Positions 1-64,000 of a stretch of DNA of 64,000 nucleotides are shown here, one piece after another. The notes under the pieces were generated by a model. That model worked only from the letters and a program-made list of their open reading frames with translations. It had not been told where the DNA came from and made no database searches. The DNA comes from Akkermansia sp. (GTDB taxonomy: Bacteria > Verrucomicrobiota > Verrucomicrobiia > Verrucomicrobiales > Akkermansiaceae). Where the stretch lies: NCBI GenBank assembly GCA_017558555.1, contig JAFYUJ010000009.1, positions 62,001-126,000 on the forward strand. The letters are read 5' to 3'. The translations under genes were made by a program, and so were the position numbers. Positions within the stretch are counted from its first letter, which is position 1. Each line of letters starts with the position of its first letter.

Positions 1-2
1 GC

Positions 3-593
3 GAAAACACCAAGGGCCATGTCTTCCAGACGGTGGGAGCCATCAATGCCATTCGCCCCGTCACCGATGTCGAGAAGAAGGAAACACTCATCCTGATAGG
101 TGGCCCCAGCAAAGAATTCAACTGGGATTCAGAGTTCGTGCTGACGCAGCTGGCCTCTGTGGCACGCCGCACTACAACCCCCATGGTGCTGACCACCTCT
201 CGCCGCACCCCGGCGGACTTCGCCCATGATGTAGCCAATGCATGCCCCAGCATGAAAGTGGAACCGGTGGACACAACCGGCCCCACCTGGGTGGCCGACC
301 ACCTCGCAACAGCCAAGGAAGTGTGGGTCACGCAGGACAGCGTTTCCATGGTATACGAGGCCCTTTCCAGCGGAGCTCCCGTGGCCATTCTGGAGCTTCC
401 CCGCAAGAATCGCGATGCTCAAAAATGCTCTCGCGTGGTGCGAGGGCTCAACATGCTCATCGAAGACGGCAGCGTATGCACCTTTACGGCCTGGGCCAAA
501 GAAGGAGTCATTCCCCGCACAGAAGCCGTGCTGAATGAAGCAGGGCGTGCCGCAGACTACATTCTACAGAAATTCCCCAAACTCTTATCATGA
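3..593 (+). CDS. ELM1-like (DUF1022) protein, 5' partial
   Basis: The frame is open to the window edge, so the N-terminus is missing; a GTG at 33 is probably internal. The visible ~196 residues match the C-terminal half of the ELM1/DUF1022 family: GGPSKEFNWD near the middle, then TTSRRTP, then TQDSVSMVYEALSSGAPV. The family has a GT-B-like fold and often sits in lipopolysaccharide or capsule loci. Its biochemical role in bacteria is poorly defined. The stop overlaps the next start (ATGA at 590-593), so it is translationally coupled to the GT4 gene, and this supports a role in surface glycan assembly (inference). Confidence 0.75.
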   Translation, partial: ENTKGHVFQTVGAINAIRPVTDVEKKETLILIGGPSKEFNWDSEFVLTQLASVARRTTTPMVLTTSRRTPADFAHDVANACPSMKVEPVDTTGPTWVADHLATAKEVWVTQDSVSMVYEALSSGAPVAILELPRKNRDAQKCSRVVRGLNMLIEDGSVCTFTAWAKEGVIPRTEAVLNEAGRAADYILQKFPKLLS

Positions 594-1705
594 AAATCAT
601 GCATCTCCTCCCCTCGCTTTCCTCCGGCGGGGTGGAACAAGTTGTTCTCGAACTCTGCCAGGGGCTCTGTGCCCATGGGGAGGAATGTATCGTAGTCTCC
701 GCCGGCGGCGGCATGGTTCCGGCCATTGAAAAGACAGGCGCCCGCCACATCACCCTGCCGATTGGAAAAAAAAGCCTGCGCACCTTTCTCATGGTAGGCA
801 AAATAGCGCGACTCATCAAAAAAGAAAAGCCGGAGATTCTGCATTTACACTCGCGCGTGCCGGCCTGGGTGGGTTATCTTGCCTGCAAGCGGGTACCTCG
901 CAAGTACCGCCCCGCAGTCGTTACGTCTTTCCATGGCTTCCATTCCGTCAACTTCTACTCCGGCATCATGGCCAAGGGGGATAAAGTCATCGCAGTGTCT
1001 GACTGCATGAAAGAACACATCATGCAGAACTATCCGCACACGGATGCAAAGGATATCATCATCATCCCCAATTCTGTTGACACGGATTTGAATTACAAGG
1101 GATATGAACCCACGGAGCAATGGATGAGCAAATGGCGCAGCGACTACCCGGAGCTGGAAGGCAAGTATACCCTGTGTCTCCCCGGAAGAATCACCCGTCT
1201 TAAGGGAGCCCAACATCTTGTACCCATCCTGTCCGGACTGCGTGCCAAGGGCATTCCGGCACATGCCGTTATCGTAGGCGAGACCAAGAAAGGCAAAGAA
1301 GCCCTTCGCCAGGAACTATGTGATGCCTTTGCGGCGGAGGGGCTTGAATCCTGTGTCACTTGGACAGGGCACCGACTTGATCTGCGAGACGTACTGTGCG
1401 CGTGCGACGTAACACTTTCTCTCACCCTGCAGCCCGAATCCTTTGGCAAAACAACTCTTGAAGCACTGGCCCTGGGTCGCCCCGTGGCAGGCTATGAACA
1501 TGGAGGCGTGGGTGAGCAGCTCAATGTCTTCCTGCCGGAAGGCAAGTGCCCGACCAAAGATACGGATGCCATGGTGCGCATCCTCGCCTCATGGTATACA
1601 AACCGCCCCACTCCGGTTTCCCCTGTGCCCTCTCCCTACAAACGAGAGGATATGATTAACGCCCACCTTGATCTTTATCAAAGTCTGTGTCCGACAAAGG
1701 CTTAA
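590..1705 (+). CDS. Glycosyltransferase family 4 (active-looking copy)
   Basis: This 371-residue GT-B enzyme of family GT4 probably transfers a sugar from a nucleotide donor during LPS or exopolysaccharide synthesis. An N-terminal glycine-rich loop (SLSSGGVEQV) is followed by the C-terminal donor domain. The donor domain keeps R200 and K205 (GRITRLKG) and the E-x7-E pair E283/E291 in PESFGKTTLEALALGRP. These residues bind the donor diphosphate in GT4 enzymes. It overlaps the upstream ELM1-like gene by 4 bp and the downstream paralogue by 19 bp. Acceptor and sugar cannot be told from sequence. Confidence 0.88.
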   Translation: MKIMHLLPSLSSGGVEQVVLELCQGLCAHGEECIVVSAGGGMVPAIEKTGARHITLPIGKKSLRTFLMVGKIARLIKKEKPEILHLHSRVPAWVGYLACKRVPRKYRPAVVTSFHGFHSVNFYSGIMAKGDKVIAVSDCMKEHIMQNYPHTDAKDIIIIPNSVDTDLNYKGYEPTEQWMSKWRSDYPELEGKYTLCLPGRITRLKGAQHLVPILSGLRAKGIPAHAVIVGETKKGKEALRQELCDAFAAEGLESCVTWTGHRLDLRDVLCACDVTLSLTLQPESFGKTTLEALALGRPVAGYEHGGVGEQLNVFLPEGKCPTKDTDAMVRILASWYTNRPTPVSPVPSPYKREDMINAHLDLYQSLCPTKA

Positions 1706-2829
1706 AAGTCCTTCATTTTTCCCCTTTTCTCACCTCCGTTGGTTTAAATCGACTGGCGGCAGATTTGGCGTGCTCGCTGCAGGAAAAAGGCGTGGAAAAC
1801 ATGGTCCTTTCACCACCCAGCGAGCTGGTGAGCCGTATGAATGATGCAGGGGTGAAACATACACGCTGCAGCAAGCCCAATATCATCACCGCACTCCGCG
1901 GCAAAAGCAAGCTCAAAGCACTCATCCACTCATTCGAACCGGATATCATACAAGTCTATTCCCGAGAAGCAGCCTGGATTGCGGGGCTCTCCTGCCGCAA
2001 CATCAAAAATGCGCCCCCCATTGTCGGAGTCATGACCGGCTATCCCCGCAAAGGATTCGGCAATCTGGGTCTGAGCTATTGCCAATGCTTCACCGCTGTA
2101 TCAAAGCACCTGCGTAGCGTGTTGTATGAACACAGCGAACTTTTCCGCAAACATAAGCAACCTTGGGTGATACCATACGGCGTCAACGAGCAACTGTGTT
2201 CACCCGGCTACGCCCCCTCCAAAAATTGGATGGAGCAATGGCGACGCACGCATCCCAGACACGAGGAAACGTTCACACTTTGCATTCCAGGCGCCATTTC
2301 TCCCCTGCATGGATTGGACGATTTGGTACCGCTGATGCAGCAACTACTTCACAACGGCATCCCGGCACACGCCTATATCGCCGGAGATGTTCGCCATGCC
2401 ACACCAGGCTACATAGAACACCTGCGCAATCTTTTTAATCAAGCACAAATTGAAAACCGCATCGGCTGGATAGGCGCGCGTACTGATATGCGCGATGTCA
2501 TGGCAGCCTGTAATGTCACCCTTTCTCTGGCGCATGAACCAGCCACTCATGACCACACCATTCTGGAAGCCCTGGCCTTGGGCCGCCCCGTGGCCGGCTA
2601 TGATCATGGTTCTGTAGGCGAATTACTGACCACTTTTCTGCCGGAGGGCAAAATAACCCCGGCGGACCCCGCCTCCATGGCTGATGTTCTTACGCAGTGG
2701 AACACTTACCCCCCAGCCATGCAGGAGGCCATCCCTTACCCATACAGTCTCACTCACATGGCGGGCAGTTACTGTGATTTGTACCGCTATATCATGGCAC
2801 AACCCACCATTCACCATGCAAAACACTGA
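1687..2829 (+). CDS. GT4-like paralogue lacking donor-binding residues
   Basis: This 380-residue tandem paralogue of the preceding GT4 starts at a GTG inside its neighbour. The fold signature is intact (LEALALGRPVAGYDHGSVGE aligns with the first copy). However, the residues that bind the nucleotide-sugar diphosphate have changed: R becomes A203 and K becomes H208 in PGAISPLHG, and the first Glu of E-x7-E is A286 (EPATHDHTILEA), with only E294 kept. The protein may be a non-catalytic partner of the first enzyme or may use an unusual donor (inference). It overlaps the umuD-like gene by 14 bp. Confidence 0.8.
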   Translation: MSDKGLKVLHFSPFLTSVGLNRLAADLACSLQEKGVENMVLSPPSELVSRMNDAGVKHTRCSKPNIITALRGKSKLKALIHSFEPDIIQVYSREAAWIAGLSCRNIKNAPPIVGVMTGYPRKGFGNLGLSYCQCFTAVSKHLRSVLYEHSELFRKHKQPWVIPYGVNEQLCSPGYAPSKNWMEQWRRTHPRHEETFTLCIPGAISPLHGLDDLVPLMQQLLHNGIPAHAYIAGDVRHATPGYIEHLRNLFNQAQIENRIGWIGARTDMRDVMAACNVTLSLAHEPATHDHTILEALALGRPVAGYDHGSVGELLTTFLPEGKITPADPASMADVLTQWNTYPPAMQEAIPYPYSLTHMAGSYCDLYRYIMAQPTIHHAKH

Positions 2830-3235
2830 ATCTGCTGCCCCGGGAGACAACGGGTTACCATTCTTTTCCGAAGAAGTAGCGGCAGGTTTTCCCTCTCCGG
2901 CCGCCGGTGATATTAAGGGCATTCTTGATTTGAACGAATTGTGCATTCAGCATCCTGCTGCCACCTATTTCATCCGGGCGCGCGGCGAAAGCATGATTGA
3001 TGCCGGCATCTCAGATGGGGATGTTTTAGTGGTAGACCGCAGCCTCAACCCTCGCCATGGCGATATCATCATTGCGGAACTGGAGGGCTCATTCACCGTG
3101 AAATATTACGAAAAAAACGGCGATTGCATCCGTCTGGTTCCCGCTAACTCCAGATTCAGCCCCATCATCATCTCCCATGCACACCAAGCCGCTTTCTTCG
3201 GCGTTGTAACCTGGGTGCTCAAATCCCTGCGCTGA
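2816..3235 (+). CDS. umuD: UmuD-like self-cleaving S24 protein
   Basis: This 139-residue protein has no N-terminal helix-turn-helix, so it resembles UmuD and not LexA. The cleavage site is A23-G24 within AAGFPSPA, S59 is the nucleophile (GESM) and K96 is the general base (FTVKYY); these positions closely match the E. coli protein. In the family, RecA-stimulated cleavage gives UmuD', which partners UmuC in DNA polymerase V. No umuC lies in the window. I chose the ATG at 2816 because the frame upstream is the antisense-free overlap with the GT gene. I see no LexA box. Its place inside a glycosyltransferase operon is odd. Confidence 0.85.
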   Translation: MQNTESAAPGDNGLPFFSEEVAAGFPSPAAGDIKGILDLNELCIQHPAATYFIRARGESMIDAGISDGDVLVVDRSLNPRHGDIIIAELEGSFTVKYYEKNGDCIRLVPANSRFSPIIISHAHQAAFFGVVTWVLKSLR

Positions 3236-3284
3236 TGCGAGCTTGAGCTTGACAACGACTGATGGCCATGATAGAGTTAACTCT

Positions 3285-4013
3285 ATGGAGGACTATATTC
3301 TTACCCATAAAATTGCGAGCTACGAATGCAGTGCAGATTTGTTGCTGAAGCCCGAATGCTTCCTGCACCTGTGCCAAGAGATGGCGGAAAGCCACGCCAG
3401 CACTCTTGATTTTGGCTATGATTGGGCCATTCGCAGCGGGATTATATGGGTAGAACTGAGTGGTGAGTTTGAGTTCATCCGCATGCCGCGCTGGAAAGAA
3501 GAAGTGAAGCTGCGCACGAACACAGGCAAGGCCTCAGCCCTGCAAGCTCACCGCTTTGTGGAAATGAGCGACATGGAGGGTAACGTGTTGGCCCGAGCTG
3601 ATTTGTACTGGGCCTTGATTGACATCAACAGTCGCCGTCTCGTACCTCTCAAGCGAACCAGCATCCACGATACGTTGGCAGCCATCAGTCCCGCCATCAT
3701 CAGCCAGGAGCTTCCGGAAATGCCGGATACGGAGGAGAAGAAAACATGCGCTGCCAGCCTTACCACCTCTCGCAGAGATATTGACTTCAATGGGCATATC
3801 AACAACAGCGCCTACCTCATCTGGGCGCTTGATACCCTACCGCAGGAAGTCACCCCCGCCGGTACGCCTCGCCGACTTCGCATTGCGTTCAAGAAAGAAA
3901 GCCATGCCAACCAGTCCATTGCCATTGCCCATACGGTCAATGGCAATCGTACCAGCCACATCCTGACAAGTGGCGATGAAACACGCGCGCTGGTAGATAT
4001 TCTCTGGGGCTAA
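3285..4013 (+). CDS. Acyl-ACP thioesterase (FatA/FatB-type)
   Basis: This 242-residue double hot-dog protein is of the bacterial acyl-ACP thioesterase type (PF01643), which hydrolyses acyl-ACP to free fatty acid. The N-terminal hot dog holds the stretch around WVELSGEFEF. The C-terminal hot dog carries the catalytic-type motif DFNGHINNSAYLIW, with N169 and H171. The plant enzymes have a following Glu; here the position reads D. I prefer the ATG at 3285; a TTG at 3243 would add 14 residues that do not look family-like. It lies 49 bp after the umuD-like gene and may be co-transcribed with it. Confidence 0.8.
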   Translation: MEDYILTHKIASYECSADLLLKPECFLHLCQEMAESHASTLDFGYDWAIRSGIIWVELSGEFEFIRMPRWKEEVKLRTNTGKASALQAHRFVEMSDMEGNVLARADLYWALIDINSRRLVPLKRTSIHDTLAAISPAIISQELPEMPDTEEKKTCAASLTTSRRDIDFNGHINNSAYLIWALDTLPQEVTPAGTPRRLRIAFKKESHANQSIAIAHTVNGNRTSHILTSGDETRALVDILWG

Positions 4014-4049
4014 TCCCGACCTGAGTCTTGCTTTACTGCTCCTTTAAGC

Positions 4050-4078
4050 TTGCTATACCAAGCGAGCTGGTGTAGATT
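4050..4078 (+). promoter_or_regulatory. Sigma70-type promoter of UDP-glucuronate decarboxylase gene
   Basis: TTGCTA (4050-4055), a 17-bp spacer, then TAGATT (4073-4078). The -10 box ends 7 nt before the ATG at 4086, so the predicted transcript begins at or near the start codon. It fixes the ATG at 4086 and rules out the longer open frame starting at 4050. Confidence 0.6.
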
Positions 4079-4085
4079 CGTATTC

Positions 4086-5033
4086 ATGAAGACGATACTT
4101 GTGACCGGCGGCAGTGGTTTTGTGGGTAGTAATCTGTGTTACCGCCTCATAGAAGATGGGCACCGTGTTATCTGCCTGGACAACAACTACACCGGCTCAT
4201 TGGATAATGTGGCGCCCCTCCTCAACCATCCCCGCTTCACCTTTGTAGAACACGATGTGATTGAGCCATATGAATGCCCAGAAAAGCTGGATCGTATCTA
4301 CAATCTGGCCTGCCCGGCCTCTCCCCCTTTCTACCAGGGCAATAAATCCATTTTCACCACCAAAACCTGCGTACTGGGCATTCTGAACATGTTGGAGCTG
4401 GCTAAACGTGACGGAGCCCGCATTTTGCAAACATCCACATCTGAGGTATATGGTGAACCCCTGGTACACCCACAAGTAGAAACATATCGTGGCAATGTGA
4501 ATCCCATCGGCATCCGCGCATGCTATGATGAAGGCAAACGCTGTGCCGAAAGCCTCATGTTTGATTATCACCGCCATGAAGGGGTAGATATTCGCGTTAT
4601 CCGCATCTTCAATACATACGGGCCCTACATGAATCCGGAAGATGGGCGCGTGGTCTCCAACTTCATCTGCCAGGCGCTTCGCGGAGAAGATATCACCATC
4701 TACGGAGAAGGCCAGCAAACACGCTCATTCCAATACATCGATGACTTGATTGAAGGCATGGTGCGCATGATGGAGAACGAGAAGGGGTTCACAGGCCCCG
4801 TGAACATTGGCAATCCCGGAGAATTTACCATTCGCCAGCTTGCAGACTTGGTTCTGCAAAAGATTCCTACAACGAGTCAATTGGTGCACCGCCCCCTGCC
4901 CTCGGATGACCCCACGCAACGCCGACCGGATATCACCTTGGCCGGGGAGCAGCTTGGCTGGGCTCCCACCATTCCGCTGAGCGAAGGTCTGGACAAGACC
5001 ATCGCCTATTTCCGGGAAAAGCTGGGAATGTAA
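4086..5033 (+). CDS. uxs: UDP-glucuronate decarboxylase (UDP-xylose synthase)
   Basis: This 315-residue NAD-dependent extended SDR converts UDP-glucuronate to UDP-xylose. The Rossmann motif GGSGFVGSN is at the N-terminus, followed by TSTSEVYG and the family-diagnostic run [15 protein letters not shown]. The catalytic Y147-x3-K151 lies in CYDEGK. The product would feed the nearby glycosyltransferases (inference). A strong hairpin terminator follows the gene, so it is likely transcribed alone from its own promoter. Confidence 0.9.
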
Positions 5034-5059
5034 GTCCCTCTACCATTCATTCCTCATCA

Positions 5060-5099
5060 TGTTCCGAGCAAGACGCAGGGCTTGCTCGGAACAGTTTTT
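5060..5099 (+). terminator. Rho-independent terminator after uxs
   Basis: A perfect 13-bp stem (5060-5072 with 5081-5093) encloses an 8-nt loop and is followed by GTTTTTC. Confidence 0.85.
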
Positions 5100-5107
5100 C
5101 TAACCTC

Positions 5108-5136
5108 TTGATACCCTCTTTCTATCTGAGTACAGT
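5108..5136 (+). promoter_or_regulatory. Sigma70-type promoter of OYE-like gene
   Basis: TTGATA (5108-5113), a 17-bp spacer, then TACAGT (5131-5136). The -10 ends 10 nt before the ATG at 5147 and supports that start over the longer frame. Confidence 0.55.
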
Positions 5137-5146
5137 AAGCTCAGAT

Positions 5147-6196
5147 ATGAACACGCTCCACCAACTCATCCTGAGAGAAGTTGAAATCCTTTTTCGCCCC
5201 TTTATTCACCGAAAAATCGTACTCCCGACACGTATTGTCATGGCACAGGAACGGGTCCCCTATGCTCTGAGTCCGCTTCAGATGATGCAGTACTATCGCC
5301 AACGTGCTGCGAACGAGGTGGGGCTCATCCTGACGGCACCTGTTGCCATTGATGACCCGGCAGCAGCAGCAGACAGCAAAACACCCGTATTTTATGGTGG
5401 CACCCCATTGCGCACATGGAAGCAAATATGCAGGCTGGTACATTCAACCCACTGCAAGATGGCGCCTCTACTGCTACACGCCGGCATGTGTCGGCCGACG
5501 GATGGGTCCGCGCCAAACCCGCAGGTGCCCCCCATCGGGCCATCAGGCATCAGCCCCTACTCTCTCGAAACCTGTGGCGAAGCCATGAGCCAGGCCCGTA
5601 TCGAGCAAGTAACAGACGCATACGCACGTGCAGCGCACATGGCCAGGGAGCTGAAATTTGATGCCGTAGAAGTTCACGCCGCGGCCGGCTCTCTCATCGA
5701 CCAATTTTTCCGGGCTGAAACAAACCACAGACACGATGAATACAGCGCCCAACCAGTGTCACGAACCCGCTTTGCCACGGGTATCATCCATGCCATCCGC
5801 AAGCGTGTCGGCAAGGATTTCCCGCTCATTTTCCGATTCTCACAAAAAGGATGCGGGCAATGCACTCACCCACTCGCAACAAAGCCGGAAGAACTGGCAG
5901 AATTCCTGCTGCCGCTGCGAGATGCGGGAGTGGACATCTTTCACTGCACGGGAGAACACTTTGCCAAGCCTGAATTTGATGGCAGCGGCCTGAACCTGGC
6001 AGGATGGGTCCGCATCATCACAGGTAAACCGGTCATCTCTACCGGAGAAGAAGCCACACACAACCGGGCAAATCTGCAAAATCTTTACAGAATGCTGCGC
6101 TCGAACGAAATCGACATGGTCTCCCTGATGGGGGAACTGCAAGATGACCCGCACTGGGCACACAACCTGCGCCAGGGAAATACCCCGGCCGGCTGA
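5147..6196 (+). CDS. Old yellow enzyme family protein with altered active site
   Basis: This 349-residue FMN-dependent (beta/alpha)8-barrel protein belongs to the NADH:flavin oxidoreductase/OYE family. The N-terminus (LPTRIVMAQ), LLHAGMCR and the C-terminal phosphate-binding region (PVISTGEEATH) fit the family. The usual H-x-x-(N/H)-G-Y-L motif reads H177-A-A-A180-G-S182-L. The substrate-binding Asn/His and the proton-donor Tyr of classical OYEs are therefore replaced by Ala and Ser. Flavin binding may persist while ene-reduction is changed or lost (inference). It is convergent with a MerR gene with zero spacing, a common pairing for electrophile-responsive reductases. Confidence 0.75.
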   Translation: MNTLHQLILREVEILFRPFIHRKIVLPTRIVMAQERVPYALSPLQMMQYYRQRAANEVGLILTAPVAIDDPAAAADSKTPVFYGGTPLRTWKQICRLVHSTHCKMAPLLLHAGMCRPTDGSAPNPQVPPIGPSGISPYSLETCGEAMSQARIEQVTDAYARAAHMARELKFDAVEVHAAAGSLIDQFFRAETNHRHDEYSAQPVSRTRFATGIIHAIRKRVGKDFPLIFRFSQKGCGQCTHPLATKPEELAEFLLPLRDAGVDIFHCTGEHFAKPEFDGSGLNLAGWVRIITGKPVISTGEEATHNRANLQNLYRMLRSNEIDMVSLMGELQDDPHWAHNLRQGNTPAG

Positions 6197-6727
6197 TTAT
6201 GCCTTCTTGCGCTTCTTCTTGGTATCAGATTCCTCGTTCACCTTATGCAAGCATGGCTCCAAACGGCCATCATCCATCATCTTGCAGGGGAACTTCAGAA
6301 TGCCATCCAACGTGAGAAAAGGGAAGGCCTCATCAGCATCGTCACCGCGCTCCACCGCCACCATGGCTTCCTTGCCACCGGAGACAAAGAAATTGACTAA
6401 ATCAATGCACTGATCGATGTGCTGGCGCATCTCTTCCAGATTTTCGCGAGCAGTGGTGAGCATCTCCAATCGCTGGGGGAGCGTTTCACCACCGGCCTTG
6501 GTCATGTCAAAGAATTCTTTAATCTGAGACAATGTGAGTTTGGCCTGTTTCATGCACAACGCGCCAATGAGACAAGCCAGGCTGGCTTTACCATACACTC
6601 GACGCCCGGAAGGAGTACGCTCCACATAGCGGAGAATCCCCTCCTTTTCATAGAATCGAAGAGTGTGTATGGACAACCCGGTCTTTCGAGCCAAATCGGA
6701 GATAGAATAGCGAACGGCAGCAGGCAT
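6197..6727 (-). CDS. MerR-family transcriptional regulator
   Basis: This 176-residue regulator has an N-terminal winged HTH (residues 5-70, YSISDLARKTGLSIHTLRFYEKEG). A dimerisation coiled coil follows at about 75-120, then a C-terminal tail ending in a lysine-rich run. Cysteines exist (CLIGALC, FPCKMM, EPCLHK) but do not form a recognised metal-binding pattern, so the inducer is unknown. It lies tail to tail with the OYE-like gene, a possible target. Confidence 0.85.
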   Translation of the reverse strand: MPAAVRYSISDLARKTGLSIHTLRFYEKEGILRYVERTPSGRRVYGKASLACLIGALCMKQAKLTLSQIKEFFDMTKAGGETLPQRLEMLTTARENLEEMRQHIDQCIDLVNFFVSGGKEAMVAVERGDDADEAFPFLTLDGILKFPCKMMDDGRLEPCLHKVNEESDTKKKRKKA

Positions 6728-6739
6728 ATTACAGCTGCA

Positions 6740-6768
6740 TTGTTACCATAGCGCGCGCGCGTGGTCAA
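6740..6768 (-). promoter_or_regulatory. Promoter of merR-type gene with CG-rich spacer
   Basis: Read on the minus strand: TTGACC (6763-6768), a 17-bp alternating CG-rich spacer, then TAACAA (6740-6745). The spacer is flanked by ACCA/TGGT half-sites and forms an imperfect dyad, a plausible autoregulatory MerR operator. The usual MerR spacer is 19-20 bp. Confidence 0.45.
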
Positions 6769-6859
6769 GACATTTTCCCGACATGTTAGATTTCCGCTTA
6801 TGTCATGCAAGAAGCTTGCAGCGGGCAGAGAGATATGGCATGCTTCCACACGAACAATT

Positions 6860-8305
6860 ATGGAGCAGATTACTTCCACCCTATACACTATCGGAATCAT
6901 CATACTGGTGATTCTGTTCTTCAACCTCATGATTTTTGTGCACGAGCTTGGCCATTTTCTGGCGGGCAAATGGAGAGGAGCCTACATTGACCGATTCCAG
7001 ATATGGTTTGGCAAGCCCATCTGGCAAAAAGAAATTGGGGGTGTGAAATGGGGCTTGGGATGGATTCCGGCCGGTGGTTTTGTTTCCCTGCCGCAAATGG
7101 AAGACATGGAAAAAATCGAAGGCTCCGCAGAAGTACCCGAGGGGCTCAAACCACTCAAAGCGCTGGATAAAATCATCATCGCAGCCGCGGGGCCGTTTTT
7201 TTCTCTTCTTCTTGCATACGTTTTCGCAGTCATCGTATGGGGCGTAGGCAAGCCTGCCACAGCCGAAATCAACACCACAATCGGCTACATCATGCCGAAT
7301 TCTCCGGCGGCAGAAGCAGGCTTGCTTCCCGGGGACAAAATCACGGCTATCGATGGCCAGACAGTCTCCAAGTGGATGGGCAACATGGAAGGCGTGACCG
7401 AATTGGTTGCCATGAGCGAGCACGAAAAAATCACCTTTGATATCGTGCGCACCGCAGCTGATGGCACGGAGCAGAAGATGACCATTTTGAGTGGCTACAA
7501 AGTACCTGAAACCTCATTCTGGCAGCGTAGCGCCATGCGCAAAGTGGGTATCATGCCCGCAGCGCCCGCTACCATCGGCAAGGTTGTTGAAAATTCTCCC
7601 GCAGCCAAGGCCGGTCTGCAGTCCGGACAAACGATCACAGCCCTGAATGGCACCCGAATCTTTACACCCTATGCCATCACAGAAATGTCGGAAAAAGGGC
7701 AGGAAATGACCTTGACGTTGCAAGCCAAAGACGGAACGATTAGTGAGGTAAACATTCGCCCCGCTATCCCCGCCAACTGGCAGGGCAAAGAAGGAGCAGC
7801 CCCCATTTTAGGTGTGAGCTGGGCCGGAACAATTAAAGACATCGAGCTGGAGCATCCCAGCCCCCAAGCCCAGGTCAACCAGAGTCTCAAATGGATGGGC
7901 GACACTCTGGACAAACTCTTTGCTCCCGGCAGCAACATTGGCGTGCAGCACCTCTCCGGTCCCGTGGGTATCGGCTCCTACATCTACAAGATGATGGATG
8001 CCGGTAATGGCATGGGATGGCGTCTCGTGCTGTGGTTTGCCGTGGTGCTCAACGTGAATCTGGCCGTACTGAACATGCTGCCACTTCCGGTAGTAGATGG
8101 TGGTCACGTGGTGCTGGGCTTTGTGGAGATGATTCGCCGCAAACCCATCAACAGCAAGATATTGGATTCCATCTTCATGGGCTTCATCATGCTATTGATG
8201 GGCTTCTTCGTGTTTGTCACCCTCATGGACATTGGTGACTTGTTTGGTGGAGAACAAGAACCGCAAGAGTTACCGGCCCCCATCTTTGCCCAGATTGAGC
8301 CTTAA
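6860..8305 (+). CDS. rseP: RseP-like site-2 protease (M50)
   Basis: This 481-residue intramembrane zinc metalloprotease cleaves membrane-anchored regulators such as anti-sigma factors after a first cut. The HELGH motif (H28, E29, H32) lies in the first membrane segment. Two PDZ domains follow (around residues 145-230 and 235-325), and the C-terminal LPLPVVDGGH supplies the third zinc ligand D413. I chose the ATG at 6860 because it places HELGH in TM1 as usual; the frame is open further upstream to 6761. Unusually, dxr and bamA are not next to it. Confidence 0.92.
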   Translation: MEQITSTLYTIGIIILVILFFNLMIFVHELGHFLAGKWRGAYIDRFQIWFGKPIWQKEIGGVKWGLGWIPAGGFVSLPQMEDMEKIEGSAEVPEGLKPLKALDKIIIAAAGPFFSLLLAYVFAVIVWGVGKPATAEINTTIGYIMPNSPAAEAGLLPGDKITAIDGQTVSKWMGNMEGVTELVAMSEHEKITFDIVRTAADGTEQKMTILSGYKVPETSFWQRSAMRKVGIMPAAPATIGKVVENSPAAKAGLQSGQTITALNGTRIFTPYAITEMSEKGQEMTLTLQAKDGTISEVNIRPAIPANWQGKEGAAPILGVSWAGTIKDIELEHPSPQAQVNQSLKWMGDTLDKLFAPGSNIGVQHLSGPVGIGSYIYKMMDAGNGMGWRLVLWFAVVLNVNLAVLNMLPLPVVDGGHVVLGFVEMIRRKPINSKILDSIFMGFIMLLMGFFVFVTLMDIGDLFGGEQEPQELPAPIFAQIEP

Positions 8306-8314
8306 CACTTCAAC

Positions 8315-9163
8315 TTACGCGCCGAGGAACAGGCGAACAGACTCCAACTGCTCCCAGCCCTTGGCGCGCCCCACTTCATAGGCAGCCAGCAAACGCGCCG
8401 GGTTCTTCTCTACCCGGCTTGCAGGCAGCGGGGCATCCGGGCGAATGACCAAAATCTCCCCGGATTTCTCTTTCTCCTCAATATACCGCAAAGCGGCATT
8501 GTACGCCAGGTGCCGCTCTTCCATTGCTTTCACCAGCTGCGGATATTTGCGATACATGATGCGTATGAGGAACAAAAGGCCATTCTCCTTCTTCTCATAC
8601 ATCGGAGGCTGCGTCAAAATAACCACATTGCGGTTGTAACCCAGGGATTCAAAAAACGGCAAGGGAATCGAATCAGAAATACCGCCATCCAACATTTTAC
8701 GCCCATCGATTTCCACCATCTGAGAAACGACCGGCATGGAAGACGATGCACGTATCCACTCAAACCCGTGGTCATCCCAACCAAGATAGCGGTGGTACAC
8801 AGGCTTGCCCGTCTCTACATCCGTACAAACCAGGTAAAAAGGCATAGGGTTGGCACTATATGCCTCAAAATCAAACGGATCATGCTTGAGAGGCACCTCA
8901 TCATACGCAAAATCGCGACTGAAAATGTTGCCGTCCCTCAGCAAGCAGCGCAACCCGCTGTATCGGGAATCGCGACAGAAACGTACATTGTAACGAATAG
9001 CCCGCCCAATCTGCCCGGATTTATAGTTCACGCCAAAAGCAGCCCCGGCAGACACCCCGATGGTCCCATCGAAGCGAATTCCTTCTTCCATGAACACATC
9101 GAGAATACCGGCGGTGAACATGCCTCGCATGGCACCGCCCTCCAGTATCAACCCGGTTTTCAT
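8315..9163 (-). CDS. Patatin-like phospholipase
   Basis: This 282-residue serine hydrolase carries the patatin features: the oxyanion loop GGAMRG near the N-terminus, nucleophile S38 in GVSAG, and catalytic D159 in DGG. It resembles the YjjU subgroup, and the substrate is probably a membrane lipid. It starts 20 bp after lepA on the same strand, so it is likely co-transcribed with lepA, and it converges on rseP with a 9-bp gap. Confidence 0.87.
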   Translation of the reverse strand: MKTGLILEGGAMRGMFTAGILDVFMEEGIRFDGTIGVSAGAAFGVNYKSGQIGRAIRYNVRFCRDSRYSGLRCLLRDGNIFSRDFAYDEVPLKHDPFDFEAYSANPMPFYLVCTDVETGKPVYHRYLGWDDHGFEWIRASSSMPVVSQMVEIDGRKMLDGGISDSIPLPFFESLGYNRNVVILTQPPMYEKKENGLLFLIRIMYRKYPQLVKAMEERHLAYNAALRYIEEKEKSGEILVIRPDAPLPASRVEKNPARLLAAYEVGRAKGWEQLESVRLFLGA

Positions 9164-9183
9164 GAAATGGCGTTGGCGGGGAA

Positions 9184-10989
9184 TTAATCGCCGGTCTTCA
9201 GCACGTTGATGAATGCCTCCTGCGGGATATTCACACGGCCGATGGACTTCATGCGCTTCTTACCTTCCTTCTGCTTTTCAAGCAGCTTACGCTTACGCGT
9301 CACGTCACCGCCGTAGCACTTGGCCGTCACATTCTTGCGCATGGCAGAAATACTTTCGCGAGCGATAATCTTGCCACCGATGCAAGCCTGAATAGCCACG
9401 GTAAAGAGCTGTCTTGGTATCACATCCTTGAGCTTGAGGGCAATTTCGCGTCCCTGTGCCTCTGCACGCTCGCGGTGTACAATCATGGAGAAAGCATCCA
9501 CCGGTTCACCGGCAATCATCATATCCATCTTCACAAGCTTGGCAGCCTGATAGCCATCGTACTCATAGTCCATGGAACCATAACCACGGGTTGTTGATTT
9601 CAGCTTATCGTTGAAATCAACCAGGATTTCAGCCATGGGAATGCGGCAGGTCAGCATCACGCGGGTATCATCAATCGTCTCCGTGTGAACCACCTCGCCA
9701 CGCTTCTCCATCACAATACGCATGATATCGCCAATGTAATCAGCAGGAATCATGACGAACACCTTGACAATAGGCTCACGGATTTCCTGGATTTCCTGCG
9801 GATCCGGCAAAATGCTGGGATTATCCACCAGAAGCTCCGTGCCATCAGTTTTGGTGACCTCATAAATCACGGAAGGATAGGTGGAAATCACGTCCATATT
9901 GAACTCGCGGCGCAAGCGTTCCTGAATGATTTCCATGTGAAGCAATCCAAGGAAACCGCAGCGGAAGCCAAAGCCCAGAGCCACCGAACTTTCGCCCATG
10001 TAGGTGAAGGCGGCATCGTTGATTTGCAGCTTGGCCATGGCGGCCTTCAGGGCTTCGTAGTCCGAAGAATCCACAGGGTAAATACCGGAGAACACCATGG
10101 GGCGAATCTCCTTGAAGCCGGGCAAGGGCTCGGGGCAAGGATTCTGCATGTTGGTGTAGGTATCACCAATCTTCACATCGGCAGCACTCTTCATGTTGGC
10201 AATGATGTAGCCTACATCACCCGTTTCCAACTTATCAGTAGCCTGCATCTTGGGCGTGAAAATACCCACTTCCTTCACTTCGTACGTCTCATCAGAAGCA
10301 AAAAGCTTCACTTTCATACCACGGGAAACGGAACCACTGACCAAGCGTACATAAGACACCACGCCGCGGTAAGCATCGTACACAGAGTCGAACACAAGCG
10401 CACGCAGCAGTTCATCCTCAGGCTGTTTGGGTGCGGGCACACGCTGAACAATAGCTTCCAATACCTCTTCAATACCAATACCTGCCTTGGCAGAGCAAAG
10501 AATAGCCTCTTCATGGGGGATGCAAACAACATCTTCCAACTGTTTGTACACCTTGGGCAAGTTGGCACTGGGAAGGTCAATCTTATTGACCACGGGGATG
10601 ATTTCCAACTGCTGGTCCAGCGCCAGGTGCATATTGGCAAGCGTCTGAGCTTCTACACCCTGTGCTGCATCCACAATCAGGACGGCACCATCACAAGCAG
10701 CCAGGGAGCGAGACACTTCATACGAAAAGTCCACGTGACCGGGAGTATCAAGCAGATTCAGCTCATACACATTACCATCCTGCGCCTTGTAGCGCATCGT
10801 CACCGGGTGAGATTTGATGGTAATCCCCTTCTCTCGCTCCAAATCCATGGCATCGAGCAGCTGGTCCTGCTTCTCGCGCTCTCCAATGGTATTGGTATAT
10901 TCCAGCAAACGGTCAGACAACGTCGTCTTGCCGTGGTCAATATGTGCGATAATGGAAAAATTTCTCTTGAACTTGATGTCCGTAGCCAT
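9184..10989 (-). CDS. lepA: Elongation factor 4 (LepA)
   Basis: This 601-residue translational GTPase back-translocates stalled ribosomes. The G1 motif AHIDHGKTT is near the N-terminus, with DTPGHVDF and NKIDLP following. The C-terminal LepA-specific domain includes VDFNDKLKSTTRGYGSMDYE. I chose the ATG at 10989: the promoter's -10 box lies between it and the upstream ATG at 11019, and the family normally starts just before the KRNFSIIAH stretch. Confidence 0.96.
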   Translation of the reverse strand: MATDIKFKRNFSIIAHIDHGKTTLSDRLLEYTNTIGEREKQDQLLDAMDLEREKGITIKSHPVTMRYKAQDGNVYELNLLDTPGHVDFSYEVSRSLAACDGAVLIVDAAQGVEAQTLANMHLALDQQLEIIPVVNKIDLPSANLPKVYKQLEDVVCIPHEEAILCSAKAGIGIEEVLEAIVQRVPAPKQPEDELLRALVFDSVYDAYRGVVSYVRLVSGSVSRGMKVKLFASDETYEVKEVGIFTPKMQATDKLETGDVGYIIANMKSAADVKIGDTYTNMQNPCPEPLPGFKEIRPMVFSGIYPVDSSDYEALKAAMAKLQINDAAFTYMGESSVALGFGFRCGFLGLLHMEIIQERLRREFNMDVISTYPSVIYEVTKTDGTELLVDNPSILPDPQEIQEIREPIVKVFVMIPADYIGDIMRIVMEKRGEVVHTETIDDTRVMLTCRIPMAEILVDFNDKLKSTTRGYGSMDYEYDGYQAAKLVKMDMMIAGEPVDAFSMIVHRERAEAQGREIALKLKDVIPRQLFTVAIQACIGGKIIARESISAMRKNVTAKCYGGDVTRKRKLLEKQKEGKKRMKSIGRVNIPQEAFINVLKTGD

Positions 10990-10997
10990 GCGCGAGG

Positions 10998-11026
10998 AGG
11001 ATACGCCATCAATCAACATAAGTCAA
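10998..11026 (-). promoter_or_regulatory. Sigma70-type promoter of lepA
   Basis: Minus strand: TTGACT (11021-11026), 17-bp spacer, TATCCT (10998-11003). The -10 ends 8 nt before the ATG at 10989, which suggests a leaderless transcript. Confidence 0.55.
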
Positions 11027-11134
11027 GCTAAATCCAGCACTCTACACACTATACTTCGTCATTATGATACTTATTTCTTGCATAAGGATAGAGAATGTGA
11101 TTTACTTCCGACACGCCACTTTAGTTACTGAAAC

Positions 11135-11632
11135 ATGAAGTCATACACCATTTTCCAGAAGTCGGATGACGAAACCGTCAATAATTTCCTTGATTGGATG
11201 CGCAACCAGGAGCGCGGCGTGTACCGTGCTGCCCTGCGCGAGCTGAGCGCCCTCAAAAAACTGCGCCCTCAGTTCATGCAGCAAAAGCCTGTTGAGGAAC
11301 AGTACTCGTGGCTCAAGAAAATGCTGGCCTGGAAGCCCGCTGAAACCATCGCTGACCACTTGCTGCAGGTGTGGCTCATCCGCAAGCATGAAGGGATGCT
11401 CATCAGCTTCATTGAGAAGCTCGGTATTGCACACAACGGCCACGGTGTTGTGGACGTACTTCCCGAAACGCTTGACACGGAGGTACTCAAGAGCGCTGTA
11501 GACTCTCTGTTTGAGAACTACCCCGCCGGTGCCGTATCTCTGTACCTGCACATGTTCCAGAACCAGACCGAGGAAGGTTGGCCCGAACTGCAGGAGATTC
11601 TGGACAACGACCCCCGCGTCACGATTCGTTAA
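11135..11632 (+). CDS. Conserved-looking hypothetical protein
   Basis: I do not recognise this 165-residue protein. It is soluble, mostly helical by composition, with no signal peptide or membrane segment. Charged and aromatic residues cluster in the first half (FLDWMRNQERGVYRAALREL, then KKLRPQFM), followed by an HNGHG turn and an acidic C-terminus. It precedes tadA by 12 bp on the same strand and may share its transcript. It lies divergently from lepA across a 145-bp gap. A weak -10 (TAGTTA at 11122) sits 7 nt before the ATG. Confidence 0.7.
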   Translation: MKSYTIFQKSDDETVNNFLDWMRNQERGVYRAALRELSALKKLRPQFMQQKPVEEQYSWLKKMLAWKPAETIADHLLQVWLIRKHEGMLISFIEKLGIAHNGHGVVDVLPETLDTEVLKSAVDSLFENYPAGAVSLYLHMFQNQTEEGWPELQEILDNDPRVTIR

Positions 11633-11644
11633 ACTTCATTCGGT

Positions 11645-12163
11645 TTGTCTGAGGACGAACAATTTATGCTGCTGGCCATGCGCGAGGCTGAAAAAGCCCG
11701 CGCGGTCGGCGAAGTACCCTGCGGGTGTGTCATCGTCAAAGATGGCCGAGTCATCGCCCGCGGATGGAACCAGGTAGAAACCCTCAAGGATGCTACGGCG
11801 CATGCAGAAATGCTTGCGCTTACTGCGGCAGAAGCCGCCGTGGGAGATTGGCGTCTTGAGGGTTGCACTGTTTACGTCACCAAAGAGCCCTGCCCCATGT
11901 GCGCCGGTGCCATGGTACATTGTCGCCCCAGCCGGGTGGTGTTCGGTATACCTGATGCCAAAGGCGGAGCCTGCGGTGGCTGGATAAACTTGTTGGATTC
12001 GAATCCTCCGCTCAATCACAAATGTGAGACAGTCGGCGGGGTATTGGGAAATGAATGTCTGGAGCAATTTCAGAGTTTCTTCCGCGAAGCCCGTGCTGCG
12101 GCCAAGCAGCGCAAACAACAGCTGAGAGAACAAGCGCAACAACAACATGATTCCGAACATTGA
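11645..12163 (+). CDS. tadA: tRNA adenosine(34) deaminase TadA
   Basis: This 172-residue zinc-dependent deaminase converts A34 to inosine in tRNA-Arg. Zinc and catalysis come from H53-A-E55 (HAEM) and C83/C86 in PCPMCAGA. I kept the TTG at 11645 because the following residues (SEDEQFMLLAMREAEKA) match the normal TadA N-terminus; the next ATG would cut into it. The C-terminus has a Gln/Arg-rich tail. The gene overlaps ybeY by 17 bp. Confidence 0.92.
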   Translation: MSEDEQFMLLAMREAEKARAVGEVPCGCVIVKDGRVIARGWNQVETLKDATAHAEMLALTAAEAAVGDWRLEGCTVYVTKEPCPMCAGAMVHCRPSRVVFGIPDAKGGACGGWINLLDSNPPLNHKCETVGGVLGNECLEQFQSFFREARAAAKQRKQQLREQAQQQHDSEH

Positions 12164-12599
12164 AATCTACCTCAATACGGAAAGCTCATGGGTGACAGAG
12201 GCTTGGCTGGAAGCCTGCCGGAATACCCTGCAACAAATGCTTCCCCAGCTTTTGCAAGCCCCCAAGGGCCCGGATCATGTCCTGTCTGAGCTGGACATGG
12301 TAGAGATATCCGTGGTAGACGATGAGACGATAGCCGACATCCACGGGAAGTTTCTGGATGACCCGACGCCGACAGATGCCATCACTTTCACCTATGGAGA
12401 AATCATTGTCAGCTGCGATACGGCTGAAAGCTATGCCCGCCAGCACGATTTGAATCGCGAAGAAGAACTCTTCCGCTACATGGTACATGGGCTCACACAC
12501 TTACATGGCTATCTGGATTACCAACCGGAAGACCGAGAAGCTCTCTTCGCGGTGCAAGAGCCCTTGGTGAAGCAATACTTCCCGATGATTGCTCATTAA
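12147..12599 (+). CDS. ybeY: Endoribonuclease YbeY
   Basis: This 150-residue metalloenzyme acts in 16S rRNA maturation and ribosome quality control. The zinc motif reads H114-x3-H118-x-HGYLD124. The third ligand is Asp instead of His, a variant I recall from other phyla, so it is not a sign of inactivity. The upstream DPTPTDAITF segment is also typical. It is coupled to tadA by a 17-bp overlap. Confidence 0.88.
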   Translation: MIPNIEIYLNTESSWVTEAWLEACRNTLQQMLPQLLQAPKGPDHVLSELDMVEISVVDDETIADIHGKFLDDPTPTDAITFTYGEIIVSCDTAESYARQHDLNREEELFRYMVHGLTHLHGYLDYQPEDREALFAVQEPLVKQYFPMIAH

Positions 12600-12636
12600 A
12601 AGGAAGAGTGCCACACATGCGGGGCTGCAAATGCTC

Positions 12637-12665
12637 TTGAAAAACACTTAACAATCTGATAAGAA
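12637..12665 (+). promoter_or_regulatory. Sigma70-type promoter of rpoN
   Basis: TTGAAA (12637-12642), 17-bp spacer, TAAGAA (12660-12665). The -10 ends 7 nt before the GTG start at 12673. Confidence 0.5.
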
Positions 12666-12672
12666 AAGGCTC

Positions 12673-13986
12673 GTGAGTTACCCCGGGATGGAACAGGGTA
12701 TGAAGCAAAACATGGTGGCCGGAGCGACCATGCAACTCTTCATGCGCACGCTACAGGCCGGCAATATGGAACTCTCACAGCAAGTCCAACAAGCTGTTGC
12801 TGCCAATCCGGCGCTGGAAGAACTCCCCCCTCTCCGCGATGCGGAAACAGAATCCGCCCCCGACCACGAAGCGACGCGGAGACATGCGGCTTTCATGAAC
12901 GCCATCGCAGAAGAACAAACGCTGCAAGAACATCTGGAGCAACAAATCCGCACAAGTGATTTGCCCAAAGATATCAAAAGCATTTGTCTGCTGTTGATTA
13001 ACAACCTGGATGAACATGGGCGGTTCAGCATATCCCCCCACACACTTGCAGAAGAACAACAGATATCGCCTGAGCGACTGCGCCACGCACTCAAAGAAGT
13101 GCAAGAGCTGGAGCCTGCCGGTGTGGGCGCTACCTGCTTGCAAGAGAGCCTCATCATCCAGCTGCGCCGAGCCGGAGAGAGCAAAAGCCTGGCCATGAAA
13201 CTGTTGCAAGAGCATTGGCAGGAACTCATCAACCACCGATACGAAGCCGCAGCCCGAACAATCGGCACCGATACCCATCTTGTCCAGATGGCAGCCAGAC
13301 GCATTGCCAAGCTCAACCCCGACCCGGGAAGCGCCTATGCGCGAGTAGAGCAAAACATCATCACCCCGGACATCATTGTAACTTGCAATGATGGTGAACC
13401 GGACGTCCAACTTACGGGAGAAGGAATCCCGAGGCTGGCCTTGTCTGCGGATTATCGCAACATGATGGCCGAGCACGCAGAAAAACCCGAATTGAGGCAA
13501 TACCTCTCCCGCTGCTTCCGAGAGGGTCGCGAACTCATACGCGCAATCGATCAACGCCAGCAAACCATCCTTTCCGTTGCTCGTGCCATTGTCTCCCGCC
13601 AACGCGAATTCTTCTTCCACGGCACCCGCGCCATGCAGCCTCTGCGCATGGAAGATATAGCGGATGATACCGGGTTGCACGTCTCCACCATCTCCCGCGC
13701 GGTCAATGGCAAATACCTCCGCTGTGAATTCGGCGTGTGGGAATTGCGACAATTCTTCACTACTGCTATCCACGGCAAACAAGAAGACCAGGCAGACCTC
13801 TCCGCCAAAGCGGTTCAGGCACGCATCCGCCAACTTATTGACGAAGAATCCCCCTCTTCCCCTCTCTCCGATGCTGATATCGCTGCCACCCTGGCTGATG
13901 AAGACATTATCATTGCTCGTCGCACCGTGGCCAAATACAGAGAAGCCCTGCGCATTCTGCCCGCCCATTTGCGCCGCAACGCATGA
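12673..13986 (+). CDS. rpoN: RNA polymerase sigma-54 factor
   Basis: This 437-residue alternative sigma factor needs an AAA+ activator to open -24/-12 promoters. Region I is recognisable (MQLFMRTLQAGNMELSQQ) but less Gln/Leu-rich than usual. The core-binding domain spans roughly 85-250. The DNA-binding HTH includes HVSTISRAVNGKY, and the RpoN box is ARRTVAKYRE near the C-terminus. The GTG at 12673 fits the promoter; an ATG five codons later is an alternative. No sigma-54 activator is visible in this window. Confidence 0.92.
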   Translation: MSYPGMEQGMKQNMVAGATMQLFMRTLQAGNMELSQQVQQAVAANPALEELPPLRDAETESAPDHEATRRHAAFMNAIAEEQTLQEHLEQQIRTSDLPKDIKSICLLLINNLDEHGRFSISPHTLAEEQQISPERLRHALKEVQELEPAGVGATCLQESLIIQLRRAGESKSLAMKLLQEHWQELINHRYEAAARTIGTDTHLVQMAARRIAKLNPDPGSAYARVEQNIITPDIIVTCNDGEPDVQLTGEGIPRLALSADYRNMMAEHAEKPELRQYLSRCFREGRELIRAIDQRQQTILSVARAIVSRQREFFFHGTRAMQPLRMEDIADDTGLHVSTISRAVNGKYLRCEFGVWELRQFFTTAIHGKQEDQADLSAKAVQARIRQLIDEESPSSPLSDADIAATLADEDIIIARRTVAKYREALRILPAHLRRNA

Positions 13987-14045
13987 CATTTCACTCTTTT
14001 TTTGTCTCTTTTCTGCAATTTATACCTATTTTGTAGAGTTTTCTC

Positions 14046-14074
14046 TTGCAAACGTCGTGCAAAATTGATATAAG
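14046..14074 (+). promoter_or_regulatory. Promoter of ankyrin gene, with Shine-Dalgarno leader
   Basis: TTGCAA (14046-14051), 17-bp spacer, TATAAG (14069-14074). A 42-nt gap before the ATG contains AGAAAGGAAG, a clear ribosome-binding site. This gene is a leadered contrast to its neighbours. Confidence 0.6.
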
Positions 14075-14116
14075 GGGCTCAGAAACCAACAACAATACCC
14101 AGAAAGGAAGACCGCT

Positions 14117-14575
14117 ATGAAGAAAGAAATAATCATCACCGCTGCGCTGGCATGCTTAGCAGCCAGCCCGAATGTGTACGCCGATAGCTATGCCGAGCGC
14201 ATCTGCAAAGACATCGTATCAGCCGCCACTCGAGGTGAAGCAGCTTTGCAACATCTCGTATCCGCCGGGCACGACATCAACATGGCAGATGAAGACGGGG
14301 AAACACCGCTCATGCGCGCTGCCAGCAAGGGCAACCTGAGTGCTGTCAACACGCTGCTCAAAGCCGGAGCAGATGTCAATGCCCGTGATGAAGACGGCCA
14401 GACAGCCCTGATGGAAGCAGCAGATGAAGGATACAACGCCGTCGTTTCGAGCCTGATTTCAGCCGGGGCAGATGTGAACGCCAAAGACCACGATGGCGAA
14501 ACTGCCCTGATGAAAGCACGAGAAGAGCGCCGCACAAAGACAGTTGAGCTCCTGATTCAAGCCGGGGCAAGATGA
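14117..14575 (+). CDS. Exported ankyrin-repeat protein
   Basis: This 152-residue protein has a signal peptide (about residues 1-22, ending YADS), so it is likely periplasmic. Three ankyrin repeats follow, with the consensus DGETPLMRAA/DGQTALMEAA/DGETALMKA and the inter-repeat AGADVNA. Ankyrin repeats bind proteins, and the partner is unknown. It lies 47 bp upstream of the metal ABC transporter operon, which has its own promoter. Confidence 0.85.
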   Translation: MKKEIIITAALACLAASPNVYADSYAERICKDIVSAATRGEAALQHLVSAGHDINMADEDGETPLMRAASKGNLSAVNTLLKAGADVNARDEDGQTALMEAADEGYNAVVSSLISAGADVNAKDHDGETALMKAREERRTKTVELLIQAGAR

Positions 14576-14587
14576 CCATTTGCAGCA

Positions 14588-14616
14588 TTGACTCCCGCCA
14601 CCCCGACATGTAAAAT
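14588..14616 (+). promoter_or_regulatory. Sigma70-type promoter of metal ABC operon
   Basis: TTGACT (14588-14593), 17-bp spacer, TAAAAT (14611-14616). The -10 ends 6 nt before the ATG at 14623. I see no Zur, Fur or MntR-type palindrome overlapping it. Confidence 0.65.
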
Positions 14617-14622
14617 GCACCC

Positions 14623-15510
14623 ATGAGAAAGATTCTTATCCTCTGCCTTTTGTTCATGTTCGGGGTAATTGCGCAAGCTGCACCCGTGAAAGTGGCAAGT
14701 CTGCATCCGCTGCTCAGCGAAATGGCAACCCACATTGGCGGGGATAAAATCAAAGTGGTGAATCTTTTTCCACAAAACGGGGATTTACACGGATTCACCC
14801 CCACAAGCGGAGAAATTTCAGCAGCCGTAGGTGCCAGGCTCCTGCTTGCTTGTGGCAAAGGCATCGAGCCTTATCTGGGGGATTTGAGGCAATCTCTCTC
14901 GACCAAGACGCGATTTGTTGAACTGGGCGCAGATGTACCGGACGTCATGGTACCGGGTGGCAACCATGCAGATCCCCATTGGTGGAACAGCCCGGAAAAC
15001 ATGAAGCGCGCATCTCGCACATTGACTCAGGCTCTTTGCGAAGCAGACCCTGCCAACAAGGCAACCTACGAGAGCAACCAGAAAAAATACGCCGATGAAA
15101 TGGACCGCATGGTACGCATGGGTCGATACATTATGCGGCGCATCCCGCAAGAGCAACGCGTGCTGGTGACTGCACATGCCGCCATGTGCCACTTCTGCAA
15201 AACATTCAACTTCACCCCCATACCGGTGCATGGTATAGCCAAGGAAAGCGAGGGCGACACCGCATCGTTGGCGCAGCTCATCAGCACCTTGCGAGAAAAG
15301 AAAATCAAATGTATTTTCACCGAGGTGAATGCCTCCCCCAAAGCGCTGGAAAACATAGCGCGTGAACTGGGTATCGAATCCAAGCCCCTGGTGATGGATG
15401 GAATCTATCCCCGCATGGATAGCTACGAGAAGATTTTCTTGTTCAACACGGGCATCATCGCCGCCGGGTTGGCACCTGCCAAGCCCAAGAAAGCAGATAA
15501 AGCCCAGTAA
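14623..15510 (+). CDS. Zn/Mn-type ABC transporter substrate-binding protein
   Basis: This 295-residue periplasmic cluster A-I binding protein (TroA/ZnuA family) has a signal peptide at residues 1-19. Likely metal ligands are the His in GDLHGFTP, the His in DPHWWNSPENM, the His in TAHAAMCHF and an acidic residue near FTEVNASP. The His-rich loop of ZnuA is absent, so zinc versus manganese cannot be decided. The C-terminus ends in a Lys-rich tail. It is the first gene of a four-gene unit with the hypothetical at 15514, the ATPase and the permease. Confidence 0.87.
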   Translation: MRKILILCLLFMFGVIAQAAPVKVASLHPLLSEMATHIGGDKIKVVNLFPQNGDLHGFTPTSGEISAAVGARLLLACGKGIEPYLGDLRQSLSTKTRFVELGADVPDVMVPGGNHADPHWWNSPENMKRASRTLTQALCEADPANKATYESNQKKYADEMDRMVRMGRYIMRRIPQEQRVLVTAHAAMCHFCKTFNFTPIPVHGIAKESEGDTASLAQLISTLREKKIKCIFTEVNASPKALENIARELGIESKPLVMDGIYPRMDSYEKIFLFNTGIIAAGLAPAKPKKADKAQ

Positions 15511-15513
15511 TTC

Positions 15514-15954
15514 ATGAGTCCGCGTGTTCGTTTTCTGTTCACTCTGATGGGGGTACTGCTCGCCGGGTTCCCCCTGCTGTGGCTTACGCTGCCCAGTGAA
15601 CACGAAGCAACCCCGGAAACAGCCCCCACTACAGAGGCAAACGCAAGCAAGCACACCCAAGCTTACCTGAATCTCCGTTTCACCGGCAAGCCCGAATCAA
15701 TTATCCTGCGATACGGGGACGATTGGCACGCAGAGTTTCCCACAGGCACCACCTCCCCCTGTGAAACCACCATCCGGCTGCCGGCAGAATTGACAGCATT
15801 GGACATCGAAGCAGAAATCCTCTGGGCACAGGATTCCCCCGAAAACGCAGTCACCCTCACCGTAGAACCCAACGGGCTGCCCACCAAGACCGACACGCAA
15901 TGGACCGGCCCTGATGGTAGCATGCTGCATACAATCTTCTCATTCTCATGGTAA
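15514..15954 (+). CDS. Membrane-anchored hypothetical in metal ABC operon
   Basis: I do not recognise this 146-residue protein. One N-terminal membrane segment (residues 6-27, FLFTLMGVLLAGFPLLWLTL) is followed by a Thr/Glu-rich linker. A C-terminal domain rich in beta-type sequence would be periplasmic. It starts 3 bp after the binding protein and overlaps the ATPase gene by 7 bp, so it is part of the transporter operon. It may be an accessory factor (inference). Confidence 0.75.
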   Translation: MSPRVRFLFTLMGVLLAGFPLLWLTLPSEHEATPETAPTTEANASKHTQAYLNLRFTGKPESIILRYGDDWHAEFPTGTTSPCETTIRLPAELTALDIEAEILWAQDSPENAVTLTVEPNGLPTKTDTQWTGPDGSMLHTIFSFSW

Positions 15955-16730
15955 CGGAGCACGATCACATTTGCTGGGGTGGCGGCATTCACCACCACGG
16001 CGGCCATGCCTTGAGCGTGAGCGGTCTGTATGTCCGTTACCGGGACGTGGAAGCCCTGCAGGACATATGTTTTTCCACACATTGTGGCCATACTGTCGCA
16101 CTCATGGGGCCCAATGGGGCCGGCAAATCCACCCTTATTCACGCCATGGCCGGGCTCATTCGCCCCCAAGCCGGCAGCATGCAGTGGAATGGGCAGGATT
16201 TGCGCCAAACACGTCATGAAATCGCTTTTGTTCCCCAGCGCAGTACGGTAAACTGGCAATTTCCCATCACCGTGCGTCACTTGGTAGAAATGGGAAGATA
16301 TCCTAACCTGGGCTTGTGGAAAAAGGCCTCAGAGCACGATCACCATATCGTCAGCAAAGCGCTGGAAACGCTCAAGCTCACAGATTTGCAGCATCGCCGC
16401 ATCAGTGAACTCTCCGGAGGACAACAGCAGCGCGCCTTTCTGGCACGAGCCTTGGCACAAGAGGCTCACATCCTCCTGCTGGATGAGCCCTTCACCGGCT
16501 TAGACGTGCCGGGCATGGAATCCCTGGGGAAGCAGCTGCGTGAATTGGCTGCGGAGGGGCGACTCATCATCGCCTCACACCACAACCTGAACAACGCCGC
16601 AGATTTGTTCGACCAAACGCTGCTGCTCAATAAAACAAGCATCGCTTTCGGTCCGACCCGGGATGTACTCACCGGAGAAAACATTTTCCGGGCTTTTGGC
16701 TTTCACCACACCCCCGGCATTCAGGCATGA
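15948..16730 (+). CDS. Metal ABC transporter ATP-binding protein with His-rich N-terminus
   Basis: This 260-residue ABC ATPase has Walker A GPNGAGKST, signature LSGGQQQR, Walker B ILLLDEPF and H-loop ASHH. The family is ZnuC/MntB-like. Before the ABC domain lie about 20 extra residues rich in His with one Cys (EHDHICWGGGIHHHGGH), a potential metal-binding sensor on the cytoplasmic subunit (inference). It overlaps the upstream hypothetical by 7 bp and the permease by 4 bp. Confidence 0.9.
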   Translation: MVTEHDHICWGGGIHHHGGHALSVSGLYVRYRDVEALQDICFSTHCGHTVALMGPNGAGKSTLIHAMAGLIRPQAGSMQWNGQDLRQTRHEIAFVPQRSTVNWQFPITVRHLVEMGRYPNLGLWKKASEHDHHIVSKALETLKLTDLQHRRISELSGGQQQRAFLARALAQEAHILLLDEPFTGLDVPGMESLGKQLRELAAEGRLIIASHHNLNNAADLFDQTLLLNKTSIAFGPTRDVLTGENIFRAFGFHHTPGIQA

Positions 16731-17590
16731 ACGAATTTTTACAATTTCTGGCAGAACCCATCGCGCAGCGCAGCCTGTGGGCCTGTGGAGTCATTGGATT
16801 CTCCAATGGTTTTGTAAGCGCGCTGGTGGTACTTCGCAAATCATCTTTGCAAATAGGCACCATATCCTGTGCCCTGTTGCCCGGCATCGCACTGGCCATC
16901 CTGCTGTTCGGTCTGGCGCAGCTGAGCATTCTGGCCGGAGCCGTCATTGCCGGGCTGTTGGTGGGGTTGGGGTCGCTTTTTCTCTCCCGCACCTCGCGCA
17001 TCGATCATGATGCGGCCCTTTCCATCCTGCATGCCACCGCTTTCGCCGTGGGCTACATCATTCTCATCCGCCTGGGCTTGCAGCAAAAGGTCGATGATTG
17101 GCTCTTCGGCAACATCATGAGCATGGGCAATACCGACTTATGGATTTCCTACGTCGTCAGCGCTATCGCCATTCTATCCATCACGGCCCTGAATCGCCCC
17201 CTGCTCATCTACCTTTTTGACCCACGAGCCGCTGCCACCATGGGCATCCCCACCCGCTTATTCAGCTACGGAATCTTCACCCTCATCATCCTGGTGCTGG
17301 TGTCCTCGTTGCAAGCGGTGGGCGCATTCCTGACACTTGGCTTGCTTGTGGCCCCAGCCGCCACCATGTACCTCCTCACCGATAAAGCCTCCGCGCTCTT
17401 TTGGGGAGGCGGACTCATCGGCGGACTCGGCTCCATCGCGGCCTTTTTCCTTTCCTACCCACTGGGCTGGCACCTGGGCGCCACCATCATCGTTGTGATG
17501 GGCTCCCTCTTCCTGCTCGCCTACGTCTTCTCACCTTCACACGGTCTCCTCTTCCGCCACAAGCTGCAAAACAGGAAAAACAAGGCATGA
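16727..17590 (+). CDS. Metal ABC transporter permease
   Basis: This 287-residue ABC-3 family permease (ZnuB/MntC-like) has about eight hydrophobic segments. The conserved region around LVSSLQAVGAFLTLGLLVAPAA, including the GxxL-x-A-P-A type motif, is typical. ATGA overlap with the ATPase gene. It forms the membrane channel of the importer encoded from 14623. Confidence 0.9.
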   Translation: MNEFLQFLAEPIAQRSLWACGVIGFSNGFVSALVVLRKSSLQIGTISCALLPGIALAILLFGLAQLSILAGAVIAGLLVGLGSLFLSRTSRIDHDAALSILHATAFAVGYIILIRLGLQQKVDDWLFGNIMSMGNTDLWISYVVSAIAILSITALNRPLLIYLFDPRAAATMGIPTRLFSYGIFTLIILVLVSSLQAVGAFLTLGLLVAPAATMYLLTDKASALFWGGGLIGGLGSIAAFFLSYPLGWHLGATIIVVMGSLFLLAYVFSPSHGLLFRHKLQNRKNKA

Positions 17591-17603
17591 TGCAGCTTTC
17601 TGC

Positions 17604-17633
17604 TTGCTCTACCATGCCACGGCGTGGTAGTAT
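17604..17633 (+). promoter_or_regulatory. Promoter of pseudopilin gene containing a palindrome
   Basis: TTGCTC (17604-17609), 18-bp spacer, TAGTAT (17628-17633), with the -10 ending 8 nt before the ATG at 17642. A 22-bp imperfect palindrome (17609-17630, half-sites CTACCAtGCC and GGCgTGGTAG) fills the spacer and touches the -10 box. This position suits a repressor operator. Confidence 0.5.
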
Positions 17634-17641
17634 ATGCGTGT

Positions 17642-18331
17642 ATGGACACCTCCTATATCTCTCACCGCAGCAAGGGTTTTACCCTGATTGAACTCATCGT
17701 CGTCATCGCCATTCTGGCAACACTTGCCAGTATTGCCTACCCCACCTACATGAGCTTCATGGACGACGCAAAGCGCACATCCTCGGCCAAAACGTGTGCC
17801 GATATCGTGGAAGCCGTTACCCGTTTCCGCCAGGACAACAACGGTTTGCTTCCCTACACGGTTGACGCCGTCAAGCCGGACAACAATGATCAGATTTTCC
17901 TTACCACGGCTGATGGAGAAGATGCCGACATGCTCAAGATTCTCACCAACCGTGAAGATGACGAAGACAACCGCGTGAATTCACTCAAGGAATACTACCT
18001 CAAATCCACTGAGGTAGAAGAGCCTGTGGATGGTCTCTACACCAACCCTGACAACGGAGAACTGGGGCTTTATGACCCCTGGGGCAAGCCCTACTACGTG
18101 GTACTCTGCGAAGAAGAAAGCGGCTGTCTGGATCCCTTTGCCAAGAAGAAGCGTCTTCGCAACAAACCCTGCATCGTCTACGGTCTCGGCCCGGATGGCA
18201 TGGGTGTAGCCAAGCGCGGCAAGAGCAGCAAAACAAAGAGTGGCAGCAAGGAAGAGGCTGAAATCGCCGCAGAGGAAGAGGCCGATGCCATTCTTGACAA
18301 CGTATACTCCTGGAAAAAGGTAAGCAAATAA
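17642..18331 (+). CDS. Type II secretion/type IV pilin-like prepilin
   Basis: This 229-residue protein has a class III prepilin leader: basic residues, then the peptidase site G-FTLIELIVVIAILATLA, with Glu at +5 and a hydrophobic helix. The central region is like GspG major pseudopilins (DPWGKPYYV, YGLGPDG). The C-terminus carries a Lys/Ser then Glu/Ala-rich insertion before the last residues. I chose the ATG at 17642 because the promoter lies just before it; the frame opens at a GTG at 17624. No other secretion genes are nearby. It abuts the DAHP synthase gene with no gap. Confidence 0.83.
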   Translation: MDTSYISHRSKGFTLIELIVVIAILATLASIAYPTYMSFMDDAKRTSSAKTCADIVEAVTRFRQDNNGLLPYTVDAVKPDNNDQIFLTTADGEDADMLKILTNREDDEDNRVNSLKEYYLKSTEVEEPVDGLYTNPDNGELGLYDPWGKPYYVVLCEEESGCLDPFAKKKRLRNKPCIVYGLGPDGMGVAKRGKSSKTKSGSKEEAEIAAEEEADAILDNVYSWKKVSK

Positions 18332-19402
18332 ATGAATCGATTCATCACAGATGACGTACGCATCACGGACATCCGTCCGCTGATATCTCCGGCTATTCTC
18401 ATGCAGGATTTTCCTGCAAGTGCAGAAGCTTCCAAGATGGTGTATGACACCCGCGAAGCTGTGCGCCGCATCCTGAAGAAAGAAGATGACCGACTGGCCG
18501 TGATGGTGGGGCCCTGCTCCATCCATGATACGGTAGCCGCCATCGACTACGCCGGAAGGCTGGCAGAAATACGCGAGAAATATGAGGAGGACCTCCTGCT
18601 CATCATGCGCGTATACTTTGAAAAGCCGCGTACCACTGTGGGCTGGAAAGGACTCATCAACGACCCATTCATGGATGAGTCCTACAACATCAACAGCGGC
18701 CTGCGCATTGCCCGAGGGCTGCTGCTGCGCCTTTCTGAAATGGGGGTTCCCGCCGCCACGGAGTTTCTTGATGTGATTACACCGCAGTACATCAGCGACC
18801 TGATTGTGTGGGGCGCTATCGGTGCCCGCACCACGGAAAGCCAGGTACATCGCGAGCTGGCCAGCGGTCTGAGTATGCCCATTGGTTTCAAGAACGGTAC
18901 GACCGGCTGCGTGCAAATTGCTGTGGATGGCATCGTCTCCTCCGCACATCCGCACTGCTTCCTTTCCGTCACCAAACAAGGTGTATCGGCCATCGTCTCC
19001 ACGTCCGGCAACGATAGCTGCCACGTCATCCTGCGCGGTTCCACACAGGGCACCAACTACAGCAACGAACACGTCAAGCAGGTATGGGAAGTACAGCAAA
19101 AGGCCAACATCAGCAACCGCATCATGATTGACTGCTCCCACGGCAACAGCCACAAACAATGGCAGGAGCAAGCCAACGTGGCGGCCGATATTGCCCAACA
19201 GCTTGCTGCGGGTGAAGACAACATCGGCGCTGTCATGATTGAGAGCAACATCAACTCAGGCAATCAGAAGTGCGTGCAGCCGCTTCAATACGGCGTCAGC
19301 ATCACGGATGCCTGCGTGGATTGGGAGGGAACTCTGAGCATCCTTGATACCTTGGCTGAAGGCGTGCGCGCCCGCCGCGCCGCAAAAATGGCTCAGGCGT
19401 AA
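18332..19402 (+). CDS. aroG: 3-deoxy-7-phosphoheptulonate synthase (class I)
   Basis: This 356-residue enzyme condenses phosphoenolpyruvate with erythrose 4-phosphate, the first step of the shikimate pathway. Family landmarks are MVGPCSIHD, RVYFEKPRTTVGWKG, GARTTESQVHRELASGL, GFKNGT and DCSHGNS. The length fits the AroF/G/H type with a feedback-binding N-terminus; which amino acid inhibits it cannot be told. It follows the pilin stop codon immediately and ends at a strong terminator. Confidence 0.95.
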   Translation: MNRFITDDVRITDIRPLISPAILMQDFPASAEASKMVYDTREAVRRILKKEDDRLAVMVGPCSIHDTVAAIDYAGRLAEIREKYEEDLLLIMRVYFEKPRTTVGWKGLINDPFMDESYNINSGLRIARGLLLRLSEMGVPAATEFLDVITPQYISDLIVWGAIGARTTESQVHRELASGLSMPIGFKNGTTGCVQIAVDGIVSSAHPHCFLSVTKQGVSAIVSTSGNDSCHVILRGSTQGTNYSNEHVKQVWEVQQKANISNRIMIDCSHGNSHKQWQEQANVAADIAQQLAAGEDNIGAVMIESNINSGNQKCVQPLQYGVSITDACVDWEGTLSILDTLAEGVRARRAAKMAQA

Positions 19403-19432
19403 TCTTTCAGGAAAGCTAACTATTCTCACGCG

Positions 19433-19470
19433 AAGCTCCCATCGTTCAAAGCGATGGGAGCTTTCTGTTG
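19433..19470 (+). terminator. Rho-independent terminator after aroG
   Basis: A 12-bp perfect stem (19433-19444 with 19452-19463) with a 7-nt loop is followed by a T-rich run (TTCTGTT). Confidence 0.8.
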
Positions 19471-19511
19471 CAAGAACTTACACAAAGGTATTACAAAGCA
19501 ACATTTATCTA

Positions 19512-19541
19512 TTGACAAGAGAGGGCGCTCTTCTCTATAAT
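19512..19541 (+). promoter_or_regulatory. Strong sigma70-type promoter of MBOAT operon
   Basis: Consensus TTGACA (19512-19517), 18-bp spacer, consensus TATAAT (19536-19541). The -10 ends 20 nt before the ATG at 19562. Confidence 0.8.
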
Positions 19542-19561
19542 TTGCGCGCCCGTACGCGTAC

Positions 19562-21004
19562 ATGAACTTCGTCACTCTCAGTTTTGTCCTCTTCTTCTTG
19601 CCCGTGTTGTGTTTGGGCTGGAGCATCAGGCGGTTCAGCGGGCTGTACAAGTGGTTTCTGATAGCCGCAGGGCTGGTTTTCTATGGCTGTGCGGGGCCCA
19701 CCTATCTTTCTTTGCTTCTGGGCATAGCGGTTCTGAACTGGGGCACCGCGGCGATGATGCCCAGGATACCCAAAAAAGCCGGTCGCACGTTCTTCATATC
19801 GCTCAATGTCATCCTGCACATACTGATTCTCACGTACTTCAAGTATTATGAGTTTCTGGTACTCAATCTCATATCATTTGCAGACATCGTGGGGTGGGAT
19901 TTCAGCTGTTTATTCTCAGATGCTTTGGCCGACATTGTTCTGCCGGTAGGCTTATCGTTCTACACTTTCCAAGGTCTCTCATACAGTATTGATCACTACC
20001 GCAACCCGGAGCTTGAGCCCCGCAGCTTCATGGATGTGCTGGCCTACGTTTCATTCTTCCCCACCATCCTTTCCGGCCCAATCCTGAGAGAAAACGATTT
20101 CTTCCCACAGCTGCAAAACAATCGCACAGCTGATGCATCGGATTTCACCGAGGGTATGGCCTACATCATCAGCGGTCTGTTCAAGAAAGTCGTGCTGGCC
20201 TCCTATCTTTCCGAACATCTTGTCGATGGAGTCTTTACAACCCCTCAGGATTACACTTCGCTGGCCACCCTCGTGGGTGTGTATGCATACACCATTCAGA
20301 TATTCTGTGATTTCTCCGGTTATACGGATTTGGCCATTGGTGTGGCGCGTCTCATGGGATTCCGCTTGCCGCCGAACTTCAAATCTCCATACAAGGCATT
20401 GGACTTGCAAGAGTTCTGGCACCGCTGGCACATTACCTTATCCACATGGCTGCGAGACTATCTCTACATTCCCATGGGGGGCAGTCGCCGCGGTAATCGG
20501 TATTTCAACCTGTTCATGACAATGCTCATTGGCGGCATGTGGCATGGCAGTGGCCTTACCTTCCTCATCTGGGGCGCGCTGCATGGTATGGGCCTTGCTG
20601 TAGTGCATGGATTCAAATATGTGATGAAACTCATCGTGGGTCAGGCTCGCGTTCCCGCCATCATCAGCCTGCCGGCCAAGGGGCTTTCCTGGGTTCTCAC
20701 CATCCATTTTGTAGCATTTTTGTGGATTTTCTTCCGAGCTGAAAGCTGGGAGAGCGCCGTGCAAGTCATTGAGCGTATATGCGCACTGGATACAGAGGGC
20801 AATGGGTTTACCCTCATGATTATCATCGCCATAGCATGCGGTTTGGTCATCCAGTGGATTGGGCCGGCTCTTTTCCGCGTGTTCACCGGGATTCAGGCCC
20901 GTTTGCCCTGGGTGCTGCAAGCCGTTGTCGTTGCCCTGCTGTGTGGTCTCATCATGAACATGGGGCCGGATGGAACCTTGCCTTTCATATACTTTAACTT
21001 CTGA
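19562..21004 (+). CDS. MBOAT-family O-acyltransferase (AlgI-like)
   Basis: This 480-residue polytopic membrane protein is of the AlgI/DltB type, which moves acyl groups across the membrane for O-acetylation of exported polysaccharide. The family signature DFSGYTDLAIG is followed by the catalytic-type histidines H328 (GGMWHG) and H341 (GALHGMG). It heads a three-gene unit with two SGNH-hydrolase-like proteins, the usual partners that pass the acyl group to the polymer (AlgJ/AlgX or PatB roles). The target glycan is unknown. Confidence 0.9.
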   Translation: MNFVTLSFVLFFLPVLCLGWSIRRFSGLYKWFLIAAGLVFYGCAGPTYLSLLLGIAVLNWGTAAMMPRIPKKAGRTFFISLNVILHILILTYFKYYEFLVLNLISFADIVGWDFSCLFSDALADIVLPVGLSFYTFQGLSYSIDHYRNPELEPRSFMDVLAYVSFFPTILSGPILRENDFFPQLQNNRTADASDFTEGMAYIISGLFKKVVLASYLSEHLVDGVFTTPQDYTSLATLVGVYAYTIQIFCDFSGYTDLAIGVARLMGFRLPPNFKSPYKALDLQEFWHRWHITLSTWLRDYLYIPMGGSRRGNRYFNLFMTMLIGGMWHGSGLTFLIWGALHGMGLAVVHGFKYVMKLIVGQARVPAIISLPAKGLSWVLTIHFVAFLWIFFRAESWESAVQVIERICALDTEGNGFTLMIIIAIACGLVIQWIGPALFRVFTGIQARLPWVLQAVVVALLCGLIMNMGPDGTLPFIYFNF

Positions 21005-21014
21005 TACCGAGCAC

Positions 21015-22457
21015 ATGAAACCGCAGTTGCCGCAAGCATTGAGCCTTTGCCTCGCCACCTTGGTGGCAGGCGGCGCCTATGTGCTGCAAAATGCGGAGCA
21101 TTATGCCGCTAAACTGAAGGATGAGGGCTTTCCCTACGCTGATGTGGGCGCTCACTGGCTGACCATCGCTGCGGAGTACACAGGCTTTACCGAATTCAAC
21201 CAGGCCCAACGCAGCTGGCTGGATAAGTGGATTGCCCTGGGGGGTGGCATAGAGGAGGCCGATACTGAACCGGAAGAGGAAGACGATACAGACTCGCAGC
21301 CCGCTCCGCAGCCGGCCCCAGAGCCTGCCCCTGCACCGGCAGAGCAAAAGGAAGAACCGCTCCCCACCCCGGAAGAGGACACAGACCCGCAGCCCACCAC
21401 AGAGCAACCGACACCGCAGCCCGACATCCCCCCCCTGTTGGATACAACTTTTTATCCGCTGGATTCCGATTCCACACCGCAACAGGAGACGGAAGCAACA
21501 CCGCAGGAAAAACCCACCATCACACCGGATACAGCCGGGCAATCGGAGCCTATCCCCACCCCTGCTCCCGATGTGAATGATGTGAGTGAGCCCTCTCCCG
21601 CCCCCGCTACAGAGCCGGAGCCCACCACAGAACAAACACTCGACACGCCCATTGAACCTGAAATTCAGGTACCGATGCCCGAGCAGCAGCCTATGGCCAC
21701 CACACCGGCCCCCCCTGTGCGCTGCAAAATCATGATGATGGGTGATTCCATGATGGAAGACCTGGGGCCCCGCACCCACCGCCGCCTGCGCCAACGCAAG
21801 GGTCTCAACTTCATTCTCTCTGCCAAGTATTCCACAGGTCTTTGCCGCCCCGATTTCTTCGACTGGCCCGCCCACATGCGCGAAGCCATTGCAGAGCACA
21901 AGCCCAACATTCTTGTGGTCTTCATCGGCGCGAATGATGGGCAGCCCATCAAGCACAACGGCACATTCACCCCCACAGGCGGGCAGACCTGGCGCGACTG
22001 CTATGGGACCAAAATGCAGGAAATCGTGGATATTGCACACGCACACGGCACAAAGGTCATCTGGGTAGGGTTGCCGGGCATCGGCGGCCGATACAGTAAG
22101 TTGCTGGCCGAAACCAGCGTGGCACAGCAGGAATTCTGCACGCGCACGGGCATTCCCTTCATCGATACACGCCCCACCCTGTCGGACGAAAATGGGGAGT
22201 TCCAAGCATTCCGCAAGGATAAAAACGGTAAGATTGTGCGCCTGCGCCGTCCGGATAAGACCCACCTCACCCCTGAAGGCAATAATCTCCTTATCGACCA
22301 ACTGATGCCCGAGCTGGAAAAACACCTGCACGCATTCAGCGCAGAGCACCCTGAGTTGTGTCTCAGCGAAGAGGAAGCCCGGAAAATGGGTCCCGCCACA
22401 CTCTCCGTGACGGTCAAATACGTACCATCCGCCAGAAAGAGAAGGAAGAAAAAATGA
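21015..22457 (+). CDS. SGNH hydrolase-like protein with long Pro/Glu/Thr-rich linker
   Basis: This 480-residue protein has an N-terminal hydrophobic signal-anchor (about residues 5-22). A very Pro/Glu/Thr-rich region follows at about 78-235, probably an extended periplasmic spacer. The C-terminal SGNH/GDSL domain has S245 in MGDSMMED, the GAND block and D414-x-x-H417. The ATG at 21015 is 10 bp after the MBOAT gene. Its likely role is the acetyl-transfer or esterase partner of the MBOAT protein (inference). The linker could reach across the cell wall. Confidence 0.82.
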   Translation: MKPQLPQALSLCLATLVAGGAYVLQNAEHYAAKLKDEGFPYADVGAHWLTIAAEYTGFTEFNQAQRSWLDKWIALGGGIEEADTEPEEEDDTDSQPAPQPAPEPAPAPAEQKEEPLPTPEEDTDPQPTTEQPTPQPDIPPLLDTTFYPLDSDSTPQQETEATPQEKPTITPDTAGQSEPIPTPAPDVNDVSEPSPAPATEPEPTTEQTLDTPIEPEIQVPMPEQQPMATTPAPPVRCKIMMMGDSMMEDLGPRTHRRLRQRKGLNFILSAKYSTGLCRPDFFDWPAHMREAIAEHKPNILVVFIGANDGQPIKHNGTFTPTGGQTWRDCYGTKMQEIVDIAHAHGTKVIWVGLPGIGGRYSKLLAETSVAQQEFCTRTGIPFIDTRPTLSDENGEFQAFRKDKNGKIVRLRRPDKTHLTPEGNNLLIDQLMPELEKHLHAFSAEHPELCLSEEEARKMGPATLSVTVKYVPSARKRRKKK

Positions 22458-23302
22458 ACATCATCCGCACAACTCTGATGGGTCTTGCGCTCCTGGGTTC
22501 ATTCGCAGTGGCACAGCAACCGGCTGCACCCCTTACCCGCACATTGGTGAGAGAGGGCGAGGGCACCGTGCCCCAGCCCACCCGCATCCTGCTCACAGGC
22601 GACTCGCTCATGGAAGGGCTGGGGCCCCAAATGCAACGCGCGCTGGATGGCTACGCCAACCTCACTTTCATCCCCATCGGCAAAAAATCCACAGGGCTGA
22701 GCCGCCCGGATTTTTACAACTGGCCCAAGGTACTGGAAGAAAACATGGCGAAACACAAGCCACACATTGTGGTGATGTGGGTCGGCACCAACGACCCGCA
22801 GAACATCTACGGCATGAAAGGCTTGGGCGAGCCCCTTTCCATCGCGTGGCAAAAGGCCTATCACAACAAGTTGATTGAAATCTTCCGCATCGTGCGCAAA
22901 CACAACGCCACCCTCATCATGATGGGGCCGCCTGTCATGGATGAACAGCCCCTGAATGGCCAGCTCCAGGACATCACCCGCCTCATGTCGTGGACCTGCA
23001 AGCACAACAACGTCTATTTCCTGAACACGCGCCCCATCCTGGCAGATGCCAAAGGCCGGTACCTGCACCGCGCAACCCTTGCCAACGGCAAAACGGCGGA
23101 TATACGCACACGCGACCACGTACACATTACCGCAGATGGCAACATCCTGGTCATGGATAAGCTCCTGCCCTATCTTTCGGCCACTCTGCCCGGGCAAAAA
23201 TTGCAGCAGCGCCGCACAACATCCACCCACCGTCGTACCAACAGCGGCGTGAGGGGTATCCGAGGCTCATCCACACCACATAGTCCTCGCGCGTTCCGCT
23301 GA
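22454..23302 (+). CDS. Exported SGNH hydrolase-like protein
   Basis: This 282-residue protein has a signal peptide (residues 1-19, ending FAVAQQ). The SGNH domain has S51 in [16 protein letters not shown], and the D221-x-x-H224 dyad. It is paralogous to the C-terminal domain of the preceding protein (shared STGL-RPDF and DSLMEGLGP blocks) but lacks the linker. The C-terminus is a basic Arg/Ser/Thr tail. ATGA overlap with the upstream gene shows translational coupling. Confidence 0.83.
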
Positions 23303-23311
23303 AGTTCGGCA

Positions 23312-23343
23312 TTGACAACATGCAAAAACTGTGGCAGCATACA
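23312..23343 (+). promoter_or_regulatory. Possible promoter of fucU
   Basis: Consensus TTGACA (23312-23317) is followed by CATACA (23338-23343), which ends 6 nt before the ATG at 23350. The spacer of 20 bp is longer than ideal, so this is tentative. Confidence 0.35.
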
Positions 23344-23349
23344 CCTGCT

Positions 23350-23769
23350 ATGTTGAAAGGCATTTCCCCCGTTATTTCTCCGTCCCTGCTCAAAATCATG
23401 GCTGAAATGGGCCATGGTGATGAGATTGTGCTTTCCGATGCTCACTTCCCCGGCCACACCTTCAACTCCACAGTGGTGAGAGCTGATGGTATCGGGGTAG
23501 ATGCTTTGCTTGCCGGCATGATTCCGCTCTTTGAGCTGGACAGCTATGCCACCCCCGTCATCATGATGGAAGCCGTACCTAGCGATACGCTCGACCCTGC
23601 CGTGGAAGAAAAATACCGCAAGGCCATGGGCTACACCGGCGAAATTGAGCGCATGGAGCGCTATGCATTCTATGAGCGCGCCAAGCAGGCCTATGCCGTG
23701 GTAGTGAGCGGAGAAACCGCAAAATACGGCAACATCATCCTCAAGAAGGGTGTCACACCCATTGCTTGA
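23350..23769 (+). CDS. fucU: L-fucose mutarotase
   Basis: This 139-residue RbsD/FucU-family protein interconverts alpha- and beta-L-fucose. The N-terminus ([20 protein letters not shown]) and [16 protein letters not shown] match FucU closely, and the length matches the 140-residue E. coli protein. I chose the ATG at 23350 for that reason. No fucose isomerase or kinase is nearby. Fucose use would fit a mucin- or glycan-degrading lifestyle (inference). Confidence 0.9.
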
Positions 23770-23777
23770 TAAGCAAC

Positions 23778-24227
23778 ATGTTCCGCATTTGCAAAAGCAT
23801 TGAACTGGAGAGCGGGCACCTGCTCTCCAAACACCCCGGCAGCTGCCAGTTCCCGCATGGTCATACCCGCAGCGTGGAACTGGTCTTCTGCGCCGAAACG
23901 CTGGACGCACAAGACATGGTGCTGGATTTCAAAGCCATCAAAGAAATGATGGAAGACTTCCTGCAACAATTCGACCACTCCCTGTGCATGAACACCGAGG
24001 ATCCTCATTTCGAAAAGTTCCGCGCCATCTATGGCGACCGCATCATTCCCTTTGAAAAGCAGGATCCCACGAGCGAGGCCATGGCCTACGCAGTATATCA
24101 GCACGCAGCTGAAGCCTTGCGGAAAGCAGCACAAGGAGGATGCACCTACCCGGTGCGCGACTGCGTGCGACTGGAACGTGTGCGCGTGTGGGAAACCAGC
24201 TCCTCCTGGGCAGAATACCAGGGCTAA
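23778..24227 (+). CDS. queD: QueD-like 6-carboxytetrahydropterin synthase
   Basis: This 149-residue member of the 6-pyruvoyltetrahydropterin synthase family probably acts in queuosine/7-deazaguanine synthesis. Zinc ligands are H14, H27 and H29 (QFPHGH), with C23 as the catalytic cysteine. The Glu near the C-terminus in VWETSSSWAEY is also conserved. It starts 8 bp after fucU. No other queuosine genes are in the window. Confidence 0.83.
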   Translation: MFRICKSIELESGHLLSKHPGSCQFPHGHTRSVELVFCAETLDAQDMVLDFKAIKEMMEDFLQQFDHSLCMNTEDPHFEKFRAIYGDRIIPFEKQDPTSEAMAYAVYQHAAEALRKAAQGGCTYPVRDCVRLERVRVWETSSSWAEYQG

Positions 24228-24233
24228 ACCGCC

Positions 24234-24881
24234 ATGGAACAGTACTGGCTCAGAAAAGAGGGGAACCAAGACCTCCTCCTCTACATGCTGGGATGGGCTG
24301 CCACCCCCAACGCCATCAACCACATCTGCCCCGAAGGCTACGATGTGTTGGCTGTGTGCAACTACACCCGCCTTACCCCTCTTTCTGAAGCCGAGCTGGG
24401 CAGCTACCACCGTATCTACCTCTTTGCGTGGTCTTTCGGCATCTGGGTGGCAGAGCAAACATGCCGCGAGCTACCGCTCCACAAAGCCATTGCCCTGAAT
24501 GGTACACCCTACCCTGTTGATGCCCGATACGGCATGCGCCTTCGTGTTGTACTGCGCACCATGCGCAATCTGGCGCACAACGGTGGCATCAACACCGCAG
24601 CTGAACAACAGGATGATTCCCGCTATATGCCTACCGGGCCTTTCCCGGACCGCGACCCGATGGATAAAATTGTCGAGCTGGAAAATCTGGCTGCATGGAG
24701 CAAAGAACAGCCCGGCATCGGACTTCATTGGGATAAAGCCTACATTGCCGATAAGGATGAAATCTTTCCCCCGGCTAACATGTGGGCATATTGGGAACCC
24801 ATGGGGCTGGGCACAAGCTTCTCAAGCTACCACTACCCCTTTGCGCAGCCGGATATCGTCCTCAACGAGCTGAAGGACTAA
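24234..24881 (+). CDS. bioG: BioG-like pimeloyl-ACP methyl ester esterase (DUF452)
   Basis: This 215-residue alpha/beta-hydrolase-like protein is of the DUF452/BioG type, which frees pimeloyl-ACP from its methyl ester in biotin synthesis. The nucleophile is probably S67 in FAWSFGIWVA, a BioG-style elbow. An NGTPYPVD segment follows, and LHWDKAYIADKDEIFPP near the C-terminus resembles the family. The usual partner BioC is not adjacent, so the assignment rests on sequence style alone. It starts 6 bp after queD. Confidence 0.68.
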   Translation: MEQYWLRKEGNQDLLLYMLGWAATPNAINHICPEGYDVLAVCNYTRLTPLSEAELGSYHRIYLFAWSFGIWVAEQTCRELPLHKAIALNGTPYPVDARYGMRLRVVLRTMRNLAHNGGINTAAEQQDDSRYMPTGPFPDRDPMDKIVELENLAAWSKEQPGIGLHWDKAYIADKDEIFPPANMWAYWEPMGLGTSFSSYHYPFAQPDIVLNELKD

Positions 24882-24894
24882 GCTCCGTAGTTCA

Positions 24895-25968
24895 TCAACG
24901 GAATTGGCAGTATAAAACACCGGGCGCACCGTCATCCACCTGCAAGCTCTTCACCAGGTTCATTCGCATCTTGTTCTGAGTGCGCTCCAAAAGTTCCTTG
25001 CTATCAACTCGCGCAGAATCCGCCTCTTTCACATAGGCTGATATATTCTGATTACCTGCGGCGGCATGTCCCGGGCAATAGCGGAGAAATTCCTCCATGG
25101 TGTTGAATCTCAACCCGTGTGTGGTCGGATAATACACTGAATTCGATGTAGCCGCAGGGTATTCTGCACGATTCCAGCGGTGATTTCGCCCTATTTGAGC
25201 ATCCGTCATCCCGAAGTAGTGGCGCATCGTACGTCCTGCTTCATCGGGCACAGGGTCATCGTATGTGCAATCAACATGGGTCCACACTCCATCCAGGCGC
25301 ACCAAGTTCCAGGAATGAGACATATTATCACTGCTGGAACCAACTACAATGCGATTTTCAATCCCCGCCATGGAAAGCATCATGTGATACAAACGTGTAT
25401 AGCCATCACACACAGAACGGTGGGTGTTGATTAAATCTACTGTCACTGTGGCGTGGTCCCAGGTCTTCATATTTACATCATAAAGACTGGTGGTCAAAAT
25501 GTAATCATGCATAGCAAGCGCTTGAGCGTATTGGCTTGCATGTTGCCGCATGATACCATTCACTACCCCCTGAATCTTATGCAGCGCGTTTCGTTGAGAC
25601 GCCGTAAGCTGAGACTCCGGCAAGTACCCCTTGTGAGCGGCCAGCAGCAAAGTATCATCCACATAGGTCAGCTCAAGTGTCACAACGTGACCAAGCGCCA
25701 TGCTTTTCACCTTGGTAATCATCGAATGTTTTGCACAATCCTGAGAAAGCTTTTGCGCCGTCTGCTGGCTGTTGCTGCTCATGCGCAGCATAAGTGGCGT
25801 CTTCCCCTCCTGCATCTTGGACAAGACATATCGCAAGGCGGATGAATAATCAGAAAAAACAGGCATCCCTTCCTGAGCTGCAGCCACTACACCTACCGGT
25901 GGCGTAGACGAACAACATACTGTCCCATACAGCCCCAACAATCCAGCCGTTAGCATCAACAATCTCAT
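24895..25968 (-). CDS. Exported transglutaminase-like protein
   Basis: This 357-residue protein has an N-terminal signal peptide (residues 1-18, with cysteines at 18-19 that do not form a clean lipobox). Its transglutaminase-like core has an apparent catalytic triad: C187 (SVCDGYT), H218 (SHSWN) and D233 (HVDCTYDD). Such domains often act as peptidases or cross-linkers on wall or surface proteins; the substrate is unknown. It converges on bioG with a 13-bp gap and has its own promoter. Confidence 0.83.
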   Translation of the reverse strand: MRLLMLTAGLLGLYGTVCCSSTPPVGVVAAAQEGMPVFSDYSSALRYVLSKMQEGKTPLMLRMSSNSQQTAQKLSQDCAKHSMITKVKSMALGHVVTLELTYVDDTLLLAAHKGYLPESQLTASQRNALHKIQGVVNGIMRQHASQYAQALAMHDYILTTSLYDVNMKTWDHATVTVDLINTHRSVCDGYTRLYHMMLSMAGIENRIVVGSSSDNMSHSWNLVRLDGVWTHVDCTYDDPVPDEAGRTMRHYFGMTDAQIGRNHRWNRAEYPAATSNSVYYPTTHGLRFNTMEEFLRYCPGHAAAGNQNISAYVKEADSARVDSKELLERTQNKMRMNLVKSLQVDDGAPGVLYCQFR

Positions 25969-25974
25969 GCCATC

Positions 25975-26003
25975 ATCCTAGCGGATTCATCGCCCAATGT
26001 AAA
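25975..26003 (-). promoter_or_regulatory. Sigma70-type promoter of transglutaminase-like gene
   Basis: Minus strand: TTTACA (25998-26003), 17-bp spacer, TAGGAT (25975-25980), ending 6 nt before the ATG at 25968. Confidence 0.5.
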
Positions 26004-26083
26004 GAAAAACACGACATGACTCACTACCGTACCAGGTAAACACTGATTTTTGCAATTTTCGATTCATCTCCTTCATTTCTTGC

Positions 26084-26112
26084 TTGAAAAAACATTCGCA
26101 ATGGCGTAGATT
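26084..26112 (+). promoter_or_regulatory. Sigma70-type promoter of PAS-SpoIIE gene
   Basis: TTGAAA (26084-26089), 17-bp spacer, TAGATT (26107-26112), ending 8 nt before the ATG at 26121. Confidence 0.5.
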
Positions 26113-26120
26113 GTATAGTA

Positions 26121-27755
26121 ATGAGCCATGGTGAGCCCCAGCAACCGGCATCGCAATCCGTGCCCGGCGTGTTCAACTGGAAAATCGTCCGCAAAGCCCT
26201 GCGCGCTGCGGAAGAAGGGGTGTATTGCTGGCATCTGGACTCCGGAGACATATACTACACCGAGCAATGTTTGCGCATGATGGGGCTACCCATCCATGAA
26301 CAAGCCCCCAACATCTTTACCGAAGCACATATCACCATCCATGAGGACGACCGCCAATTCTTCCTCTCCGAGGTGCAGCGCTACATGAACTGGCCGATGA
26401 TGACGCCTCTGCGCGTCGAAGTGCGCCTGCTCAATCAACGATCCCGCGGCTGGCGTTGGATTCGCGTCAATGGCCTTCTTGAGCGAGATGAGAATAAGAA
26501 GCCCGTCCGTCTTGTCGGGGTATGGGTAGATATCACCCGCCGCAAGATGATAGACATGCACGCCATGGAAGAGAAAGACCTCTTCCGCACACTCATCAAC
26601 TACCTGCCCGACAGCATCTACTTTAAAAACCGGGAATCCCGATTTGTGCTGGCCAATGAAGCCACAGCACGTAAGATGGGAGTGCCCACCCCATCCGACC
26701 TCATCGGCAGCAAAGATACCAACTTCTTTGCAGATGCCAACGTGGCACGCCAGGAAGAACTGGAAATCATGGAGACACGAAAGCCCATCACCAACCGGGT
26801 GCACATGGAATCCTGGAAAGGGGGCAAACGCTCCTGGGGGCGTGTTTCCAAGTTTCCCTGGTATGCGTCTGATGGCTCCGTCAAAGGTATTGTAGGCATT
26901 TCCTCCGACGTGACCGAGCTGGTGGAAACCCAGCTACGCTACCAGAACATGGCCCAGCAGCTGGATGAGCGCAACCGTATTCTGGAGCATGAAATAAGCC
27001 TTGCGCGTGAGGTGCAGCGAGCCTTGCAACCCCAGCGCATAGCTGACCGCGTGTGGGAAACTGACAGTACCCGACGTCTGGCCCAATTCCACCACGTCTA
27101 TATGCCATCCAGCGGCGTTGCAGGCGATTTTTATGATGTCTACCCCGTGGGAGATGCAGGTATAGGCATGCTGATATGCGACGTGATGGGGCACGGCGTG
27201 CGCGCCGCGCTCATAGCATCCATGCTGCGCGGGCTTATGGAGCAGGCTTCCAACCTGGCAGACACCCCCGGCTTGCTGCTTTCCAGTCTCAACCGCCAAC
27301 TCTACCGCATCTTCAGCCAGGCCAACATCACCATGTTCTCCACGGCCTGCTACGTGTACCTTGATTTGAACACCCGCCGCCTCACCCTCTCGGGTGCGGG
27401 GCACCCTGCCCCCATTATTCTGAGCCCGGACGGTACGGCCATCCTGCCGCCTATTCCACGCTCCCCGGCACTAGGGTTGCTGGAATCTGCCATGTACCGC
27501 GAGAGCGAAATCACGCTGGAACCCGGCACCAAGGTCATGCTTTACACCGATGGGCTGGTAGAGGCCATGAATGCTCAGCGCGAAGAGATTGGCGCCCATC
27601 GCATCATGAAATTTCTGCAACAGCGATCCCCGCAAAATATACGTGAAATGATAGACATCGCCCTGGCAGGCATGCAGCAATTCACCGGCAAACCCCAGCA
27701 AGATGACGATATCAGCATCCTGGGTGTAGAGTTTACCGAGGAAACCCTGCCATAA
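26121..27755 (+). CDS. PAS-PAS-SpoIIE-type PP2C serine phosphatase
   Basis: This 544-residue cytoplasmic signalling protein has two PAS/PAC sensor modules (about residues 20-150 and 155-275; the PAC ends are RLVGVWVDITRRK and IVGISSDVTELVE). A coiled-coil linker (about 275-305) is followed by the RsbU/SpoIIE phosphatase domain. Metal-binding aspartates appear in VAGDFYDV, LICDVMGHG and DDDISI, and GAGHPAP is family-typical. It would dephosphorylate an anti-sigma-factor antagonist, but no such partner is seen here. It converges with a Ser/Thr kinase gene. Confidence 0.9.
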   Translation: MSHGEPQQPASQSVPGVFNWKIVRKALRAAEEGVYCWHLDSGDIYYTEQCLRMMGLPIHEQAPNIFTEAHITIHEDDRQFFLSEVQRYMNWPMMTPLRVEVRLLNQRSRGWRWIRVNGLLERDENKKPVRLVGVWVDITRRKMIDMHAMEEKDLFRTLINYLPDSIYFKNRESRFVLANEATARKMGVPTPSDLIGSKDTNFFADANVARQEELEIMETRKPITNRVHMESWKGGKRSWGRVSKFPWYASDGSVKGIVGISSDVTELVETQLRYQNMAQQLDERNRILEHEISLAREVQRALQPQRIADRVWETDSTRRLAQFHHVYMPSSGVAGDFYDVYPVGDAGIGMLICDVMGHGVRAALIASMLRGLMEQASNLADTPGLLLSSLNRQLYRIFSQANITMFSTACYVYLDLNTRRLTLSGAGHPAPIILSPDGTAILPPIPRSPALGLLESAMYRESEITLEPGTKVMLYTDGLVEAMNAQREEIGAHRIMKFLQQRSPQNIREMIDIALAGMQQFTGKPQQDDDISILGVEFTEETLP

Positions 27756-27781
27756 ACCTTGCGCGTAGCCGTTCCTTGTCA

Positions 27782-29335
27782 TTATGGCGTTTTTGACATC
27801 GCCTGCAATTCCTTGACCAAAGCTTTCATCGCCTCGTTCGGCATGCCCGCCAATCCTATGCCGCTAATCGGCCTCAGAAACTCCTTTGTCAAACGATCAG
27901 AAATCCTCGGGAGATAGACCATTTCCTCCATTGAACCGGCATAGTGTCTGGCCGGTTCATAGCACAAGTTTTGAATGCGTGGGAGCAACTCCATCGCAGG
28001 CTCCGCAACCTCTTCCATCAGACGCTGCTCGTACTTATGCTCCAACATCTGCAGCCGATTTAAATAGTCCAAATAAACCACTTTTTTATCGGAAGCTGTA
28101 GCAAGCTTCCGCATGGCATCCTTAGCCTGCTTGCCCAGCGCCTCCAGCTCCACCTCATATTCCGCAACAATTTCAGCCGATTTTCGCTCATACAGCGCTT
28201 CAGCCTGGCGCGCCTCCGACAAGGCTTCTGCATGCACCGCACAATAATCCTTGTACAATTTCTCCAGAAACTCGGGAGAACCGGGCGCGGGAGTGGCGGA
28301 TTTGTCCGGTTGATCCGTTGGCGGTGCAGCATCGTCATGGGACGTTTTCAGCACTAATCCCAGGCCTATGCCCCCCATCAGCATCACACAGGAGCATGCC
28401 AACAGCCAGCCCCGGTAGGGTATGCCCACCCAGCGCTTACGGCGACGCAGGGAGCGAGGCTCAATGCTGGCGCGCAGCCAATCTCGCCACTGGGCAGCCG
28501 TTTCGCAGCGAGCTTCTGGTTTAAGCTCCATATTGCGCATGATAGAGTCAACCAACGCACCCGGGAGCAAGTTCATCCCCTCCAGCTTGTGCAGCGGGAT
28601 CAGCTCATCTTTCTGCAAGCGCCGCACCGTATCCTCAGCATCACAACCACTAAGCAATTCATACCACGTGGTGGCCAGGGAGTACAAATCCGTCCAAGGC
28701 CCCAATTGCCCCTTGCCGGAGATATGCTCCGGAGCGGCATAACGCCAGGAAAATTCTCCTTGCGAGACCGAATGTTCCACATACTGGCGGGCAGAGCCGA
28801 AATCGATAAGCACAGGGTTGCCCTCTACGTTGAACATGATGTTGGCCGGCTTCAAATCGCGGTGTATCACACCCTGCCCATGTAAATACACCAGCGCATC
28901 CAGGATGAGCAGCAGCCAATCCTGTGCTTTCCCGGCATCCACCATCCGTTCCTCGGCCTGGGCCTCTTCCATCACCTCTGCCAGGCTACCGCCGCCCAGC
29001 CACGGCATCACATAAAACAAGCTCCCGCGTGCTTCAAACACATCATACACCGGCACAATGCCCGGGTGGCTCAGCTTGGCCAGCATCATCGCCTCTCGCC
29101 GCATGTCTGCCATCGCCGCAGCATACATATCCTCCAACTCCGGTCGCAGCGGTGCCAGCCCCCCCGCTTCCGTGCGGCGGAATATCGTCGCAGGAAAGCA
29201 CTCTTTCATCGCCACGTTGCGCTCCAACACGCGGTCCCAAGCTATGTATGTAATTCCAAATCCCCCCTGCCCCTGAGCTTTGAGGATTTTGTAATTGCCT
29301 ATAATGGTACCTGGTGGTAATGAAACTACGTCCAT
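27782..29335 (-). CDS. Membrane-anchored Ser/Thr protein kinase
   Basis: This 517-residue Hanks-type kinase has the glycine loop GQGGFG, K44 (VAMKE), the catalytic H-R-D160-L-K-P-A-N loop and D178-F-G, so it looks active. One membrane segment (about 309-329) follows a basic stretch, and a helical ~185-residue domain lies on the other side of the membrane. That domain has no PASTA repeats; coiled-coil-like heptads appear at about 365-450. The substrate is unknown. The neighbouring PP2C-type phosphatase could be functionally opposed (inference). Confidence 0.9.
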   Translation of the reverse strand: MDVVSLPPGTIIGNYKILKAQGQGGFGITYIAWDRVLERNVAMKECFPATIFRRTEAGGLAPLRPELEDMYAAAMADMRREAMMLAKLSHPGIVPVYDVFEARGSLFYVMPWLGGGSLAEVMEEAQAEERMVDAGKAQDWLLLILDALVYLHGQGVIHRDLKPANIMFNVEGNPVLIDFGSARQYVEHSVSQGEFSWRYAAPEHISGKGQLGPWTDLYSLATTWYELLSGCDAEDTVRRLQKDELIPLHKLEGMNLLPGALVDSIMRNMELKPEARCETAAQWRDWLRASIEPRSLRRRKRWVGIPYRGWLLACSCVMLMGGIGLGLVLKTSHDDAAPPTDQPDKSATPAPGSPEFLEKLYKDYCAVHAEALSEARQAEALYERKSAEIVAEYEVELEALGKQAKDAMRKLATASDKKVVYLDYLNRLQMLEHKYEQRLMEEVAEPAMELLPRIQNLCYEPARHYAGSMEEMVYLPRISDRLTKEFLRPISGIGLAGMPNEAMKALVKELQAMSKTP

Positions 29336-29368
29336 GCTCTTATCTTGGGTACAGACTACGCCGACACC

Positions 29369-29397
29369 AGTCTACACCCCAAAGGCAGCGTTGTCAA
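29369..29397 (-). promoter_or_regulatory. Sigma70-type promoter of kinase gene
   Basis: Minus strand: TTGACA (29392-29397), 17-bp spacer, TAGACT (29369-29374). The -10 ends 33 nt before the ATG, so a short leader is present. Confidence 0.6.
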
Positions 29398-29473
29398 CGC
29401 AGCTGCCCAAGTTGAATTACAAAAAACAGACCTTAAACGCGCTCCGCTTTCACGACCATGCCGGGATGACACG

Positions 29474-29839
29474 TCAATCAACAGTCGAAGAAACAGAGTC
29501 ACCCAAACGTGGCACCTCATCAGCCAGAAACTCCGCCAGCGTCTTTCCCTGGGCAAAAGCTTTCTTTTCCAACCGACGGCGCGTAGCGGCATCCAGACTC
29601 AGCGTCACATGGGTTTCTTCCGTCACCTGCACGCGAGAGGGCAGCGCCAGTGGCATTTCCTTCATTAATTCGCGGATGATAAATTCCTTCGAGGCAGGAA
29701 TCACCTTACGGGCCATCCAATTACGTACTGTAGCTTCAGTCACAAAACACTTACCGGCAAGCCAAGCATAACTGTAGTTGTTGGCCTTGAGCCACAACTT
29801 CACATTCAACTTCAACTCGTCTTGGTTTTGCTCCGTCAC
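29474..29839 (-). CDS. Small HTH-type DNA-binding protein
   Basis: I do not recognise the family of this 121-residue protein. Residues ~10-60 read like a helix-turn-helix (WLKANNYSYAWLAGKCFVTEATVRNW). The C-terminal ~45 residues (VTLSLDAATRRRLEKKAFAQG) look like a ribbon-helix-helix-type segment. The GTG at 29839 is chosen because a well-spaced promoter ends 7 nt upstream; the longer frame from 29914 would begin upstream of that promoter. It is divergent from the zinc-ribbon gene at 29980 and may regulate it. Confidence 0.65.
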   Translation of the reverse strand: MTEQNQDELKLNVKLWLKANNYSYAWLAGKCFVTEATVRNWMARKVIPASKEFIIRELMKEMPLALPSRVQVTEETHVTLSLDAATRRRLEKKAFAQGKTLAEFLADEVPRLGDSVSSTVD

Positions 29840-29846
29840 GTGCCAA

Positions 29847-29875
29847 AATATAGCATTAAAACTACACTTTAGCAA
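29847..29875 (-). promoter_or_regulatory. Promoter of small HTH gene
   Basis: Minus strand: TTGCTA (29870-29875), 17-bp spacer, TATATT (29847-29852), ending 7 nt before the GTG at 29839. Confidence 0.55.
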
Positions 29876-29924
29876 GCCATTATTCCGTAGTCCCTTCCTT
29901 TCTATCAAAATCAACAGTTTTTTA

Positions 29925-29953
29925 TTGACAAAGTATCTTTTTTGCTATATTTT
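29925..29953 (+). promoter_or_regulatory. Promoter of zinc-ribbon gene
   Basis: Consensus TTGACA (29925-29930), 17-bp spacer, TATTTT (29948-29953). The -10 ends 26 nt before the ATG at 29980, in an AT-rich divergent region. Confidence 0.6.
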
Positions 29954-29979
29954 CACCACATCTACATTACCTTTCGTTT

Positions 29980-30477
29980 ATGTATATCACCTTTACTTGT
30001 CCCAACTGTGGCGGGCACCAACTCCAACAACTGCAGCAAGCCATTCACCGAACAGAGGTGCATGTATCAGCTTCTACCTCCGGCAAGCTCATGCCCACCC
30101 CCTGCGGTGTGGTAGAAGAGCTGCGAGGCGCTGTACTGGGCTACCGCTGCCGCACCTGCCGTTACCCGGATAGGCAAAACCATGAACAGGATGGCGGCTT
30201 CTACTGGAACACCCTGGAGCAAGTTCACACAGCCGGCTGTCTTATCATATCAGAGACCTGTACCACACCTCAGCGGTGTATGATTTGCCACGAAGACGGA
30301 TGCATGGAGCCAATCATTGTAGAAAGTGACCACCCCGGCTCGCTCTCTACCACAGAGCGCAGTAAGATTCTTACGGAGCGAGGCAAGCGAGGAGCAGTCT
30401 TGCTTTGCGAAACAGACCCCGGCATCGGAGCTTTTTCCTGCGCTTCGTGGGATGATGTGGATATCACCCGGGTGTGA
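29980..30477 (+). CDS. Zinc-ribbon hypothetical protein
   Basis: I do not recognise this 165-residue soluble protein. It has paired cysteines that would form a zinc ribbon: CPNCGG at the N-terminus and CRTC near residue 60. A third Cys/His cluster (CMICHEDGC) lies near residue 108. The protein is otherwise hydrophilic, with a Ser/Thr-rich middle. It is divergent from the small HTH gene and converges on the rRNA methyltransferase gene. No function is proposed. Confidence 0.65.
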   Translation: MYITFTCPNCGGHQLQQLQQAIHRTEVHVSASTSGKLMPTPCGVVEELRGAVLGYRCRTCRYPDRQNHEQDGGFYWNTLEQVHTAGCLIISETCTTPQRCMICHEDGCMEPIIVESDHPGSLSTTERSKILTERGKRGAVLLCETDPGIGAFSCASWDDVDITRV

Positions 30478-30531
30478 GCGGACGAACACCAAACCAACAA
30501 CGGAAGCTGTTCAGCATTGTAGCAAAAGGCC

Positions 30532-31779
30532 TCAATCAGCTATTCTCTGAAGTAGGGCGGCATAAGCGCCATCTGCTTGTTCTTTATGCGGGAGCGCGAG
30601 ATAATCGGCAACCAGGGAAAATTCGGGGTGTTCAGCCAGGAAGGCATCGACAACCTCCCTATCTTCCTGATTATCGATAGAACAGGTGGAATACACCAGG
30701 CGGCCACCGGGACGCACGGCCACTGCGGCTTGTTCCAGAATAAGAGCCTGCAACCCCGCCAAGCGCGCAATTTCTTTTTCCTGCAAACGCCAGCGCGCAT
30801 CCACCCGGCGCTGCAATACGCCGGAATTGCTACAGGGGACATCCAGCAGCACGGCATCGAACGCCCCTTGCCACTTCTCCGGACAGGGTTGCGTCCAGTC
30901 ATGCAATTCTACTGAAACATTCTCTCCCCCCGCTCGCTGCAAGTTTTCCAACAAAGAGGGGAGGCGGTGTTGTTCAGCATCGGTGGCACAAAGATGCACC
31001 TGTCCCATCGTGGCTGCAATAATGGCTGCGGATTTTCCCCCGGGGGCAGCACAGGCATCCAACACACGTTCTCCGGGTTGGGGCGCCAACAGGCGCACAC
31101 AATGACGGGTAGAAGGATCTGCCACATAGACTTGGCCAGCCTTGAGAGCAGCCAGAGGTACCCCGGCACGCAGACGATACCACCCGGGCAAATCCGCCAA
31201 AGGCTCAGCATCTGCCAACGGAGAATCCATGGGGCGCAGGGGATTCAGGCGAGCATAGACTGGTGGTGGTTGCACGTTCCATGCAAGCAAGGCCGCCGTA
31301 TCCTCTTTGCCAAAATCGCGAATCCAACGCTTCACCAGCCAATCCGGGGTAGAATAACGCATACCAAGCGAGAGCATCTTACGCTCGCCCAGGATTTCTT
31401 CGCGACGCCGAAGCGCATTGCGTAACATGGCGTTGACGACCCCGCGTAAACGCGATGGTGCCAAAGATACGTTTTCAGACACCACAGCATACTCTGCATG
31501 ATTGAGTACAAGAAGCTCGCACAACCCGATGATGACCAGCCAATGGCCCTTATCTTCCAGCTGAGCGGAACGCAACTGCTTACGGATATGGCAAAGCCAG
31601 CGCAGATTACGCAGCACCCCCAGCACAATGGATTGCAACAAGGCTCGGTCTGCGGAGCTCATGCCAACAGACTCGCGGGCAATGAGTGTTTCTGCAAATA
31701 TACCGCCTTTATCCCAGCGCATCAAGCAACGCAGGGCAGCAGCCCGTGGGGAAAGTGGCTTTTGAGAAGAAGTAGTCAT
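30532..31779 (-). CDS. rsmB: 16S rRNA m5C methyltransferase RsmB-like
   Basis: This 415-residue protein has an N-terminal NusB-like RNA-binding domain (about 1-135) and a C-terminal SAM-dependent Rossmann methyltransferase. The SAM motif VLDACAAPGGKS is followed by LLDVPCSNSGVLQRR, with the motif IV Cys, and the catalytic Cys in YSTCSIDNQED. RsmB methylates C967 of 16S rRNA in E. coli. It is the last gene of a six-gene minus-strand operon and overlaps the upstream gene by 4 bp. Confidence 0.9.
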   Translation of the reverse strand: MTTSSQKPLSPRAAALRCLMRWDKGGIFAETLIARESVGMSSADRALLQSIVLGVLRNLRWLCHIRKQLRSAQLEDKGHWLVIIGLCELLVLNHAEYAVVSENVSLAPSRLRGVVNAMLRNALRRREEILGERKMLSLGMRYSTPDWLVKRWIRDFGKEDTAALLAWNVQPPPVYARLNPLRPMDSPLADAEPLADLPGWYRLRAGVPLAALKAGQVYVADPSTRHCVRLLAPQPGERVLDACAAPGGKSAAIIAATMGQVHLCATDAEQHRLPSLLENLQRAGGENVSVELHDWTQPCPEKWQGAFDAVLLDVPCSNSGVLQRRVDARWRLQEKEIARLAGLQALILEQAAVAVRPGGRLVYSTCSIDNQEDREVVDAFLAEHPEFSLVADYLALPHKEQADGAYAALLQRIAD

Positions 31780-32552
31780 GACTCAGAAGGTAGAATGAGA
31801 GCTTGTTGCAATGGTAAATTTCCATTCCACGCCAGGATGGAGCCTTTTTCGGCCGTTTCATCTGCCGGGGTGAACAATACACGGCCACCGGCACGTTCAA
31901 GAATCAATCCGGCTGCGGCAAAATCCCACACATTGATGCGGTTTTCTATATAAGCATCAAACCGTCCATCAGCGATGTAGCAGAGCGTGAGCGCAGCCGT
32001 GCCAAGAATGCGGATTTTGCGTACTTGCGAGGAAATGTGAGCAAAGCGGCGCAGACCGGTTGTCCCCGAGCCATCATGTGTCCCGTGGCCTACAAAGACG
32101 ATGGCTTCCTCCATCCGGGAGCGAGATGAAACATGGATTTCTCTGCCATTGCAGGTGGCAACACCATCTGCCAGTGCGCAATAACATTCATCCAGCATGG
32201 GATTATAAACGCACCCCAACACCACTTTGCCCTGAACACGCAACGCGATGCTCACGCAAAACAGAGGGAGTCCATAAAAATAATTCACGGTGCCATCGAT
32301 GGGGTCGATAATCCACTCGGGCTGAGATTCCGACTCCGTGCGACCTTCTTCCCCAAGCACGGCGTAATCAGGGAAATGAAGGCTGAGTTCTGCTTCAATG
32401 AGTTGCTGAGTCTCCTTATCCAGGCGCAGTTTGATATCATGCGCCAAAGCTTCATCCACAGGCAAAGGCGAACGAAAATGATGAAGCAGAAATCTGCCTG
32501 CACAACGTGCAGCTTGCTCAGCCGCGCGCAACTGGAGAGAATACGTGCTCAT
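31776..32552 (-). CDS. Inositol monophosphatase family protein (SuhB-like)
   Basis: This 258-residue Mg-dependent phosphatase carries the metal-binding motifs GEEG, WIIDPIDGTVNY and WDFAAAGLI. Family members hydrolyse inositol phosphates, or act on rRNA transcription as SuhB does; the exact substrate cannot be decided. It overlaps the PBP gene and the rsmB gene by 4 bp each, so it is tightly coupled. Confidence 0.9.
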   Translation of the reverse strand: MSTYSLQLRAAEQAARCAGRFLLHHFRSPLPVDEALAHDIKLRLDKETQQLIEAELSLHFPDYAVLGEEGRTESESQPEWIIDPIDGTVNYFYGLPLFCVSIALRVQGKVVLGCVYNPMLDECYCALADGVATCNGREIHVSSRSRMEEAIVFVGHGTHDGSGTTGLRRFAHISSQVRKIRILGTAALTLCYIADGRFDAYIENRINVWDFAAAGLILERAGGRVLFTPADETAEKGSILAWNGNLPLQQALILPSES

Positions 32553-34444
32553 GACTGCGGCTTGAGAGATGCCGGTTTCTCCACTTTTTCAGCCCGCAAA
32601 ATAGCACGAGCCCGGGCATGCACCTCTCGCGCCAAATTCAAAGAAGCACGAGACATGAGACGACGAAGCTCCGGAGAGGCAGCCGACGCAGATTTGATAT
32701 CATCAAACCCCATCCACACAAAGACAGTCACGCCACGTTCATTACAAACCATAGACCACTGGCCATGATTCTGCGGCAAAGTCTCATTCATGAACAAGGG
32801 GACCCCCTCGGAATAAACAAACGGAGAAAGGCGAGAGACGGCAACAGCGCTCTGTCGGCAGATGTATTCAGACGCTTTTTCAGGTTCGTAAGAATATAGG
32901 GCTTTCTGTCCGTTGCTCCATACAGTCTGCACGATATTTAACTTGTAGTCACGGCCCTGATTCTGGACATCAAAAAGCAGACGAGCCATATCCAACAGCT
33001 TCATCGAGTACAAACCATTGTACAAATCGCGTTCACGCTCTCGGGGCGGCAATGAAATCCCCAGGTGGAGCGAATCAAAGAAAGAGCGTACTACCTCGTA
33101 GCCCAGGCGCAAGCCGGTCACTTCAGTATCGCGCGCAACTATATGAAATTCATCTCCACCCGGCAAACAGGCACAGCAGAACAGAAGCGGAGCCATGGCG
33201 CGTCCGGGTTTCACACTATGTTGCCAGCGATCGATACCATCATATACGCTGCGTCCACCGACTACCCCCAATACATTTCCTTTTTTGTTGCGGCGCGTAT
33301 CCACCACGAGTACACAAGCTTGTAACACCCCGGTGAAATCATTGTCATTGCCCCTCACCTTCAACCCGGCAGGTCTTTTGACGGTTGCGAAGTATTTGCT
33401 TTGCGCTTCGGCCTCTTCTCCCAGCAACTCACCCCACTCAGCCGGGAATGCCCCTGCTTTTTCCACAGCGCAAAGGGCTCGTTCCGTTGCTTGCTCCAAA
33501 TATTGCTGAATGTCCAAGTTGAGATTGGACACAACAGAGAGTCCACGGGTGTTATCCCCCAAATCAGCGCGAATGGCCTCCAACTCCATACCGGCCCACA
33601 TAGCGGCGTACGAGCTGTTGACTCGGGCTGTTTTTTCGATAGGGGCCAAATGAATTGGAGCACTCAGGGCAGTATCATGCTGCTTGGGCGTAATCATTTC
33701 CAACTCCAACATGCGCGCCAAGGTCTCTTTTTTTACCCCCATCGCATTGTCCATACTGCGGCGGGGGTTACACAGCGAGGGTGCTCGCACCAACCCGGCC
33801 AGGGTTGCAGATTCAACCAAATCCAAATCGCTGACGGGTTTACCAAAATAGTGGCGAGCCGCAGCTCCAATTCCATAGCAGTTTTGCCCAAAATAGATGC
33901 GATTAAGATACTGAGCAAAAATGGTCTGTTTATCCACGTGCCGTTCTATTCGCTGTGCGAGCATAGCCTCCAGCAGTTTTCTGTCCAGCGTCTTACCCCC
34001 CAGTTCAAACACATGTCGGGTGAGCTGCATCGTAATGGTTGATGCGCCCTGCTCATAGCTCATTGACAGCAGATTTTTCACTAATGAACGAACAACAGAG
34101 CTGTATACCACACCGCCATGCTCAAAGAACGATTCATCCTCACGCGCGACAAAGGCATCCACCAAGTGCTTGGGGAATTGATTCCACGGTACATACTCAC
34201 TCTCCGAACCGGATAAATCTGCCACCGGACGATTTTGTGCATCGTACAGCAAACTGACCCCACAACCGGAAGATACGCGAGATACATCATACTGCAATGC
34301 GCGGCAGGTGTATACCACCATCACCGCCACACCAGCAAACAGTAAAGCAATGAACACCCCCGCAAGCACCAACATCTTCTTTTGCCCGATAGTGAGCAAA
34401 GAATACCAGCGCTTGCGGCGATTGGCTGACACGGAGTGAAACAT
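32549..34444 (-). CDS. Class A PBP-like glycosyltransferase with degenerate transpeptidase domain
   Basis: This 631-residue protein has one N-terminal membrane anchor (about 23-46). A GT51 peptidoglycan glycosyltransferase domain follows, with catalytic E102 in REDESFFEHGG, then GASTITMQLTR and RKLLEAMLAQRIE. The C-terminal half still aligns with the transpeptidase domain (VLVVDTRRN, VGGRSVYDGIDRWQ). However, the PGSxFKP motif reads PGRAMAP: the nucleophile is R415 and the Lys is A418. The KTGT triad is also missing. It should polymerise glycan strands but not cross-link (inference). I chose the ATG at 34444, just after the TPR gene's stop. Confidence 0.85.
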   Translation of the reverse strand: MFHSVSANRRKRWYSLLTIGQKKMLVLAGVFIALLFAGVAVMVVYTCRALQYDVSRVSSGCGVSLLYDAQNRPVADLSGSESEYVPWNQFPKHLVDAFVAREDESFFEHGGVVYSSVVRSLVKNLLSMSYEQGASTITMQLTRHVFELGGKTLDRKLLEAMLAQRIERHVDKQTIFAQYLNRIYFGQNCYGIGAAARHYFGKPVSDLDLVESATLAGLVRAPSLCNPRRSMDNAMGVKKETLARMLELEMITPKQHDTALSAPIHLAPIEKTARVNSSYAAMWAGMELEAIRADLGDNTRGLSVVSNLNLDIQQYLEQATERALCAVEKAGAFPAEWGELLGEEAEAQSKYFATVKRPAGLKVRGNDNDFTGVLQACVLVVDTRRNKKGNVLGVVGGRSVYDGIDRWQHSVKPGRAMAPLLFCCACLPGGDEFHIVARDTEVTGLRLGYEVVRSFFDSLHLGISLPPRERERDLYNGLYSMKLLDMARLLFDVQNQGRDYKLNIVQTVWSNGQKALYSYEPEKASEYICRQSAVAVSRLSPFVYSEGVPLFMNETLPQNHGQWSMVCNERGVTVFVWMGFDDIKSASAASPELRRLMSRASLNLAREVHARARAILRAEKVEKPASLKPQS

Positions 34445-34458
34445 GAAAAACAGCAGAC

Positions 34459-36930
34459 TTACTGATTCTTGTTGCTGGCATTCATGAGCAGCAGCACGTT
34501 GGCCGGAGGTACCCAACCGGGAAATTCCGTGCGCAAATTCTCTTCGTACTGCACGGCCTCTCCAGCTTTATCACTAAGCTTCAAGGCGCTTACGATTTTA
34601 TATAAAGCAATGGGTTTAAGTTCCTTATCGCTCACCACGTTGGCAGTTCGGCCATAGTACTTGGCGGCCTCTGCATAGTTACCCTCTACGTAATAGGCAT
34701 CACCCAGAGCAATGAAGACAGAGAACTTGATGGGCCCATCAATACCCAAAGCTATGGCATCTTCACACAGTTTGCGCGCCTCGGCAGCGCGATTCAACCC
34801 CACCAGCAACTGAGACATATCGCGCATGCCTTCTGCCTTGCGGTAAGGTTGCTGTTCCATTTGGACATAGTGCTCAGCGGCTTCCAAACCACGCTGATAC
34901 TGGCGCAGCTCCAGTCGGGCGCGAGCAAGCGTTTTCCACACGAGAGGTTCAACCTTGGGGCGCTCCAGCTCTGCTCCATCGGGTGCTGTGTATTTTTCGC
35001 GAGGTTCGCGAGGCAACGCCTCTGACAGATACTTATCAGCATCCAGATAATTGCGATTCTGGAAACACATCCATCCGCACCAGCGGAGAATGGCTGCGGG
35101 CAAGGCATTGTAGGAGGCAGGGTTGCTGCTCTGCAAGGTGATGAGGGCTTCTCGCAATTTCTCTGCATCTTGCAATTTGAAATAACACTGCACCAAACTC
35201 AAATCCACCAACGAGCCATAACGCTCAGCATTCAGTGTTCGGGCTTCCTGGAAATGAGGTATGGCCTTTGCCGGCTCCGCCTCATACAGAGCACGAGCGA
35301 TGTAGTAATGAGCTTCGGCGATAGCCGCGGGCTTCACTCGGGTACCACATGCAATAAGCCCCTCATAGTATGACACCATACGCTTAGGATCAGACTGGGC
35401 GCAGGCCTGGGCCGCACGCTGCCAACATACAGGAGCTGCTTCAGATGTTGGGAACTCTTTGATGACTCGATCAAAATCAGCCAAGGCCGGTCCGATTTTA
35501 TTCTGTTTCATCAAACAAGCCCCGCGCAATGCCAGAGCCTCCGGCAAGCGCTGATTTTGCTTGTACGTATCAATAAAGTGATTGAGGGTAGGCAATGGAT
35601 CGTACGCATCCCCCTGAGAGGCACACCATGCCTTCTTGTACTCCGCATCCGGGCGTACAGATTCCGGCAAATGTTCAAAGTTAATAGCATCAAACTGACG
35701 CGCCGCTTCTGCAATATCAGCCAACATCATGCGGTCTGCATACATGAGGCGAACTAAATCATTGCAGGGGAGAGAAGATGTTGGCTTGCCGGCAGCAGCA
35801 TAGGTGCTGAGGTATTTCTGAGCCATAGCAAAGAAATTGGTACTACGCAGCTGTTGGGCGCAAATAAGGTGTCTGTATGCGGCGTCTGCTGCCACTTTGG
35901 TATCCGGCTGTGCTTTTTCCACCAAGTCAAACCACTCCGCTGCGGCATCATACCTCTTGAGTTCCATGTATGATTGACCGACAATCAGCGCGCGGCGAGC
36001 CTCCTTTGCAGAGTCTTCCAGCTGGGTGTAGCTGGTGGTCACTTGCTTCACCACACCTTCATAGTCCTTGTTTTTGTATAGAGTAATCAGGCTCTCCATC
36101 TGGGCTTCACCTGCATATTTCTCCATACCGGGCATCTGAGCTAACTTGGAGTAATGCTGCTGGGCCTCATTGGTCTTCCCAAGACGAGATGCCAAACGCG
36201 CAGCCTGAAGGGTGGCCGTACCCTGCATGCGCACATCCAAATCAGGCATGGAAATCAAGCGCAGGAAAAAGGCGTATGCCTCTGCATCTTTGCCATCTTC
36301 CGTCTTCATCTGGGCGAGGGCCATCACACCTGCATGCACGAGCGCCGGCTGCACATTCTGCAACACGAGAAGACGGCGGAAACTGGACTCGGCCTCATCG
36401 CGACGCCCCATCTGAAGCTGGGTGCGAGCAATACGATATGTTGCATCTGTCAGCAAGTCATCGCGTTTGGTCTCTCGCACGGTGATTTGGTAGAATCCCA
36501 AGGCCTTATCCCAAAGATGGCGGTCGAAAGCCAATGTGCCCAGCTTATAGGCAGCAGCAGCAGCATATTCACCTTTTTTCGTATTAGCCAATGTAGCCAA
36601 CACCTTGTTGGAGGCCGATTCGTCCCCGGATTCAGCCAGGCAAACTGCCTGAAGATACAAGGCTTTTGTCACATTGGAGGATTGCGGAAATTTTTTGACA
36701 AAATCACCAAAAAGAGCTGCGGCTCGCTGTAATGAAGCCCTGCGGGATGCAGGGTCCGCGCTGGCACCACGAGACTGAGCATACAATTGCTCTGCGATGG
36801 CATACGAATCAGCTTCCTGATTAATCTGCAAAGCCTCATCGTCACTATTATTCTCCTGAGCAAGGGCAGAGGGCAACGCCACACCGCCCATCAAAAGCAC
36901 ACACGGTACAAGATTTTTCATGTTGGTCAC
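34459..36930 (-). CDS. Exported TPR-repeat protein
   Basis: This 823-residue protein has a signal peptide (ending SALAQE, about residue 25), so it is probably periplasmic. It consists almost entirely of tetratricopeptide-type helical repeats, for example AALFGDFVKKFPQSS, ADFDRVIKEFPTS and YVEGNYAEAAKYY. In position it replaces the YbgF/TolB-type partners that accompany ExbB/TolQ sets. It starts at a GTG that overlaps the exbD stop (an ATG lies three codons later). Confidence 0.85.
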   Translation of the reverse strand: MTNMKNLVPCVLLMGGVALPSALAQENNSDDEALQINQEADSYAIAEQLYAQSRGASADPASRRASLQRAAALFGDFVKKFPQSSNVTKALYLQAVCLAESGDESASNKVLATLANTKKGEYAAAAAYKLGTLAFDRHLWDKALGFYQITVRETKRDDLLTDATYRIARTQLQMGRRDEAESSFRRLLVLQNVQPALVHAGVMALAQMKTEDGKDAEAYAFFLRLISMPDLDVRMQGTATLQAARLASRLGKTNEAQQHYSKLAQMPGMEKYAGEAQMESLITLYKNKDYEGVVKQVTTSYTQLEDSAKEARRALIVGQSYMELKRYDAAAEWFDLVEKAQPDTKVAADAAYRHLICAQQLRSTNFFAMAQKYLSTYAAAGKPTSSLPCNDLVRLMYADRMMLADIAEAARQFDAINFEHLPESVRPDAEYKKAWCASQGDAYDPLPTLNHFIDTYKQNQRLPEALALRGACLMKQNKIGPALADFDRVIKEFPTSEAAPVCWQRAAQACAQSDPKRMVSYYEGLIACGTRVKPAAIAEAHYYIARALYEAEPAKAIPHFQEARTLNAERYGSLVDLSLVQCYFKLQDAEKLREALITLQSSNPASYNALPAAILRWCGWMCFQNRNYLDADKYLSEALPREPREKYTAPDGAELERPKVEPLVWKTLARARLELRQYQRGLEAAEHYVQMEQQPYRKAEGMRDMSQLLVGLNRAAEARKLCEDAIALGIDGPIKFSVFIALGDAYYVEGNYAEAAKYYGRTANVVSDKELKPIALYKIVSALKLSDKAGEAVQYEENLRTEFPGWVPPANVLLLMNASNKNQ

Positions 36931-37358
36931 TTAGATTCCTTGGGCATCTGCTTGGAGAAGGAGACATTCCACACGCCGGCCTGTGAGCAGGTGGAAATCA
37001 CATCTGCCATACGCTGCCAGCTCATCTCTGCATCCCCTCGGATACGTACAGGCTGATTGGGATTCACGGCTACCATGCGTTTAAGCATGTCTGAAAGTTT
37101 TTCGCGAGTAAACTTCTCGCGGTCAATGGTTATGACCAATTCATCATTCTCTTCACGTGCATTGATGATGATTTCATCAATGGCACGAGAGGCCTCTTCA
37201 GTACTCTTGGGAGCTGTCGGCACCTTCACTTTCAAGTCCTGCTCATTGAGGATGAACTTCTGCGTCACAACAAAGAAGATAAGCAAGAGGAACACCACGT
37301 CAAGCATGGGTGCCAGCTGGAAACCTATAGGTTCAGGTACCTTGGTATTAAATTTCAT
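36927..37358 (-). CDS. exbD: ExbD/TolR-family protein
   Basis: This 143-residue energy-transducing subunit has one N-terminal membrane segment containing the essential ion-coupling Asp, D20 (APMLDVVFLLLIFF). A periplasmic domain follows, with KVPTAPKS and a typical VTIDREKFTREKL segment. It works with the ExbB-type channel encoded 22 bp upstream. It is the intact counterpart of the divergent copy at 42218-42646. Confidence 0.92.
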   Translation of the reverse strand: MKFNTKVPEPIGFQLAPMLDVVFLLLIFFVVTQKFILNEQDLKVKVPTAPKSTEEASRAIDEIIINAREENDELVITIDREKFTREKLSDMLKRMVAVNPNQPVRIRGDAEMSWQRMADVISTCSQAGVWNVSFSKQMPKESK

Positions 37359-37380
37359 GGGGCGACGTGCCGGTTATCCA

Positions 37381-38139
37381 TCAATAATCATCGTCATCCA
37401 TCACCTCGCGGGTGTTGCCTCCGCGCAGGTTGACATTGCCCAAACGCTGCTCGCGATCCATCTGCACAGAAATGACAGACAAGATATGAGTCACCGCAAC
37501 TTCCATATCAGTGATACGCTTCTGGATGCGATTACGGAAGATGACGTAAGCAAGCATGCTGGGGATAGCTAACACCAAGCCACCGGCCGTGGTAATCATA
37601 GCCTCAGAAATACCACTGGCCATCTGCATCTGTTTCACACCTTCGAAATTGCCGGCAGCCATTTCCATGAACGTTTTCATCATGCCAATCACCGTACCAA
37701 GCAGACCTATCATGGGAGCAATCGCGCCAATATCGGAGAGCCAATTGATTTGGCGAGTGAGAATGCTGGATTGGCGCGTACCTTCTGCAGCAGCCACTTC
37801 ACGAATCTCATCGATGTTGGCGCGAGGATTACGCTGCATGAACATCACAATGACATGCACCGTACGGGCAAAGCTGGAACCATCACGATCACACAAGCTG
37901 AGCAACCCGGCATAATCCTTGCGGCGGATGTATGACTCAACGGAAATCACCATGCGATCCGGCAATACGGCACCTGTGCGGGTGGTCCACAAGCACACGA
38001 AGATAACCATCATAGCCACAATGGAAAGCACAAGCAATCCCCACATGAGAGGACCGCCTTTGTCAAAAAGAGAAAGGGCATCCACACCGGCACTGGTGGC
38101 CGATGCACTCAAGTCTGCGAATATGAAAGCTGACATCAT
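37381..38139 (-). CDS. exbB: ExbB/TolQ/MotA-family channel protein
   Basis: This 252-residue protein has three membrane segments (near residues 23-45, 125-150 and 165-190). The conserved IAPMIGLLGTVIGM and ITTAGGLVLAIP stretches carry the channel threonines. With ExbD it forms a proton-driven motor that energises envelope proteins. The start at 38139 (or the adjacent ATG at 38136) is fixed by a consensus promoter whose -10 box ends 9 nt upstream. It is first in the exbB-exbD-TPR-PBP-suhB-rsmB operon. Confidence 0.92.
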   Translation of the reverse strand: MMSAFIFADLSASATSAGVDALSLFDKGGPLMWGLLVLSIVAMMVIFVCLWTTRTGAVLPDRMVISVESYIRRKDYAGLLSLCDRDGSSFARTVHVIVMFMQRNPRANIDEIREVAAAEGTRQSSILTRQINWLSDIGAIAPMIGLLGTVIGMMKTFMEMAAGNFEGVKQMQMASGISEAMITTAGGLVLAIPSMLAYVIFRNRIQKRITDMEVAVTHILSVISVQMDREQRLGNVNLRGGNTREVMDDDDY

Positions 38140-38148
38140 TACGCGCGC

Positions 38149-38177
38149 ATTATAGAGCAAAGGAAGCATTTATTCAA
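38149..38177 (-). promoter_or_regulatory. Consensus promoter of exbB-to-rsmB operon
   Basis: Minus strand: TTGAAT (38172-38177), 17-bp spacer, perfect TATAAT (38149-38154), 9 nt before the ATG at 38139. An upstream ATG at 38169 lies before the -10 and is excluded. Confidence 0.75.
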
Positions 38178-38212
38178 GCCAGATGGATGTCTGCACGCGA
38201 TTTTTCTGTCCC

Positions 38213-38935
38213 TCAAGAGGAAGGCATCTGTGTCATGGTGTCATCCAAAGGGAAATTGTATGTATAGCAGGGGTGGGCATCTGTCAGGAAATAATGCCAC
38301 CATTCCTTGCTGTAATTGCGAAATCCGACTTTTTGCATCGCATCCCGCAAGATAAGCCTGTTTTTCTGTTGTTCTGCAGAAATCAGAGAAGTTTCCGTAG
38401 CAGAGGAAACATCCAGCAAATCGTGATGCCCGCCCATATCGACCTCGCTGCCATCATTCAAATGCACAAGAGTAATATCAACGGCAATCCCCCAGCTATG
38501 TTCCGAAACATCGCCAATGTACTTACCATCATAGATGCCTTGCTTTGTAATGTTCGGGTAAAATTTTGCCTTCATGCGGTCATCTTTTGTGCGAGACCAA
38601 GCCCGGAAATCTTTCATCGCCACAGCCGGGCGGTACGCATCCCACACCAGGAGGGCATAACCTTTTTTTTGTAGCAACTCCGAAGCACAAGCCAAAGCCT
38701 CAGCAGCATCACGACGGAGTATTGCGCGTTTCCCACCGGTATACCCCGCTATGGGGCGACCCACAAAATTATCATGGCCCGTATACTTCAAGTCCACTCG
38801 TACCAGAGGCGCAACGGCATCCACATAACACCACCCCACGGGCAAGGTCTTGGGGATTGGTTGCTGCGGTACCCCTGCACATTGCACCAATGCGCACAAC
38901 ATCAGAACAGACAGACATTTCAAGCACTTATTCAT
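38213..38935 (-). CDS. ddpX: D-Ala-D-Ala dipeptidase (VanX/DdpX family)
   Basis: This 240-residue zinc dipeptidase has a signal peptide (about 1-20). The ligands H146 and D153 lie in SEHSWGIAVD, catalytic E211 and ligand H214 in KEWWHY, and a conserved Arg in DAYRP. It would hydrolyse D-alanyl-D-alanine in the periplasm, more likely for wall turnover or nutrient recovery than for vancomycin resistance, because no vanH/vanA genes are present. I chose the ATG at 38935; an upstream TTG-type extension is possible. It is the last gene of the serS-to-ddpX minus-strand run. Confidence 0.88.
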   Translation of the reverse strand: MNKCLKCLSVLMLCALVQCAGVPQQPIPKTLPVGWCYVDAVAPLVRVDLKYTGHDNFVGRPIAGYTGGKRAILRRDAAEALACASELLQKKGYALLVWDAYRPAVAMKDFRAWSRTKDDRMKAKFYPNITKQGIYDGKYIGDVSEHSWGIAVDITLVHLNDGSEVDMGGHHDLLDVSSATETSLISAEQQKNRLILRDAMQKVGFRNYSKEWWHYFLTDAHPCYTYNFPLDDTMTQMPSS

Positions 38936-38952
38936 TTCAACAATATTGACAT

Positions 38953-40209
38953 TCAACGCGAAAGGCGCATGATACTCCTTTCCACCGTCATGGAATACGC
39001 CTCTTCCACAGACGTCTTCTTGCGGGCATGGCCGGCCCCCCAGGAATCGCTGTAAATAATCGTTTCTTCATCCGGATTATACCCAATAATCAAGCGCATG
39101 TGCCCACCACGGGCTTGCGGGATTCCCTGCTCTTCAAACAAGCCAAGGACAACACACCAAAGCACCGGTACCCCTTCATCGATGCATTTTTTTACATCGG
39201 CCATCCACTTCTTGACCTTGGAGGCATTTCGCGTACGTGCAGCGCGCAAGATTTCACCATCAACGTTGCCCATATAGATATCACTGATTGCAATGGCACT
39301 GGCTTTTTGTTTTTTTGCTTCTTTATTGTACAAAGCCACCATTTCCGCGAAAGTGCCATCTTCCATGGTTTTCACCCGGAAATGGAAAGCCTTACCTAAA
39401 TCCTGCAGAGCGGCACGCATCTGGGGCATCGTGGTGCCACCGTTGCCACTCTGGCTCTGACACAGAGCTGCCATAGCATGCTGGTCTACACCATCCATAC
39501 CATAATAAGCAAAAACACGTGCCGCTGTAGCCGGAACGCAATACCCCTTTTCGCCCTGGTCGACCATTGGTATGTTTTTAATCCATACGGAACCATCCGA
39601 CTCGCGCGACACATTTGCTTTGAGCGAAACCCGGCGGGCAACATCCGAGGCTCCACCTTTCTCCAAAGATTTGCCAATGGTCAGGCGAATGAACTCCGAA
39701 GCAAATGTCTTTCCCCTGCCGGTTGAGGACGATTCCAGAAGCCACGTACCACAACGCTCGGTTTCCCACACCTCGGTCTGCCCCCTGACGCCGGTATCGA
39801 GCTTATCCATTTTGCGGGACTTCCCCTCGACGGGCAACAGATTATTGAGCGTTTGTTCCATCTTTTCAAGCAGGGTTTTAAACTGCTCCCGGGTCACATT
39901 CCCATCATCGCCTTTGTTGTATACGATAATTTCTACGCGGTTCAGTTTTTTCTCATCATCCCAACGCAAAACAACATCGCCATGAGAAAAATCACCCAAC
40001 TCGAAATCTTTTTGCCGTGGCAAGCGTATCGTCTCAGCATCAATGCGAGAGAAATACAGCGAGGGCGGAAGCTCGGCAAACACCTCAGGCACTGTCTTTT
40101 CCCACGTGGCCGGATTAGCCAAATCATCCAGGAAAGCAGCATTACTCATACCGGATGCGCCACACAGCAACGCAAAGATGAAAAGTAGCGGACGAACAAT
40201 CACAGACAT
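38953..40209 (-). CDS. Exported papain-like (C39-type) peptidase, copy B
   Basis: This 418-residue protein has a signal peptide (about 1-25, ending SNAAF). A ~190-residue N-terminal domain of unknown fold follows, then a C39_2-like cysteine peptidase domain. Catalytic residues appear intact: oxyanion Q218 (VDQG), C224 in GYCVPATAARVFAYYG, H370 in GGHMRLIIGYN and D388 in YSDSWG. Role and substrate are unknown; C39-type domains cut double-glycine leaders or wall proteins. It is a tandem paralogue of the next gene, 40 bp away. Confidence 0.82.
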   Translation of the reverse strand: MSVIVRPLLFIFALLCGASGMSNAAFLDDLANPATWEKTVPEVFAELPPSLYFSRIDAETIRLPRQKDFELGDFSHGDVVLRWDDEKKLNRVEIIVYNKGDDGNVTREQFKTLLEKMEQTLNNLLPVEGKSRKMDKLDTGVRGQTEVWETERCGTWLLESSSTGRGKTFASEFIRLTIGKSLEKGGASDVARRVSLKANVSRESDGSVWIKNIPMVDQGEKGYCVPATAARVFAYYGMDGVDQHAMAALCQSQSGNGGTTMPQMRAALQDLGKAFHFRVKTMEDGTFAEMVALYNKEAKKQKASAIAISDIYMGNVDGEILRAARTRNASKVKKWMADVKKCIDEGVPVLWCVVLGLFEEQGIPQARGGHMRLIIGYNPDEETIIYSDSWGAGHARKKTSVEEAYSMTVERSIMRLSR

Positions 40210-40249
40210 ATGCAAATCTTGAAGTTGAACCATCCGGGGAAGGCTTCAT

Positions 40250-41509
40250 TCAATGAGCCAGGCGAATCACGTTGCGCTCCAATGACATGGAGTAAGCATC
40301 CTTCCATGGTAACTCCTTTCGAATATGCTTAGCCCCCCAGGAGTCGCTGTAAATGATGGTCTTATTTTGAAGATTATATCCTACAATAAGTCGTGTATGA
40401 AAGCCATCCATCTGCTGGCTGTTTTTCTCCTCAAAAACGCCTACCTTCACATCCCAAATGATGGGTTCACCGGCATCAATGCATTTTTTCACCTCTGCCA
40501 TCCATTTTTTGGCTTTAGCAGCATTGCGAGTACGCGCTGCTCGCAGCACATCAGCATCAAACAGCTTGGAATCCGCTATACTTCCCCGTGCAGGAGAAAG
40601 TGTCTCCACTTGCTGTTTTTTGGCTTCTTGGTTATACAGCGTCACCATTTCTTCCATGGTGCAATCCTGCGCCGTTTTAAGAGCATAATTGTACTTCTTG
40701 CTCAGGCCCTGCAACGCATTGCGCATCTGGGTCATCGTGGTGCCACCGCCTTTGCTGCCGGATTGACAGAGAGCCGCTATCACATGCTGATCCAGGCTAT
40801 CCATGCCATAGTAGGCAAAAACACGAGCCACCGTAGCCGGCACACAATATCCGCTTCCCTTGGCAGACTCCACCATAGGCACATTCTTAATCCACACGGT
40901 GCCATCTGCCTCCCTGGCAACATTTTCCTTGAGAGACTCACGGCTGACCGCATCTTCTGCGCCCCCTTTCCCGGCTTCCGTTCCAATCGTGAGTCGTATA
41001 AACTCAGAGGTAAACTGTTTGCCCTTTCCGGAGTGCAGCGAATCCAGCACCCAGACGCCGCACTTCTCTGTTTGCCATGCTTTTGTACGGCATTTTACGC
41101 CTGCGACTCTCGAATCACCCTTCCGCAGCTGACCTTCCACGGCCAACTTTTCATTGAGAAAAGTCTCGGCATCCAAAATCTTCTTTTTAAATTCAGCCGA
41201 CTCAAGTTCGCCATCTACCCCTTTGCTGTACAGCATTAGCTCCACCTGAGTCAACTTGCGAGACTCATTCCATTTCAAAATCACGTCACCATGCTCAAAA
41301 TCAGCCACCTTAAACTCAGGCTGCAAAGGTATGCGCATTGAAGATGCGTCTATACGAATGAATGAAGCGCCTTTCGGCATGGTCATAAAGAGTTCGTCCA
41401 CACTTTGCTCCCAAAGAGCCGGTGTAGCCAAATCATCAATGAAAGCAGCACTGCACACCAGCGGTGAACAACATACAAATGAAACAAATTGAAGGAAGCC
41501 GGAAGACAT
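40250..41509 (-). CDS. Exported papain-like (C39-type) peptidase, copy A
   Basis: This 419-residue paralogue of copy B has the same layout: signal peptide (about 1-21), N-terminal domain, then peptidase domain. C222 (GYCVPATVARVFAYYG), H371 (HTRLIVGYN) and D389 (YSDSWG) are conserved. The oxyanion Gln seen in copy B is missing, and the segment reads VESAKGSGYC with a one-residue insertion. The two copies share extended blocks (WMAEVKKCID, AFYYGMD-type), which indicates tandem duplication followed by divergence. Confidence 0.82.
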   Translation of the reverse strand: MSSGFLQFVSFVCCSPLVCSAAFIDDLATPALWEQSVDELFMTMPKGASFIRIDASSMRIPLQPEFKVADFEHGDVILKWNESRKLTQVELMLYSKGVDGELESAEFKKKILDAETFLNEKLAVEGQLRKGDSRVAGVKCRTKAWQTEKCGVWVLDSLHSGKGKQFTSEFIRLTIGTEAGKGGAEDAVSRESLKENVAREADGTVWIKNVPMVESAKGSGYCVPATVARVFAYYGMDSLDQHVIAALCQSGSKGGGTTMTQMRNALQGLSKKYNYALKTAQDCTMEEMVTLYNQEAKKQQVETLSPARGSIADSKLFDADVLRAARTRNAAKAKKWMAEVKKCIDAGEPIIWDVKVGVFEEKNSQQMDGFHTRLIVGYNLQNKTIIYSDSWGAKHIRKELPWKDAYSMSLERNVIRLAH

Positions 41510-41529
41510 ATAAAGGGTCGTGTTTCTGA

Positions 41530-41748
41530 TTATCTGTTACGAGCCATGCAATGAGGGCATACCGCATCTGGATCCGTGCGTAAAAAGCGATATCCGCAGA
41601 TTCGGCAGGTAATGCGCACCCTGCTGCGCATTCTTCGGCGCCATTTCGCTACCAGCTTTACCGGAATAAATACTGCCGAAAGCAACGCAAATCCGGCAAA
41701 CACCAGAAATATCAGAAATTCATGCGGGGTAAACGTAAGCAAACTCAT
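41530..41748 (-). CDS. Membrane microprotein with zinc ribbon
   Basis: This 72-residue protein has one membrane segment (about 10-33). A basic stretch follows (KWRRRMRSRVR), then a two-knuckle zinc ribbon, CRICGYRF and CPHC. The ribbon should be cytoplasmic. The family is not recognised. It is 2 bp after the upstream gene and 20 bp before the C39-type copy A, so it belongs to the cluster. Confidence 0.68.
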   Translation of the reverse strand: MSLLTFTPHEFLIFLVFAGFALLSAVFIPVKLVAKWRRRMRSRVRITCRICGYRFLRTDPDAVCPHCMARNR

Positions 41749-41750
41749 GA

Positions 41751-42218
41751 TTACTGTTTCCCCCTTTCTTCCGATTCTTCAACCGTATGGGTCTCTGCTG
41801 CATCTTGTGCTTGTGTTTGCAGGGGCGGCAACTCCATTAATATCTCCGAATTGAGCACAGCAGAATCCGGCGCAGGAGAATAGATGCGCGGAGAGGACAA
41901 TGGCAGCAGGCCCACTGGTTTCACCCAGGATAATGTGGCAGTAGCCACCGCCGCTTCCCTGGCGGGATCCAATGAGGCAGGCAAGCGCAAGGGCAAAGGA
42001 CTGCGTTGATGAATCTGAAACTTCAGAATGGCATCATCCCGGTAATACACGTTCCCTTCTCCCTTGGGACGCAACGGTGGCGGAGACACAACATTTACCA
42101 AAAGCATGATCCCGCCCATCAATAATGCTGAAAGCACCATGAACAACGGCATGCAGCCCGGCATCGGGCGGCTATGTAAAGAGTGATAAATCAGGCTATG
42201 TTCTTTATCCGATTTCAT
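41751..42218 (-). CDS. TonB-sized anchored hypothetical protein
   Basis: I do not recognise this 155-residue protein. It has a cytoplasmic N-terminus, one membrane segment (about 22-45, LFMVLSALLMGGIMLLVNVV), then a Pro-rich periplasmic region (SPPPLRPKG, later LPLSSPRIYSPAP) and an acidic tail. Size, topology and position directly after exbD2 resemble TonB, but no TonB C-terminal domain is visible. The start (ATG at 42218) overlaps the exbD2 stop. Confidence 0.65.
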   Translation of the reverse strand: MKSDKEHSLIYHSLHSRPMPGCMPLFMVLSALLMGGIMLLVNVVSPPPLRPKGEGNVYYRDDAILKFQIHQRSPLPLRLPASLDPAREAAVATATLSWVKPVGLLPLSSPRIYSPAPDSAVLNSEILMELPPLQTQAQDAAETHTVEESEERGKQ

Positions 42219-42646
42219 CAATTCAACGCCGGGCTTCCGGCATAGGTGCATGTAAATCCGTGAGCGAGCACCATGTCGGCTAAACGCTGCATGGTTCCGA
42301 CTGATACAGCTTCATCACATACCAAGACCACCGTCACTCGATTGGGGGTTGGGCAATCCCAGGTCTTGAGCACTTGTTCCACCCCATTCAAACCATCTTT
42401 GATTTCCTTCGCCTCGATGAAAATACGCGGCACATCTCCCGGAGTCACCGTGATGATGTGGGAGTTGGAGCGGTCATACGAGCCCATCACAAAATGCGTC
42501 GCGGCAGAGCGCACGTTCGCACCATATCGAGGTAAACGATGATGATGCAGCAACACGCAAATACAAAGCAACACAAAAAGGTTGAGCAAGGCAATCACCA
42601 CAATATGAAAGCCATTCCCCTTCAGGCTGGTACGCACGCGTCTCAT
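42218..42646 (-). CDS. Divergent ExbD-like protein lacking the membrane Asp
   Basis: This 142-residue protein has ExbD topology: a short cytoplasmic N-terminus, one membrane segment (about 13-34) and a periplasmic domain with the ExbD-like pattern VVLVCDEAVSVGTMQRLADM. The membrane segment (FHIVVIALLNLFVLLCICVL) holds no Asp or Glu, and N22 sits near the position of the ion-coupling Asp of ExbD (D20 in the other copy). It follows exbB2 by 24 bp. Confidence 0.75.
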   Translation of the reverse strand: MRRVRTSLKGNGFHIVVIALLNLFVLLCICVLLHHHRLPRYGANVRSAATHFVMGSYDRSNSHIITVTPGDVPRIFIEAKEIKDGLNGVEQVLKTWDCPTPNRVTVVLVCDEAVSVGTMQRLADMVLAHGFTCTYAGSPALN

Positions 42647-42670
42647 AGTTCTGTTCTATTCAGCGACAGG

Positions 42671-43390
42671 TCAGATTCCGGCAGATTCTTCTTCCTGCCC
42701 AGAAGGAGCGGACTCCATACTGCACATACCCGAGCGGCACGTCCCCTTCCTGGCAGGCTTGCTCTCCTCTTCTTCCTTGCTTACGCGAGCATCACAGATA
42801 ATATGCACGCATTCCAGGCCGGCGCGCTCCACGTTGTTGACGATTTTGCGAGCGCGCGATGCCAAGTACATGTAGAACAGGTAAGCCGGGATGGCCAAAG
42901 CGATACCGGATGCAGACAGCAGGAGAGAACGCTGCAATGTCGACACAATTTCGGGCATGGCAGCAGCACCATCCGTAATCCCCGGCTGCTCATAGAATGC
43001 AACCAGGGAAAGGATGGTTCCCAGTAGCCCCAGCAAGGGCATCACGGTTGCACTGACCTGCAAGCAGCGGATGTTGCGCTCAATGCGGTAAACCTCCAAC
43101 TCCGTAGCCTCCAAGGCAATGTCCCTCAGCTCTTTACGAGCCAATTTCGGACGCGACAGCACAGCTTCCACCACACGAGCCATAGGCCCGGGCAGGATGC
43201 GAGCCTCATGCAGCGCCTCATCGTACTGTCCGCTGCGGAGCAGCGCGGAAAGGCCGCGCAGGAAGTCCCCGGAGTTGATATTGATTCGGTGGAAATAGAA
43301 CAAACGCTCAGCCACCGCAGCCAATGCCAAAACGGCAAAGAACGAGATGAGCCAGAACATGGGACCCATTGTTGCAATCATTTCACTCAT
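42671..43390 (-). CDS. Second ExbB/TolQ-family protein
   Basis: This 239-residue protein has three membrane segments and the family blocks MPLLGLLGTILSLVAF and SASGIALAIPAYLFY. The Thr of the last segment in most ExbB proteins (TTAGG in the first copy) is Ser here. The C-terminal ~35 residues are charged, with two Cys (GTCRSGMC). It lies 47 bp after serS with no clear promoter between, so it is probably read through from serS. Confidence 0.88.
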   Translation of the reverse strand: MSEMIATMGPMFWLISFFAVLALAAVAERLFYFHRININSGDFLRGLSALLRSGQYDEALHEARILPGPMARVVEAVLSRPKLARKELRDIALEATELEVYRIERNIRCLQVSATVMPLLGLLGTILSLVAFYEQPGITDGAAAMPEIVSTLQRSLLLSASGIALAIPAYLFYMYLASRARKIVNNVERAGLECVHIICDARVSKEEEESKPARKGTCRSGMCSMESAPSGQEEESAGI

Positions 43391-43437
43391 AGGAAACGGA
43401 AGTGTTGAGTTTGAGAGAGAGGTGTAGGTGAGTCAGA

Positions 43438-44724
43438 TTATTTAACGGGTACTGTGATAGAGGACGCGCCGAAGTAAGGCACGAGAGCCTCGGGGATGCG
43501 TACGGAGCCATCCGGCTGCTGGCATTGCTCAAGCAGAGCCACATAGAGACGCGGCAGAGCCGTACCGGAACCATTGAGCGTGTAAGGCGTGCGAATCTTG
43601 CCATCAGCATCCTTGTAGCGCAGCTTCATGCGGCGGGCCTGGTAATCCGTGAAGCAAGAGCAGCTGGACACCTCCAGATACTTGCCCTGCCCCGGAGCCC
43701 ACACTTCAATATCGTATGTTTTGGCAGAGGAGAAGCCCACATCGCCCGTGCAAAGTTCAATCACGCGATAGTGCAAGCCCAGTTTTTGCAGGATGCTCTC
43801 TGCGTGGGAGGTGAGGGCCTCCAGCTGTTCAAAGCCTTCCTCAGGGCGGCAAATTTCCACAAGCTCCACCTTATCAAACTGGTGCACGCGAATCATGCCC
43901 TTATTCTCACGGCCGGCAGAACCGGCTTCGCGGCGGAAACAGGGGGTATATGCCGTCATCTTGACGGGCAAATCACTTTCACGCAGAATCTGATCGCGGC
44001 ACAGGTTAGTCACGGGCACTTCTGCGGTGGGCACCAGGAACATGCTGTTGCCTTCCAGGCCGTACATATCTTCCTCGAACTTGGGCAACTGACCGGTACC
44101 ATACATGCACTCACGCTTCACGATGAAGGGAACCCCCACTTCCTGGTAGCCATTTTCCTGCGTCTGCGTATCAAGCAAGAAATTGATGAGCGCGCGCTCC
44201 AAACGGGCACCCAGGCCGCGATACACAATGAAACCGGAACCGGAAATGCGGGCGGCATCTTCAAAGTTGAGCAAACCAAGGTTCGTGGCGATTTCCACAT
44301 GGTCCCTGGGGTTTTCAATTTCCGGCTTGGTTCCCCATTGGCGGAGCTCAGGGTTGGCAGAATCATCTGCGCCCACGGGAGCGCCGTCGTGCGGCATGTT
44401 GGGGATGGAGAGAAGAAGCTGTTCCTGCTCCTCGGCAGCAGCAGAAGCCACGGCATCGAGCTCGCGAATCTTATCACCCACTTCGCTCATACGCTTCTTG
44501 AGCGTCTCGGCCTCCTCACGGCGGCCTTCCTTCATCATCTGCCCAATCAGTTTGGAAGAACTGTTGCGTTCCTGGGAAAGAGCTTGCTTCTCAGTCTCTG
44601 CGTTGCGGCGCTTCACATCACATTCCAGCACCTTGTCTACAAGCATCCAATGGTCACCACCACGCAAGCGTACTCGCTCTTTTACATACTCAGGATTTTC
44701 TCTGACAACTCGGATATCTAGCAT
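43438..44724 (-). CDS. serS: Seryl-tRNA synthetase
   Basis: This 428-residue class II aminoacyl-tRNA synthetase has the N-terminal coiled-coil arm (about 30-100). Motif 2 (TPCFRREAGSAGRENKGMIRVHQF) and motif 3 (NGSGTALPRLYVALLEQ) follow. It is the first gene of the minus-strand run that leads into the second exbB/exbD cluster. Its promoter lies 9 nt upstream. Confidence 0.96.
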   Translation of the reverse strand: MLDIRVVRENPEYVKERVRLRGGDHWMLVDKVLECDVKRRNAETEKQALSQERNSSSKLIGQMMKEGRREEAETLKKRMSEVGDKIRELDAVASAAAEEQEQLLLSIPNMPHDGAPVGADDSANPELRQWGTKPEIENPRDHVEIATNLGLLNFEDAARISGSGFIVYRGLGARLERALINFLLDTQTQENGYQEVGVPFIVKRECMYGTGQLPKFEEDMYGLEGNSMFLVPTAEVPVTNLCRDQILRESDLPVKMTAYTPCFRREAGSAGRENKGMIRVHQFDKVELVEICRPEEGFEQLEALTSHAESILQKLGLHYRVIELCTGDVGFSSAKTYDIEVWAPGQGKYLEVSSCSCFTDYQARRMKLRYKDADGKIRTPYTLNGSGTALPRLYVALLEQCQQPDGSVRIPEALVPYFGASSITVPVK

Positions 44725-44733
44725 AACTCCGAT

Positions 44734-44761
44734 ATTTTACCCCAATATGCATCAGATTCAA
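44734..44761 (-). promoter_or_regulatory. Sigma70-type promoter of serS
   Basis: Minus strand: TTGAAT (44756-44761), 16-bp spacer, TAAAAT (44734-44739), ending 9 nt before the ATG at 44724. Confidence 0.6.
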
Positions 44762-44830
44762 GCGGAAAGTGCGACTGCTTGACAGAATTAAAAAACAAAC
44801 TAAGCTTCTGCAGCATGCTAGGGAAGAGCA

Positions 44831-44859
44831 TTGATTCCCCATAGTGAGCATGATATGAC
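44831..44859 (+). promoter_or_regulatory. Sigma70-type promoter of recombinase gene
   Basis: TTGATT (44831-44836), 17-bp spacer, TATGAC (44854-44859), ending 6 nt before the ATG at 44866. Confidence 0.45.
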
Positions 44860-44865
44860 GCGGGA

Positions 44866-45939
44866 ATGATTATCCACCCCTATCTACAACCACTCAGTAG
44901 CACAAAACTCTCAGCACTGGATATTTATCGACTCTTTGTGGAGTTTACCGAAGAAGCAGGGCTGATGCAGGCTCAAAGGCAAGACATCATCACAACATTC
45001 CGGCAAAGCATAAGACATGGTTTAGAATCTATGACAAAGGCCAGCATGTCTGTTCCTTTTGCGTTCGCCGTAAGAGAAAGCCTGCACGCCCGGCAACATC
45101 GCAGGGCCAGCACCCGGGCAGATTTGAAATCGTATACGCAACGTATGCTTGTTTACAAAGATATATCGGGCAAATCACTACGGGAAATATCCACTCAAGA
45201 ATGCCTCAATATGCTCAAAGATACGTTTGGGCACAGCATGCATTCATATCGCAAAGCGAAAACCATCTTACACAGTATCTTTTCCTATGGCCTAAAACAA
45301 GGCTGGTGCCACGTCAATCCCACGCAGCATATAGCACTGCCACCTGTTGAAGAAGAGAGAATCGAAATACTCACCATGAGTCAAATTAAAGCGCTTCTTC
45401 GAGCATGTGAGCACGAAAAGCTGGCCTGCATGGCACCTGCAATCTATCTCATGCTGTGGTGCGGAATACGCCCGGGGGAAGTGAGGCGTTTGAGGTGGGG
45501 AGATATAGACGAACACGAGCAGATGGTTTATATTGACACCAGGAACAGCAAAACAGGGGGAGCTCGTGCTGTTCCTTTACGTGGCGCAGCAGTCAGATTA
45601 TGTCACATGAAAAAGCACCATGCAGAATATATCGCACCACGTAACTGGACACGGCTCTGGCAGAGGGTGCGGGCCAAAGCAGGCTTCCAACGTTGGCAAC
45701 AAGATGCACTCCGACATACATTTGCCAGTTTTCATCTGAAACATTTTCACAATTTGTCACTCCTGCAGGAAGAAATGGGGCACCGCGATTGCTCACTACT
45801 GCGTACCCGATACCTCAATCTCCGAAATCTCACCCGTTGCGCGGCCTGCCAATTTTTCTCTTTGCCACTGGTCGCCGGTATGTCGCAGAGCCCTCTTGAC
45901 CCTGCGCACTCCCGCGCATACAATGATGCCATACTATGA
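44866..45939 (+). CDS. Tyrosine recombinase/integrase-like protein
   Basis: This 357-residue protein has a SAM-like core-binding domain (about 70-165) and a C-terminal catalytic domain. Catalytic candidates are R202 (GIRPGEVRRLRW), K229, R283 (ALRHTFASF), H306 (MGHRD) and nucleophile Y316 (TRYLNL). The first His of HxxR is replaced by D280. No other mobile genes, repeats or att sites are visible around it, so it may be a domesticated recombinase or a lone remnant. Its stop overlaps the htpG start (ATGA), and the htpG promoter lies inside its 3' end. Confidence 0.8.
   Translation: MIIHPYLQPLSSTKLSALDIYRLFVEFTEEAGLMQAQRQDIITTFRQSIRHGLESMTKASMSVPFAFAVRESLHARQHRRASTRADLKSYTQRMLVYKDISGKSLREISTQECLNMLKDTFGHSMHSYRKAKTILHSIFSYGLKQGWCHVNPTQHIALPPVEEERIEILTMSQIKALLRACEHEKLACMAPAIYLMLWCGIRPGEVRRLRWGDIDEHEQMVYIDTRNSKTGGARAVPLRGAAVRLCHMKKHHAEYIAPRNWTRLWQRVRAKAGFQRWQQDALRHTFASFHLKHFHNLSLLQEEMGHRDCSLLRTRYLNLRNLTRCAACQFFSLPLVAGMSQSPLDPAHSRAYNDAIL
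45896..45924 (+). promoter_or_regulatory. Promoter of htpG inside recombinase gene
   Basis: TTGACC (45896-45901), 17-bp spacer, TACAAT (45919-45924), ending 11 nt before the ATG at 45936. No CIRCE element is seen. Confidence 0.6.
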
Positions 45940-47783
45940 GCAACAATACACACCAATTTCAAACTGAAGTCCGGCAGCTTCTCGATATCGTGATTCATGC
46001 CTTCTACAGCGACCGCGAGGTATTCGTGCGCGAGCTTGTCTCCAACTCCTCCGATGCATTGGAAAAACTGCGTCTCAAGCAGCTCACCGGCGCCGCCATC
46101 GCCGACCCAGAACGCGATTTGCGCGTGACCATCACCACCGATGAGGAAGCCCGCACCATCACACTGGCAGATTCCGGCATCGGCATGACACGCGATGAAG
46201 TTGTCGAGTTTCTCGGCACTATTGCCCACTCGGGCACCAAGAAGTTCCTGGAAGCCATGAAAGAAACGCAAGGTGGCACTCAGGATTTGATTGGACAGTT
46301 CGGTGTAGGCTTCTACAGCGTCTTCATGGCTGCCGACAAGGTGGAAGTCACCACTCGCTCCTGGCAGCCGGAAGCCACCGCTGTGAAATGGGTAAGCGAT
46401 GGCCAGGAAGGCTACACGCTGGAAGACGCCCCTGCAGATACGCCTCGTGGCACCAGCATTCTGGTACACCTCAAGGAAGATGCTGCCAACTTCTCCAAAG
46501 CCGAGCATGTGCGCTACATCCTCAGCAAGTACAGCAACTTCATCGGCTTCCCCATCGATTTCAACGGCGAGCATCTCAACACCGTGCAAGCTATCTGGAT
46601 GAAGAGCAAGAAGGACGTGACCACCGAGGAATACAACGCGTTCTACCAATTCATCGGCCACACAGAATCCGAACCGCTGACCTACATGCACTTCAGCGCA
46701 GATGCTCCCATCGTGCTCAACTCCGTCCTTTTTGTACCGGATGAAAACCCGGAAGCCATGGGCTTTGGCCGATGCGAGCCCAACGTATCCCTGTACTGCC
46801 ACAAGGTGCTCATCGACAGCAAGCCGGAGAAATTGCTGCCGGAGTGGCTGCGATTCCTCACAGGTGTGGTGGACAGCGAAGACCTGCCGCTGAATATCTC
46901 CCGCGAAATGCTGCAGGACAACTCCCTGCTCCGCAAGATTTCCGGTATCATCACCAAGCGCTTCATCAAGCATTTGGAAGGTGTGGCCAAGGATGAAGCC
47001 GAAACATACGAGAAGTTCTGGGCTCAGTTTGGCCGCTACATCAAGGAAGGCGTGGTCACCAGCTGGGAGCACAAGGACGCCCTCGGCAAGTTGCTGCGCT
47101 TTGAATCCACCTTCACCGAAAGCGGCAAATATACCTCATTTGCCGACTATGTGAGCCGCATGAAGGAAAACCAGAAGGACATCTACGTACTCTACGGCAC
47201 CTCCCGTGCCCAGCTGGAGCACTCCCCCTATCTGGATGCGCTGAATGCCCGTGGTTTTGAAGTGGCCTTCCTGACGGAAGGCGGTGATCAATTCGTCATG
47301 GAAAGCCTGATGAAGTTTGATGACAAGGACATCAAGGCCATTGACCGCTCCAATCTGGATTTGCCGGACATTGAAGACACAGCCCCCGATACCCCCGCGC
47401 TGGACGAAGAGGAAGCCGGCGGGCTCTCTTCCTGGATTAGCGACACCTTCAAGGAACGCTTCAGCAAGGTGAGCACCAGCAACCGCGTGATCTCTGCCCC
47501 GGCCATTGCCCTGCAGGGTGAGCACGATATCTCCCCCGAAGTAAAAGCCTATCTCAAAGCCATGGGGCAGGAAGTACCGGAAACGCACCCGGAAATTGCG
47601 TTCAACCCGCGCAATCCCATCGTCATGAAGCTGGCAGAGCTGCGCAAGAGCGACACCGAGCTGGCCACGCTGCTGGCAGACCAAATCATCAACACCGCCC
47701 TGCTCCGCGCCGGCATGCTGGATGACCCCGCCCGTCTGGCAGATAATTCTCAGGCTCTTCTTGAAAAGCTCCTGCAGAAGTAA
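45936..47783 (+). CDS. htpG: Molecular chaperone HtpG (Hsp90)
   Basis: This 615-residue dimeric ATP-dependent chaperone shows the full set of Hsp90 signatures: YSDREVFVRELVSNSSDALEK at the N-terminus, DSGIGMTRDE, GTIAHSGTKKFLE, GQFGVGFYSVFM and the middle-domain LPLNISREMLQ. A hydrophilic insert at about 490-520 precedes the C-terminal dimerisation domain. A 15-bp-stem terminator follows. Confidence 0.97.
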   Translation: MSNNTHQFQTEVRQLLDIVIHAFYSDREVFVRELVSNSSDALEKLRLKQLTGAAIADPERDLRVTITTDEEARTITLADSGIGMTRDEVVEFLGTIAHSGTKKFLEAMKETQGGTQDLIGQFGVGFYSVFMAADKVEVTTRSWQPEATAVKWVSDGQEGYTLEDAPADTPRGTSILVHLKEDAANFSKAEHVRYILSKYSNFIGFPIDFNGEHLNTVQAIWMKSKKDVTTEEYNAFYQFIGHTESEPLTYMHFSADAPIVLNSVLFVPDENPEAMGFGRCEPNVSLYCHKVLIDSKPEKLLPEWLRFLTGVVDSEDLPLNISREMLQDNSLLRKISGIITKRFIKHLEGVAKDEAETYEKFWAQFGRYIKEGVVTSWEHKDALGKLLRFESTFTESGKYTSFADYVSRMKENQKDIYVLYGTSRAQLEHSPYLDALNARGFEVAFLTEGGDQFVMESLMKFDDKDIKAIDRSNLDLPDIEDTAPDTPALDEEEAGGLSSWISDTFKERFSKVSTSNRVISAPAIALQGEHDISPEVKAYLKAMGQEVPETHPEIAFNPRNPIVMKLAELRKSDTELATLLADQIINTALLRAGMLDDPARLADNSQALLEKLLQK

Positions 47784-47805
47784 CATCTGCAGTCATATCA
47801 ACCAA

Positions 47806-47847
47806 CAAGGCCCTGCGGATAGCTCATCCGCAGGGCCTTGTGTTTTC
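47806..47847 (+). terminator. Rho-independent terminator after htpG
   Basis: A perfect 15-bp stem (47806-47820 with 47826-47840) with a 5-nt loop is followed by TGTTTTC. It may also stop minus-strand transcripts from the converging gene at 47864, although the T-run is poorer there. Confidence 0.82.
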
Positions 47848-47863
47848 AGTAAGGGGAAATCGA

Positions 47864-49381
47864 TTACTTGTCAAGCTGCTCCAGGATTACGCGGGCCAAC
47901 TCCGCGTCCGAAGAGGCAAAAACGCTGTAGTTGTGCCACGTGCGCTTATCTGCCGATTTGGTTAGATGAAGGCAAACATTATCAATTTGCGCAAGCAATC
48001 TTTCATCTCGCGTATTCTGGTACACATACCAGGCAAAGGCCAGATTCTGCTTCACGTCAAATGCATTGCGATACCCGAAATCATTTGCTGTAAAGTTCCA
48101 ATGAGGGTGGGACTCCACAAAGCGCATATTCAGACGTCCGGCAATCAATTGGGGTGGCAACGAGCTGAACAGCAGCGCAAGCAGCAGAACCGTGCCCGCG
48201 GCGGGACGCAGTAAGCGCATGAAAGCAACACGGCGGTGCATGTAGAACAACAGGAACACCAACCCGGCTACACCAAAAAGCATCGTTTCTGCCGCCAGTA
48301 CGCGGCGGGCGGTAAAGCCGTAGGCATCCACCTGGTTATACAATCTCATGTAGACACTTACAGCCAACATGAACGTCTGAACCAACAGCACATAGCCGGC
48401 CGTACGCGACAGAGTGGAGCGACGGGAGCTGCCATTGGGGCGGAAAAGCACCAACAACAACCCTGCGGCTATGGCCGAGGCCCAGGAAATGGAGGCTGCG
48501 CCATCGTAGAGATAATCTGTCTGGGATATCCCCTCCGGCACATTATGAAGCCAGAGGAAGGCTACATCTGTGGAGGTTGCAATCAGGAAAGCCAGGTTTG
48601 TACCAATCAGCATGCTGGGTGCCAGATACGGTAAAATGGATTTCTTCGGTTCGACCTCGACCACGGTCGGTTGCTCGGGAGCAACTGCAGAAGGGCGACG
48701 CAAGGTGTAGATGCCAAAGCCCATGACACCGACCACCCAACAGATCGCGTGAAGCCAGAAGGTCCAATCCAAATTCAGGAACTCGACCAAGCTATTCCAC
48801 GTATTGGCAATGGCATCCCACACCACCTGCACGACAGGATTGCCGGAAGCAAAGATGCACAGGAAAAAGACAAAACACACAATGCCCACAAAAATGCTCA
48901 GCAACGTCGGCAGAAGTTGCTTGATGCGTCCGGCGCGGGATTCGACCTCTGCCCGAATGCGATGAGAGAACCAGAACTGCCACCAATTCAAGAACTTCGT
49001 GGTCACAGAGTACGATTCTTTACCCGGAAAGAAGGACAGCATGGCAAAGGGCACTGCCAATGCAGCCATCCAACATAATACACTTCCCCCCAGCAGCAGG
49101 CCCGTGCAGCAAACGATGGTCAGCAGGATTAAAAACACCTGCTCACCTTTGGAAAAGTCACGACGTAACAGCAACAATGCGGACATCAACAGAATCACAC
49201 CAATGCAAGCAGCCAACCCCAGGCCATAAAACCGAGGCGCAAGAAAATCGGCAGCAGCAGCAGCAAGTACCAACGATGCATAGGGAACCCAACCTAATCT
49301 CCACCAAGATGGCTCTACAGCCACGGCTTCGGGTATGTTCCTATCGTTATCAGGAGTCGAAGGAGAGGGCAAAGTATCCAT
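47864..49381 (-). CDS. Polytopic membrane protein, DUF4173/DUF4153-like
   Basis: This 505-residue protein has about 11-12 membrane segments and a ~75-residue hydrophilic C-terminal domain after the last one. The stretch TDVAFLWLHNVPEGISQTDYLYDGA and the later VYMRLYNQVDAYGFTARRVLA resemble DUF4173/DUF4153 membrane proteins. Their function is unknown; some sit beside two-component or sporulation genes. I prefer the ATG at 49381 over a TTG two codons earlier. It lies 49 bp downstream of the ROK gene on the same strand. Confidence 0.7.
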   Translation of the reverse strand: MDTLPSPSTPDNDRNIPEAVAVEPSWWRLGWVPYASLVLAAAAADFLAPRFYGLGLAACIGVILLMSALLLLRRDFSKGEQVFLILLTIVCCTGLLLGGSVLCWMAALAVPFAMLSFFPGKESYSVTTKFLNWWQFWFSHRIRAEVESRAGRIKQLLPTLLSIFVGIVCFVFFLCIFASGNPVVQVVWDAIANTWNSLVEFLNLDWTFWLHAICWVVGVMGFGIYTLRRPSAVAPEQPTVVEVEPKKSILPYLAPSMLIGTNLAFLIATSTDVAFLWLHNVPEGISQTDYLYDGAASISWASAIAAGLLLVLFRPNGSSRRSTLSRTAGYVLLVQTFMLAVSVYMRLYNQVDAYGFTARRVLAAETMLFGVAGLVFLLFYMHRRVAFMRLLRPAAGTVLLLALLFSSLPPQLIAGRLNMRFVESHPHWNFTANDFGYRNAFDVKQNLAFAWYVYQNTRDERLLAQIDNVCLHLTKSADKRTWHNYSVFASSDAELARVILEQLDK

Positions 49382-49430
49382 AATCAAAGAATTTTAACGT
49401 GTATGGGTCTTATTTCGTTCAAATAAACAG

Positions 49431-50384
49431 TTAGGAAATTGCACCTTTGGCAAAGTCCGCCGCCATCAGGCCGGCTCCTATCAACCCGGCATCACTGCCA
49501 AAATGTGCGGGTAAAATGTTCAACGCCGCATAATGAACGGGAAACAGCTGTGCCTTCAAATGTTGCTGCAAGGGCTCAAACAACAAGCTGCCGGCATTGG
49601 CCACCCCACCGCCGATGATGAAAGCATCCGGCACAAGGGCATACATCATATTCATCACCAGGCAGCCCAGTTTCTGCGCAAAATCATCGAACACACTCAA
49701 CGCCACCGCGTCTCCGCTGCTTGCAGCCTGCGCCAACAGATACGGCGTACATTCCTCCGGGGTGCGGGTAATCCCCTGCTCTGCGTAGCGGCTTGAAGCA
49801 TCTGCAGCCACCTCATTGCAACCGATATACTCCTCAACCGCACCGATATTACCAAAGGGGCCGACCCTGCCGTTGAAACAGACACTTGTCTGGCCCAGCT
49901 CGGCCGCAGAAACCGTTTTTCCGCGCAACATGCGATTGTTGATGATGATGCCACCACCAATCCCTGTGCCCAAGGTAAGGCACACCAGATTATCCTTGCC
50001 ACGCCCGGCGCCACACTTCCATTCCGCATAGGCCATGCAGTTGGCATCATTATCAAGCACAATGGGGAGCCCCAGGGCTTGTTCCATGATTTCTCTCACC
50101 GGCACCTCATGATTCCACACCGGCACGTTGGTCAGCTGATACAACACGCCACGGTAAAAATCAGTCCAACCGGGCATACCGAGGCCCACCGCAACCACCT
50201 CGGGATGATGTTGCAACAAACCACGTATAGTGGCACACATGGCATCTATGATTTCGGCGGGGCTGGCATATTGCTGGGTGGGCAAAGGCGGGGCGTATTC
50301 CAATACCTCAGCCCCCTGCACTACACCGATTTTGATGGAGGTACCGCCAAAATCCACACCTATCGTTTTTTGCGCATTCATCAT
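49431..50384 (-). CDS. ROK-family sugar kinase without zinc motif
   Basis: This 317-residue protein has the ATP-phosphate loop GVDFGGTSIKIGV, the sugar-binding DNDANCMAYAEW and TLGTGIGGGIIINN. Glucose or an N-acetylhexosamine is the likely substrate. The usual ROK zinc site is absent: ELGH reads ELGQ, and the Cys-x-Cys-Gly motif region reads NGRVGPFGNIGAVEEYIG. Starts at 50384 and 50381 are both ATG. Frames upstream of it do not look like protein. Confidence 0.85.
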   Translation of the reverse strand: MMNAQKTIGVDFGGTSIKIGVVQGAEVLEYAPPLPTQQYASPAEIIDAMCATIRGLLQHHPEVVAVGLGMPGWTDFYRGVLYQLTNVPVWNHEVPVREIMEQALGLPIVLDNDANCMAYAEWKCGAGRGKDNLVCLTLGTGIGGGIIINNRMLRGKTVSAAELGQTSVCFNGRVGPFGNIGAVEEYIGCNEVAADASSRYAEQGITRTPEECTPYLLAQAASSGDAVALSVFDDFAQKLGCLVMNMMYALVPDAFIIGGGVANAGSLLFEPLQQHLKAQLFPVHYAALNILPAHFGSDAGLIGAGLMAADFAKGAIS

Positions 50385-50446
50385 AAGCAAAAACGCATCT
50401 TGCGCCAGCGCAAGTCTGGCACAAAATGCGCTATGGGTCAAGCCTT

Positions 50447-50992
50447 TTAGTCTTTGCGACCCGGCGGCAAAGCCAGGAACAACAGCGTCCAGCCGGAAAA
50501 AATCATTTCTACTGCAATGATTGTGCCCACCAGCCACAATGAGGACTCCGGCCAACCAAACACAACCATGCCACCCAATATCAACGATACAATCGCATTG
50601 AAAAAGCGCCAGGCGCTCCCCTCGGATTTCAACATGGTAAATGCCACCAGCAGTCGAATCGTGCCGCCGACCAGCAGGGCCACGCCAATCAGCAGCGTAA
50701 TCATGACCAGCGATTGCCCTGTGTAATATACCAACACCGCACCGGTGAAGCAGTACAGCACCGCTGCCAGCAAATTCCACCATCGGTTGAAGGGGTAAAT
50801 AAAGATGTGGATAAAGCGGATAAGGCCCACAATCATCAACACAAACCCCGCCACCCATACCGCAGAGGCACCCAGCAGCGCCGGGAAACTCAGCAAAACA
50901 AAGCCAAGCACCAACTCCAATACGGCCAGGATAGAAACCACCCAGGTATTACCGGCCACGCGCCCCCATACATTGTTCTTATGCGTATCCAT
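50447..50992 (-). CDS. HdeD-family membrane protein
   Basis: This 181-residue protein has six membrane segments in three helical hairpins, each with the DUF308/HdeD pattern (for example GFVLLSFPALLGASAVWVAG). HdeD is linked to acid resistance in E. coli; the role here is open. The ATG at 50992 overlaps the sod stop by 14 bp. Confidence 0.82.
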   Translation of the reverse strand: MDTHKNNVWGRVAGNTWVVSILAVLELVLGFVLLSFPALLGASAVWVAGFVLMIVGLIRFIHIFIYPFNRWWNLLAAVLYCFTGAVLVYYTGQSLVMITLLIGVALLVGGTIRLLVAFTMLKSEGSAWRFFNAIVSLILGGMVVFGWPESSLWLVGTIIAVEMIFSGWTLLFLALPPGRKD

Positions 50993-51623
50993 GGCAGTAT
51001 GAACGGAAGCGGGAAGCGACAACTTCCCAGTTAATCAAGGCAAAAAAGGCATCCAGATAGGCGGCACGTCTGTTCTGATAACGCAGGTAATAGGCGTGTT
51101 CCCACACATCGCAGACCAGCAAGGGTTTGAAGCCCGGGATGAGCGCATCCTGATGCTTATTCACGGCACACACCACCATGCGGCGGCTTACCGGCTCCAG
51201 CCCCAGCACGGCCCAGCCGCTACCCTGTATCGACATAGCAGCCGAGCGAAATACGCGGATAAAGCCATCATAGGTGCTGAAGGTGGCATCCAGCGCGACG
51301 GACAATTCCCCATAGGGGGTATGTTGGGGCGGAGGTGCCAGATTCTCCCAGTAGAGTGTGTGCAGGATATGCCCGCTTACATTGAACGCCAAATTGAGCG
51401 TAGCAGTTGGTACGACGGAGGGTGGCAAATCCCCCTGAGCTACACGCAGCAAGGTTTCAGCTGCATCATTGGCGCCCATCACATAAGCTGCATGGTGTTT
51501 ATCATGATGCAGCAGCAGTGTGGCTTCGTCCAGATATGGCTCCAGGGCATCTGCCGGATAAGGCAAGGGGGGCAAGGCGTACATGCCCCCCTGATAGGCA
51601 TGGGTGAGTAATTGAGGTTCCAT
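50979..51623 (-). CDS. sod: Fe/Mn superoxide dismutase
   Basis: This 214-residue enzyme converts superoxide to oxygen and hydrogen peroxide. The N-terminus YALPPLPYPADALEPYLD is typical, the first His ligand lies in LHHDKHH, the second in HILHTLYW, and D172/H176 form the signature DVWEHAYY. Fe or Mn use cannot be told reliably; a Gly precedes S-G-W-A as in many Fe/Mn types. It has no signal peptide, so it is cytoplasmic. It is followed by hdeD with overlap. Confidence 0.9.
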   Translation of the reverse strand: MEPQLLTHAYQGGMYALPPLPYPADALEPYLDEATLLLHHDKHHAAYVMGANDAAETLLRVAQGDLPPSVVPTATLNLAFNVSGHILHTLYWENLAPPPQHTPYGELSVALDATFSTYDGFIRVFRSAAMSIQGSGWAVLGLEPVSRRMVVCAVNKHQDALIPGFKPLLVCDVWEHAYYLRYQNRRAAYLDAFFALINWEVVASRFRSYCHGYA

Positions 51624-51672
51624 AGCGAGTGAGATGCAACGTGTCTCACCCGCGTTAAAAAACGTTTGGATG

Positions 51673-52398
51673 TTACTTCCAATCCAACGTGACTACCGTG
51701 GCGTTGTCAGCGTACGGGTCCTGCAGAGCCCGGCAAGCCTCCACCAAATGCGCGGCTAAACTTCCTTCTCGGTTATCCAGCACAGCTTTTGTTGTATCCA
51801 ACAGCACCGGGGGCAGCAGCAAGGCGTCCACCCCATCGCTGGCCAGTATAATGCGGTCTCCCGGTATCAGGGGACGCGGTGTCACGGAAATATCCACCAT
51901 ATCCAGCCGCTCACCGGTCACAGCCGCGCGCAGCATGTGTCCTTTATTCATCGCCTCGGCATGAGTCATAGTCCCGCTGCGCACAAATTCTTCATAAATA
52001 GCGCGCATCGAATGGTCGGCATTCAAGCGCACCAATCGTTTTCTGCGCCACAAAAACAAGGGGGAATCCCCGACGCTGATCCACCACAGCACCCCGGCTC
52101 CGGCAAAAACAGCCACCAGGGTTGTTCCGCCATATTCACTCGGTGCAAACATCTCACCCACAGCCTCATTGGCCGCATCCAGCGCCAGCTGCATGCGCTC
52201 CGTCATCGGCATGGATGCAGAATCGCTGAAAACAGCAACAAAAGTATCCGCCGCGATACGAGCCGCCCCGGCTCCTTGAGCGTGCCCGCCCATACCATCG
52301 CACACCACGGCCAGCGTCCCCTGGGGATAATGCTTCACGGCGTAAGCATCCTGTTGAGACTCACGCTTTCCTAACCACTGTGCAACGCTGGCATCCAT
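51673..52398 (-). CDS. PP2C-family protein phosphatase
   Basis: This 241-residue Ser/Thr phosphatase has R-ESQQDAY near the N-terminus, CDGMGGHAQG, GGTTLVA, SVGDSPLFLW, SDGVDALL and the final DNATVV, all metal-site motifs of PP2C. It could oppose a Hanks-type kinase such as the one at 27782-29335 (inference). The ATG at 52398 has both a promoter and a Shine-Dalgarno-like AGGAGA 5 nt upstream. Confidence 0.9.
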   Translation of the reverse strand: MDASVAQWLGKRESQQDAYAVKHYPQGTLAVVCDGMGGHAQGAGAARIAADTFVAVFSDSASMPMTERMQLALDAANEAVGEMFAPSEYGGTTLVAVFAGAGVLWWISVGDSPLFLWRRKRLVRLNADHSMRAIYEEFVRSGTMTHAEAMNKGHMLRAAVTGERLDMVDISVTPRPLIPGDRIILASDGVDALLLPPVLLDTTKAVLDNREGSLAAHLVEACRALQDPYADNATVVTLDWK

Positions 52399-52408
52399 CG
52401 CAATCTCC

Positions 52409-52437
52409 TGAATAGCAAAAAAGCCCCCGCAAGACAA
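52409..52437 (-). promoter_or_regulatory. Promoter of PP2C gene overlapping lysS terminator
   Basis: Minus strand: TTGTCT (52432-52437), 17-bp spacer, TATTCA (52409-52414), ending 10 nt before the ATG at 52398. The spacer is made of the lysS terminator's 3' stem and T-run. Confidence 0.45.
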
Positions 52438-52460
52438 GATAAATCTGTCCGGCGGGGGCT
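52416..52460 (-). terminator. Rho-independent terminator after lysS
   Basis: Minus-strand stem AGCCCCCGC/GCGGGGGCT (52452-52460 with 52422-52430) with a 21-nt loop is followed by a run of six T (52417-52422). Confidence 0.75.
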
Positions 52461-52475
52461 GAATGTCAAAAAAAA

Positions 52476-53963
52476 TCAGGAACGATTCTTAAGCTGCGGG
52501 AACAAAATGATATCGCGAATGGAGCATGCACCCGTCATCAGCATGCACAGGCGGTCAATGCCGATGCCGATACCACCGGCGCTGGGCATACCGGATTCCA
52601 GCGTCTCCACGAAGTCATAGTCAATCTTCTGCGTTTCCTCACCGGCCTGGTGCTTCAGGCGCTCCAGCTGCTCGATGGGGTCATTCTGCTCAGAATAGCC
52701 GGGGCAAAGCTCCTGACCATTCATGACCAGCTCAAACACGTCCACCACTTCGGGGTTCTCGGGGTTGGCCTTGGCCAGGGGCACCAAATCACGGGCCACA
52801 TGGCACACGAAGAGAGGATTGGCCTGCTTTTCTTCCACAAGCTTTTCGTACACCTGCTGAGTCACAGCCGTATCATCCAAATCTTCACCAATCTGAAGCT
52901 TCAGTTCGTTTTCGGCGCGGTCGCGGCGCTGCTCGGGTGTCAGGTCGAACCAATCAGCTCCGGCCACTTCCTTCACCAAATCATTGTAATCAGCACGGCG
53001 CCAGGGGCGTGTCAGGTCGACCGTCCAGCGCACATTGCCGTTCTCATCATACTGGTCAAACTTGAGGGTGCCAAACACCTTCTCGGCCACGGTGCAAATC
53101 ATGTCCTCCATCATGGCGGCCATGGTCTCATAGTCCCCACCGGCCTCGTATACCTCAAGCACAGTAAACTCGGGGTTGTGGCGGCGGTCTACACCTTCAT
53201 TACGGAAGTTGCGGTTCAGCTCAAACACCTTGGGGAAGCCGCCAACAAGCAGACGCTTCAGGAACAATTCCGGAGCAATACGCAGCGTCACAGCCTTCTT
53301 CAGCGCGTTGTAGTAGGATTCAAAGGGCTTGGCAGCGGCACCACCTGCAATATCCTGCAACATGGGGGTTTCCACCTCAAGGAAACCACGCTGTGTCAGG
53401 TAGTTGCGAATTTCCTGAATGATGAGAGAGCGCTTCACGAAGCGGTCTGCACTTTCGGCATTGCTCATCAGGTCCAGATGGCGACGGCGATAGCGCAAAT
53501 CCATATCGGCCAGGCCATGGAACTTATCGGGCATGGGGCGCAGAGCCTTGGAAAGCACCTTGAAAGAGTCAACACGTACGGAGGGTTCACCCGTGCGGGT
53601 GATGAATGTTTCACCTTCCACGCCAATCCAGTCGCCGCGTTCCAGCAACTTCCAGAGAGCCCACACCTCATCCGTGCAGGACTTTTTGGTGAGCATGCAC
53701 TGAATACCACCCTGCACATCGGCAATGGTGAAGAACTGGGTGCGGCCCATATCGCGCAGAGCTGTGATGCGGCCCAGCAATTTCACCTGTTTACCTTCCA
53801 CGAAATCAGCTTTGATTTCGGCCGGGGAGGCTGTCACATCAAAACGCCCGCCATAGGGGTTCACGCCCAATTCGCGGATTTTGGTCACCTTCTCACGGCG
53901 CACGGCAATCAATTCCTCTTCAGAGGAACCCGGTGCATTAGTTGTTGCTGGTGTGTCTGACAT
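52476..53963 (-). CDS. lysS: Lysyl-tRNA synthetase (class II)
   Basis: This 495-residue protein has an N-terminal OB-fold anticodon domain (about 35-150). The class II core follows, with motif 2 FELNRNFRNEGVDRRHNPEFT and motif 3 MPSAGGIGIGIDRLCMLMT. I chose the ATG at 53963 because a perfect -10 box lies between it and the ATG at 53984. Read-through is blocked by a terminator. Confidence 0.96.
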   Translation of the reverse strand: MSDTPATTNAPGSSEEELIAVRREKVTKIRELGVNPYGGRFDVTASPAEIKADFVEGKQVKLLGRITALRDMGRTQFFTIADVQGGIQCMLTKKSCTDEVWALWKLLERGDWIGVEGETFITRTGEPSVRVDSFKVLSKALRPMPDKFHGLADMDLRYRRRHLDLMSNAESADRFVKRSLIIQEIRNYLTQRGFLEVETPMLQDIAGGAAAKPFESYYNALKKAVTLRIAPELFLKRLLVGGFPKVFELNRNFRNEGVDRRHNPEFTVLEVYEAGGDYETMAAMMEDMICTVAEKVFGTLKFDQYDENGNVRWTVDLTRPWRRADYNDLVKEVAGADWFDLTPEQRRDRAENELKLQIGEDLDDTAVTQQVYEKLVEEKQANPLFVCHVARDLVPLAKANPENPEVVDVFELVMNGQELCPGYSEQNDPIEQLERLKHQAGEETQKIDYDFVETLESGMPSAGGIGIGIDRLCMLMTGACSIRDIILFPQLKNRS

Positions 53964-53972
53964 AGCGCGGGT

Positions 53973-54000
53973 ATTATACGCCATTTTTGCTGAATTGCCA
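53973..54000 (-). promoter_or_regulatory. Promoter of lysS
   Basis: Minus strand: perfect TATAAT (53973-53978), 9 nt before the ATG at 53963, with TGGCAA about 16 bp upstream as a weak -35. It excludes the upstream ATG. Confidence 0.6.
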
Positions 54001-54042
54001 GTCTAAAATCACCTTATTTAAAAGAAATGCCGATTTGTTTGC

Positions 54043-54080
54043 AATAAAACCGGCAGAAGAGTCACAGACTCCTCTGCCGG
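54043..54080 (-). terminator. Rho-independent terminator after enolase-superfamily gene
   Basis: A 14-bp stem with one mismatch (54050-54063 with 54067-54080) is followed on the minus strand by TTTTATT (54043-54049). It lies 28 bp after the stop. Confidence 0.75.
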
Positions 54081-54107
54081 TGGAATGAAAGGTGATTCAG
54101 CGCTGCA

Positions 54108-55052
54108 TCAGAGCTTCTTCCAGGGGAGCGAAGCAAGCAGGTTATCGAAACCAAGGCCGGTACCCTTGGGCGGGATAAAGTCCGGGGTGATGTCCATACC
54201 AAGCTCTTCAGAGAAGGGATTGGGGCGATAGACGTGGTGCGTGACCAGACCACAGAGGGGAATTTCCTCGGCCGGTTTATCGGCATAGAAGAGGGCGGCA
54301 TTGTAGGCGGCCCAGCACTGACCGAGGGGGTGATCCATGTAGGACCCGAAGACGGGCAAGCCGCTGTTGCTGTGGTGGCGTGCGGGCTTGACGATACGCA
54401 TCATGGGCTTGGAGGTGCGCTGGGGGATAATGCGTTCATCCTGCACAGGGGTGTCATACCCCAGGGGGATACCGGCATCCTGGAGGGTCTGCCAGGCATT
54501 CACATCGTAGTAACAGGGGTCTTCAATGTAGTCGATGCGCTCTTTCATCGCATCAGAGAGCATGCCCCAGAACTCCAATGCTTCCTCGGGGCTGAGCGTG
54601 CAGTTGAAATCCACACGCCACTTCCAATCGGGTACCATGGAAGCGAGATTGGTGAGGCGCTCTACCGTGGAAGCAAGCTTGGGAATCACCTTGATTTTAC
54701 CCACGCGGAATCCACGCTGGTGCAGGTTGTACACCTGAGAGGGTGTAGCACTAACGGTGAGGGTAGCATGGCTGCGGGGAATGGAGAGGCCATCGAACAG
54801 GCTCACGCCTTTGGCACGGGCCTCGCCATCCAACTCAATGCACTTGAGTGCTCGGACACCCAGGCGCATGGGTGTTCCCTCGCGCAGGGCATCCAACTCA
54901 TATTCCAAAGGAGAATCGCCAAGCTCAGTCCAGGGCTGCAAACAGGCATAGCCGCCGTTATCGCCGCGCAGCAAGACGCCTTCGCGAGGCTGAGCGGCAG
55001 CGCGTGCGCTCATCGCCCCGATGGGGTACAGCGTGTAAGGTGTGTAGTGCAT
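54108..55052 (-). CDS. Enolase-superfamily protein, o-succinylbenzoate synthase-like
   Basis: This 314-residue protein belongs to the muconate-lactonising/MenC subgroup. Active-site-type residues are visible: the K-x-K pair in GKIKV, metal ligands in VDFNCTL, IEDPCYY and GYDTPV, and a final Lys in RIVKPA. MenC dehydrates SHCHC in menaquinone synthesis; a dipeptide epimerase role is an alternative. No other men genes are in the window. The ATG at 55052 is fixed by the promoter, and the long open frame upstream is not coding. Confidence 0.75.
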   Translation of the reverse strand: MHYTPYTLYPIGAMSARAAAQPREGVLLRGDNGGYACLQPWTELGDSPLEYELDALREGTPMRLGVRALKCIELDGEARAKGVSLFDGLSIPRSHATLTVSATPSQVYNLHQRGFRVGKIKVIPKLASTVERLTNLASMVPDWKWRVDFNCTLSPEEALEFWGMLSDAMKERIDYIEDPCYYDVNAWQTLQDAGIPLGYDTPVQDERIIPQRTSKPMMRIVKPARHHSNSGLPVFGSYMDHPLGQCWAAYNAALFYADKPAEEIPLCGLVTHHVYRPNPFSEELGMDITPDFIPPKGTGLGFDNLLASLPWKKL

Positions 55053-55058
55053 GAGGGC

Positions 55059-55087
55059 ATTGTATGCCCAAAATGCAGGATTGTCAC
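55059..55087 (-). promoter_or_regulatory. Promoter of enolase-superfamily gene
   Basis: Minus strand: GTGACA (55082-55087), 17-bp spacer, TACAAT (55059-55064), ending 6 nt before the ATG at 55052. Confidence 0.6.
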
Positions 55088-55117
55088 GCGCTTTCTGCGT
55101 TTTATGTGCCATTTCCG

Positions 55118-55146
55118 TTGACTCCGGGGTCGACGGAGAGTATAAA
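55118..55146 (+). promoter_or_regulatory. Promoter of zupT
   Basis: TTGACT (55118-55123), 17-bp spacer, TATAAA (55141-55146), ending 6 nt before the ATG at 55153. It is divergent from the promoter at 55059-55087. Confidence 0.65.
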
Positions 55147-55152
55147 AGAGGC

Positions 55153-55965
55153 ATGTTTGAGGGCTGGATGAGCCAGGAATTACTGATGGGTGGCGTTTTA
55201 TCGCTGCTGGCGGGGCTGTGTACAGGCATTGGCGCAGCTGTGGCGTTATTTATGCGCAAAACAGATACAAAGATGCTGACGTTTGCGCTTGGTTCGAGTG
55301 CGGGGGTGATGGTGTATATCTCATTCATGGAGCTGATGCCCACAGCCTCAGAGATGCTGGAAGGCAACGCGGCAGCCAAGTGGATTACCATCGGCGCATT
55401 TTTTGGCGGCATGCTGATGGCGGCGCTGATTGACCGGCTGATTCCGGAAGATGAAAACCCACACGAGATATACGATCCTGCGGTGATGGCCAACATTCAC
55501 AGGACGGGGCAATTCTCCGGCAATACGCAAGTGCGCCGCTCAGCCTTCCTTTTTGCTCTGGCCATCGCCATTCACAACTTCCCGGAAGGCATTGCCACGG
55601 TGGCAGCAGCATTTGATAATATGGAGATTGCAGCATCTGTGGCGCTGGCGGTAGCCATTCATAATGTACCGGAAGGCATTGCCGTGGCGGTGCCCTTGCT
55701 CTATGGCACAGGGCAACGAGGAAAAGCATTTCGCATGGCCACACTGACCGGCTTGGCCGAGCCACTGGGTGCGCTGGTATGCATGCTCGTGCTGATGCCT
55801 TTTATCACCCCTACCCTGCTTGCCATTTTGTTTGCCGGGGTGGCAGGCATCATGGTGTATATTTCATTCGATGAATTGCTTCCCATGGCCGAGCGATGGG
55901 GGCACCACCATATTTCCATCTACGGTGTAACCACCGGTATGATGATTATGGCCCTTGCTCTCTGA
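55153..55965 (+). CDS. zupT: ZIP-family metal transporter ZupT
   Basis: This 270-residue inner-membrane importer of zinc and other divalent metals has eight predicted membrane segments. The metal-site motifs HNFPEG and HNVPEG lie in TM4 and TM5. An EDENPHE loop lies between TM3 and TM4. The ATG at 55153 directly follows the promoter; the open frame begins further upstream but before the promoter. It converges on the NAD kinase gene. Confidence 0.93.
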   Translation: MFEGWMSQELLMGGVLSLLAGLCTGIGAAVALFMRKTDTKMLTFALGSSAGVMVYISFMELMPTASEMLEGNAAAKWITIGAFFGGMLMAALIDRLIPEDENPHEIYDPAVMANIHRTGQFSGNTQVRRSAFLFALAIAIHNFPEGIATVAAAFDNMEIAASVALAVAIHNVPEGIAVAVPLLYGTGQRGKAFRMATLTGLAEPLGALVCMLVLMPFITPTLLAILFAGVAGIMVYISFDELLPMAERWGHHHISIYGVTTGMMIMALAL

Positions 55966-55987
55966 GAAGAGAGGCGTGGTAAAAACA

Positions 55988-56833
55988 TCACCAGCGGAGC
56001 TTTGCTCGCAAACGCGCGGCATAGTCAGCCCCGGGCAAATTAAGCAGACGCAGAGAAACGGGAGCCTTGCGGATGGTCAACGTGGCATTGATGGCAATGG
56101 GGTGTGTGCTGCGGCCATCCAGAGAATAAATCAGGGACTCACCCACACGCCCACGGCGGGCGCGGGGACGCATGGTGATTTCCACCCCTTCGGGGAGAAT
56201 CACGGAGCGGCTGGTGAGGCTGTGCGGGCAGATGGGGGTAAGGCACATGATACCTGCCGTAGGCCAGATAAGCGGGCCCCCGGCAGAGAGGGAGTAGGCC
56301 GTGGAGCCAGTGGGGGTGGAGACCAGAACCCCGTCCGCATGGTAGCGGTTGAGCAAGCGGCCGTCCAGCTCCACATCCACGTCAATCATCTTGCCCGTCT
56401 GGGCTCGCATGAGGGCTACTTCATTGAGAGCCAGATGCGGGGCCAGGCATTCGCCCGTTTCGGCATTACACTGCACCACCTGCAAGAGGGTGCGTTCCTC
56501 CACCTCGTATTCGCCCGAGGAAAGCACGCGCACAAGTTCGGCCACATCTTCCTTGCCACAGGCGCTCAGGAAGCCCAGATGACCCAGATTGACACCGCAG
56601 AGCACAGCCCCGCTACACGCAGCCTCTGCCGCCGCCGAAAGTATGGTGCCATCTCCCCCCAGGCAAACGACCACATCAGGCTTACCAAGAGTGGGATCGG
56701 TCTTTGTATGGCGACCGAGTTCACAGGCTGCCAAACCCGCCCGGGCACAAGACTCTGCAAGATGCTGCATCACCTGCAAAGCGGCAGGTGTACGCTGAGG
56801 AGCAAAGATGCCTATGGTAGCAGGTGCTTTCAC
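55988..56833 (-). CDS. nadK: NAD kinase
   Basis: This 281-residue enzyme phosphorylates NAD to NADP. The motifs are CLGGDGTILSA, VNLGHLGFLS, the NE pair in LALNEVALMRA and TPTGSTAYSLSAGGP. I chose the GTG at 56833, giving the family-like start KAPATIGIFAP; no ATG exists between the argB stop and this point. It is 22 bp after argB, the third gene of a corA-argB-nadK run. Confidence 0.93.
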   Translation of the reverse strand: MKAPATIGIFAPQRTPAALQVMQHLAESCARAGLAACELGRHTKTDPTLGKPDVVVCLGGDGTILSAAAEAACSGAVLCGVNLGHLGFLSACGKEDVAELVRVLSSGEYEVEERTLLQVVQCNAETGECLAPHLALNEVALMRAQTGKMIDVDVELDGRLLNRYHADGVLVSTPTGSTAYSLSAGGPLIWPTAGIMCLTPICPHSLTSRSVILPEGVEITMRPRARRGRVGESLIYSLDGRSTHPIAINATLTIRKAPVSLRLLNLPGADYAARLRAKLRW

Positions 56834-56855
56834 GGATGAGGGGAAAGAGACGGTA

Positions 56856-57773
56856 TCAGCGCTGTTCGCGAACAATTTCGGTGCCGATACCCTCGGGGGT
56901 AAAGATTTCCAGCAGGAGGGTGTGCGGCAAGCGACCATCAATGAAGTGAACCTTGCGCACACCGGCATTGAGGGCATCCACCGCGCTCTTCACCTTAGGA
57001 ATCATACCACCGGAAATGATGCCTTCATCAATGAGATGGAAGGCTTCCTTGCGGTTGATACTCTTGATGATGGTGGTGGGGTCCTTCGGGTCCATCATGA
57101 GACCGGGCACATCGGAAATGTAAACAAGCTTCACCGGCTTGAGCTCGCGAGCCAAAGCCGCAGCGGCCAGGTCGGCATTCACATTGAGGGATTGATTGGT
57201 GCCCAATTCGCGGGCGAGCGGAGAAATCACAGGAGTGAGCTGCAAGGAGAGAGCCTCCTGCACTCGGGAAAGCTGGGTACCGATGACGCGGCCTACCATG
57301 CCGATATCCAGAGGGTTACCCTCTGCATCCTTTTCCACCAGCTTTTCACCCACAAACACGTTGGTACCGGCAATGCCCACGGCCTTGCCACCGGATTCGC
57401 GCATCATTTCCACCAAACCGGGATTGATGGTGCCGGAGAGAGTGCGCTCCACGATGCTGACAGCCTCGGGCGTTGTCACACGCAGGCCATTGATGAAACG
57501 AGCCTCCAGACCGGCTTCCAGCATGGCCTTGGAGATGGCCTTGCCACCACCATGGACCACCACGGGATTCAGGCCCATAGCTTCCATCACCACGATGTCG
57601 CGCATGAGCGACTTCACCAGCTCGGGGTCATCCATGGCAGAGCCCCCAAACTTGATGAGGATGGTCTTATCGCGATAAGACTGCATGTAGGGCAAAGCCT
57701 CAATCAGGATATTGGCTTTCTGGATTTCATGCTCGGGCTTTTCAACCTTGCGGGTGCTGATGGTGGTGTGCAT
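56856..57773 (-). CDS. argB: Acetylglutamate kinase
   Basis: This 305-residue amino-acid kinase catalyses the second step of arginine synthesis. The phosphate loop ILIKFGGSAM is followed by VVVHGGGKAISK, the arginine-sensitive-type N-terminal helix (residues 10-35) and the C-terminal KVHFIDGRLPHTLLLEIFT. The N-terminal helix suggests feedback inhibition by arginine (family knowledge). It is 3 bp after corA. Confidence 0.95.
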   Translation of the reverse strand: MHTTISTRKVEKPEHEIQKANILIEALPYMQSYRDKTILIKFGGSAMDDPELVKSLMRDIVVMEAMGLNPVVVHGGGKAISKAMLEAGLEARFINGLRVTTPEAVSIVERTLSGTINPGLVEMMRESGGKAVGIAGTNVFVGEKLVEKDAEGNPLDIGMVGRVIGTQLSRVQEALSLQLTPVISPLARELGTNQSLNVNADLAAAALARELKPVKLVYISDVPGLMMDPKDPTTIIKSINRKEAFHLIDEGIISGGMIPKVKSAVDALNAGVRKVHFIDGRLPHTLLLEIFTPEGIGTEIVREQR

Positions 57774-57776
57774 GGG

Positions 57777-58772
57777 TCAGATGTATCGTTTAATTTTGAA
57801 AATGATGAGCGGCAGAATACCGGCCAATCCCATAAGCACCAGGGAGAACCAGAAGCCCCACTCGGTGTCCAGGAAAGGTATGTACTTGTAATTCATGCCG
57901 AAAATACTGGCGATGAGCGTGGGCGGCAGGAACACAACCGACATGATGGTAAACACCTTGAAAATGTCGTTCTGCTCGATGTTGATGAGCCCCAACACAG
58001 CATCCAACATGAAATTAATCTTATTGGAGAGGAATGAGGCGTATTCAGCCAGAGAGTTCACGTCTCGCGACACAGGACGCAGCGGCACATACAGACTGTC
58101 GTGCGAACTCATGCAGGAATCTTCGTTACCGGCAAAGGTAATCATGCGCAGCAAGTTCACCAAGGCGTCGCGCTGGCGGGTAATCAAGTCACCCACGCGG
58201 CCGAGTTCCTCCAGCGCATCGCGCAGGTCATCAGTATCGGGGTCATCATGTCTACCCCCTTTGCGACGAGTATTGTGCTTACCGAACACCTTTTTGGAAA
58301 GAGCATCCAAATCTGTTCCGAATCGCTCCAACACGTCGGCCTGGCGGTCTACCAGCGTTTCCAGCAAGCCAATAAAGACCAAATCGCGGTTAGTCTCCTG
58401 AGTGCGCAGCAATTGATGGGAAAACACACGGAACGAGTACGAGTCAGTGTGGCGAATGGTAATCAACTGGCGCCCCTTCAAAATGAAAGTAATTTCAGCA
58501 ATGATGGGTTCATCCGTTTCCACGCGGCTGAGCACCGTGGTTGTCATGAAACGGCCGCCATCCTCACAATACAAACGCGAGGTGGCCTCAATTTCACGCA
58601 TCTCATCTTTGGTGGGCATCTCAATGGCGCAAAGCTTTTCAGCGTACGCCAACTCCTCAGCATTGGGGGTAAGCAAATCAATCCAAAATACAGCACCCAT
58701 GCTATCGGGCTGATCCTCCATCCCGACTGCGCGTGAGATTCCATTCTCTGACTGTGTGTAGATGCGTATCAT
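57777..58772 (-). CDS. corA: CorA-type magnesium/cobalt channel
   Basis: This 331-residue protein has a large cytoplasmic funnel domain and two C-terminal membrane segments. The signature G292-M293-N294 follows TM1 (SIFGMNYKY), and the C-terminus is basic (KIKRYI) as usual. The channel is a pentamer, gated by Mg. The linker toward TM1 has the usual MSVVFLPPTLIASIFGMN pattern. It is first in a run with argB and nadK. No magnesium riboswitch is recognisable in the ~190-bp upstream region. Confidence 0.93.
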   Translation of the reverse strand: MIRIYTQSENGISRAVGMEDQPDSMGAVFWIDLLTPNAEELAYAEKLCAIEMPTKDEMREIEATSRLYCEDGGRFMTTTVLSRVETDEPIIAEITFILKGRQLITIRHTDSYSFRVFSHQLLRTQETNRDLVFIGLLETLVDRQADVLERFGTDLDALSKKVFGKHNTRRKGGRHDDPDTDDLRDALEELGRVGDLITRQRDALVNLLRMITFAGNEDSCMSSHDSLYVPLRPVSRDVNSLAEYASFLSNKINFMLDAVLGLINIEQNDIFKVFTIMSVVFLPPTLIASIFGMNYKYIPFLDTEWGFWFSLVLMGLAGILPLIIFKIKRYI

Positions 58773-58890
58773 CGTTTCGCTGCTCGTTTGAGGGGCATCC
58801 GGAGCGAGCTTATCAGCCTCACGTGGCTTTAGAATGCGCTATTTTCAGACAAAAAGCAAGCCATTTTTAGTTTATTGAGCATTCCTCGGC

Positions 58891-58932
58891 AAAAAAACGC
58901 CCGATGTGAGCTAAAAGGCTCAGCATCGGGCG
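58891..58932 (-). terminator. Rho-independent terminator after AP2-like gene
   Basis: A long stem (58898-58911 with 58918-58932, one bulge) carries CGCCCGATG/CATCGGGCG arms and is followed on the minus strand by seven T (58891-58897). Confidence 0.82.
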
Positions 58933-58959
58933 AAAATACAGGGTAGTTGGTGAAATGGG

Positions 58960-59244
58960 TTATTTAGCAACGGGAAGCGGTGCAGAAGCAGGCGCAGAAG
59001 CCATGACTTCTTGTCCATTCTTAAAGCGCTCGAACACACCACGCGGATCCTCCGGAGATTGGCGCAGGGCCTCGAAGATACGGTCGCGCATATCGAGCGC
59101 AGCCTGGAAAGCTGCCTCTTCACTTCCATATTGACGATCGGAGAAGTACTTGGTGAACTGATTCCATTTGCGGCAGATACTGAGACGCCATCCCTGGAAT
59201 GATGTTGTTTCGTATGTGTAGCGTGTGATATTGCGTTGGGTCAT
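58960..59244 (-). CDS. AP2-like DNA-binding domain protein
   Basis: This 94-residue protein has a core (about 12-62) that resembles bacterial AP2 domains: SFQGWRLSICRKWNQFTKYF, then SDRQYGSEEAAFQAALDMRD. The C-terminal ~20 residues are Ala/Pro-rich. Bacterial AP2 domains are usually in phage or homing-nuclease proteins, or in stand-alone small proteins of unknown role. I chose the ATG at 59244; the frame opens earlier. A terminator follows. Identification is from pattern only. Confidence 0.6.
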   Translation of the reverse strand: MTQRNITRYTYETTSFQGWRLSICRKWNQFTKYFSDRQYGSEEAAFQAALDMRDRIFEALRQSPEDPRGVFERFKNGQEVMASAPASAPLPVAK

Positions 59245-59431
59245 GATTGTGTTTTTTGGGTTGTTGAGATAGTGGATGTTCTCCACATGGCGGCAGAATG
59301 CCAGATAAATCAGTTTCAATCAATCTAACTCGCTAATTGTTTGGCGTTTACCACAATTAGATGACATTCACCAAACATTTGTATCAAAAAGAAAGAAAAA
59401 CAACGTATGGCGCACGCCGGCGGCTTTGGAC
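59245..59431. other. Intergenic region, AT-rich, no gene seen
   Basis: About 190 bp between the AP2-like gene and the deaminase promoter. It is AT-rich, with short direct repeats of the type CAATTAG/CACCAAAC. Part may be the leader of the AP2-like gene, for which no clear promoter was found. No RNA gene is recognised. Confidence 0.4.
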
Positions 59432-59459
59432 TTGAAATTTGCTGCAAGCGGGTTATAAT
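59432..59459 (+). promoter_or_regulatory. Promoter of deaminase-mfd pair
   Basis: TTGAAA (59432-59437), 16-bp spacer, perfect TATAAT (59454-59459), ending 7 nt before the ATG at 59467. It excludes upstream starts in the same frame. Confidence 0.7.
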
Positions 59460-59466
59460 GAAAGGC

Positions 59467-59910
59467 ATGAGCCGTCTTTCCATCCCCGAGTACGTAATGT
59501 CTCTTGCCCATGTGGCAGCCCTGCGTTCCGAAGACCCTTACCGCAAAGTAGGGGCCGCGGCATTGGATAAGGATAACCGAGTCATTGGTACTGCATACAA
59601 TGGATTATTCCCGGGGTTTGACGCGCCGGCCGGATTCTGGTCATCCCGCGACGGGAGGCAAAAATACATGTTGCACGCAGAAATCAATCTGTGCAGCTTG
59701 TTCAAGCGCGGGGAAGCCCGCATTGTAGCCTGCACCACCATGCCTTGCACCTCCTGCATGCAGGCGCTCTGCGCCCATGGGGTGAAAACCATTTATTACG
59801 GGGAAAGCTACGCCGCCTCAGAAGCTCCCGCCATTGCAGCCATGTATGGTGTGGAGTTGATACAGGTGAAAGATTACCCTCTCTCGCAGAATTTTCCCTT
59901 AGTGAGGTAA
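59467..59910 (+). CDS. dCMP deaminase-type zinc enzyme
   Basis: This 147-residue cytidine/deoxycytidylate deaminase-family protein has zinc and catalytic residues H70-A-E72 and C94/C97 (PCTSCMQA). SEDPYRKVGAAALD and AYNGLFPGFD resemble the dCMP deaminase (ComEB-like) group, which makes dUMP for thymidylate synthesis. The substrate is inferred. It lies 26 bp before mfd on the same transcript. Confidence 0.82.
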   Translation: MSRLSIPEYVMSLAHVAALRSEDPYRKVGAAALDKDNRVIGTAYNGLFPGFDAPAGFWSSRDGRQKYMLHAEINLCSLFKRGEARIVACTTMPCTSCMQALCAHGVKTIYYGESYAASEAPAIAAMYGVELIQVKDYPLSQNFPLVR

Positions 59911-59936
59911 CCGAACGGCATCTTCTGTTTCATCCT

Positions 59937-62900
59937 GTGGCAAAAGCACTCACAGAGATTGCAGCACAATCTTCCGCCTTTGCAGAAGAGCTGAAGAAGC
60001 TACGGCATCGCACATTGGGCAGCCCGATTATTTTTCCACGCACCAGCCCCGCAGCCTTTTCATTTGTGGCTGCGATGGTAGCCGGGCATGTACCGGGCAA
60101 GGGGCGCACCTGGGTGGTGGCGGATGCCCTGCCCCAGCAAGAGCGCGTGGCTGCAGAGCTGAGCTTGTGGACAGAATCCACCTGCATCTTTGTACCGGAG
60201 CGAGAGATACATATCAACAACGGTTTGAGTGACCCTGATCTGGCAGCAGAGAGGCTGGAAGCCATACGCGAGATTTCCCGTCCTGCTTGTACACCGCAGG
60301 TGGTCGTCGTGACAGCAGCGGGGTTGAAACAACCCATCCCGCAGTTCAACACGGCACAAGAAACCGCATGCAAACTGAGCGTGGGCAAAGAGTACGCACC
60401 GGAAGCGCTGATACAATTGCTACAACAGCACGATTTTGAACGGGTAGAGCAAGTAACGGCGCGTGGGCAGTGGAGCTTGCGAGGTGGCATTCTGGATGTC
60501 TTTCCTCTACAAACAGCATGGCCCCTGCGTGTGGAGTTTTTTGGGGATGAGGTAGAAAGCATCCGAGCGTTCGATGTAGACTCTCAGCTGTCTTTCAAGA
60601 AACTGGCAGATACAGAACTGGTGCTGGAAGAACCACCGGATGATGCGTGTCTGCAAGATTTGATTGCGCAACATGACCGCGTCATTTCCCTGCCGGGGAG
60701 TGGCGTACCCGGGGATGTGCTGGTATTCGAAACGCCACCGGACGTGGCTGATGTCCTGCCTGATTTGGATGCGCTGACAGCGACAGAGCCACTAGCCATC
60801 TTCGGGGAACCGCTGGGCAGCTTTGAAAGCGGTGATTTTGTGATGCAGGAAGCACGCCGCAACCTGGCGCGCATGAGCTTGCTGAAATGGCGGCAGGAAA
60901 AGTGGCGCGTGGTCATGTATTTCCCCCACGAGGGCGAAAAAAAGCGATTTGAAGAGATTTGCGGCGAGGATGAAGCTTGGCAAAGCGTGCAAGCCAGAGA
61001 TGGTGAACTGCCCTTCGGGTTCACCATACCTGCGGCAAAGCTGGCCGTTTTGTCCGCAGCGGAGTTATTTGGGCGCTATACCTCGGCTCGAGCTCGCCGC
61101 AAGAATGATTTAGCAGACAGACTGCGCCGGGAACGCGCCCAGGCACCGCTACGCGAGATTGCACCGGGAGATTTGGTGATACACGCCGCGCACGGGCTGG
61201 GCAAGTTTGTGGGCATCGTGCAGGACCCGAAGACCGCAGAAGAAGAACTGCATATTGAGTACGCCGGTGGCGTGCTTCTGCGCATCCCGCTGCGGCAGGG
61301 GCACCTGGTATCCAAATACGTGGGGCTGGGCGCTCGCACCCCCGAGCTGAGCAAACTGGGAGATGCCCGCTGGCGCCGCGCTTGCCAGGCTGCGGAAAAA
61401 GCTGTAGCCGACTACGCCGCTCAGCTGCTGGAAGTACAAGCCGAGCGCGAGAGCAACTCCGGCTATGCCCACCCGGCAGATTCCTCGTGGATGTGGCAGT
61501 TCGAATCAAGCTTCCCTTACCGCGAAACGCCAGACCAACTCCGCGCCATCGCCCAAACCAAGGCAGACATGGAAGCCCCCCGCCCCATGGACCGCCTGAT
61601 TTGCGGTGATGTGGGCTTCGGCAAGACCGAGGTAGCCATCCGTGCAGCCTTCAAATGTGTGACCGGCGGGAAACAAGCTGCCATTCTGGCCCCCACAACG
61701 GTGCTGGCAGACCAGCACTGGCGCACTTTCCGTGCTCGCATGAGCGAATACCCCATCCGCATTGAGCTGCTGAGCCGCTTTACCCCACCCAAAAAGGCTG
61801 CTGAAATCATCGCCGGTCTGGAGAATGGGGATGTCGACATTGTGGTGGGCACACACCGCATTATCTCCAAGGACATGCGGTTCAAAAATCTGGGGTTGGC
61901 GGTCATCGATGAAGAGCAGCGTTTTGGTGTGCGCCACAAGGAGCAATTCAAGCGCATGTTCCGCATGGTGGATATGCTCACGCTTTCAGCCACCCCCATC
62001 CCCCGCACGCTGTATGTAGCGCTGATGGGAGCCAGAGATATGAGCACCATCGAAACGGCTCCTCTCAATCGTCTGCCGGTGCAAACGGCTGTATGTCCCT
62101 ACGACGAGGAGCTGATTGCCAAAGCCATCGAGCGAGAATTGGCGCGCGATGGACAGATTTTCTTCCTGCACAACCGCGTGCAAAGCATCCGCGAAAAAGA
62201 GGCTGAGCTGAAGCGCCTTGTCCCCAAAGCCCGCATCGTGGTGGGGCATGGACAGATGGACAAGGGGGAGCTGGAGTGTATCATGCGAGACTTCGTGGCC
62301 GGCAAAGCCGATGTCCTGCTCTCCACCACCATCATCGAAAGCGGTATCGATATCCCCAATGCCAACACCATCATCATCGACCGTGCAGACCGCTTCGGGC
62401 TGGCAGATTTGTACCAGCTGCGCGGGCGAGTAGGCCGTGGTGGGCACAGGGCCTATGCCTACCTGCTGCTACCTCCGGATGCACTCTGCACCAGCGACGC
62501 CCGCAAACGAGTCTCAGCCATCAAGCAATACACGGAGCTGGGCAGCGGCTTCAAAATCGCCATGCGCGACCTGGAAATCCGTGGCGCAGGCAATTTGCTG
62601 GGGACCCAGCAAAGCGGACATATTGCAGCCATCGGGTTCGAGCTGTATTGCCAACTTCTGCGCCAATCCATAGAGAGATTGCAAGGGAAAGTACCTGCCA
62701 TACGCGCCGATGCCACGGTGAAAGCAGATTTCCTCTGCATCAGCGAGGCAACCATGTCCACCCGAACCACAGGAAGCAACGAAATGCTGGGCGCTTACCT
62801 GCCATCTGCCTACATCGAATCCACCCGCACGCGCATGGCCTGCTACACCCAGTTAGCTAAGTGCTGCACCCACGCAGATGCTGATGAACTGGAGGCTCAA

Positions 62901-63134
62901 TGGAAGGACCGCTTTGGCACCCTGCCCGCAGAGGCTCAACATTTACTGCTGATGCACAAAATCAAGATTGCGGCTTCCAACCGCAACATCTCCCAGGTGG
63001 AAGTGAGCGGACAGAAGCTCATGCTCACCCGCAATAACGACTATATCCTGCTCGACCGCCGCTTCCCCAGACTCCGCAAACTGCACGCGGCAGATAAATT
63101 GAGAGAAACGCTGCAATTCCTTTTGGATATGTAA
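59937..63134 (+). CDS. mfd: Transcription-repair coupling factor Mfd
   Basis: This 1065-residue SF2 translocase releases stalled RNA polymerase and recruits UvrA. The UvrB-like N-terminal module contains RGGILDVFPL, the RNAP-interaction domain contains GDLVIHAAHGLGKFVGI, Walker A K563 lies in GDVGFGKTE and D658 in DEEQRFGV. The TRG motif and the C-terminal regulatory domain follow. The reading frame is open for ~80 codons upstream inside the deaminase gene, but no start codon near the stop is better than the GTG at 59937. The length is slightly below the usual ~1150. Confidence 0.94.
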   Translation: MAKALTEIAAQSSAFAEELKKLRHRTLGSPIIFPRTSPAAFSFVAAMVAGHVPGKGRTWVVADALPQQERVAAELSLWTESTCIFVPEREIHINNGLSDPDLAAERLEAIREISRPACTPQVVVVTAAGLKQPIPQFNTAQETACKLSVGKEYAPEALIQLLQQHDFERVEQVTARGQWSLRGGILDVFPLQTAWPLRVEFFGDEVESIRAFDVDSQLSFKKLADTELVLEEPPDDACLQDLIAQHDRVISLPGSGVPGDVLVFETPPDVADVLPDLDALTATEPLAIFGEPLGSFESGDFVMQEARRNLARMSLLKWRQEKWRVVMYFPHEGEKKRFEEICGEDEAWQSVQARDGELPFGFTIPAAKLAVLSAAELFGRYTSARARRKNDLADRLRRERAQAPLREIAPGDLVIHAAHGLGKFVGIVQDPKTAEEELHIEYAGGVLLRIPLRQGHLVSKYVGLGARTPELSKLGDARWRRACQAAEKAVADYAAQLLEVQAERESNSGYAHPADSSWMWQFESSFPYRETPDQLRAIAQTKADMEAPRPMDRLICGDVGFGKTEVAIRAAFKCVTGGKQAAILAPTTVLADQHWRTFRARMSEYPIRIELLSRFTPPKKAAEIIAGLENGDVDIVVGTHRIISKDMRFKNLGLAVIDEEQRFGVRHKEQFKRMFRMVDMLTLSATPIPRTLYVALMGARDMSTIETAPLNRLPVQTAVCPYDEELIAKAIERELARDGQIFFLHNRVQSIREKEAELKRLVPKARIVVGHGQMDKGELECIMRDFVAGKADVLLSTTIIESGIDIPNANTIIIDRADRFGLADLYQLRGRVGRGGHRAYAYLLLPPDALCTSDARKRVSAIKQYTELGSGFKIAMRDLEIRGAGNLLGTQQSGHIAAIGFELYCQLLRQSIERLQGKVPAIRADATVKADFLCISEATMSTRTTGSNEMLGAYLPSAYIESTRTRMACYTQLAKCCTHADADELEAQWKDRFGTLPAEAQHLLLMHKIKIAASNRNISQVEVSGQKLMLTRNNDYILLDRRFPRLRKLHAADKLRETLQFLLDM

Positions 63135-63137
63135 TGA

Positions 63138-63175
63138 ACAAAGGCTCTTCCTTTCCGGAAGAGCCTTTGTGTATT
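63138..63175 (+). terminator. Terminator between mfd and converging gene
   Basis: A perfect 14-bp stem (63138-63151 with 63157-63170) with a 5-nt loop. The T-run is weak on both sides, so it may act in both directions for mfd and the minus-strand gene at 63197. Confidence 0.65.
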
Positions 63176-63196
63176 CAGATGATGCAATCCGTCTGC

Positions 63197-64000
63197 TTAG
63201 GCGGCGGCCGGCGTAGCGGCAGAGGGAGCCGGAGTCGGCGCAGCGGCGGGGGCAGGAGCGGCAGCGGGAGCCGGAGCTGCGTCAGCAGCAGGAGCGGCAG
63301 GCTTGGGTGTCACCTTGGGTGCGCCCTCGGGTGCGGGGGAAATGTAGTACACCACCCCATCCACCATGGCCTGATAGTAGCCACCGGGAAGAATCTTGAT
63401 GCTCACGGTGCGGCCGGCATAGTTGAAGGGGGGAGGATTCACTTTGTAGCGGCGAAGCTCGGGGGCATCGGGCTGGTCGGGGTCGCGCACCACCACCGTG
63501 ATGGGGCCATGAATGGGCTCAGCCTGCACCATGGGGGTGCTGTAGCTGCGATCCTTGTGCATGAATCCACAGGGATAGATGGTACCGGCAGCGTCCTGAG
63601 CCTCAATAAACAGGCGGTTGGGGGTACCGTTGGTAATTTTCACCGTGTAATCCATCAGCTCAGCCTGCGCAGCGGGTGTGGCTGTGTTGGCAGACCCCAC
63701 AGCGGGGAAAACGGAAGAAACGGCCGACGAAGCAGCTGTCTGGAAAGAGGCAAAATTATTGCCTACAGCAGGAGCACCGGGCGTGGTCGGCATGGCCACC
63801 GCCGTGGGCATCTGAGATACAGCAGGCTGAATCAAAGAAGGCTGCGCTGCGGGCTGCCCAACAGTGGCAGAACCATCAGCATAGGCAGCGGCTTGCTGTT
63901 CAAATGCAGCATCGGTATCATTGCTCACAGCAACGGGTGACTGCCCCGGCAATGCGAGGTACTGGCGATTACGCAGCACGTTGCCCAGCGTATTGGCGGG
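63197..64000 (-). CDS. Ala/Pro-rich hypothetical protein, 5' partial
   Basis: The frame is open to the window edge, so the N-terminus is missing. About 268 residues are visible. A Gln/Ala/Pro/Ser-rich stretch spans roughly the first 100. A compact ~110-residue domain follows (YTVKITNGTPNRLFIEAQDA, later VKILPGGYYQAMVDGVVYYI). The final ~40 residues are an Ala/Pro repeat. The central domain is beta-rich by composition, and I do not recognise it. The low-complexity ends suggest an extracytoplasmic, wall-associated protein (inference). Confidence 0.65.
   Translation of the reverse strand, partial: PANTLGNVLRNRQYLALPGQSPVAVSNDTDAAFEQQAAAYADGSATVGQPAAQPSLIQPAVSQMPTAVAMPTTPGAPAVGNNFASFQTAASSAVSSVFPAVGSANTATPAAQAELMDYTVKITNGTPNRLFIEAQDAAGTIYPCGFMHKDRSYSTPMVQAEPIHGPITVVVRDPDQPDAPELRRYKVNPPPFNYAGRTVSIKILPGGYYQAMVDGVVYYISPAPEGAPKVTPKPAAPAADAAPAPAAAPAPAAAPTPAPSAATPAAA

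Follow-up and report, generated by a model that had tools for sequence, protein, structure and literature searches.

The window analysed here, 64,000 nucleotides of an Akkermansia contig, comes from a draft genome of 2.16 Mb (G000); those of its close relatives that have names are Akkermansia MAGs from goat gut. It carries seven neighbouring genes on the minus strand: ExbB2 (42671 to 43390; 239 aa; MotA/TolQ/ExbB family, PF01618 at 3.5e-15), ExbD2 (42218 to 42646; 142 aa), a membrane-anchored partner (41751 to 42251), a 72-aa membrane protein with a zinc ribbon (CRIC..CPHC; 41530 to 41748), two exported papain-like peptidases (C39a, 40250 to 41509, and C39b, 38953 to 40233), and a VanX-like D-Ala-D-Ala dipeptidase (38213 to 38956; PF01427 at 2.1e-39). 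The first-pass annotation had described these genes as packed with gaps of at most 40 bp and some overlaps. The ORFs are genuine, and their spacings from ExbB2 onward are approximately 24, -34, 2, 20, 16, and -4 bp (negative values are overlaps). The Pfam search that it had proposed assigned ExbB2 to PF01618, the C39 twins to PF13529, and VanX to PF01427, and gave no match for the ExbD2 and partner of the window. The limits of the seven-gene interval are arbitrary: serS (43438 to 44724, minus strand), which precedes the quartet in that part of the genus to which the window belongs, lies 47 bp upstream of ExbB2, and 43 bp past VanX comes ExbB1, followed by ExbD1 and a TPR gene.

VanX is the first gene of a block, hereafter block 2, that continues on the minus strand with an ExbB1/TolQ-like protein (37381 to 38169; PF01618 at 3.7e-28), an ExbD1/TolR-like protein with the normal Asp (PMLDVVF; 36927 to 37358; PF02472 at 1.8e-23), and a CpoB/YbgF-like TPR protein (34459 to 36930; TIGR02795, 98 bits against a cut-off of 90.1). 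The last wall gene encodes a GT51 transglycosylase (32549 to 34516; PF00912 at 1.8e-54 and synteny), in which a domain search found no transpeptidase domain, and an inositol monophosphatase family gene (31776 to 32552; PF00459 and synteny) forms the conserved end. All eight VanX-bearing loci examined in the genus have ExbB1-ExbD1-TPR, then the GT51 and inositol-phosphatase genes; another genus member (G010, locus L192) has block 2 without VanX. By gene order, VanX is part of block 2, a separate block in the genus. Its product is probably an exported lipoprotein, with an ATG at 38935 and a lipobox-like LVQC. It shares the Peptidase_M15 family with the VanX of vancomycin resistance, but it scores 180.1 bits against the NCBIfam equivalog cut-off of 320, looks exported, and has no adjoining vanH or vanA. 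The suggestion of a wall-linked ExbBD machine thus fits the adjoining VanX-ExbB1-ExbD1-TPR-GT51 operon, with its ordinary ExbBD, but does not extend to ExbB2 and ExbD2, which are not in it. Block 2 resembles the Tol-CpoB-PBP1B link of E. coli and, by this analogy, may be the wall-related ExbBD group of the region, which we offer as a lead. Like TolQ-TolR-CpoB (Tol-Pal) and the PVC TPR-tolQ-tolR-tolR-vWA loci (PMC12204202), it combines TolQ/TolR-like proteins with a YbgF/CpoB-like TPR protein, and two block-2 loci have a second, diverged ExbD, as the PVC loci do; unlike them, it adds VanX and the GT51 transglycosylase. TolB and Pal were not recognised next to block 2, and the two genes directly after the TPR gene (GT51 and inositol monophosphatase) lack the vWA domain of the PVC transducer (PMC12204202).

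Between VanX and the zinc-ribbon gene lie the two C39 genes, which match PF13529 (C39_2) at 2.3e-8 and 5.7e-11, are 53-54% identical to each other, and have the Cys-His-Asp triad of C39-like peptidases. In a motif survey, Cys, His, and Asp were kept in every homologue in which those sites are aligned. The Gln site of the MVDQG motif is Gln in 36 sequences and Ser in one; this Ser belongs to C39a, and C39b is intact at Gln, Cys, His, and Asp. C39a has diverged, was absent from the relatives checked, and is perhaps impaired. Papain-like genes are single copies elsewhere, and the pair is a recent duplication in the window lineage.

The first reading had taken all seven genes as one envelope system. 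In the synteny check that it had suggested, the complete string was found in the window's species. Of the other genomes examined, G160 alone has the genes joined in this order, with one C39 gene in place of two and about 350 bp between it and VanX; G153 is compatible with the order across a contig break. In the other genus members examined, the C39 gene and ExbB2 are on separate contigs or hundreds of kb from each other (e.g., at 1.004 Mb for the C39 homologue and 0.701 Mb for ExbB2 in the complete genome G010). Because the joined order is confined to these genomes and its parts lie apart elsewhere, the seven-gene string is a recent juxtaposition. The first reading had named separation of the genes in related genomes as grounds for giving it up, and the C39 peptidases and VanX do separate. 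Synteny contradicts a seven-gene unit: the tight packing and the occurrence of the string in a close relative (L183), there with C39 in one copy, are what speaks for a single machine for wall or peptide processing, and the separation of C39 from ExbB2 together with the constant company that VanX keeps in block 2 make it very improbable. It is a little less improbable, and still doubtful, that in the three-species clade both blocks now form one long transcript, in which C39 and VanX would be newly co-regulated with both ExbBD pairs. From serS to TPR no gap in the window exceeds 47 bp, and G160 has the same order; yet adjacency is not function, and G160 has its wider gap between C39 and VanX. 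We read the interval as the place where two operons meet, together with a pair of peptidase genes specific to the lineage, and this reading, held jointly with the model of an uncoupled complex set out below, we regard as evenly poised.

What is conserved is the group at the upstream end. Each of the 142 genomes of the order that were searched has an ExbB2 orthologue or homologue, and the ordered quartet ExbB-ExbD-partner-ribbon, often with 4-bp overlaps, occurs in 136 of 153 genomes. Beyond Verrucomicrobiales, the quartet is also present in several further orders and classes of the phylum. The gene that comes next is fabF in 14 of the 16 genomes of Akkermansia's family that are not Akkermansia, and in 26 of 35 genomes of family f2. 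A ribbon profile search outside the order recovered, at several loci, ExbB-ExbD-ribbon groups adjoining fabF or putative guaB or hisD (named from sequence reading). The arrangement varies: the partner and ribbon genes of one f4 genus (G021) have relocated as a pair to a different contig, most f3 genomes showed neither gene next to ExbBD, and in family f9 ribbon relatives adjoin ribosomal and guaA-like genes without ExbBD. The proposal of a new conserved system therefore stands for the quartet and falls for the full set of seven. The quartet appears to be an undescribed operon of Verrucomicrobiota; a literature search for Verrucomicrobia ExbBD with a zinc ribbon, with subscription papers mostly outside its reach, returned nothing relevant. 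For the 72-aa protein, Pfam/NCBIfam gave a zinc-ribbon/rubredoxin-like match below the cut-off, and both CxxC pairs are present in 145 of 148 orthologues. The ribbon is predicted to be cytoplasmic because a basic stretch lies between it and the TM.

ExbB2 also matches the TolQ/ExbB profiles of the PDB, as expected of a pentamer subunit of this type. A profile led by the ExbD2 of the window matches PDB ExbD chains at 2.6e-10, and the structure model of ExbD2 (pLDDT 76), a single TM with a periplasmic domain, finds TolR and ExbD among the folds that match it best (Foldseek E 0.005-0.03, probability 1.00). In other families, orthologues of both the Asp and the Asn type match PF02472 at 8e-15 to 3e-17. 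By Pfam, sequence profile, and predicted fold, the ExbD2 orthologues are thus ExbDs. The absence of an acidic membrane residue, already noticed in the first pass, was borne out by the alignments: Asn22 (codon AAC, 42581 to 42583, minus strand) occupies the position of E. coli ExbD D25, the membrane Asp of the proton-driven ExbBD-TonB motor. Across 160 loci this position is Asn in 95, Asp in 57, Ser in five, Gly in two, and Ala in one; counted by distinct genome, 57 of 153 have Asp and 96 do not. Asp is absent from f4 and f3, present in all f2 genomes and in the single f6 genome, and mixed in f1; in Akkermansia itself, it is found in the A. muciniphila-like species. We infer that the change ran from Asp to non-Asp because the readable loci outside the order (L363 and L381) show Asp. 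The ExbB tree of 153 rows implies at least six changes at the site, four of them on well-supported branches, and a denser tree of 80 rows implies 11, at least six of them well supported; both were made by quick methods and have long branches, so these counts are approximate. In a paralogue control in eight genomes without Asp at the quartet locus, all 38 aligned ExbD paralogue matches, among which a few loci overlap, have Asp.

Recurrence alone is weak evidence because the change from Asp to Asn needs a single base. It is the conservation of Asn after the change that argues for function: every one of the 20 f4 genomes has Asn, as do 88% of non-Asp Akkermansia, and close non-Asp ExbD pairs have dN/dS values of 0.00-0.15, the same range as Asp pairs (Nei-Gojobori estimates, with several pairs saturated). 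No compensating acid was found in the TM of any non-Asp ExbD. Misassembly of metagenomes is an unlikely cause because Asn is likewise found in three isolates: Luteolibacter pohnpeiensis, L. marinus, and Haloferula sp. BvORR071. A literature search for natural ExbDs without Asp, again with subscription papers mostly beyond its reach, gave nothing relevant.

The partner had been described as TonB-sized with no TonB domain. This is correct for the window, where the protein has the tail motif SAVLNSEILMELPP, but orthologues do have the domain. One of these scores above the TonB_C cut-off, and the C-terminal domain of the full-length A. muciniphila partner (L277) finds TonB CTDs as its best folds (E about 0.02, probability 0.99-1.00; model pLDDT 64.5 overall and about 78-87 within this domain). 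Because orthologues have TonB CTD folds and a TonB_C match, the partner is, by sequence and model, TonB-derived. The C-terminal domain is missing in non-Asp Akkermansia except G070 and G142, and 46 of 53 truncated partners have a tail motif like DSAVLDxxxLLxLPP. The TM His of the SHLS motif is missing in the window partner, f1, and f4 and present in f2 and f6; all f2 genomes, all of the Asp type, have it, and in f1 there are genomes, that of A. muciniphila among them, with Asp but not the His. With ExbB numbered by alignment with known TolQ/ExbB, the window has Arg at the equivalent of Glu176, a site that is acidic in 28 of 57 Asp genomes versus 2% of non-Asp genomes. In the window's clade, TM2 of ExbB has an acid at its periplasmic end (aligned-frame position 148), a site that is acidic in 63% of the genomes without Asp and in 0% of those with it. 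By family, a link between the loss of Asp and changes in the TonB His or ExbB Glu176 is suggestive; independent-pair tests had too few informative pairs to give significance, and the association of Asp loss with His loss is confounded by phylogeny. The ExbB polar ring (T148 and T181 equivalents) is Thr/Ser in nearly all genomes, which would suit a channel still in use and runs counter to uncoupling.

In ExbD, TolR, and MotB the Asp is regarded as a conserved, essential proton site, the D25N mutant is dead, and the SHLS His binds the motor (PMC12204202, PMC11658791, PMC9389320); TonB(H20A), like ExbD(D25N), is an inactive E. coli mutant (PMC11658791). The quartet has three components homologous to those of the ExbB-ExbD-TonB system, in the same order, with the ExbD fold, the TonB CTD of partner orthologues, and an S-x3-H in the partner TM of f2. 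It differs in its additional zinc-ribbon membrane protein, the loss of the ExbD Asp in many lineages, the missing TM His of f1 and f4, and the lost CTD of the window's clade. The replacement of Asp by Asn at the ion site is that of the laboratory mutants MotB D22N and ExbD D25N, whereas here the change is natural, has recurred, and is under purifying selection. Such a relative of the Ton motor, widespread and repeatedly without its proton residue, may therefore no longer use the usual power source. Building on the observed gene order, homology, residue changes, their recurrence, and low dN/dS, we propose, with confidence evenly divided, that the quartet derives from a Ton-type 5:2 motor, is uncoupled from the proton gradient, and is kept as a membrane scaffold or sensor. 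In the window lineage, uncoupling would have come with the change from Asp to Asn, the loss of the motor-binding His, and Arg at the Glu176 equivalent, and a short conserved tail motif has replaced the outer-membrane domain of the transducer. A non-conducting ExbB pentamer would surround an ExbD dimer in a protonated-like state; the strand after the partner's TM, which in TonB pairs with ExbD, would hold the partner in the complex, and the cytoplasmic zinc-ribbon protein would be held there too. Such a complex would be a scaffold or sensor rather than a force generator.

Two other explanations of the missing Asp bear on this model. ExbB2 and ExbD2 might still be proton-driven, if an Asp-bearing ExbD (ExbD1 or another) joined the pentamer or another residue relayed protons. 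The genome does have other Asp-bearing ExbDs, the Thr/Ser ring is retained, and the acid in ExbB TM2 of the window's clade could be counted in favour; but ExbB2 and ExbD2 adjoin in one operon and are co-conserved, the new ExbB acid is missing in f3 and f4, which also lost Asp, and the ExbD TM has no acid elsewhere, so we consider continued proton drive unlikely, at perhaps half the weight of uncoupling. Decay of a former Ton system, with the quartet as its relic, is far less probable. Asp, His, and the TonB C-terminal domain are all gone, a few Ser, Gly, and Ala variants exist, and the partner evolves fast, as decay would predict. Against decay, the ORFs are intact in about 150 genomes, dN/dS is far below 1 for ExbB, ExbD, and the ribbon protein, the CxxC pairs persist almost without exception, Asn is fixed throughout f4, and even the new tail motif of the partner is conserved. 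The relic reading is disfavoured by dN/dS and motif conservation.

If the quartet is indeed an uncoupled complex, it may represent a natural class of ExbB-ExbD-TonB-derived assemblies that work without the proton gradient, with a selected Asn, a docking tail in place of the head, and a constant zinc-ribbon subunit; we put this broader claim somewhat short of even. An ExbBD operon conserved across the phylum has lost its Asp time and again in genomes whose other ExbDs have kept theirs. Natural uncoupled complexes and their close Asp-type relatives, including Akkermansia muciniphila, would allow direct comparison, and a role other than proton-driven force would become testable for ExbBD-type complexes.

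In the window's clade, ExbB2, the 239-aa MotA/TolQ/ExbB-family protein of the quartet (42671-43390, minus strand), carries a new acidic residue at alignment position 148, on the periplasmic side of TM2 at its end; relatives whose ExbD keeps the membrane Asp have no acidic residue there. Ribbon-only relatives of the quartet's 72-aa zinc-ribbon membrane protein occur at seven loci (L374, L375, L377-L380 and L382), which lack ExbBD; there they adjoin ribosomal, prs- or guaA-like genes. Among the C39 homologues compared, only C39a (40250-41509, minus strand) is missing the Gln of MVDQG; its Cys-His-Asp triad is intact. At the C39 loci of two genus members (L119 and L120), the match falls into two pieces, with additional sequence separating the Cys part from the His part.

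The neighbouring block 2 (31776-38956, minus strand) is conserved in the genus, in the order VanX, ExbB1, ExbD1, a YbgF/CpoB-like TPR protein, a GT51 transglycosylase and an inositol phosphatase. In its PBP1-like protein (32549-34516, minus strand), a transglycosylase domain is present and no transpeptidase domain was detected. Two genus members have an extra, diverged ExbD (~40% identity) between ExbD1 and TPR (L188:2847-3107 and L189:6020-6280), an arrangement resembling the tolR-like gene pairs of PVC bacteria. Block 2 may represent control of wall synthesis tied to a TolQR-like motor.
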